In this document: piece by piece, positions 1 through 36,919 of the stretch | Layout of the letters: every line of letters starts with the position of its first letter | How positions within the stretch are numbered: position 1 is the first letter of the stretch | NCBI GenBank assembly: GCA_011620695.1 | Contig: WOYT01000028.1 | Span: 1-36,919 of the forward strand | DNA from: Proteiniphilum sp. | GTDB lineage: Bacteria; Bacteroidota; Bacteroidia; Bacteroidales; Dysgonomonadaceae | Length of the DNA: 36,919 nucleotides | Direction of reading: 5' to 3' | Translations under genes and position numbers: made by a program | The notes under the pieces: generated by a model | Database searches by the model: none | The model's input: the letters and a program-made list of their open reading frames with translations, nothing else | What the model was told of the DNA's origin: nothing

Positions 1-2
1 TA

Positions 3-497
3 GGTTTTATGGTGTTGGACGCTTTTGCAAAAGCGTCCAATGCTGTTTTTGAGGAGCGACGTTACGGCTACGTGGCCGAGATGCGGTTGCGCAATAAGAT
101 GCTGATATTGCTCAAGCCCTCTACTTTTATGAACCTGAGCGGTAATGCTATTCGTTACTGGCTGCAGAAAGAGAAGATTGCCAATGAGCAACTGCTGGTG
201 GTGGTCGATGATCTGGCACTGCCTTTCGGCACGTTGCGTCTCAAGTCTAAGGGGAGTGATGCCGGTCACAACGGGTTGCGTCATATACAGGAGCTGATCG
301 GACCGAATTATCCGCGGTTGCGGTTTGGCATCGGCAATGATTTTCCCAGGGGTGCACAGGTGCAGTATGTGTTGGATGAATTTTCCCCGGAGGAAAAATT
401 GCTGTTGCCCGAGCGTATTGATACAGCGGTAGATATGATTCGCAGTTTTTGTCTGGCCGGTATCAACACAACGATGAATCAATACAATAACAAGTAA
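3..497 (+). CDS. pth: Peptidyl-tRNA hydrolase, 5'-truncated by the window edge
   Basis: Open frame extends upstream of the ATG at 9 to the window start ([12 protein letters not shown]); conserved [40 protein letters not shown] and R(F)GIG motifs. Confidence 0.95.
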
Positions 498-508
498 GCT
501 GTAGGGCG

Positions 509-913
509 ATGGAAGAGGTGCGCATAGACAAATGGCTCTGGGCGGTACGTATCTTCAAGACGCGGACTGCCGCCTCTGAGGCCTGTAAGAAAGGACGGGT
601 GCTGATTGGTGAGACAGCGGTGAAGCCATCCAGGAACATACGTGCGGGGGAGGTGGTACAGGTGAGAAAACCACCCGTGACCTATTCTTTCAGGGTGTTG
701 GCCCTCGCCGAAAAACGGATGGGTGCCAGAATGGTGCCGCAATACATGGAGAATGTGACGCCGGAGGAGCAGTATGAGTTGCTGGAGATGAACCGGATCA
801 GTGGCTTCGTGGATCGGCAGCGCGGAACAGGACGACCCACGAAGAAAGAGCGGCGCGACCTGGATCAGTTTGCCGGGACCATTCCGGGTGATCTGTTCAA
901 CTGGGATGAGTAG
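509..913 (+). CDS. RNA-binding S4 domain protein (Hsp15/HslR-like)
   Basis: MEEVRIDKWLWAVRIFKTRTAASEACKKGRVLIG...VKPSRNIRAGEVVQVR is a canonical S4 domain; basic C-terminus RPTKKERRDLDQF. Confidence 0.9.
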   Translation: MEEVRIDKWLWAVRIFKTRTAASEACKKGRVLIGETAVKPSRNIRAGEVVQVRKPPVTYSFRVLALAEKRMGARMVPQYMENVTPEEQYELLEMNRISGFVDRQRGTGRPTKKERRDLDQFAGTIPGDLFNWDE

Positions 914-920
914 AGGGGAG

Positions 921-949
921 CTGCCTTAAGGGCAGGCCCTTATTTTTTT
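921..949 (+). terminator. Intrinsic terminator after the S4 gene, overlapping the 3' end of comB
   Basis: AAGGG-CAGG-CCCTT (928-941) followed by A and T7 (943-949); overlapping alternative hairpin CTGCC-TTAAG-GGCAG (921-935). Confidence 0.6.
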
Positions 950-1663
950 CTCTGCAGGGTGGTAGAGGGGCACCACCGATAGGGTGTCGCAGCTCAGGCA
1001 GTAGGCTGCATCCTCCTCCGCGTTGTTGGCAATCAGCCGCGCATAATGGTCACTCTCTTTCAGAAATGTCAGCGGATCCTCTTTCACTTGTTGCCACAAC
1101 AACTGTGCCACCCGCACCGCATCTGAGCCGATGGTAACCTTCCCGCCAGCGGCGAGACGCTCCAGGAAAGCACCTCCGAAGAGCGTGTCCTCCAGGTTAA
1201 TCCGGTTGTTCCATCCCGCACAAAGGATCACAATCCGTTCTGCACGTTCCATGCAATGGCTAGCCAGTGCCCCGATATTGGAAAAGGAGCCGATCAGCAG
1301 CTCTCTGGCTGTTGCACCCTCCCGAATGGCCATGGTGCCGTTGGTGGTGGTGAAGACCACCTCCCTGCCCCGCACCCGTTCCGGTGTGTAGTCGAAGGGT
1401 GAGTTGCCGTAGTCGGCGAAGTCGCACTTGCGTGTCTGTCGTTCCGCTCCTACCAGGTAACCCTCTGCCTTGTACCGCTTTGCCTCATTGATCTCCGCAA
1501 CCGGAATGATTGCCGCAGCCCCGTTGTGCAGCATCTGGCACATGGTGGTGGTGGCACGAAAGATATCGACCACGATCACGGTGTCGTGATCCTGCCGGTA
1601 GTAGGGATAGAGTGCGGGAGAGAGAGCAATATCGACAATCATACTGTTGTTGTTTGACTGCAA
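926..1663 (-). CDS. comB: ComB family 2-phosphosulfolactate phosphatase-like protein (real start may be 1642)
   Basis: VVVDIFRATTTMCQMLHNGAAAIIPV, GNSPFDYTP, VFTTTNGTMAI, GSFSNIGALA and LCAGWNNRINLEDTLFGGAFLE are typical of the ComB family. Confidence 0.85.
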   Translation of the reverse strand: MQSNNNSMIVDIALSPALYPYYRQDHDTVIVVDIFRATTTMCQMLHNGAAAIIPVAEINEAKRYKAEGYLVGAERQTRKCDFADYGNSPFDYTPERVRGREVVFTTTNGTMAIREGATARELLIGSFSNIGALASHCMERAERIVILCAGWNNRINLEDTLFGGAFLERLAAGGKVTIGSDAVRVAQLLWQQVKEDPLTFLKESDHYARLIANNAEEDAAYCLSCDTLSVVPLYHPAEKKIRACP

Positions 1664-1826
1664 AGATAGAAACGATTTGTCTCACTGCAAAACAGAAGAG
1701 AAGAGCGGGGTTGGAACATCTCCCTGCTCTCTGAACGGGGCGAGATGATAACCCCGGATGCCATATTTTTTTGTATCTTTCGGCCCGATAAAAAAACGCA
1801 GGAGAATTGATTGTAAACAGACAGAG

Positions 1827-2405
1827 ATGATGAGAATCACCCACTACAAGGTTATACTGGCATCTGCCTCGCCCAGAAGGCGCGAGCTACTCTCAGGCCT
1901 TGACCTGCCATATGAACTGCGCACCCTGCCCAACATTGATGAATCCTTTCCCGCTGATCTGCCACATGAGGCGGTGCCAGAGTATCTGGCACGCAAGAAA
2001 GCAGCAGGATACCTCGATACCTTGAAAGAGGATGAGCTGCTGATCACCGCAGACACGGTGGTGTTGCTCAATGGGTTGATCCTGGGCAAGCCGATCGACA
2101 GGGAGGAGGCCCGCCGGATGCTGCAGATGCTCTCCGGAGCACGGCACCGTGTCATCACCGGCGTTTGTCTCACCTCTGTCGCAAAAGATGTGACCTTTTC
2201 CGACACTGCCTGGGTCACCTTTGGTTGCCTCACTGATGAAGAGATTGACTATTATCTGGATAGCTACAGCCCGATGGATAAGGCGGGGGCCTATGGCGTA
2301 CAGGAGTGGATAGGCTATGTGGGGGTGGAGAAGATCGAGGGCTCCTATTTCAACGTGATGGGGTTTCCCATCTACAAAGTGTACCGCGAGCTGAAAAGGT
2401 TTTAA
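1827..2405 (+). CDS. maf: Maf family nucleotide pyrophosphatase
   Basis: ILASASPRRRELLSGL, ADTVVLLNGLILGKP, RMLQMLSGARHRVITGV; the track ORF from 1758 appears overextended, ATG at 1827 gives MMRITHYKVILASASPRR. Confidence 0.92.
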   Translation: MMRITHYKVILASASPRRRELLSGLDLPYELRTLPNIDESFPADLPHEAVPEYLARKKAAGYLDTLKEDELLITADTVVLLNGLILGKPIDREEARRMLQMLSGARHRVITGVCLTSVAKDVTFSDTAWVTFGCLTDEEIDYYLDSYSPMDKAGAYGVQEWIGYVGVEKIEGSYFNVMGFPIYKVYRELKRF

Positions 2406-2449
2406 GGGAGAAATGAGGCAGGATGTATCCCCCAAAAAAAATAATCTTC

Positions 2450-2457
2450 TATCTTTG
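2450..2457 (+). promoter_or_regulatory. Bacteroidetes-type -7 box (TATCTTTG) upstream of the aspartokinase
   Basis: TAnnTTTG match 41 nt before the ATG at 2498; no good -33 TTTG at the expected spacing. Confidence 0.45.
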
Positions 2458-2497
2458 TCCATTGATTCATTGACAAGCAATAACTGATCATCATCCC

Positions 2498-3895
2498 ATG
2501 CTTACAGTAGAAAAAATCGGCGGGACCTCCATGTCCCAGTTTCAGGACGTATTGCAGAACATCATCCTGGGAAACAGAAAGAGAGACCAACTCTATAACC
2601 GCATCTTTGTGGTGTCGGCCTACAACAACGTGACCAACTGGCTGCTGGAACATAAGAAGACCGGTGAGCCGGGCATCTACAATAAATTTCTCAACGGTGA
2701 GGATTACAGCAGTGCCCTCGATTCGTTTTGCCAGCGTCTGCTACTCATCAATGACGGTTTCGCGGATATCGGGCTGGATCTCAAGGAGGCGCGCGACTTT
2801 ATCCGCTTTCGCGTGGATCAGGCCAAAACGGTGCTTTACAGCCTTGGAAAGGTGCTGGCCTCCGGTTATGTGAACCGCACCGATATCCACCTTGCAGCAC
2901 GAGAGATCCTGGCCTCCATCGGTGAGGCTCACTCCGGCTGGAACTCGGTCAATATCCTCAACAACAATGGCATCAACGCCCGCTTTATCGATCTTTGCGG
3001 GTTCAACGATAACGAGCCGCTGACAATCGATCAGCGGATCCATAAAGAGTTCAGCGGCATCGACTTCAGCAGCGTGCTTTGTTTGGCTACCGGCTACACC
3101 AAGGGGACGGAGGGCATCATGCGGGCTTTTGACCGTGGATATAGTGAGGTTACTTTCAGCAAGATTGCAGTGGAGGTGAAAGCGCAGGAGGCGGTGATCC
3201 ATAAGGAGTTTCATCTTTCGAGTGCCGATCCCAAGATTGTGGGGGTGGGAAACAGCATTCCTGTGGGGCACACCAATTATGTGATTGCCGACCAGCTGGC
3301 TGATATAGGCATGGAGGCGATTCACCCCAAGGCAGCCAAACCACTGGAGCTTGCCGGCATTGATATCCGCATCAAGAACACCTTTGAACCGGAGCATCCG
3401 GGGACGCTTATCTCGCACGACTACATATCCCCTGAGCCACGGGTGGAGATAGTCTCCGGCTCCCGTAAGGTGATCGCCATTGAGGTGCACGATCCCATGA
3501 TGGTGGGCGAAGTGGGCTTCGACGGTCAGATCATGAACTATTTCGTGAAGTATGGGGTGAGCTACATCCTGAAATCGACCAACGCCAACTCCATCACCAT
3601 GGTGGTGTGGGACAACGAGAAGAGTCTGCAGCTGATCAGGCAGCTCAAAGAGGTATTCTATCAGGTGAAAGCAGAGCCAATGGCCATTGTCTGTGCAATG
3701 GGTACCAACATCGCCCTGCCTGGTTTCCTCTATCAGGCTGCTAAAGCCTTATATGAGAAAGGAATCAACGTAGAGAGCTTTGCTCAGTCGCTCATGCAGA
3801 TAAATATGCAATTTGTGATTCGGCGCGAGCATTATGAAGATGCGGTGATTGCCCTTAATGACGCGCTCTGCAAGAAGAGAGAGATCGCTCTCTAA
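2498..3895 (+). CDS. Aspartate kinase with C-terminal ACT region
   Basis: TVEKIGGTSMSQFQ nucleotide-binding start, RIFVVSAYNNVTNWLLEHKKTGEPG, ATGYTKGTEGIMRAFDRGYSEVTFSKIA, ACT-like C-terminal half. Confidence 0.88.
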   Translation: MLTVEKIGGTSMSQFQDVLQNIILGNRKRDQLYNRIFVVSAYNNVTNWLLEHKKTGEPGIYNKFLNGEDYSSALDSFCQRLLLINDGFADIGLDLKEARDFIRFRVDQAKTVLYSLGKVLASGYVNRTDIHLAAREILASIGEAHSGWNSVNILNNNGINARFIDLCGFNDNEPLTIDQRIHKEFSGIDFSSVLCLATGYTKGTEGIMRAFDRGYSEVTFSKIAVEVKAQEAVIHKEFHLSSADPKIVGVGNSIPVGHTNYVIADQLADIGMEAIHPKAAKPLELAGIDIRIKNTFEPEHPGTLISHDYISPEPRVEIVSGSRKVIAIEVHDPMMVGEVGFDGQIMNYFVKYGVSYILKSTNANSITMVVWDNEKSLQLIRQLKEVFYQVKAEPMAIVCAMGTNIALPGFLYQAAKALYEKGINVESFAQSLMQINMQFVIRREHYEDAVIALNDALCKKREIAL

Positions 3896-3934
3896 CGCAA
3901 AGTCGATACCCTTCTGAAAGGTGAAGCAGACCCG

Positions 3935-5158
3935 TTACTCCTCTTCATAGGTTTGATATAGAAAATCGTTGTAGGGGAAACGGGTGATGTGAATCTCTTT
4001 CACCTTTTCATAAATGAGCTGCTTGAGTGCATCGATGTTCTCTTTCTCCTTTGCCGAGATGAAGATGCAGTTATCCCTGATCCTGTTTATCCAGGTTTGC
4101 TTCAGCTCCTCCAGTGAGTAGTGTTCTCGTTTTTTCGGCGTGAGGTCATCCTCCTCTTTCACCACATGCGAGAACGCATCGATCTTGTTGAATACCAGGA
4201 TTACCGGTTTCTCGGTGTCATCGATCTCATGAAGGGTCTTCTCAACCACCTCTATCTGTTCCTCAAACGCGGGATGGGAGATGTCCACCACGTGCAGGAG
4301 GATGTCGGCTTCACGCACCTCGTCGAGTGTGGACTTGAATGACTCAATCAGATGAGTGGGCAGCTTGCGGATGAAACCCACCGTGTCGGTCAGCAGGAAA
4401 GGGAGATTCTCGATGGTCACCTTGCGCACCGTGGTGTCGAGCGTGGCGAAGAGCTTGTTCTCGGCGAAGACATCGCTTTTGCTGAGCAGCGTCATCAGCG
4501 TCGATTTACCCACGTTGGTATAGCCAACCAGCGCCACGCGTACCAGCTTACCCCTGTTCTTGCGTTGCACCGCTTTCTGCCTGTCGATATCTTTCAGCTC
4601 CTGCTTGAGGTGTGCAATCTTATCGAGGATGATGCGCCGGTCGGTCTCCAGCTGCGTCTCCCCCGGACCGCGCATGATGGTGCCTCCACCACCGCGCTGC
4701 CTCTCCAGGTGGGTCCACATGCGGGTGAGGCGTGGCAGGAGGTACTGATATTGCGCCAGCTCCACCTGTGCCTTGGCGTGTGCGGTCTGTGCCCGCATGG
4801 CGAAGATGTCGAGGATCAGGCTGGTGCGGTCCATGATGCGGATATTCAGCTCTTTCTCGATGTTGCGGATCTGTTTGGCGGAGAGCTCATCGTCGAAGAT
4901 CACCACCCCCACCTCATTCTCCTCATCTTTCACATATTCCTCTATCTCCTGCAGCTTCCCCTTGCCAACGAAAGTGACAGGGTTGGGCATCTCCAGGTGT
5001 TGCAGAAAGCGCTTACCCGGTACCAGTCCGGCCGTCTCGGCCAGGAATGCCAGCTCATCGAGGTATTCCTTTGCCTTCTCCTCATTCTGCTCCGGGGTGA
5101 CGAGTCCCACCAGCAGGGCGGTTTCACTTTTTATTTCGTTGGTAATGAAGTCTTTCAT
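3935..5158 (-). CDS. hflX: GTPase HflX
   Basis: GPGETQLETDRRII, G1 ALVGYTNVGKSTL, DTVGFIRKLPTHLIESFKSTLDEV, NKID. Confidence 0.95.
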   Translation of the reverse strand: MKDFITNEIKSETALLVGLVTPEQNEEKAKEYLDELAFLAETAGLVPGKRFLQHLEMPNPVTFVGKGKLQEIEEYVKDEENEVGVVIFDDELSAKQIRNIEKELNIRIMDRTSLILDIFAMRAQTAHAKAQVELAQYQYLLPRLTRMWTHLERQRGGGGTIMRGPGETQLETDRRIILDKIAHLKQELKDIDRQKAVQRKNRGKLVRVALVGYTNVGKSTLMTLLSKSDVFAENKLFATLDTTVRKVTIENLPFLLTDTVGFIRKLPTHLIESFKSTLDEVREADILLHVVDISHPAFEEQIEVVEKTLHEIDDTEKPVILVFNKIDAFSHVVKEEDDLTPKKREHYSLEELKQTWINRIRDNCIFISAKEKENIDALKQLIYEKVKEIHITRFPYNDFLYQTYEEE

Positions 5159-5248
5159 AATTGAAAAATTGAATTTGAAGTAAAGGGATGATGGTCGCTG
5201 TTGCCGGAGCCGCCGAGGCCGGCCTGCTCATGGAGGGTTCTCATCATC

Positions 5249-5746
5249 TTAGAACCAGAAGCCGAAACCGGCGGTTAAAAGCAGCTGGGAATAATCATTG
5301 ATAAACTGATATTTCAGTTCGAGATTGGCCCTGACACGGTAACTGATGTCATGCTGGAAGCCTAATCCCAGGCTTGCTCCCAGCCGGTGGTTGGTATGCT
5401 CCTCCATTGCTATCGCACCGGCAGCCGTCGGATCATAGTGCCAGTTGGAGTAGTGGACGCCCGCCAGCGGGTAGAGCGACGCGGCATAGCTGAGGGGCAG
5501 GATGTAGTGCAGATCGGTCTCTGCCATCCAGAGACCCTCACCCTTCCTTTCAAGGAAACGGGTGTAAGAGGGCACAAAGCGCAGGTTATTGGTCAGGTAA
5601 TAGTGGAGATGTACCCCCGCACCGGGACGTTCCGCAGCCGATGCATATCCTGCATGGACTCCCACACCCCATGTGCCTTCAAATTGGGCATGCAGTGTTG
5701 ATATTGAACAGATCAGTGAGATCAGCAAAACCAATCTTTTAACCAT
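5249..5746 (-). CDS. Predicted outer-membrane beta-barrel protein with signal peptide
   Basis: Start revised to 5746: MVKRLVLLISLICSISTLHAQ signal peptide; C-terminal aromatic residue (GFGFWF) and alternating beta pattern. TATCTTTG -7 box on the minus strand at 5771-5778 lies between the track start (5788) and this start. Confidence 0.75.
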   Translation of the reverse strand: MVKRLVLLISLICSISTLHAQFEGTWGVGVHAGYASAAERPGAGVHLHYYLTNNLRFVPSYTRFLERKGEGLWMAETDLHYILPLSYAASLYPLAGVHYSNWHYDPTAAGAIAMEEHTNHRLGASLGLGFQHDISYRVRANLELKYQFINDYSQLLLTAGFGFWF

Positions 5747-5804
5747 ATGTGACCGTTTTATCATTCTTCGCAAAGATAACGAAATCAATGAAAAGATGCA
5801 TCAT

Positions 5805-6869
5805 CTAAATAATCATGCCACTACCCAGGCAGAGACGGCAGTCGCGGTCATAGACCACGCCAAACTGGCCGGCGGCGATGCCCTGTACCGGTACCTCCGA
5901 CTCGATGCGATAGAGATCGCCGATGCGGCTGATCCTGCCCCTGGTGAACTCGGGCGTATGGCGTATCTTGAAAGTGATCTCTTTCTCACCGGTGAAATCA
6001 CCCCAGATGTCCCTGGTGATGAAGTCAAAACCCTGCAGGTTGATCACCTCACCGTATTGGTGACGGGTGTCATACCCTTTTGAGACGTAAACGATGTTGC
6101 GATTCACATCTTTCCTGATCACGAACCAGGGTCCGCCGCTCAGTCCCAGCCCTTTCCGCTGGCCGATGGTGTGGAACCAGTACCCCTGGTGCTTCCCCAG
6201 GATATTGCCGGTCTCCAGCTCAACAATCAACCCCTCTTTCCTTCCCAGGTAGCGCTCGATGAACTCATTGTAGTTCACTTTTCCCAGGAAACAGATCCCC
6301 TGACTGTCCTTGCGCTGTGCCGAAGGCAGCTGCTGCTCCGTGGCGATGGCGCGCACCTCCGATTTAAGCAGGTCGCCAATCGGGAACATCAGCCTGGAGA
6401 CCTGCACATAGCTGATCTGCCCCAGGAAATAGGTCTGGTCTTTCACCTTGTCCTTCGCCGTGGAGAGCCAGGTAAGACCTTCCTTCTCGGTGGTAGTGGC
6501 ATAATGGCCTGTGGCAATCCGGTCGAACTGGTGGCCCCATTTCTGCTCAAAGACACCGAACTTGATCAGCTTGTTGCACATCATATCGGGGTTGGGGGTC
6601 AGTCCCCGCTTTACGGAATCGATGGTGTAACGCACCACGCTGTCCCAGTACTCCTCATGCAGGGAGACGATCTCCATCCTGCAGCCATACTTCTTCGCGA
6701 TGAAGGAGACAATCTCAATGTCCTCCTCGGAAGGACAATCGATGTATCCATCCTTGTCCTCCATCCCAATCTTTATGTAGTAGATGACCGGATCGTGGCC
6801 CATCTCTTTCAGGCGGTGCACCACTACCGAGCTGTCCACCCCACCTGAAACCAAAGCAGCTATCTCCAT
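5805..6869 (-). CDS. mnmA: tRNA-specific 2-thiouridylase MnmA
   Basis: [18 protein letters not shown]-loop, [15 protein letters not shown] and GICFLG catalytic cysteines, [24 protein letters not shown]; start revised to 6869. Confidence 0.95.
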
Positions 6870-7131
6870 TGTTGGTTGGTTTTGAACTGCAAAGGTACGA
6901 ATAAGAATCGAATTGGCTGGTATGCTCCATGAACGGGTTGATGATCTTTTAACCCGTAAAATAATCGAAACAACAAAAAATAATATTACCTTTACAACTC
7001 CGGAATAGAGTGCGGTCAAGCATCTAATTGCCGGGACGGGTGAGGGTGGTGTCCGGGAAACGGATCTGCCTCCTCCCCCCTTTCCCCGAAGCAGATTCGG
7101 GCCATGAGAGATAAAGAAAAAAACGATATAA

Positions 7132-8847
7132 ATGACTTACAGATGGAATTATTCAAACCTTTCACCCGATCAAAAAAAGATAACAAATGAATTAGCGAAA
7201 GAATTAGATTTACATCCCGTACTTGTTGAGTTGCTCGTAAAAAAGGGAATAGAGCGTGTCGAAGAGGCAGATAAGTTTCTGCACCCCAGTCTGGAGGATC
7301 TGCACGATCCCTTTCTCTTACCCGATATGGACAAAGCCATCCGCCGCATCGAAAAGGCACTGGGCAACAAGGAGCGGATCCTGATCTACGGGGATTATGA
7401 TGTAGATGGTACCACAGCTGTTTCACTGGTGTACAAATTCTTTCGTGGGATCACCAACAATATTGATTATTATATTCCTGACCGGTACGATGAAGGGTAT
7501 GGCATTTCGTTTCAGGGAATCGATTATGCCGTGAAAACGGGTGTAAAGCTCATTATTTCTCTCGATTGCGGCATCAAGGCGGTAAGCAAGGTTGCCTATG
7601 CCAAGGAACAGGGCATCGATTTTATTATCTGTGACCACCATATGCCGGACGAGACACTGCCGGATGCGGTGGCCGTGGTCGATGCCAAGCGGCTCGACTC
7701 GGTCTATCCCTACAATGACCTCTCCGGTTGCGGTGTGGGTTTCAAGCTGGTGCATGCCTTCTCGCAACGCAACGGCTACCCATTCTCCGATATCGAACCG
7801 CTGCTGGACCTGGTAGCGGTGAGCATTGCTTCCGACATCGTCCCGCTCACGGGTGAGAACCGGGTGATGATTCACTACGGGTTAAAGCAGCTCAACTCCA
7901 ACCCCAGTTTCGGTCTGAGAGGTATCATCGAGATCTGCGGGTTACAACGCAAACAGATCACTGTGAATGATATTGTCTTTAAGATTGGTCCGCGCATCAA
8001 TGCATCCGGCCGGATGATGAATGGCAAGGAAGCGGTGGATCTGATGTTGGCCGGCGACATGACTGCAGCCCGTGAGAAAAGCAAGAACATCGACAAGTAT
8101 AACGAAGACCGTCGGGAGCTGGACAAGCGCATCACCGACGAGGCGATCGAGTATATTAACAACTATATCGATATTAAAAACCTGAAGAGCATCGTGCTCT
8201 ACCAGGAGAACTGGCACAAGGGCATCGTGGGCATCGTGGCTTCACGCCTGACTGAGCGATATTACCGCCCGGCGGTGGTGCTGACCAAGTCGAACGGCAT
8301 GATCTCCGGCTCGGCGCGTTCCGTCCCCGGCTATGATGTGTACAAGGCGATTGAGGCATGCCGCGACATACTGGAGAACTTCGGCGGTCATATGTATGCC
8401 GCTGGGCTCACCTTGAAGGAGGAGCATCTGAATGAGTTCACCGAACGGTTCAACAGCCTCTCTTTCGATGGCATCGAGCCGCGGATGATGCTGCCCCAGA
8501 TCACGATCGATGCGGAGATCTCCCTGTCGCAGATTACCCCCCCCTTTCTCGAAGGACTCAAGCTGTTCAATCCTTTTGGACCGGAGAATGAGAATCCGAT
8601 CTTCCTCAGCAGGAACGTCTATGATGCTGGTAACAGCAAGCTGGTGGGCAAGGGCCTCAGGCATATCAAGCTGGAGTTGAAAGACCAGACCAGGGAGACG
8701 CCCATACCGGCTATCGCTTTCTGTCAACAGGATTTCTTTCAAAAGATCAAGGCGGGAGAGCCGGTAGATATCTGCTATACCATTGAGGAGAATACGCATG
8801 GCAGCCGCTCCTTCACGCAGCTGCTGATCAAGGATATACGAGGTTAA
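7132..8847 (+). CDS. recJ: Single-stranded-DNA-specific exonuclease RecJ
   Basis: [13 protein letters not shown] (DHH), [49 protein letters not shown] (DHHA1). Confidence 0.97.
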
Positions 8848-8865
8848 CAAAACAATCGTTTGCCT

Positions 8866-10788
8866 ATGCAACCGGAATTGTTTCGCCAGATACTTCGCGA
8901 TTACTGGGGGTATGACTCCTTTCGCACCCTCCAGCAGGAGATCATTGAGTCGGTTTGGGAAGGGAAGGATACACTGGGGTTGATGCCCACCGGTGGTGGC
9001 AAGTCGCTCACCTTTCAGGTGCCGGTGATGGCAATGAAAGGGATCTGTCTGGTGGTCACCCCGCTCGTTGCGCTGATGAAAGATCAGGTGGACAACCTGA
9101 AGGAACGGGGTATCAAGGCTGCAGCGGTTTACTCCGGCATGTCGCGCGATGAGATCATCACCACGCTGGAGAATTGCATATTTGGCGGTTACAAGTTTCT
9201 CTACGTCTCTCCCGAGCGGCTCTCCTCCGATATCTTCATCACCAAGTTGCAGGCCATGGATGTATGTCTGCTGGTGGTCGATGAGTCGCACTGCATCTCG
9301 CAGTGGGGCTATGACTTCCGTCCCTCCTACCTTAAAATATCGGATATACGCCGGCAACTGGAGGGGGTGCCTGTGCTGGCACTGACTGCCACTGCCACAC
9401 CTGAGGTGGTGGATGACATCCAGGAGCGGCTGCTCTTCAAAGAGAAAAATGTTTTCCGTACCAGTTTTCTGCGTGAGAACCTGTCGTATGTGGTGCGTAC
9501 CGTTGACAACAAGATTGCCGAGCTTGCCCATATCCTGCGTACGGTGCCCGGCAGCAGCATCGTCTATGTGCGTAGCCGGCAGCAGACAAAAGAGATCGCT
9601 CAGGCCCTGCAGAAAACGGGCATTGTGGCCGATTTCTTTCATGCCGGACTCTCTCATGAGGTGAAGATACTGAAACAGAACAGATGGAAGAGCGGTGACT
9701 GTCGCGTAATTGTTTCCACCAACGCTTTCGGTATGGGTATTGACAAGGCAGACGTGCGGACAGTGGTGCACATGGATCTGCCTAACTCCCCCGAGGAGTA
9801 CTTTCAGGAGGCTGGGCGTGCAGGTCGCGATGGCGAGCGCTCCTACGCTGTGATCCTCTACACGAAAAGCGACAGTGCCAAGCTGCGGAAGCGGATTACG
9901 GATGCTTTTCCCACGAGAGATTTTATTGTCCGGGTTTACGAGGCACTGGGCAACTACTACCAGGTGGCGGTGGGTGCCGGCTTCGGCAATGCATACGATT
10001 TCAGTCTGCATGAGTTCTGCATCCCTTTCAGATTCCCTTTCCTGCAGGCACACCATGCACTCAAGATCCTGGAGCTGGCCGGATACATCGAATACACGGA
10101 GGAGATCGATCTGCGTTCACGCGTTCGTTTCCTGATTTACCGCGATGAGATGTATTCACTGCAACTCGACCGGGAGATGGATGAACTGTTGCATACCCTC
10201 CTGCGCAACTATACCGGTCTCTTTTCTGATGATGTCTATATCGATGAATCGCTGCTGGCTGCCCGTACGGGTAAAAGCAGGAAAGAGGTGTGCGAGATGC
10301 TGATCGCGCTTTCCCGCATGCGTTACATTCGTTATATTCCTCAAAAAAGGACTCCTTTTGTTGTGTTCACCACCTCGCGCGAGGATACACAATTTGTATC
10401 GATTCCCCGCACGGTATATGAGGAGCGGAAAAAACGGTTCGAGAAACGGATCAACGCGATGATCGAATATGTGGAACAGAGGGAGGTGTGTCGCAGCAGG
10501 ATGCTGCTGATCTATTTTGGGGAGAGCGATTCAAAAGATTGTGGTCAGTGTGATGTCTGCCGCAGAAAAAATGAATCGGGTGTCACTAATTATCTCTACA
10601 GGATGTTACGGGATAAGATCCTTGCCGTGCTGAAAACGGAGCCATCGCGAAGACTGAACAGTCTGGTGGAGTTGGTGGCCGACCGGGATGGAAGTCCCGA
10701 GCAGGTGATCCGGGTGATCCGTTTCATGGTTGACGCGGGAGAGCTCTCGCTGAAAGATGACCGGATTTCTCTTGCTCCTGAAGCCTAG
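8866..10788 (+). CDS. recQ: ATP-dependent DNA helicase RecQ
   Basis: FRTLQQEIIESVWEGKDTLGLMPTGGGKSLTFQVP, VDESHCISQWGYDFRPSY, LTATATPEV, FGMGIDKADVRTVVHMDLPNSPEEYFQEAGRAGRDG, Zn cysteines CGQCDVC. Confidence 0.95.
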   Translation: MQPELFRQILRDYWGYDSFRTLQQEIIESVWEGKDTLGLMPTGGGKSLTFQVPVMAMKGICLVVTPLVALMKDQVDNLKERGIKAAAVYSGMSRDEIITTLENCIFGGYKFLYVSPERLSSDIFITKLQAMDVCLLVVDESHCISQWGYDFRPSYLKISDIRRQLEGVPVLALTATATPEVVDDIQERLLFKEKNVFRTSFLRENLSYVVRTVDNKIAELAHILRTVPGSSIVYVRSRQQTKEIAQALQKTGIVADFFHAGLSHEVKILKQNRWKSGDCRVIVSTNAFGMGIDKADVRTVVHMDLPNSPEEYFQEAGRAGRDGERSYAVILYTKSDSAKLRKRITDAFPTRDFIVRVYEALGNYYQVAVGAGFGNAYDFSLHEFCIPFRFPFLQAHHALKILELAGYIEYTEEIDLRSRVRFLIYRDEMYSLQLDREMDELLHTLLRNYTGLFSDDVYIDESLLAARTGKSRKEVCEMLIALSRMRYIRYIPQKRTPFVVFTTSREDTQFVSIPRTVYEERKKRFEKRINAMIEYVEQREVCRSRMLLIYFGESDSKDCGQCDVCRRKNESGVTNYLYRMLRDKILAVLKTEPSRRLNSLVELVADRDGSPEQVIRVIRFMVDAGELSLKDDRISLAPEA

Positions 10789-10818
10789 ATTCCTGCTCCA
10801 TTTAACGGCGAGTGTCAC

Positions 10819-10851
10819 AAAAAACACCCACATTGTTTCCAATAGGGGTGT
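10819..10851 (-). terminator. Intrinsic terminator downstream of tRNA-Arg
   Basis: Minus strand ACACCC-CT-ATTG-GAAA-CAAT-GT-GGGTGT followed by a T run. Confidence 0.75.
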
Positions 10852-10859
10852 GTTGAGTG

Positions 10860-10933
10860 TGACTCCGACAGGATTCAAACCTGTAACCTTCTGATCCGTA
10901 GTCAGATGCTCTATTCAGTTAAGCTACGGAGCC
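10860..10933 (-). tRNA. tRNA-Arg(ACG)
   Basis: Minus strand GGCTCCGTAGCTTAACTGAATAGAGCATCTGACTACGGATCAGAAGGTTACAGGTTTGAATCCTGTCGGAGTCA: acceptor stem GGCTCCG/CGGAGTC, anticodon stem TCTGA/TCAGA with loop CTACGGA, T-loop GGTTTGAATCC; CCA not encoded. Confidence 0.97.
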
Positions 10934-11117
10934 CTGTTTCGTGGGTGCAAAGTTACACTATTTTTGGAAACTGACAAAAAGTGGGCAGATATTTTTCACA
11001 GTCGTTTCGTGCTGCTACTCTCGCCTTGAGGGAAGAGCGCCGAGAGGGTAGCCCGCAAGCCGCTTCTCCGGGGTTGTGTGAAATTCATTCCGGTCGCAAG
11101 AAAAAGGCGGCAAATTC

Positions 11118-11148
11118 TTTGTTAATAAACTGAATTATTGTAACTTTG
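11118..11148 (+). promoter_or_regulatory. Bacteroidetes-type promoter for the rplM operon
   Basis: -33 TTTG (11118-11121), 19-nt spacer, -7 TAACTTTG (11141-11148), matching TTTG-N19-TAnnTTTG. Confidence 0.75.
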
Positions 11149-11290
11149 CAGTCCGATTATTAGTTTTTATCAATTAAAAGTTTGATTTATAGCTTTTTAT
11201 TTGCCTATTTATGTCCCTTAGCAAGACAAAAATTCGGAGCAGGATAAGTCAACTTCACATTTATTTACTAATTAATAAAATAACAAGACA

Positions 11291-11746
11291 GTGGACACAC
11301 TAAGTTATAAAACGATTTCTGTCAACAAGGAAACCGCACAGAAAGAATGGGTTGAGATTGATGCTGCCGGACAGCCCCTGGGTCGTCTTTGTTCAAAGGT
11401 AGCCAAGCTGCTGAGAGGAAAATACAAAGCCAGCTTCACGCCGCACGTTGATTGCGGGGATAACGTGATCATCCTGAATGCTGATAAGGTGAAACTATCG
11501 GGCAACAAGTGGAACGACCGGATCTATTATCGTTATTCCGGATATCCCGGAGGTCAACGTGAGTACACCCCCGCCGATCTGATGGCCAAGAGCCCGGAGA
11601 GGTTGTTCCGTAAGGTGGTGAAAGGGATGTTACCGAAGAACAAGCTGGGTGATGCCATCCTGTTGAACATGCATGTTTATGCCGGCACCGAGCATCCGCA
11701 CCAGGCACAGAAGCCCAAAAAACTGGATATTAATTCGCTAAAATAA
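11291..11746 (+). CDS. rplM: 50S ribosomal protein L13 (GTG start)
   Basis: WVEIDAAGQPLGRLCSKVAKLLRGKYKASFTPHVDCGDNVIILNADKVKLSGNKWNDRIYYRYSGYPGG. Confidence 0.97.
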   Translation: MDTLSYKTISVNKETAQKEWVEIDAAGQPLGRLCSKVAKLLRGKYKASFTPHVDCGDNVIILNADKVKLSGNKWNDRIYYRYSGYPGGQREYTPADLMAKSPERLFRKVVKGMLPKNKLGDAILLNMHVYAGTEHPHQAQKPKKLDINSLK

Positions 11747-11751
11747 CAGAG

Positions 11752-12138
11752 ATGGAAGTAGTAAATGCAATAGGAAGACGCAAAGCAGCGGTAGCCCGCG
11801 TATATCTGACCGAGGGCAGCGGCAAAATTGTGATCAATAAACGCGATCTGGAAAATTATTTCCCCTCTTCTATCCTTCAGTTCGTGGTGAAGCAGCCATT
11901 GAACAAGCTCAATGTGTTGGAAAAATATGATATCCGTATCAACCTCAACGGTGGAGGTTACAAGGGACAGTCGGAAGCAGCCCGTCTGGGTATTGCCCGC
12001 GCCCTGGTAAAGATCAACCCGGAGGACAAGCCCGCGCTGAGAGCCGAAGGATTCATGACCCGTGATCCGCGCGTTGTGGAACGCAAGAAGCCGGGACAGC
12101 CCAAGGCAAGAAAGAGGTTCCAGTTCTCCAAACGTTAA
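11752..12138 (+). CDS. rpsI: 30S ribosomal protein S9
   Basis: AIGRRKAAVARVYLTEGSGKIVINKRDLENYFP...GGGYKGQSEAARLGIARAL...KARKRFQFSKR. Confidence 0.98.
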   Translation: MEVVNAIGRRKAAVARVYLTEGSGKIVINKRDLENYFPSSILQFVVKQPLNKLNVLEKYDIRINLNGGGYKGQSEAARLGIARALVKINPEDKPALRAEGFMTRDPRVVERKKPGQPKARKRFQFSKR

Positions 12139-12151
12139 ACTTTTTGGAATC

Positions 12152-12255
12152 GGCCGTTCAGTCGCCCCGTGTGGCTGAACAGCCCGATTACACCGATAAA
12201 GTTGCCTGACTGGCACCAACGTTTAGTATCTAAACTGCAAGGACATTTTCCCTGC
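12152..12255 (+). ncRNA. Candidate structured leader (series of hairpins) between rpsI and rpsB
   Basis: GGC-C-GTTCAG...CTGAAC-A-GCC (12152-12184); TGCC-TGACT-GGCA inside 12201-12220; GTTTAG-TAT-CTAAAC (12221-12235); GCA-A-GG...CC-C-TGC (12237-12255). Confidence 0.4.
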
Positions 12256-12337
12256 CCATGGCTAAGCCTACTAGGATTATTTACCTTGCGGTTCGGTTTA
12301 GAAAAAGAAAGTAAACGAATCATTCAACTAACAAAAC

Positions 12338-13195
12338 ATGGCAAAATTAGAATTTGACCAACTTCTGGAAGCCGGAGCCCACTTCGGTCACCTCAAAAGA
12401 AAATGGAATCCCGCGATGGCTCCCTACATTTTTATGGAGCGCAACGGGATTCACATCATCGATCTTTACAAGACGATCGCCAAAGCCGAAGAGGCTGCTG
12501 CTGCACTGAAACAGATTGCCAAGTCGGGGAAAAAGATCCTTTTCGTAGCCACCAAGAAACAGGCCAAGCCGGTAATCGAAGAGAAAGCACAAAGTGTGAA
12601 TATGCCCTACGTGATTGAACGCTGGCCCGGCGGCATGTTGACCAACTTCCCCACCATTCGCAAGGCGGTGAAGAAGATGAGCAACATCGATAAGATGATC
12701 AAAGATGGTACTTTCGACACGCTCTCCAAGCGCGAGAAGCTACAAGTAACCCGTCAGCGTGCCAAGCTGGAGAAGAACCTCGGCTCCATCCAGGATCTGA
12801 CCCGTCTTCCCTCCGCCATCTTCGTGGTGGATGTGATGAAAGAGCAGATTGCCGTTAAGGAGGCCGAGAAGCTCGGCATCCCGGTTTTTGGTATCGTCGA
12901 TACCAATTCCGATCCCTCTAACATCGACTTCGTGATTCCCGCCAACGATGATGCATCCAAGGCCATCGACCTGATCATGGATTACATCTGCAGTGAGATC
13001 AAGCAAGGTCTCGAAGAGCGTAAGGTGGAGAAGGCTGATGCTGCCGCTGCCGAAGAGCAGGATGATGAAGCCCCGCAGCGTCGTGAACGCAAGTCGAAGG
13101 CTGCAAAGAGAGAGCGGGTGAAGAAAGAGGATACCGAAGCGATGAAAGCGGCTGTGGTAAGCAAGTATGCCAAAGATGCCGAGGTGGACGAATAA
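12338..13195 (+). CDS. rpsB: 30S ribosomal protein S2
   Basis: LEAGAHFGHLKRKWNPAMAPYIFMERNGIHIIDL, RWPGGMLTNFPTIRKAVKKM, DTNSDPSNIDFVIPANDDA; charged C-terminal extension. Confidence 0.98.
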   Translation: MAKLEFDQLLEAGAHFGHLKRKWNPAMAPYIFMERNGIHIIDLYKTIAKAEEAAAALKQIAKSGKKILFVATKKQAKPVIEEKAQSVNMPYVIERWPGGMLTNFPTIRKAVKKMSNIDKMIKDGTFDTLSKREKLQVTRQRAKLEKNLGSIQDLTRLPSAIFVVDVMKEQIAVKEAEKLGIPVFGIVDTNSDPSNIDFVIPANDDASKAIDLIMDYICSEIKQGLEERKVEKADAAAAEEQDDEAPQRRERKSKAAKRERVKKEDTEAMKAAVVSKYAKDAEVDE

Positions 13196-13224
13196 TCAAA
13201 ACAACAAAAACGACAGATAAGAAT

Positions 13225-14046
13225 ATGGCAGTAACAATGGCAGAGATCCAGCATTTACGCAAGATGACCGGTGCGGGAATGATGGATTGCAAGAATGCAC
13301 TGAACGAAGCAAACGGTGATTTCGACAAGGCAATGGAGATCATCCGCAAGAAAGGACAGGCGGTAGCCGCCAAGCGAGAGGACAGAGAGGCATCAGAGGG
13401 ATGCGTGCTGGCTGCGACCGATGGCAATTTCGCCGCAGTGGTGGCACTACAGTGCGAGACCGACTTCGTGGCGAAGAACGAGGAATTCATCGCTCTCACC
13501 CGTCAGATCCTCGATGCGGCAATTGCACACAAGCCAGAGACGCTCGATGAGCTGCTGGCAATAGAACTTCCCAAGGGTACCGTTTCACAGCTGATCACCG
13601 ACAAGATCGGGGCAACCGGTGAGAAGATGCAACTGGGATTCTATGAGCATCTCACAGCACCATATGTCACCTCATACATTCACATGGGGAACAAGCTGGC
13701 CACTATTGTAGGCTTTAATAAAGCTGTTGTTGACGAACAGGTGGCACGTGACATCGCCATGCAGGTGGCAGCCATGAACCCCATCGCCGTCACTCCGGAA
13801 GAAATTCCTGTGGAGGTGAAAGAGAAAGAGCTTGAGATTGCACGGGAAAAAGCCCGCGAGGCAGGTAAGCCCGGGAATCTCCTCGACCGGATTGCCGAGG
13901 GTGCCCTGCAGAAGTTTTATAAGGAGTCAACCCTGCTGCAGCAGGAGTATGTGAAAGATAGCAAGAAGACCATCGAGCAGTTCCTGAAAGAAAATGACAA
14001 GGATCTTTCAGTGACAAGCTTCAGGCGTGTCTCGCTGAATGTCTGA
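13225..14046 (+). CDS. tsf: Elongation factor Ts
   Basis: IQHLRKMTGAGMMDCKNALNEANGDFDKAMEIIRKKGQAVAAKR, LQCETDFVAKNEEF. Confidence 0.98.
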   Translation: MAVTMAEIQHLRKMTGAGMMDCKNALNEANGDFDKAMEIIRKKGQAVAAKREDREASEGCVLAATDGNFAAVVALQCETDFVAKNEEFIALTRQILDAAIAHKPETLDELLAIELPKGTVSQLITDKIGATGEKMQLGFYEHLTAPYVTSYIHMGNKLATIVGFNKAVVDEQVARDIAMQVAAMNPIAVTPEEIPVEVKEKELEIAREKAREAGKPGNLLDRIAEGALQKFYKESTLLQQEYVKDSKKTIEQFLKENDKDLSVTSFRRVSLNV

Positions 14047-14078
14047 TCTCATGTGATGAGAGATAAATAATGTATAAG

Positions 14079-14110
14079 CGCTTCGGAGAATCATCTTCGG
14101 AGCGTTTTTT
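14079..14110 (+). terminator. Intrinsic terminator after tsf
   Basis: CGCTTCGGAGA-ATCA-TCTTCGGAGCG (11-bp stem with two G-U pairs) followed by T6. Confidence 0.9.
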
Positions 14111-14138
14111 ATTTTGTTGTGGCCCCCCTGTTGGGCAG

Positions 14139-14768
14139 TTACCCGGTGGTCCAGGTGAGGACATAGCGGGGATGTACCTCATAATAGATGGTGTAGGTGC
14201 CGGCCTTCCTGGAGCGCGTTTCGGTGGCCTGCATCACCCCTTTGTCTCCCGGAGTAAACGGGGCGATCTGCAGATGTTCCCTGAAGTCGATTCCCTGTAG
14301 ACCAATCAGCTTGAAGAGACTCTCTTTGGCGGACCAGTGGAGCAGTTGGTGAACTGTTTTTTGTTTCGGGTCGATGTATTCGTTCGGGGCGATGAACTTA
14401 TCGGCGATGCGTGAAACCCGCTCCGAACGGATCTCAACATCGATTCCCACGGGTGCCCACTCATGCAGCAACATCGCGGCAACATCGCGTGTGTGTGAGA
14501 TGCTGATCCGTTGACCCCCATCCTCCAGATAGGGGCTTCCATCCTCCCGGTTGTGGATGATCTTCTCCTCCCCCAGCAGCTGAAAAAGCATCAATCGTGT
14601 CGCGAGCCATTCAATGCAGCGCCTTTCGGAGCGGATATGCTCCAGGTAGCGGTGTGCTTCGCTGCGCAGTCTTTCCGGGAATTGAGACAGCAGCTCATCG
14701 CGCGACTCAGTCATTTCCCACACGCCCAGCAGTGCTCCTGACTGCAATTGTTCTTTTCTAATCAGCAT
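14139..14768 (-). CDS. 4'-phosphopantetheinyl transferase (Sfp/AcpT-like)
   Basis: ISISHTRDVAAMLLHEWAPVGIDVEIRSERVSRIADKF...HWSAKESLFKLIG. Confidence 0.9.
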   Translation of the reverse strand: MLIRKEQLQSGALLGVWEMTESRDELLSQFPERLRSEAHRYLEHIRSERRCIEWLATRLMLFQLLGEEKIIHNREDGSPYLEDGGQRISISHTRDVAAMLLHEWAPVGIDVEIRSERVSRIADKFIAPNEYIDPKQKTVHQLLHWSAKESLFKLIGLQGIDFREHLQIAPFTPGDKGVMQATETRSRKAGTYTIYYEVHPRYVLTWTTG

Positions 14769-14802
14769 ATCCGCTCAATGTTGGGTGATCTCTATCCTCA
14801 GG

Positions 14803-16131
14803 TTATGCATTTTTCACCATCCCGGGAGGAATGTAACGTACCTTGGTGATTCTTTTCTTGCTCACCTCTTCTGCAACAAAGAGATGGTTGTGGTATGTGA
14901 AGCTCTCTTTCCGCTTGGGAAAATCACCCTTCAGTTCCAACAGAAGACCTGCAAGCGTGTCGGCCTCCTCCTGCATCATCTCAAAATCTTTCTCCGGCAG
15001 TGAGGTGATCCGGATAAACTCCTCCAATGGGGTTTTTCCCTCAAAGAGATAGGAGCCGTCGGGAGCCATGGTGTAAAATGGCTGTTCTTCATCATATTCA
15101 TCGCTGATATCCCCCACGATCTCTTCCAGGATATCCTCCATGGTAACCAGCCCGGCGGTGCCACCATACTCGTCCACCACGATGGCCATGTGATTCTTGT
15201 GGGCACGAAACTCCTCCAGTAGGTCGTCAATACGCTTGGTGGCCGGCACGAAATAGGCCGGACGAATCAGCGATTGCCACTTGAAGTTGCCTGTCTTGCT
15301 GAGATGGGGCAACAGGTCTTTCACGTAGAGTATTCCTTTGATGGTGTCGGGGTTCTCCTCATATACCGGGATACGTGAGAAACCGGCATCTACGATGAAG
15401 CGGATCACCTCCCGGAAAGGGGTCTCTATCGCCAGTGCCACCATGTTGGAGCGTGAGACCAGGATGTCTCCCACCATCTTGTCGCGGAAGCGAATGATTC
15501 CTTCCAGCAGCTCTTTTTCCTGTTCACCCCGCGACCTGTCCGATGTGATCCCAAGCGCCTTTGAGAGCTCATCGACCGAAATATCATGTCTGTTCTGTCC
15601 CCGCGATGGATTGAGGGAAATCCCTGCTCTCATCAGGAGAGCCGAAAGTGGGGCCATGATCCTGTCAACCCATCCGATGAGGGGTGCATGCTTTGTTGCA
15701 AAACGAAGGGGGTCGTGTGCTGTTGCGGTTTTGGGCAAGAAATAGATGAAAAGGAGAAGCACAACAAAAGCGATGGCTGATCGCAGGAGGAGCATTCCTC
15801 CGGTGCCAACCGCTAAAAAAGCAGCATTCAGGGGCATGCCGAAGATCATCAGGACGATGATGATGTTGAGCAGATGATTGGCCAGGGTGATAGAAGTGAG
15901 TACCTGTTCCATTCTGTCAAGCAGCTTTGACAGGCGTATCTTGGCCGGCTGTTGGGAAGTGTGTAGCTCCTGGGTATCCTCTGGGCTGATTCGTTGAAAG
16001 GTGCTCTCGAAAGCCGAAATGAGCGCATTGAAAAGGATGAGGAGAAGCAGTATCGGATATACAATCAGGTTGGCTGCCGCCGGATTGACCGACAGCAGGA
16101 GAAGGGGTTGCGATAAAGGGTCAGGGTCCAA
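14803..16131 (-). CDS. gldE: GldE-like CNNM/CBS/CorC hemolysin-type membrane protein (TTG start in track)
   Basis: N-terminal TM DUF21 region, CBS pair (ILVSRSNMVALAIETPFREVIRFIVDAGFSRIPVYEENPDTIKGILYVKDLL), HMAIVVDEYGGTAGLVTMEDILEEIVGDISDEYDEE; next to ssb and mutY as is common in Bacteroidetes. Confidence 0.88.
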   Translation of the reverse strand: MDPDPLSQPLLLLSVNPAAANLIVYPILLLLILFNALISAFESTFQRISPEDTQELHTSQQPAKIRLSKLLDRMEQVLTSITLANHLLNIIIVLMIFGMPLNAAFLAVGTGGMLLLRSAIAFVVLLLFIYFLPKTATAHDPLRFATKHAPLIGWVDRIMAPLSALLMRAGISLNPSRGQNRHDISVDELSKALGITSDRSRGEQEKELLEGIIRFRDKMVGDILVSRSNMVALAIETPFREVIRFIVDAGFSRIPVYEENPDTIKGILYVKDLLPHLSKTGNFKWQSLIRPAYFVPATKRIDDLLEEFRAHKNHMAIVVDEYGGTAGLVTMEDILEEIVGDISDEYDEEQPFYTMAPDGSYLFEGKTPLEEFIRITSLPEKDFEMMQEEADTLAGLLLELKGDFPKRKESFTYHNHLFVAEEVSKKRITKVRYIPPGMVKNA

Positions 16132-16227
16132 TTGACGATGGTTTTGATGTACGAGGAGAATGTTTCCACCTTTTTTAGTGTGTGTGACTACAGCGAAAAC
16201 ACTCTCCTGCTAAATTACGATCTTTCA

Positions 16228-16671
16228 TTAAAACGGCAAATCATCTTCTTCCAACGGAGTGTCTGGGTTGTCAGGTGTTTCAGCATGCTCCTGCATGTCA
16301 CGTCCGTTACCGCCGTTTTCTCTTGTCTGTTCATCCGATTTGCGGCTCAGAAGCTCCAGACTGTCTGCCACCACTTCGGTGATGTACCGTTTGACGCCGT
16401 TCTGATCGTCATAGGATCGTGAACGGATCTTTCCCTCCACATAGACCAGGGTGCCCTTCTTTACGAATCTTTCCGCAATCTGGGCCAATCCTCTCCAGCA
16501 AACAATGTTGTGCCATTCGGTTCGCTCGGGTACCTGCGTACCTCCTGAGGTGGTGTAGCCTCTTTCACTGGTTGCCAGTGTAAAGTTAGCCTTTGCCACA
16601 TCATTGTCAAAATACTTCATCTCGGGGTCTCGACCCACATTTCCAATCAGGATAACTTTGTTTACCGACAT
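16228..16671 (-). CDS. ssb: Single-stranded DNA-binding protein
   Basis: MSVNKVILIGNVGRDPEMKYF...TEWHNIVCWRGLAQIAERFVKKGTLVYVEGKIRSRSYDDQNGVKRYITEVVAD; acidic tip DDLPF. Confidence 0.97.
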   Translation of the reverse strand: MSVNKVILIGNVGRDPEMKYFDNDVAKANFTLATSERGYTTSGGTQVPERTEWHNIVCWRGLAQIAERFVKKGTLVYVEGKIRSRSYDDQNGVKRYITEVVADSLELLSRKSDEQTRENGGNGRDMQEHAETPDNPDTPLEEDDLPF

Positions 16672-16756
16672 AACATTTTTTTTTAGAGTTAAAGAATAGG
16701 ATTACGCTAATCAGGCAAATTTACAGAAAATTTTGAAACCAGCAATCATAAAATGA

Positions 16757-17839
16757 TTAAATTGTTTCCAGGTACTTGTGGGTCAAACGTGATACCGGAT
16801 AGATATGAAGTGCTTCCTGTGAGATCGACAAAATCTCCCCGGGAGGGGTGAATTGAGCCTCCTCCGGGATGGTGACCCTGTAGAAGCGAGTGTGGATCAG
16901 CTGGTGCGTCAATTGGTGTTGCAAGATGAGAGGGGGATCTATCTGAAGTGTCGGCAGATTGCCGAAAAGCTGCCTGAAAGAGCTGCTCTGTTCAAGTTGC
17001 GCGAAATCGGCATCCTGTTCTGTCTCAATCAGTGGAAATTCATACAGGTTCTTCCAGATATCAGCGCGGTCTCTCTTCTGTAAATAGGTGCGGTCGCCAT
17101 GGAGAATATGGAAATAGTGGAAGTAGCGTTTACGGATCCTGGTTTTCCTGATTTTGACAGGATAGGCGGAGACAGCATTGGCTGCAAATGCCTGACAATA
17201 TTCCTGCAGCACACAATCTCCGCAGCGTGGTTGTGTTGGCGTACAGATCAGCGATCCGAAGTCCATGACCGCCTGGTTGTATCCCCCCGGATCCTCTTCC
17301 GGTAGGAGAGATTGTGCAATGTCGGCGGTAGCTTTTTTGCCCGCAGGGGTGTCAACAGGCGTCTCAATTGCAAAGAGCCGCGTGAGAAGCCGATAGACAT
17401 TCCCGTCAACCACGGCATGGGGCAGACCGAATGCGATCGATGCAATTGCTGCCGCGGTATATGCTCCCACACCTTTCATGGCGATCAATCCGGAATAGCT
17501 GGAGGGGATCTCTCCATTGTGAAGGCTGACAATCTGCCGGGCAGCCTGATGCAGATTGCGTGCCCGGCTGTAGTACCCGAGACCTTGCCATACCTTTAAT
17601 ACCTCCTCCTCACTTGCCGCAGCAAGGGTTGTCACATCGGGGAACTGCTCGATGAAACGGTGATAATAGTCACTCCCCTGGTCGATCCGTGTCTGTTGAA
17701 GGATCACCTCTGAGATCCAGATCCGGTAGGCGTCTTTGGTCTCGCGCCATGGCAGCTCTCTTTTGTGCTCACTGTACCAGTCAATTAAGCGGCAGGTGAT
17801 CGGATGTACTTTCTTTACGCTCATTCTCTCTCGTTTCAT
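16757..17839 (-). CDS. mutY: A/G-specific adenine glycosylase MutY
   Basis: LPWRETKDAYRIWISEVILQQTRIDQ, QGLGYYSRARNLH, GVGAYTAAAIASIAF, 4Fe-4S loop C-x6-C-x2-C-x5-C (CTPTQPRCGDCVLQEYC), NUDIX-like C-terminus. Confidence 0.96.
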   Translation of the reverse strand: MKRERMSVKKVHPITCRLIDWYSEHKRELPWRETKDAYRIWISEVILQQTRIDQGSDYYHRFIEQFPDVTTLAAASEEEVLKVWQGLGYYSRARNLHQAARQIVSLHNGEIPSSYSGLIAMKGVGAYTAAAIASIAFGLPHAVVDGNVYRLLTRLFAIETPVDTPAGKKATADIAQSLLPEEDPGGYNQAVMDFGSLICTPTQPRCGDCVLQEYCQAFAANAVSAYPVKIRKTRIRKRYFHYFHILHGDRTYLQKRDRADIWKNLYEFPLIETEQDADFAQLEQSSSFRQLFGNLPTLQIDPPLILQHQLTHQLIHTRFYRVTIPEEAQFTPPGEILSISQEALHIYPVSRLTHKYLETI

Positions 17840-17913
17840 TGCGATACAAAACTAATGGAAAAAGTGTAATTTCCGGGAAAAGAGCAAAAAAAGAGAAAAA
17901 TTAGCCGCAATAA

Positions 17914-17945
17914 TTTTCAGCGTTGGAAAAAAAGCTATATATTTG
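17914..17945 (+). promoter_or_regulatory. Likely Bacteroidetes promoter of the HU gene
   Basis: -7 TATATTTG (17938-17945) with an imperfect -33 (TTTT, 17914-17917) at 20-nt spacing. Confidence 0.45.
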
Positions 17946-18006
17946 CAGTCCAAAATTTTACTTATTTACAAAAGCTATATTATTAATATTTTAAAATATA
18001 AATAAA

Positions 18007-18288
18007 ATGACCAAGGCAGACATTGTGAATGAAATTGCGAAAAACACCGGTGTGGATAAAGCATCGGTATTGGCAACAGTTGAATCTTTTATGGACGTGG
18101 TGAAAGATTCATTGGCGAACAACGAAAATGTATATTTGAGAGGCTTCGGCAGCTTTATTGTGAAGAAAAGAGCGCAGAAGACCGCTCGCAACATCTCCAG
18201 GAACACCACCATCATCATCCCCGAGCACAATATTCCTGCTTTTAAGCCTGCAAAAACATTTGTTGCACAGGTAAAGGAAACCAAATAA
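18007..18288 (+). CDS. HU/IHF family DNA-binding protein
   Basis: MTKADIVNEIAKNTGVDKASVLATVESFMDVVKDSLANNENVYLRGFGSFIVKKRAQKTARNISRNTTIIIPEHNIPAFKPAKTF. Confidence 0.97.
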   Translation: MTKADIVNEIAKNTGVDKASVLATVESFMDVVKDSLANNENVYLRGFGSFIVKKRAQKTARNISRNTTIIIPEHNIPAFKPAKTFVAQVKETK

Positions 18289-18297
18289 TTAATTTTT

Positions 18298-18304
18298 AAA
18301 GGAG
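18298..18304 (+). promoter_or_regulatory. Strong Shine-Dalgarno sequence AAAGGAG, 8 nt before ATG 18313
   Basis: TTTTTAAAGGAGATACGAAG-ATG; other start sites inspected in the window lack such a site. Confidence 0.7.
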
Positions 18305-18312
18305 ATACGAAG

Positions 18313-18405
18313 ATGCCAAGCGGAAAAAAGAGAAAAAGGCATAAGATGTCAGTTCACAAGCGTAAAAAAAGACTCAGAAAAAACAGGCATAAGAAGAAAA
18401 AGTAA
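18313..18405 (+). CDS. 30-aa highly basic AURKAIP1/COX24-domain (bS22-like) putative ribosomal protein, absent from the ORF track
   Basis: MPSGKKRKRHKMSVHKRKKRLRKNRHKKKK; strong SD; compact position between HU and rng; resembles the actinobacterial bS22 / AURKAIP1-COX24 pattern from memory. Confidence 0.8.
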   Translation: MPSGKKRKRHKMSVHKRKKRLRKNRHKKKK

Positions 18406-18435
18406 GCCGAAGATTTTTTTTACACCACTATACAG

Positions 18436-18476
18436 GAACAAACTTAAAAAAAACCACTCGGAAATTAAGTTTGTTC
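18436..18476 (+). repeat. Perfect 12-bp inverted repeat (stem-loop) in the leader of rng
   Basis: GAACAAACTTAA (18436-18447), 17-nt loop, TTAAGTTTGTTC (18465-18476). Confidence 0.7.
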
Positions 18477-18575
18477 TTTGTGTATTTGACAGGGAAGTGG
18501 TTCAGGCGTGAACCTCCTTTCTGTTGTGAAGACAGAAGCCCGAATGATTATGTAAACATTAAAAAAAAAAAAATT

Positions 18576-20144
18576 GTGACAAGCGAACTTGTGGTAGATG
18601 TTCAACCCAAAGAGATTACCATTGCCGTTCTCGAAGACAAGAAGCTGGTAGAATTGCAACAGGAAAGCCTGGAAGGCTCTTTTGCGGTTGGGAATATTTA
18701 CCTGGGCAAAGTAAAAAAACTGATGCCCGCCCTTAACGCTGCATTTGTGAACGTGGGACACAAAAAGGACGCTTTTCTTCACTATTTGGATTTAGGGGTT
18801 GAATTCAACTCTATTCTGGACTTCCAGAAGATGGTTGAAGAGAAAAAAAAGATTCCGCAGCTTCAGAAGATGAAGCTGAAACCCGATATCGATAAGGAAG
18901 GATCCATCTCGGACATCCTGAAAGTGGGACAGGAGATACTGGTTCAGATCGCCAAGGAACCGATCTCAACCAAAGGTCCCCGTCTGACGGCCGAGATCTC
19001 TTTCGCGGGTCGGTTTATGGTGTTGATTCCATTCATCGATCGTGTATCGGTATCGCAGAAAATCAAATCGCGCGAGGAGCGCGCCCGGCTCCGGCAGCTC
19101 ATTCAGAGCATCAAACCTAAGAACTTCGGCGTCATCATCCGAACGAACGCCGAAGGGAAGAAGGTAGCTGACCTCGATGCAGAGCTCAAGGTGCTGGTGA
19201 AACGATGGGAAGACAATATCGGAAAGATCATGAAAGCCAAGGCTCCCTCCCTCATCTATGAGGAAACGGGACGTACCGTGGCACTGTTAAGAGATATTTT
19301 CAGTCCCTCATTCGAACAGATTCACGTCAACGACAGGGACGTGAGTCGGCAGATCGCCGATTATGTGAGCATCATCGCACCGGAACGGAAAAACGTGGTC
19401 AGGGAATATACCGGTGCACTGCCCATCCTGGACAACTTCGGCGTCACCAAACAGATCAAGTCGCTCTTTGGAAAAACTGTTACGTTCAAGAACGGTGCCT
19501 ACCTCATCATTGAGCATACCGAGGCCCTGCATGTGATCGATGTGAACAGCGGTAACCGCAACAAATCGAAGCTGGGGCAGGAGGAGAGTGCCTTTGAGGT
19601 CAACATGGCTGCCGCCGAGGAGATAGCCCGTCAGCTCCGGCTGCGGGATATGGGCGGCATCATCGTGATCGACTTCATCGACATGAGCAAGGGTGAGTAT
19701 CGCAACAAGCTGCTTGCCAGGATGCAGGAGTTGATGGCCGGCGACCGAGCCAGACACAACATTTTACCATTGAGTAAGTTCGGGTTGATGCAGATCACGC
19801 GTCAGCGTGTGCGCCCCGAAATGGAAGTTACCACAAGCGAAGAGTGCCCCACTTGCTTTGGTAAAGGAAAGATCAAATCATCGATACTTTTTACCGACAC
19901 GCTGGAGGGAAAGATCGATTATCTGGTCAACAATCTAAAAGTGAAGAAATTCAGTCTGCACATACACCCTTATGTTGCAGCGTATGTTCAGCAAGGATTG
20001 TTTTCGTTGAAGTTCAAATGGAGAAAAAAATACGACGTAGGATTGAAAGTGATCCCGGATCAGAAGCTGGGTTTCCTGCAGTATGTTTTCTATGACAAAG
20101 ACGGAAATGAAATTGATCTGAAGGAAGAGATTGAAATGAAATAA
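18576..20144 (+). CDS. rng: Ribonuclease E/G family protein (RNase G), probable GTG start at 18576
   Basis: TSELVVDVQPKEITIAVLEDKKLVELQQE; GNIYLGKVKKLMPALNAAFVNVGHKKDAFLHYLDLG; LIIEHTEALHVIDVNSGN; GGIIVIDFIDM; CPTCFGKGK. Confidence 0.95.
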   Translation: MTSELVVDVQPKEITIAVLEDKKLVELQQESLEGSFAVGNIYLGKVKKLMPALNAAFVNVGHKKDAFLHYLDLGVEFNSILDFQKMVEEKKKIPQLQKMKLKPDIDKEGSISDILKVGQEILVQIAKEPISTKGPRLTAEISFAGRFMVLIPFIDRVSVSQKIKSREERARLRQLIQSIKPKNFGVIIRTNAEGKKVADLDAELKVLVKRWEDNIGKIMKAKAPSLIYEETGRTVALLRDIFSPSFEQIHVNDRDVSRQIADYVSIIAPERKNVVREYTGALPILDNFGVTKQIKSLFGKTVTFKNGAYLIIEHTEALHVIDVNSGNRNKSKLGQEESAFEVNMAAAEEIARQLRLRDMGGIIVIDFIDMSKGEYRNKLLARMQELMAGDRARHNILPLSKFGLMQITRQRVRPEMEVTTSEECPTCFGKGKIKSSILFTDTLEGKIDYLVNNLKVKKFSLHIHPYVAAYVQQGLFSLKFKWRKKYDVGLKVIPDQKLGFLQYVFYDKDGNEIDLKEEIEMK

Positions 20145-20149
20145 GGTCA

Positions 20150-20168
20150 TGCCGGTGAATTGCCGGCA
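20150..20168 (+). repeat. Small hairpin upstream of the rng terminator
   Basis: TGCCGG-TGAATTG-CCGGCA. Confidence 0.5.
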
Positions 20169-20183
20169 GATATACGGAAAAGA

Positions 20184-20217
20184 ACCGGTGTTGCCTCAGT
20201 GTGATGCCGGTTTTTTT
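20184..20217 (+). terminator. Intrinsic terminator after rng
   Basis: ACCGG (20184-20188) ... CCGGT (20207-20211) with T7 (20211-20217), between convergent rng and priA. Confidence 0.75.
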
Positions 20218-20225
20218 GTGTTTGA

Positions 20226-22463
20226 TCACAAGGGATCGACATCATAGCTGAGGGTCACATATCTGTATGATGGGATCGCGTGCAGTGATTGTTCCGCTTT
20301 CAGCAGGAATTGTCGCACGCGCTGAGGGGAGTAACCTGTCTCCAGCTTCAACAGGATCTCCTGCAGGTATTGCATCTTCACCCGCGCCACTGGTGGGCGG
20401 CTGGGGCCCAGCACCCTTTCTTTCAGTTTCTCCCTTAGCAGTTCCACCAGGTGAGTGGCTGCTTCCTCTGTGAGGTGCTCTTGCCTGTGTCTCAGGGTAA
20501 TTCGTATCAGCCGTGTGAATGGCGGGTAGCCAAACTGTTTTCGCTCTGCCAGTTCATCACTGAAGAAGCCTGCATAGTCGTTGTCAATCACATGACGGTA
20601 GATGGATTGCATCGGATCGGCGGTCTGGATGATCACGATCCCTCGTTCATTTTTTCGTCCCGAGCGGCCTGCAGCCTGCGTCATGAGTTGAAATCCACGC
20701 TCGTGTGACCGGAAATCGGGATGGTTGATCAGGGCATCGGCGGAGATGATGCCTACAACCCTTACATGATCGAAATCCAGACCTTTGGATAGCATCTGCG
20801 TACCTACCAGAATATCAATTTTTCTATCCTGAAACGCGTGGATGATCCGCTCGTAAGCCTTTCTGCCGCGTGTGGTGTCGCCATCCATCCGTACCACGTT
20901 GCTGGTCGGGAAGATTTTTCTCACCTCCTCCTCCAGTTGTTCTGTACCCAACCCATGGGGCTCCAGCCGCTCAGCTCCGCACACGGGGCAGCTTGAGGGC
21001 AATGGGTATGATTTGTTGCAGTAGTGACACACCAGCCGTTGCGGCTGCCTGTGAAGTGTGAGCGACACATCACAGTGGCTGCATTTGGGTGTCCATGCAC
21101 ACTCTTTGCACTCCAACACCGGTGCATAACCCCTCCTGTTGCGGAAGAGGATGACCTGTTCGCTTCTCTCCAGTGCTGCTGCCGTTTCATTGATCAGGGC
21201 GGGGGAGAGGATCGATTTCATTTTTTTCCTCCTGCGGAGCTCCCGTGTGTTTTCCAGTTGAATGCGAGGCATCTTCATCCCGTTGAAGCGCTCAGTGAGT
21301 GTTACCAGCCCATATTTGCCTGTTCGGGTGTTGTAGTAGGACTCAACAGAGGGGGTTGCCGAACCAAGCAGACATCTGGCACCGTTGAGGTGGGCCAGCA
21401 TGATAGCGGTATCACGTGCATGGTAGCGGGGGGCCGGGTCCTGTTGCTTGTAGCTGGTCTCATGCTCCTCATCTACGATGACCAATCCCAGCTTCCTGAA
21501 TGGCAGAAAAAGGGAGGATCGTGCCCCGAGGATGATCTGATAGGGGTTGTCAGAGAGCATTTTTTGCCAGATCTCGGTACGCTCGTTGTCGCCGATGCCG
21601 GAGTGGTAGATACCCAGCCTGTGACCGAAGACATCTTTCAGGCGCTGCGTGAGCTGTGTGGTCAGGGCGATCTCAGGTAGCAGGTAAAGTGTCTGTTTTC
21701 CCTGCGAAAGGATGCTCTCAATCAGATGGATGTAGATCTCAGTCTTGCCGCCCGAGGTGACACCATGCAACAGGACGGTCTCCTTCTCAGACAGGATTCC
21801 TCGTAACTGCTCCATTGCCTGTTGTTGAGCTTTACTCAGCGGGTAGGGCTCCCGGATGGGTGGTAAGCTTTTCTCCAGGCGGCTGGTCTGTATGGCCTCA
21901 ACCTTCACTATTCCCTTTTCTGTCAATCCTTTCAGGGTGGAGGGGCTGTATTGTGGCAGTGAGGTCACCTCCTGCCGACGGATTCTCTCTCGTTTTGTTG
22001 TTCTCAGCTCTTCGCGGATGGATGTGAGAAGGGCCTCCTGCTTCTTTGCTCTTGCCAGCAGTTGGCCGAGTTCCGCCGCTTCAATCTCATTGTTGAGCCG
22101 GTAATAAATCTCAATTTTCGGAACATACCGGCTGGAAAGATCCTCCGGTTTCATGAATGAGGGGAGGGCTGCCTTACAGACTTCACCCAAAGGAGAGAGA
22201 TAGTAAAAGGCAACCCACTCCCACAACTGTAACTGCGATGGGGTGACAACTGGTTTGTCATCAGGGAGCGAATGTATCTCTCTGATGGTAAACCCCTCTC
22301 TGGGCTGATCATGGATGCGCGCAATGATACCGGTATAATGTTTCCTTTTCCCGAACGGAACCACCACCCGCTGTCCTATTTCCGCGCGTTTTGCCACCCC
22401 TGCCGGTAGCGCATAGGTGAACATCCCGGGCAGGGGAAGGGGCAGTATCACATCTGCATACAT
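20226..22463 (-). CDS. priA: Primosomal protein N' (PriA replication restart helicase)
   Basis: LLHGVTSGGKTEIYIHLI, LLPEIALTTQL, VIVDEEHETSYKQ, Zn-binding CKECAWTPKCSHCDVSLTLH...CHYCNKSYPLPSSCPVCG, GTQMLSKGLDFDHVRVVGI, QAAGRSGR. Confidence 0.97.
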   Translation of the reverse strand: MYADVILPLPLPGMFTYALPAGVAKRAEIGQRVVVPFGKRKHYTGIIARIHDQPREGFTIREIHSLPDDKPVVTPSQLQLWEWVAFYYLSPLGEVCKAALPSFMKPEDLSSRYVPKIEIYYRLNNEIEAAELGQLLARAKKQEALLTSIREELRTTKRERIRRQEVTSLPQYSPSTLKGLTEKGIVKVEAIQTSRLEKSLPPIREPYPLSKAQQQAMEQLRGILSEKETVLLHGVTSGGKTEIYIHLIESILSQGKQTLYLLPEIALTTQLTQRLKDVFGHRLGIYHSGIGDNERTEIWQKMLSDNPYQIILGARSSLFLPFRKLGLVIVDEEHETSYKQQDPAPRYHARDTAIMLAHLNGARCLLGSATPSVESYYNTRTGKYGLVTLTERFNGMKMPRIQLENTRELRRRKKMKSILSPALINETAAALERSEQVILFRNRRGYAPVLECKECAWTPKCSHCDVSLTLHRQPQRLVCHYCNKSYPLPSSCPVCGAERLEPHGLGTEQLEEEVRKIFPTSNVVRMDGDTTRGRKAYERIIHAFQDRKIDILVGTQMLSKGLDFDHVRVVGIISADALINHPDFRSHERGFQLMTQAAGRSGRKNERGIVIIQTADPMQSIYRHVIDNDYAGFFSDELAERKQFGYPPFTRLIRITLRHRQEHLTEEAATHLVELLREKLKERVLGPSRPPVARVKMQYLQEILLKLETGYSPQRVRQFLLKAEQSLHAIPSYRYVTLSYDVDPL

Positions 22464-22466
22464 GGG

Positions 22467-23108
22467 TCAAAAATAGAGCGCAGCAGTGATGCTCCATGTT
22501 TCGGACTTGCCGTTCAACGGATCCTGCCAGTCTGGTTGTTCAACTGCATAGTTGTCAGTGAGCTGTACACCATAATTGATACCCACCTGAAGCATCTTGA
22601 AAAGCTCCACTCCCAGTCCGATGTTTGCACCGGCCTGAAACGCTTTCGCCTTGATGTCTTCCTGCATCGACTGCACATCAATCTCGTCACCTGCAATCAG
22701 ATAGCCAGCATAGGGACCGGCAACCGCGTACATCCGTAGTGGCAACATGCCCGGTCTGAATTTGATCTTGGCGTTGAGCGGCAGGTAGAGGTAGCGGTTC
22801 GACACCTCGTTCGATGCTCCTGCCTGACCGTCGGTGATATTTGAGACTGTCATCCGGTTATCGTTATAGAGCAATGATGCCTCGATACCAAAGTCGACCA
22901 CCACCAAGGGGAGAATCATTTCAAGCGAGGGTCCGATGCTGTAGGAGGTCATATTCTCCACCTGCACCGCTTCACTGCTGAAGGTGGGGTTGTTCAGTCC
23001 CACGTCTGCTTTCACGCCGAAGCGTATCTGGCCGAAAAGTGCCGGGGTAAGCAGTATCGTAATCAGGATAAAAAGGCCTCTTTTAAACATTTTACTTGTT
23101 TTCATCAT
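22467..23108 (-). CDS. Outer-membrane beta-barrel (porin-like) protein with signal peptide
   Basis: Start revised to 23108 (MMKTSKMFKRGLFILITILLTPALFG signal peptide); GVKADVGLNNP, GPSLEMILPLVVVDFGIEASLLY, C-terminal TAALYF; TACCTTTG -7 box at 23142-23149 (minus) overlaps the track start 23144. Confidence 0.8.
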   Translation of the reverse strand: MMKTSKMFKRGLFILITILLTPALFGQIRFGVKADVGLNNPTFSSEAVQVENMTSYSIGPSLEMILPLVVVDFGIEASLLYNDNRMTVSNITDGQAGASNEVSNRYLYLPLNAKIKFRPGMLPLRMYAVAGPYAGYLIAGDEIDVQSMQEDIKAKAFQAGANIGLGVELFKMLQVGINYGVQLTDNYAVEQPDWQDPLNGKSETWSITAALYF

Positions 23109-23204
23109 CTTCGGTGTTAATTGAATTATATAGTCTTGCCACAAAGGTAAAACAAAAAAGATGATGGCATAGTTGTTAAATAAACTTTAAATTGGTTGAA
23201 AAGA

Positions 23205-23242
23205 AAAGCGTTTGTTCTCCCTGAAAGGAGAAAAAACGCTTT
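23205..23242 (-). terminator. Intrinsic terminator downstream of the sdh/frd operon
   Basis: Minus strand AAAGCGTTT...TTCTCC-TTTCA-GGGAGAA...AAACGCTTT followed by TCTTTTC. Confidence 0.75.
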
Positions 23243-23265
23243 ATCCTGGTGAGCCGTGAGAAGGT

Positions 23266-24021
23266 TTAATCCCTGAACTTCGCTTTCAGGAACTCACGGT
23301 TGAGACGTGCAATATTGGTGATGGAGATGTTCTTCGGACACTCCACCTCACAGGCACCGGTGTTGGTGCAGTTACCGAAGCCCAGCTCATCCATCCTGGC
23401 CACCATCGATTTGGCACGGCGGGCTGCTTCCACCCGTCCCTGCGGCAGGAGGGCGAACTGGCTCACCTTGGCTGAGACGAAGAGCATGGCCGACCCGTTC
23501 TTGCAGGCTGCCACGCAGGCACCACAGCCGATGCAGGCAGCTGCATCCATCGCCATCTCGGCATCCTCACGCGGGATGGGGATCGCGTTGGCATCGGGCA
23601 CACCGCCGGTGTTGACGGAGATGTAACCGCCCGCCTGGATGATCTTATCGAATGCTGAGCGGTCCACCATCAGATCCTTGATGATGGGGAAGCCGGCGGA
23701 ACGCCAGGGTTCCACGGTGATGGTGTCGCCATCGTTGAAGTGGCGCATATGAAGCTGGCAGGTGGTGATGCCGGTGTCAGGGCCATGCGGATGACCATTG
23801 ATGTAGAGGCTGCACATGCCGCAGATGCCTTCGCGGCAGTCATGGTCGAACACCACCGGCTCCCTGCCCTCGTTGATCAGCTGTTCGTTGAGGATGTCGA
23901 GCATCTCCAGGAAAGAGCTTCCCTGCGAGATCTTTTCAAGTGAGTATGTTTCAAAGTGTCCCTGATCTTTCGGCCCGTTCTGGCGCCACACTTTTACTTT
24001 TATGTTGATATCTTTATCCAT
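23266..24021 (-). CDS. sdhB: Succinate dehydrogenase/fumarate reductase iron-sulfur subunit
   Basis: [23 protein letters not shown] (2Fe-2S), [50 protein letters not shown]. Confidence 0.96.
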
Positions 24022-24062
24022 GATCGTTTGTTGTTTTTCGTTTACACTTGTTGTATCAACCC

Positions 24063-26006
<1,944 letters not shown>

Positions 26007-26024
26007 AATATTTAGTTTCTAAAG

Positions 26025-26699
26025 TTATCCTAACAGGTTGGAGTATCCCAGGTGAACAGCGATGGCCACAACCATGAATCCGAGGGAGATCACCGTGGCA
26101 ACGATGTTGCTGAGCACCTTGATTCGTTTTATCCAGATGGTGTTATCCCATCCAACGGTATGGAGTGCGCTCCAGAAGCCATGGGTAAGATGGAACCAGA
26201 GAGCAATGAAAGCGATCACATATACAATCACCACCCAGAGGTGTGAGAAGACCTCTTCCACCAGCTGAGCTCCGTCGTGGCGGGCACCCTCAAGCATGAA
26301 GAGCTCCCTGAACTGCATATTGTACCACATCTGGTATAAGTGCAGGATCAGGAACAGGAGGATGAAAACGCCGAGCACGAACATGTTCTGTGACGACCAG
26401 GCGGTGGCTGTCTTGCTCTGGTAGGCGTAACGGTCCTTGCCCCTCGCCTTGCGGTTCTGCAGGGTGAGGATGATCGCGTAGATGATGTGGATCACGAAGC
26501 CCAATGCGATCACCCCTGTTCCGACGATGGCCCACCAGTTGGCACCCAGCACCTCGTTGGCGAGGAAGTTGTAGGCGTCGTAGCTGAAGATGAGCACCAG
26601 GTTCATCGACATGTGGAATAGCAGGAACAGGACCAGAAACAGGCCGGAAATACTCTGCACAAATTTCCGTCCGATAGATGAATCAATTAACCAACTCAT
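26025..26699 (-). CDS. sdhC: Succinate dehydrogenase/fumarate reductase cytochrome b subunit
   Basis: Five-TM pattern with heme-ligand-like histidines (LFHMSMNL, FVIHIIYAI, LILHLYQMW, LWFHLTHGFWSALHTVG); first gene of C-A-B operon. Confidence 0.93.
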   Translation of the reverse strand: MSWLIDSSIGRKFVQSISGLFLVLFLLFHMSMNLVLIFSYDAYNFLANEVLGANWWAIVGTGVIALGFVIHIIYAIILTLQNRKARGKDRYAYQSKTATAWSSQNMFVLGVFILLFLILHLYQMWYNMQFRELFMLEGARHDGAQLVEEVFSHLWVVIVYVIAFIALWFHLTHGFWSALHTVGWDNTIWIKRIKVLSNIVATVISLGFMVVAIAVHLGYSNLLG

Positions 26700-26815
26700 A
26701 AAGTTCTGTTTTTTTTAATGATTTTGATGATTTGAAAATTATTGCTTGATTGTTTGTTGCAAACAGGTTTTGGAATGAATTTTACCTTAATTTTGTTTTG
26801 GGAACATTTGAATTT

Positions 26816-26834
26816 ACAAAAGTAATACTTTTGT
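26816..26834. promoter_or_regulatory. 19-bp palindrome ACAAAAGTA-A-TACTTTTGT with a TAnnTTTG -7 box on each strand
   Basis: Plus-strand TACTTTTG at 26826-26833, minus-strand TACTTTTG at 26824-26817; between divergent sdhC and trpS. Confidence 0.6.
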
Positions 26835-26964
26835 CGCTCAAAAGAGAGTTGTTTGTGGAAATATTTCCTTAATTACATAATTTTAGAAACCATGTGGATT
26901 TCGTTTGAGAGAAGCGCCAAAAATGCGTGAAGGAAAAGTCGATTCCCTTTTGGCGATATTTTCC

Positions 26965-26972
26965 TATCTTTG
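26965..26972 (+). promoter_or_regulatory. Bacteroidetes-type -7 box (TATCTTTG) of trpS
   Basis: TAnnTTTG match about 30 nt before the trpS start; -33 element weak or misplaced. Confidence 0.45.
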
Positions 26973-27001
26973 TAGGCTGAAGAAAAATTGAAAAAGTGAT
27001 C

Positions 27002-27991
27002 ATGGATATAGTATTAAGCGGGATACGTTCAACCGGTAAGTTACACCTGGGCAATTACTACGGTGCCCTGCGCAACTTCGTAAGGATGCAGGAGGAGAAC
27101 AGTTGTTATTTTTTCATTGCAGATATTCACTCCCTCACCACCCATCCGGACCCCAGGATGCTGCACGAGAACGTGAAGAATGTGCTGGTGGATTACCTTG
27201 CAGCCGGCATCGATCCGCAGAAATCGGTGATCTATGTACAGAGTGACCTGCACGAGACGGCTGAACTTTACCTCTACCTGAACATGCATGCCTACCTGGG
27301 TGAGCTCTCCAAGACAACCTCTTTCAAAGAGAAAGCCCGTAAGCAGCCGGAGAACGTGAACGCGGGGCTGCTCACCTATCCCACGCTGATGGCAGCCGAT
27401 ATTCTGATCCACAATGCCCATAAGGTGCCGGTAGGTAAGGATCAGGAGCAACACCTGGAGATGACACGCAAGTTTGCCCGTCGCTTTAACAACTTCTACG
27501 GGGTGGAGTACTTCAGGGAGCCGGTTGCTTACAACTTTGGCGAAGAGCTGGTGAAGATACCGGGTTTGGATGGAAGTGGCAAGATGGGTAAGTCGGAGGG
27601 AAACGCTATCTACCTGGGCGACAGTCCGAAAGAGATCGAGAAGAAGGTGAAGAAAGCACTTACAGATGCCGGTCCCACGCAACCAAATTCAGAGAAACCA
27701 GACTATATCGAGAACCTGTTCACCCTGCTGCGGGTCGTCTCCACGCCGGAGGTGGTGGAGTACTTCAACGACCAGTGGAACCGCTGCGAGATTCGTTACG
27801 GTGAACTGAAGAAACAACTGGCCGCCGACATCATCCGTGTGACGGCTCCCATTCGCGAGCGGATGCTGGAGATAGAGAAGGATGAGGCCTACCTGCGCCG
27901 TGTCACACAGGAGGGTGTGGAGAGGGCTCGTGAGAACGCCTCGAAGACAATCCGGGAAGTCCGCGAGATCGTCGGTTTCAGACAATTTTAA
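27002..27991 (+). CDS. trpS: Tryptophan-tRNA ligase
   Basis: SGIRSTGKLHLGNYYGALRNF (HIGH-like), PVGKDQEQHLEMTRKFARRFN, GLDGSGKMGKSEGNAIYL (KMSKS-like); ATG 27002 preferred to GTG 26996. Confidence 0.96.
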   Translation: MDIVLSGIRSTGKLHLGNYYGALRNFVRMQEENSCYFFIADIHSLTTHPDPRMLHENVKNVLVDYLAAGIDPQKSVIYVQSDLHETAELYLYLNMHAYLGELSKTTSFKEKARKQPENVNAGLLTYPTLMAADILIHNAHKVPVGKDQEQHLEMTRKFARRFNNFYGVEYFREPVAYNFGEELVKIPGLDGSGKMGKSEGNAIYLGDSPKEIEKKVKKALTDAGPTQPNSEKPDYIENLFTLLRVVSTPEVVEYFNDQWNRCEIRYGELKKQLAADIIRVTAPIRERMLEIEKDEAYLRRVTQEGVERARENASKTIREVREIVGFRQF

Positions 27992-28011
27992 GCTGATGCA
28001 ACAAGAATGGG

Positions 28012-28038
28012 AGGAATGAGGGGTTCATTCCTTTTTTT
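28012..28038 (+). terminator. Intrinsic terminator after trpS
   Basis: AGGAATGA-GGGGT-TCATTCCT (perfect 8-bp stem) and T7. Confidence 0.92.
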
Positions 28039-28098
28039 ATAAACTTTTCCGATCACTGATTGTTCATCTTATTTCGATTGTAGCCAAGCCACCCATTT

Positions 28099-29007
28099 AT
28101 GCTTACATTTAAACCCGTCGCCCTGCAGGACAGGGATCTGATCAATAGTTTTCTCAGTAAACAGCACTACAGGGCATCCGATCTCTGTTTCACCAATCTC
28201 TGTTGCTGGGGCTCCAGGTTTGATACCCGTTTTGCCGTGGAGGATGGATGGCTCTTCATCCGTTTTCGCGACAACAACGGTCGCAACTCCTATCTCAGGC
28301 CCATCGGAGAAGGCGATATCAGGGAGGGAGTTCAGGCTATCATGGATGATCACAGGCAGTTCGATACCCTCTTTCAGATGCGGGGTCTCACCCGTGAGAT
28401 GATAGATGAGATCGAGGCGGCGATGCCGGGCCTGTTCGACTATAGGCTTAACCGATCAGTCTCCGACTACATCTATACCACCGAGAAACTGACTCACCTG
28501 AGGGGTAAGAAGCTGCAGAGCAAGCGCAATCATATCAATCGCTTCATGAGGGAGAACGACTGGAACTACAAGTCACTGACCGGTCATCCGGAGTGGGTGA
28601 AAGAGTGTAAGGCGATGTTGGACGAATGGATGGTGGTGAACCGGGATGAGAAGGATCCCACGTTGACCTACGACGTGCACGCCACCACGATGATGTTAGA
28701 TAACTTTGAATATCTGGAGCTGAGAGGAGGGCTGATCTGTGTGGACAACCGGATCGCCGCCTTCACCATCGGCGAGCCACTCACGGAGGATACCATCGTG
28801 GTGCATGTGGAGAAGGCATTCGCCACAATCCATGGTGCCTATGCGATCATCAACCAGCAGTTCGCTGAGCATGAGGCCGAAGGGTATACCTATATCAATC
28901 GGGAAGAGGATATGGGTATCGAGAACCTGCGCAAGGCGAAGCTTTCCTATCAGCCTGATATCCTGCTGGAGAAGTTTAATGCACGACTCAAACAACACGG
29001 ATCATGA
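28099..29007 (+). CDS. DUF2156 (LPG synthase C-terminal-like) protein
   Basis: DRDLINSFLSKQHYRASDLCFTNLCCWG, RGKKLQSKRNHINRFMRENDWNY, AFTIGEPLTEDTIVVHVEKAFATIHGAYAIINQQFAEHEAEGYTYINREEDMGIENLRKAKLSYQPDILLEKF. Confidence 0.88.
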   Translation: MLTFKPVALQDRDLINSFLSKQHYRASDLCFTNLCCWGSRFDTRFAVEDGWLFIRFRDNNGRNSYLRPIGEGDIREGVQAIMDDHRQFDTLFQMRGLTREMIDEIEAAMPGLFDYRLNRSVSDYIYTTEKLTHLRGKKLQSKRNHINRFMRENDWNYKSLTGHPEWVKECKAMLDEWMVVNRDEKDPTLTYDVHATTMMLDNFEYLELRGGLICVDNRIAAFTIGEPLTEDTIVVHVEKAFATIHGAYAIINQQFAEHEAEGYTYINREEDMGIENLRKAKLSYQPDILLEKFNARLKQHGS

Positions 29008-29879
29008 TACGTTTTGCCGATGAACATACCCGTGAAGCGGTGCGGGCGATGTGGAAAACCTGTTTCGGTGACCCGGATGATTACATGGATATTTACTTCC
29101 GTCACAAGTACCGTGATGAGCAGACACTGGTTTACTTCGACGAAGGCAGGGCGGTGGCATCGCTGCAGATGCTGCCCTACAGCTTCACCTTTCATGGCAG
29201 CGAGATCCCGGTGCTTTACCTCTCCGGCGTATGTACGCTGCCGGAAGCACGCAGGAAGGGATTTATGCATCAGTTGCTGCTGCGTAGCTTCGAGGTGGCT
29301 AGAGAGCGGGAGATACCGCTGATGCTGCTGGTGCCGCAGGAGGAGTGGCTGCTCGGTTTTTATGCGCGATATGGCTTTGCACAGACCTTCGATGCAGGCA
29401 ATGAGCCGCTGCCATCGCTCAAAACGTTTATCGATCTCCACCCGGGTGACCTGCAGGCAGCCTTCCGTGCCTTCGACACCCACTTTCGCGGGCGCGACAT
29501 GACCCTGCAGAAGTCGTTCAATGACTTCCAGGCCATGGTGGAGGAGGCAGCCCTCTACGATTTCCCGCTCAAGAAGAACCTGATCGGTATGGCCCGGGTG
29601 ATCGATGCGGGGCGGCTGTTGCAGCTCCATGCATCTGCACACGGCGACGCTGTTTGCTCGCTGAAAGTGGATGATGAATTGTTACCCCGGAACAGTGGCT
29701 TATATAACCTTTCTGGGGGTGTTGTCCAAAGGGGTTTGAGGCTGGTTGAGCCACACCTGCAGCTGGATATTGCCGAACTCACGCAGTTGCTCATGGGGTA
29801 TCACACCGCTGAACGCGGCGGACAGATCGCCTCCCTCTTTCCGGAGAAGGTGCCGGCGATGCATTACATGCTGGAATAA
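29004..29879 (+). CDS. GNAT family N-acetyltransferase (Eis-like N-terminal half)
   Basis: VLYLSGVCTLPEARRKGFMHQLLLRSFEVAREREIPLMLLVPQEEWLLGFYARYGF acetyl-CoA motif; ATGA overlap with the upstream gene. Confidence 0.88.
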   Translation: MIRFADEHTREAVRAMWKTCFGDPDDYMDIYFRHKYRDEQTLVYFDEGRAVASLQMLPYSFTFHGSEIPVLYLSGVCTLPEARRKGFMHQLLLRSFEVAREREIPLMLLVPQEEWLLGFYARYGFAQTFDAGNEPLPSLKTFIDLHPGDLQAAFRAFDTHFRGRDMTLQKSFNDFQAMVEEAALYDFPLKKNLIGMARVIDAGRLLQLHASAHGDAVCSLKVDDELLPRNSGLYNLSGGVVQRGLRLVEPHLQLDIAELTQLLMGYHTAERGGQIASLFPEKVPAMHYMLE

Positions 29880-29891
29880 GCTGCCGGCCGG

Positions 29892-30836
29892 TCAGAGCCA
29901 CTTCCTCTTCTTGAAATAGTAGAGGATCAGCAGCGAGGAGAGCACCATGAAGAGGATGGCTGCCGGATAGCCCCACTTCTTGTCCAGCTCCGGCATAAAG
30001 GAGAAGTTCATCCCGTAGATGCTCGCGATGAGCGTGGGTGGCATAAAGATGACCGAAACGATGGTGAAGATTTTGATGATCTTGTTCTGTTCAATGTTCA
30101 CATAACCCAGGAAAGTGTCCTGCAGGTAATCGAGGCGGTCGAAGCTGAACTTGATGTGCTCCACCAGCGAGTTGATGTCCTTGATGATGATGGTGAGCTT
30201 GGACTGCAGCTCGGCAGGGATAAACTCGCTGCGGAGCATACTTGAAACGGTACGCTGCTTGTCAATGATGTTCTCCCTGAGGAGCATCGTCTTTTCCTGC
30301 AGGTTTTTGATTTCGGAGAGCAGCTCTTCGTCGGCCTCCTGCAGGGTGAGTGAGTTACTGAGCTGCGTGATCTTCTGCGTCATGTTCTCGATCATGTCGG
30401 CATCGAACTCCACCCGTGTCTCCAGGAGGGCTACCAGCACATGTGCCCCGGTGGGGTAGTTCTTCGGGTTGGCCGATATCTTCTTCACTGTCTCGTGAAA
30501 GGAACTCAGCTCCTCGCCGCGGACGGTCACCAGGATGTTGTTCTTGAGGATGAACGATACCGGGTCGGTCTCGAAGTTGGAGAGCAGAAAGTTGGAGTTG
30601 ACCACCAGTGTGTCGTTGGTCTCGATATACCGCGATGACATCTCGATCTCGATCATCTCCTCCTCTTCCTGGATGTAGATCTTCAGGAAATCCTCCAGTT
30701 CATTTTCCACCTCCTCATCTACATCGTTGAGGTCGATCCACAAAAAGTTCTGTATGGGGTTTGATTTCAGGAAGTCAAGGCTGCGGCTCAATCTTACGAT
30801 GCCATCCTTGTGATAAAATAATTTTACTTCCGCCAT
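29892..30836 (-). CDS. corA: CorA family divalent cation transporter
   Basis: C-terminal TM pair with IYGMNFSFMPEL (GMN motif) and KKRKWL tail. Confidence 0.95.
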   Translation of the reverse strand: MAEVKLFYHKDGIVRLSRSLDFLKSNPIQNFLWIDLNDVDEEVENELEDFLKIYIQEEEEMIEIEMSSRYIETNDTLVVNSNFLLSNFETDPVSFILKNNILVTVRGEELSSFHETVKKISANPKNYPTGAHVLVALLETRVEFDADMIENMTQKITQLSNSLTLQEADEELLSEIKNLQEKTMLLRENIIDKQRTVSSMLRSEFIPAELQSKLTIIIKDINSLVEHIKFSFDRLDYLQDTFLGYVNIEQNKIIKIFTIVSVIFMPPTLIASIYGMNFSFMPELDKKWGYPAAILFMVLSSLLILYYFKKRKWL

Positions 30837-30864
30837 GGTCTCTCTCTTTTAAATCGTGCATAAA

Positions 30865-31671
30865 TCAGTCCTTTAACGCCTTTGGCTCTGCCTGCCTGAT
30901 CAAGGGCTCCAGCAGGTTGGTGAGTTGTTCGAACTGCTCAATGGAAAGCTGTTCGGGCCTTTTGGTGAGCATCGGGTCGCCGGGCAGCGGACTCTCTTCT
31001 GACAGCAGTGACTGAATGGAGTTTCGCAGCATCTTGCGTCGCTGGTTGAAACTGGTCTTCACTACCGTTTTGAATAATTTCTCATTACAGCCGAGCTGCT
31101 TTCGCTTGTTACGGGTGAGCCGCACAACTGCCGATTTAACTTTTGGCGGAGGGATGAACGCCTGCTCGTTCACCGTGAAGAGGTACTCGATGTCGTACCA
31201 TGTCTGCAGCAGCACACTGAGGATGCCGTAGGTCCTGCTGCCGGGTGAAGCAGTCATGCGTTCCGCAACCTCCTTTTGGATCATGCCCGTGCAGCAGGGT
31301 ATAGACTCCCTGTTGTCGAGCAGCTTGAAGAAAATCTGTGAGGAGATGTTGTAAGGATAATTGCCGATCAGACAGAAGCTCCCGTTGTAAAGTGCCGGGA
31401 GATTCATTCGCAGGAAATCCTGCTCCAGGATCCGGCCGTTGAGCACGGGGTAATGCTCTTTCAGGTAGGCCACCGACTCGCTGTCGATCTCTACCACGGT
31501 GAGATCTCTTCCCTGTTTCAGCAGGTGACGGGTGAGCATGCCGGTACCGGGTCCCACCTCCAGCACCGGGAGGGTGGGGAAGCCATCAAGGCTCTCCGCG
31601 ATGCGGCGTGCAATCGCTTCATCCTTGAGGAAGTGCTGGCCTAGGTTTTTTTTTGCTCTTACCTGAAACAT
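30865..31671 (-). CDS. rsmA: 16S rRNA dimethyladenosine transferase RsmA/KsgA
   Basis: AKKNLGQHFLKDEAIARRI, LEVGPGTGMLTRHLL, IGNYPYNISSQIFFKLLD, FIPPPKVKSAVVRL. Confidence 0.97.
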   Translation of the reverse strand: MFQVRAKKNLGQHFLKDEAIARRIAESLDGFPTLPVLEVGPGTGMLTRHLLKQGRDLTVVEIDSESVAYLKEHYPVLNGRILEQDFLRMNLPALYNGSFCLIGNYPYNISSQIFFKLLDNRESIPCCTGMIQKEVAERMTASPGSRTYGILSVLLQTWYDIEYLFTVNEQAFIPPPKVKSAVVRLTRNKRKQLGCNEKLFKTVVKTSFNQRRKMLRNSIQSLLSEESPLPGDPMLTKRPEQLSIEQFEQLTNLLEPLIRQAEPKALKD

Positions 31672-31706
31672 TGCAATCTGCTGATTATTCCTTATCTTTA
31701 CCGCCG

Positions 31707-31714
31707 CAAAGGTA
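31707..31714 (-). promoter_or_regulatory. Bacteroidetes-type -7 box (TACCTTTG, minus strand) upstream of rsmA
   Basis: CAAAGGTA on the plus strand about 36 nt upstream of the rsmA start; possible -33 CAAA at 31738-31741 with a long (23-nt) spacer. Confidence 0.45.
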
Positions 31715-31841
31715 ACATTTAATTATCAGAAATCAGTCAAACGCATTCTAAAAAAACAAGATAGAGGGTACCCGCACATGTTGCGCAAATCAGTGGCACC
31801 CTGCTTTCTCTTGTTGGAATGAACGAATAAAAAATATACGA

Positions 31842-32858
31842 GTGAAGATAACTGCTGCATCCCTGAAGAGCCTCATGAAGACAGTGCTCTCCCTGCTGCT
31901 CGGATTGTTTATCATATGGGCCATGTACCGCGACACCAATATGGGTGAGCTCTGGACAATCACCCGCTCTGCCAACTTCTGGGTCATTGCTTTCTCTCTG
32001 ATCTTCGGCTTGATCGGGAACGTGCTTCGGGGACTTCGCTGGGAACTGTTTGTCCATTCTCTCGGCTATCACCCTCCCCGTGCCAGCGTGATCTATGCCA
32101 CCTTAGGCAATTATGCCGTCAACTTTGTCCTGCCGCGCGCCGGCGATGTGTGGCGGTGCGGCGTGGTGAGCAGGTATGACCATATTCCCTTCTCCAAAAC
32201 GCTGGAGACCTTTTTAATTGATAAGATGGTCGATATCATTGCCGGCCTCACGGTGATACTGGTCAGCGTGTTACTCTACATCGATTTCTTTGTCTCCTAC
32301 TTCCGCAACAACCCCCAGTTTGCTGAGAAGGTGTACAGCCTCTTTTCTTCCGTGTGGACCTACCTGATCCTCGCGGCGATGCTGCTGGCGGTCGTCGTGA
32401 TGTACACTTTCTTCCGTCGTTCCTGGCTCGTGATTAAAATAAAGCGGTTTATCAACACGCTCCGCTATGACCTCAAGGTCATCTCAGACATAAAAGAGAA
32501 AAAGAGGATAATAATCTACACGATTCTTCTCTGGTTATGTTTTTATTTGTATTTTTACATCTGCTTCTTTGCGTTCGATTTCACAAGTGATCTGGGACCT
32601 CTGGCGGGACTGATTGTATTTGCCATGACCAATATCGGAATCTCGGTGCCGGTACAGGGTGGCATCGGACCCTGGCATTTCATGGTGATCTCCTCCCTGA
32701 TGATCCTGGGAGTGGCTGAGAATCAGGCACTCGCTTTTGCAGGTGCTGTCTTTACCATCCAATCGGTCTGGCAGATCCTCTACGGGCTGGTGGGTGTCTT
32801 CGCCATGCCGCATGTGAAGAGAAACGCTGAAGAGGTGAATCACGCTGAAAACCAATAA
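31842..32858 (+). CDS. UPF0104/lysylphosphatidylglycerol synthase TM-region family membrane protein (GTG start)
   Basis: LRGLRWELFVHSLG, YAVNFVLPRAGDVWRCGVVSRYDHIPFSKTLETFLIDKMVDII, GISVPVQGGIGPWHFMVISSLMILG. Confidence 0.9.
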   Translation: MKITAASLKSLMKTVLSLLLGLFIIWAMYRDTNMGELWTITRSANFWVIAFSLIFGLIGNVLRGLRWELFVHSLGYHPPRASVIYATLGNYAVNFVLPRAGDVWRCGVVSRYDHIPFSKTLETFLIDKMVDIIAGLTVILVSVLLYIDFFVSYFRNNPQFAEKVYSLFSSVWTYLILAAMLLAVVVMYTFFRRSWLVIKIKRFINTLRYDLKVISDIKEKKRIIIYTILLWLCFYLYFYICFFAFDFTSDLGPLAGLIVFAMTNIGISVPVQGGIGPWHFMVISSLMILGVAENQALAFAGAVFTIQSVWQILYGLVGVFAMPHVKRNAEEVNHAENQ

Positions 32859-32875
32859 AAAAAAGATAATATAAC

Positions 32876-34339
32876 ATGGCTACTACAGATTTGCTACAGT
32901 TGACACCACAAAGTGTATGGAAACATTTTCATTCACTCACACGTTTACCACGACCCACCGGTCAGATGGAAGAGGTGACCCGCTTTGTGATGGAGTTCGG
33001 GAAGTCGCTGAACCTGGAAACACGACAGGACAAGGTGGGCAACGTGCTGATACGCAAGCCGGCCACCAAGGGGTACGAGCATGCCAGGACGGTGATCCTC
33101 CAATCACATCTCGATATGGTGCCGCAGAAGAATGCCGATGTAGCGCATGATTTTACCAAAGATCCCATTCAGGCCTATATCGACGGTGAGTGGGTGAAAG
33201 CCCGCTCTACCACCCTGGGTGCCGACAATGGCATCGGTTGCGCCATGATGATGGCGGTGCTGGAAGATGAGTCACTTGAACATCCGCCCATTGAGGCGCT
33301 CTTCACAATAGATGAAGAGGTGGGTATGGATGGTGCCAACGGACTGGAGAAAGGGTTCCTTGAAGGCACGCTGATGCTCAACCTGGATACGGAAGAGGAG
33401 GGCGAGCTCTGCATTGGATGTGCAGGTGGAAGAAATGTGAATGTCTCTTTTCGTTACAAGCCTGTTACCGAGATTGACATGGGTGACATCGCTTTCAAGG
33501 TGAGCCTGCGCGGTCTCAAGGGTGGCCACTCTGGAGTACAGATTCACCTGGGACGTGCCAATGCCAACAAGCTGATGAACCGCTTTCTGAAAGAGGTGGT
33601 CCGCAACTATGAGGCACGCATCGCCTCCATTCAGGGGGGATCGCTACGCAATGCCATCCCCCGCGAGTCATTCGTGGTGCTCACCATTCCCGAGCAACTC
33701 TCGGATGACCTGCTGGATCTGGTGGCTGAGTATGAAGAGCTCTTCCGCAACGATTTTGCCGGCATCGAGGAGGGGATCTCTTTCAAGGCGGAGCCTACCG
33801 ACCTGCCGAAGAACCTGATACCAGAGGAGATACAGGATGACCTGATCAACGCGGTGGAGGGGTGCCCCAACGGGGTGATCAGCTATCTTGCCGACTTCCC
33901 CGGTGTGGTGGAGAGCTCGCTCAACCTGGCACTGGTGCAGTCATCAGAGGATCGCATCGAGGTGAAGTTGCTGGTCCGCAGCTCTTCTGAGAGCCGTAAG
34001 GATTGGGTCTGCTCATCGGTGGAGAGCCTCTTCCTGCTGGCTGGTGCCAGGGTGGAGTTCGACGGTGATTATCCTGGCTGGCAACCCAACGCACAGAGTG
34101 AACTGCTGCATACCATGGAGCGGATCTACCTGGAGAAGTATGACCAGCGACCCAGGGTGATGGTGATTCATGCCGGTCTGGAGTGCGGTATCATTCAGTC
34201 GAATGCAGCACAGAAGCTGGATATTGTCTCTTTTGGTCCCACCATAACGGGCGCACACTCACCCGACGAGGCGGTGAAGATCGATACGGTAGCCCGTACA
34301 TATGATTACCTGGTGACCACTCTGGAGAATCTGAAATAA
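32876..34339 (+). CDS. pepD: Aminoacyl-histidine dipeptidase (PepD, M20 family)
   Basis: VILQSHLDMVPQKNADVAHDFTKDPI, TLGADNGIGCAMMMAVLED, FTIDEEVGMDGANGL, RGLKGGHSGVQIHLGRANANKLMNRFL, HAGLECGII. Confidence 0.95.
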   Translation: MATTDLLQLTPQSVWKHFHSLTRLPRPTGQMEEVTRFVMEFGKSLNLETRQDKVGNVLIRKPATKGYEHARTVILQSHLDMVPQKNADVAHDFTKDPIQAYIDGEWVKARSTTLGADNGIGCAMMMAVLEDESLEHPPIEALFTIDEEVGMDGANGLEKGFLEGTLMLNLDTEEEGELCIGCAGGRNVNVSFRYKPVTEIDMGDIAFKVSLRGLKGGHSGVQIHLGRANANKLMNRFLKEVVRNYEARIASIQGGSLRNAIPRESFVVLTIPEQLSDDLLDLVAEYEELFRNDFAGIEEGISFKAEPTDLPKNLIPEEIQDDLINAVEGCPNGVISYLADFPGVVESSLNLALVQSSEDRIEVKLLVRSSSESRKDWVCSSVESLFLLAGARVEFDGDYPGWQPNAQSELLHTMERIYLEKYDQRPRVMVIHAGLECGIIQSNAAQKLDIVSFGPTITGAHSPDEAVKIDTVARTYDYLVTTLENLK

Positions 34340-34390
34340 GGATAATGCACATGGTTGTCTGCTGCGCTCAAATTATCTCTTCCCATCATC

Positions 34391-34603
34391 ATGAGAAAGC
34401 TTGAAAGACATATCATCCTGCCGCTGGCGCTGGCGGCATACGCACTCATCTTGGGTGTCATTGCATATCCCCGTTACCGCACCTCCGGCAATTGGGGGGA
34501 GTACTTCACCATTATCGGCATCACCCTCCTGCTGGCGCTGATCCTTCACTTTCTGTTGAAACGCAGGCAACAGATCCGGAAGCGGTTTAAGGGGGAGGAG
34601 TAG
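34391..34603 (+). CDS. Small two-TM membrane protein (start revised to 34391)
   Basis: MRKLERHIILPLALAAYALILGVIAYPRYRTSGNWGEYFTIIGITLLLALILHFLLKRRQQIRKRF. Confidence 0.75.
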   Translation: MRKLERHIILPLALAAYALILGVIAYPRYRTSGNWGEYFTIIGITLLLALILHFLLKRRQQIRKRFKGEE

Positions 34604-34663
34604 CTCACCTGGGTATTCCTCTGAACGGTTTTGCCAGCAACTGCTCCTTACCATATCATATAG

Positions 34664-34700
34664 CCCGGTTCAAGCTTTGACTTGTTTACCGGGTTTTTTT
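34664..34700 (+). terminator. Intrinsic terminator
   Basis: CCCGGT-T-CAAG-CTTTGA-CTTG-TTT-ACCGGG followed by T7. Confidence 0.88.
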
Positions 34701-34728
34701 GAATCCTTTTCCTGAAGAAAAAGGCTCA

Positions 34729-34758
34729 TTGTCGTCACAAAATCTACCGCTTGTCGTC
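34729..34758 (+). promoter_or_regulatory. Direct repeat TTGTCGTC x2 (34729-34736 and 34751-34758), 22-nt period, upstream of the DUF4252/sigma operon
   Basis: Two identical 8-mers two helical turns apart, ending 29 nt before the ATG at 34788. Confidence 0.35.
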
Positions 34759-34787
34759 TCTCCTATACAAACCGTTTAATTGTTACT

Positions 34788-35246
34788 ATGATGAAGAGTA
34801 AGATTATTGCGTTGATGCTATTTGCGTTGCTTGCAACGGGTTTGCAGGCACAAACCACGTTAAAGGAACTCTACCGGGAATTTTCCGGTGCCGAGCATGT
34901 CACGAAGGTAAACCTGAATGGTCTGGCGCTGATGTTTGCCAAACCTTTTATGGAAAAAGAGGGGATGGGCAAGGTGACCAGCATCCGTGTGCTTTCACTT
35001 GAGGAGTGCGCACCAGAGGTGAAGGAACGATTCAGCCGTGCTGCGCTGGGTTTCCGGGATGAGGGATATGAGCTGTTTCTCAACGCCAATGATCAGGATG
35101 AGAAGGCACGGATTTTTGTGAAGATCGAAGATCAGCTGATCCGTGAGATGGTGATCATGACCATGGGCGATGATCCTGCCCTGGTGCACCTGAAAGGGAA
35201 ATTTCGGCCCGCCGATATCGATCAGACGAGTAATGGAGGGAAGTGA
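34788..35246 (+). CDS. Exported DUF4252-like protein (first copy)
   Basis: Signal peptide MMKSKIIALMLFALLATGLQAQ; similar layout to the 36321-36806 protein (signal peptide, VTKVNLNGLALMF, ARIFVKIEDQLIREMVIMTMGDDPALVHLKGKF). Confidence 0.75.
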   Translation: MMKSKIIALMLFALLATGLQAQTTLKELYREFSGAEHVTKVNLNGLALMFAKPFMEKEGMGKVTSIRVLSLEECAPEVKERFSRAALGFRDEGYELFLNANDQDEKARIFVKIEDQLIREMVIMTMGDDPALVHLKGKFRPADIDQTSNGGK

Positions 35247-35739
35247 GTTCAAACGGCGCTTTCTCGGCTACGGCGGGTTGATCTACCGCTATGCCTTCGC
35301 TGTTACGGGCGACAGAGAGGATGCGCAGGATATCGTACAGGAGGTGTATGAGAAGTTGTGGAAGATGCGGGAGATGCTGACGGCGGTGGAGAATGATGAA
35401 GCCTATGTGGTTTCGGTAGCTCGCAATAGCTCCCTGGATCGTCTCCGAAAGCGCTCCCGGCACCGGACGACAACACTCTCTGCGGCGATGGAGCCGGGTG
35501 ACGAGGGTGAAATGTTAAATCGTCTGGAAGCGATGGAGGAGCTGCGTCACATGGAGCGATTACTCTCCACCCTTCCGGAGAACCAGCAGATGGCGATACG
35601 ACTGAGACACTTTGCTGGTCAGCCACTCTCGGAGATAGCTGAGGCGATGCAACTCACAGAAATAAATGTGCGACAGCTTCTGTCGAGAGGAAGAAAAACC
35701 CTGAAGGAAAAAATGAAGAAGTATGTATATGGAGAATGA
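35233..35739 (+). CDS. ECF-type RNA polymerase sigma factor
   Basis: Region 2 YRYAFAVTGDREDAQDIVQEVYEKLWKM; region 4 LLSTLPENQQMAIRLRHFAGQPLSEIAEAMQLTEINVRQLLSRGRKTLKEKM. Confidence 0.93.
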   Translation: MEGSEFKRRFLGYGGLIYRYAFAVTGDREDAQDIVQEVYEKLWKMREMLTAVENDEAYVVSVARNSSLDRLRKRSRHRTTTLSAAMEPGDEGEMLNRLEAMEELRHMERLLSTLPENQQMAIRLRHFAGQPLSEIAEAMQLTEINVRQLLSRGRKTLKEKMKKYVYGE

Positions 35740-36292
35740 GTTTGAAGCATTACTGGATAAGTTCTATCGCGGTGATACAACCCTTGAGGAGGAGCAGCTG
35801 CTCGCCTCCTTTTTCAGCCGGAACGTCCTGCCGGAACAATGGGAGGCCGACAAGAACCTCTTTGAGTCGCTCCGTGTATCCGCTACAGAGATGCCCGAGG
35901 GACTGGAACAACGGATGAGTCAACTGATCGATTCATTGGAAGAGCGGGAAAAGAGCGGGAAGAAGATAGGAATAAGGTCGGTCTTCCGAAGAGATTTCAG
36001 GCTTCAGATTGCCGGACTGGTTGCCTCACTGCTGGTTTTGGCCACTATCGGCTTCTGGTCCTACTTCAACAGGCACGAAAGCGAACCGCTGCTTGTCGAT
36101 ACTTTCGAGAACCCGGAGCAGGCTCGAGAAGCAACCCTGGAGGCGCTGCAGCTTTTTGCAGATAACTTCTCAAAGGGGACCCATACCGTGGAACAGGTGG
36201 ACCGGCAGGTGGATAGAGCATTCGGCATCCTTCGTGAAACGCTGGGTCAGACAGTGACCTGCGGGGAGGACCCTGTTGTCAAACAGAAATAA
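35723..36292 (+). CDS. Single-pass membrane protein, putative anti-sigma factor
   Basis: Overlaps the sigma gene by 17 nt; cytosolic N-terminal region (FEALLDKFYRGDTTLEEEQLLASFF), one TM (LQIAGLVASLLVLATIGFWSYF), short periplasmic tail. Confidence 0.7.
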   Translation: MYMENEFEALLDKFYRGDTTLEEEQLLASFFSRNVLPEQWEADKNLFESLRVSATEMPEGLEQRMSQLIDSLEEREKSGKKIGIRSVFRRDFRLQIAGLVASLLVLATIGFWSYFNRHESEPLLVDTFENPEQAREATLEALQLFADNFSKGTHTVEQVDRQVDRAFGILRETLGQTVTCGEDPVVKQK

Positions 36293-36320
36293 AAGAAAGA
36301 AACCCTAAACAATTGGTATA

Positions 36321-36806
36321 ATGAAAAAAATGATGATTCTGCTTGCGCTGGCCCTCACAGCCACCGGGCTGTTCGCGCAGAGGAACCCGTTTGAGAAATT
36401 CACGGATATGGAGGGCGTCACATCGGTCTATATCTCGAAGAACATGATGTCGTTGATGCCCAGGGATTCGGGTATGAAATTTGGCAACGTGGATGTTTCC
36501 AATTTCATCAACAAGCTCTCGTCGATCCTGATCCTCACCTCGGAGAACAAACCGGTGGCACGGGAGATGATAGCACTGGCCAACAAGCGGATACAGGATG
36601 ATCAGTATGAGCTGCTGATGCGAATCAAGTCGGATGACAGCGAACGGGTCAACTTCTTCATGAAGGGCAAACCGGAGAACATCCGCGAGATGATCATGAT
36701 CGTGGAGGACAATGATGGCGAGAGCGTGATCATGCAGTTCCTGGGTGAATTCACGCTGGAGGATGCAAAGCAGATCACGGAGGAAATGCAGAAGCCGAAG
36801 AAGTGA
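36321..36806 (+). CDS. Exported DUF4252-like protein (second copy)
   Basis: Signal peptide MKKMMILLALALTATGLFAQ; SVYISKNMMSLMP, LSSILILTSEN, LLMRIKSDDSERVNFFMKGKPENIREMIMIVEDNDGESVIMQFLGEFTLEDAKQI. Confidence 0.85.
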   Translation: MKKMMILLALALTATGLFAQRNPFEKFTDMEGVTSVYISKNMMSLMPRDSGMKFGNVDVSNFINKLSSILILTSENKPVAREMIALANKRIQDDQYELLMRIKSDDSERVNFFMKGKPENIREMIMIVEDNDGESVIMQFLGEFTLEDAKQITEEMQKPKK

Positions 36807-36848
36807 GTGATCGGGCAGATCTCTATTTGCCGCTTCACTGAATCGCTG

Positions 36849-36878
36849 CCGGATGAACATCTGTTCGTCCGGTTTTTT
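36849..36878 (+). terminator. Intrinsic terminator of the DUF4252/sigma operon
   Basis: CCGGATGAAC-ATCT-GTTCGTCCGG (10-bp stem, one wobble) plus T6. Confidence 0.92.
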
Positions 36879-36919
36879 CTTCACCACCGGTTAGGAAGCT
36901 ATTTCACAAAATGCTATAT

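Follow-up and report, generated by a model that had tools for sequence, protein, structure and literature searches.

The window analysed here, 36,919 nucleotides of a Proteiniphilum sp. contig, carries a short open reading frame on the forward strand (18313..18405) that opens with ATG, closes with TAA and encodes the 30 residue protein MPSGKKRKRHKMSVHKRKKRLRKNRHKKKK. Its first upstream cistron is a gene for a HU-family DNA-binding protein (18007..18288, forward strand; PF00216, E 7e-28), the stop codon of which (18286-18288) lies 24 nt before the start of the short frame, and the next gene downstream is rng, of the ribonuclease E/G family (18576..20144, forward strand), for which we infer that the GTG at 18576 (MTSELVVDVQ) is a likelier start than the mechanically assigned TTG at 18471. 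A hairpin on the same strand between the short frame and rng (18429..18484; -18.3 kcal/mol, z -2.94 against shuffles) is a possible 3' end of a transcript carrying HU and the short frame. The Shine-Dalgarno (SD) sequence AAAGGAG (18298..18304, forward strand) is separated from the ATG at 18313 by the 8 nt spacer ATACGAAG. The HU gene has no SD of its own (SD score -0.8) and no convincing intergenic SD was found at the other genes of the window. Frame, sequence, stop codon and an AAAGGAG at 8 nt spacing between HU and rng are exactly as given in a preliminary description of this DNA, which had also rightly called the frame unlisted; this reflects a length cut-off only, and close homologues are deposited in the PDB.

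That the frame is protein-coding is beyond doubt. Pairwise comparison of the 33 genus genomes gave 3681 synonymous against 87 nonsynonymous codon differences, the protein is identical in 30 of the 33 with DNA variation that is nearly all synonymous, and across 247 loci third codon positions carry 1.17 bits of entropy against 0.09 for second positions. A sequence search of the PDB returned full-length matches to 9i5v_10 (E 1.9e-9, 26/30 identities), to 7jil_5, which is chain 5 in the ribosome structure of Flavobacterium johnsoniae (E 5.5e-9, 25/30), and to the Borrelia protein 8fmw_V (E 2.5e-5, 20/28). These homologues are variously named S22 and L38 (depositors' names for 7jil) and 'AURKAIP1/COX24 domain-containing protein', with 8fmw being Borrelia bS22. 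The bS22/AURKAIP1-like identity proposed in the preliminary description is thus borne out, and judged by homology and purifying selection the 30 residue frame encodes bS22, a ribosomal protein known before.

The protein has been described in Bacteroidetes ribosomes as well as in actinobacteria (7jil; PMC10618245, PMC10085706), and further ribosomal forms compared here were 9i5v, Borrelia 8fmw and bS22 of Mycobacterium and Cutibacterium. The F. johnsoniae and Borrelia proteins occupy like pockets, formed in Borrelia by 16S h2, h27, h44 and h45 (PMC10618245), and mS38/AURKAIP1/COX24 and eL41 likewise place a basic helical peptide at the same ribosomal position (PMC10618245, PMC10085706). Unlike the mS38 group, however, the window protein falls below the gathering cut-off of Pfam COX24_C (PF08213; 12.7 against 23 bits, with an alignment spanning residues 3-30), and an NCBIfam search assigned no family. 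F. johnsoniae bS22 is likewise of 30 residues with the same sequence pattern, from which the window protein differs by five substitutions including Val14; the sampled genomes carrying the F. johnsoniae type have no SD before the gene, in contrast to the window. Val14 (codon 18352-18354) occurs in that half of the family to which the SD-bearing genera belong; the sister clade has Thr14, as do most other Bacteroidota.

The gene was detected in 91 of 101 genomes of the family, 276 of 295 of the order and 244 of 248 drawn from the phylum. HU lies upstream in all 71 family loci and in 85 of 89 loci of other Bacteroidales, and an rng-like frame follows in 61 of the 71. More unannotated bS22 genes have been predicted (PMC10618245), and a search by pattern, in which an SD was obligatory, gave bS22-like frames also in Neomarinimicrobiota, Omnitrophota, Treponema (Spirochaetota), Ignavibacteria, Cloacimonadota and other records, pointing to a protein that may be spread far wider and be mostly overlooked. 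In viral contigs the bS22 start pattern had zero matches, and this test thus gave no sign of a phage copy.

In order to assess the SD we scored ungapped pairing to the 16S tail in 247 upstream regions besides that of the window, comparing an SD window with a mock window further upstream. The AGGAG core was present in the SD window of 30 of 33 genus members and 8 of 38 genomes from other genera of the family; beyond the family it occurred in 8/89 other Bacteroidales, 0/29 from other orders of the class and 22/58 from other classes of the phylum, where AGGAG and related motifs together precede bS22 in 33/58. Mock windows held no AGGAG in any group, the reversed motif was absent from the genus upstream regions, and shuffling the 33 genus sequences gave a mean of 0.13 and a maximum of 3. 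Spacing from AGGAG to ATG was 8 nt in 21 and 9 nt in 9 of the 30 genus members, while the gap from the HU stop ranges from 15 to 55 nt in the family. The conservation across orthologues that the preliminary description looked for therefore holds in the genus and neighbouring genera (the same type of upstream sequence also occurs in a Fermentimonas record) and fails at class level, where most Bacteroidia have no SD before this gene. On a tree of rng the family splits into two deep clades and the SD occurs in only one of them, with 7 gains or losses against 19.7-19.9 for shuffled labels; this history fits one gain followed by several losses, although the count of changes would be no proof of it. 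The SD has gone from three genus members (L068, L085, L098) and from sister genera with the gene retained, and is thus not essential for bS22 synthesis. Within these limits the comparative evidence indicates that the SD is real, selected and lineage-restricted, being maintained in this genus and related genera, and we regard the bS22 identity and the selected SD, taken jointly, as very probable.

The preliminary description had taken SDs to be mostly absent from Bacteroidetes mRNAs. This is what we found in 800 kb of a genus-mate (G615), where 569 simple frames with mechanically picked starts showed SDs at chance level: matches of SD strength (about -9.4 kcal/mol) numbered 27 against 38 in mock windows and AGGAG preceded 11 starts against 10 for the reversed control, although a small excess could be hidden by the mechanical picking of starts. 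A raw SD-pattern scan of the window's own genome returned 105 matches against 29 for the reversed control, mostly AAG-GAG codons within genes, and among 30 matches examined few lay at real starts, that of hpf included, so that the scan is given no weight as evidence. Against this background a strong SD precedes rpsR in 17 of 19 family genomes and rplI in all 17 that were readable. SDs on these two genes in some Bacteroidia were reported by McNutt et al., whose survey chose genes by S/L annotation and does not name bS22 or HPF in its main text (PMC9976891); bS22 escaped this survey, and hpf does not encode a ribosomal protein. Like bS22, the published rpsR, rplI and other SD-bearing genes are downstream cistrons of ribosomal operons in the same bacterial order. 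In the window's family the SDs of rpsR and rplI are somewhat stronger than that of bS22. With SDs on bS22, rpsR, rplI and hpf amid chance-level SDs elsewhere, bS22 is a lineage-specific new entry in a small set of SD-bearing Bacteroidota ribosome genes, the protein itself being already known.

The SD of hpf (AAGGAGG) is strong in all 16 readable family genomes (-14.5 to -16.6). In the window's own genome this SD and the end of xerC overlap (G000:C10:3268-3283) within the gene order rpsU-xerC-hpf. Among 19 hpf-bearing genomes of other Bacteroidales 17 have pairing of -10.6 or stronger before hpf, mostly AAGGAGG, and among 8 of other orders of the class such pairing is present in 2 and absent from 6. 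A search of a limited collection of papers gave none linking hpf with an SD, and this strong SD across Bacteroidales looks to be the most useful lead of the analysis.

How such an SD could be read depends on the ribosome. In F. johnsoniae bS21, bS18 and bS6 conceal the anti-SD, ribosomes lacking bS21 read the extended SD of rpsU, mutation of bS21 Y54 exposes SD use, and intact ribosomes do not recognise SDs in vivo or in vitro (PMC9976891). The window genome's bS21 retains Y54, and 12 of the 20 family genomes examined for it have an intact anti-SD (...GGAACACCTCCTTTCT); in the family the 16S end reads GGAACACCTCC and was therefore missed by the pattern GGWTCACCTCCTTT; the 16S gene or its end was not found in the window's own assembly, which is incomplete. 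With Tyr54 kept and the family 16S tail intact, the same hiding of the anti-SD is likely here. We would expect bS22 to be translated as the second cistron of a HU-bS22 message, and as most Bacteroidia ribosomes hide the anti-SD, its SD would offer bS22 and the other SD-bearing ribosome genes a route that needs a free 16S 3' tail, with their translation raised when free-tail ribosomes are common. As an overall account (bS22 as second cistron, a selected SD, a free-tail route) this is the best explanation and a likely one; the dependence of initiation on free-tail ribosomes is a part that we put forward tentatively.

The closest precedent is the autoregulation of F. johnsoniae rpsU (McNutt et al. 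2023, PMC9976891), where a gene for a ribosomal protein likewise carries an SD in a bacterium expected to sequester its anti-SD. There, however, pairing extends over 9-13 bp, while that of the window bS22 covers 7 bp at -11.2 kcal/mol, on a scale of this analysis on which a perfect 13 bp match is -25.2; it thus stops short of the extended SDs of bS21 type (beyond -13 kcal/mol, 9-13 bp), for which the published values come from another program. Nor is bS22 known to belong to the anti-SD pocket. As for rpsU itself, the gene lacks an SD in 17 of the 18 family genomes with a clear start. The exception, G609 (L276, L098), has an SD-like AGAGAGGA before rpsU and a bS22 that is among the three in the genus with no SD; this is a single case, and as it rests on one genome we do not claim mutual exclusion of the two SDs. 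The proposal in the preliminary description that bS22 translation depends on an exposed anti-SD, and that bS22 could therefore be autoregulated or sense the state of ribosome assembly, is weakened by the absence of the SD from most Bacteroidia bS22 genes, by a 7 bp pairing shorter than the extended SD reported to be needed for stimulation by ribosomes that lack bS21 (PMC9976891) and by the SD-free rpsU. A regulatory role is plausible and unproven, and that of an assembly sensor is put no higher than possible because the bS22 pairing is weaker than that of extended SDs responsive to bS21 loss; the lack of conservation in the flanks also speaks against a precise sensor.

The SD could instead be a mild constitutive booster, serving the small share of ribosomes able to pair and carrying no regulatory meaning. 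The moderate pairing, the gain and loss of the SD inside one family and the conservation of the AGGAG core but not of the flanks that could lengthen pairing speak for such a booster, yet intact F. johnsoniae ribosomes ignore SDs (PMC9976891) and a difference between lineages would be needed, and we consider this possible though somewhat doubtful. Rather unlikely is that the SD serves translational coupling, by which ribosomes ending HU would re-initiate on bS22 with the SD holding them near the start, an account that would extend to rpsR (SD in the last rpsF codons), rplI and hpf (SD in the last xerC codons). All four SD-bearing genes in the family are indeed downstream cistrons near an upstream stop, and HU invariably precedes bS22 in the family loci; however the SD keeps a constant distance from the start codon and not from the HU stop, which speaks for a genuine role of the SD rather than for nearness to a stop alone, most Bacteroidales have HU and bS22 about as far apart (median 26 nt) with no SD, and other classes of the phylum mostly have no HU upstream of bS22 and yet carry the SD. 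That AAAGGAG is a chance purine run beside a short Lys/Arg-rich frame, as the A-rich intergenic region might suggest, is refuted within the genus by the shuffled, mock and reversed controls and is exceedingly improbable.

Returning to initiation by free-tail ribosomes, rpsR, rplI and hpf, joined by bS22 in this lineage, could form a small SD regulon in Bacteroidales with a preference for ribosomes whose 16S 3' tail has been freed. We think this rather unlikely; if true, loss of bS21 or bS18 would both restore ribosomal proteins and trigger synthesis of the hibernation factor. As SDs are near chance level in these genomes, the handful of genes retaining one hint at the purpose that SD-reading ribosomes may have. 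Should these genes prove to respond to ribosomes free of bS21, both the repair and the hibernation of ribosomes would be controlled by ribosome heterogeneity.
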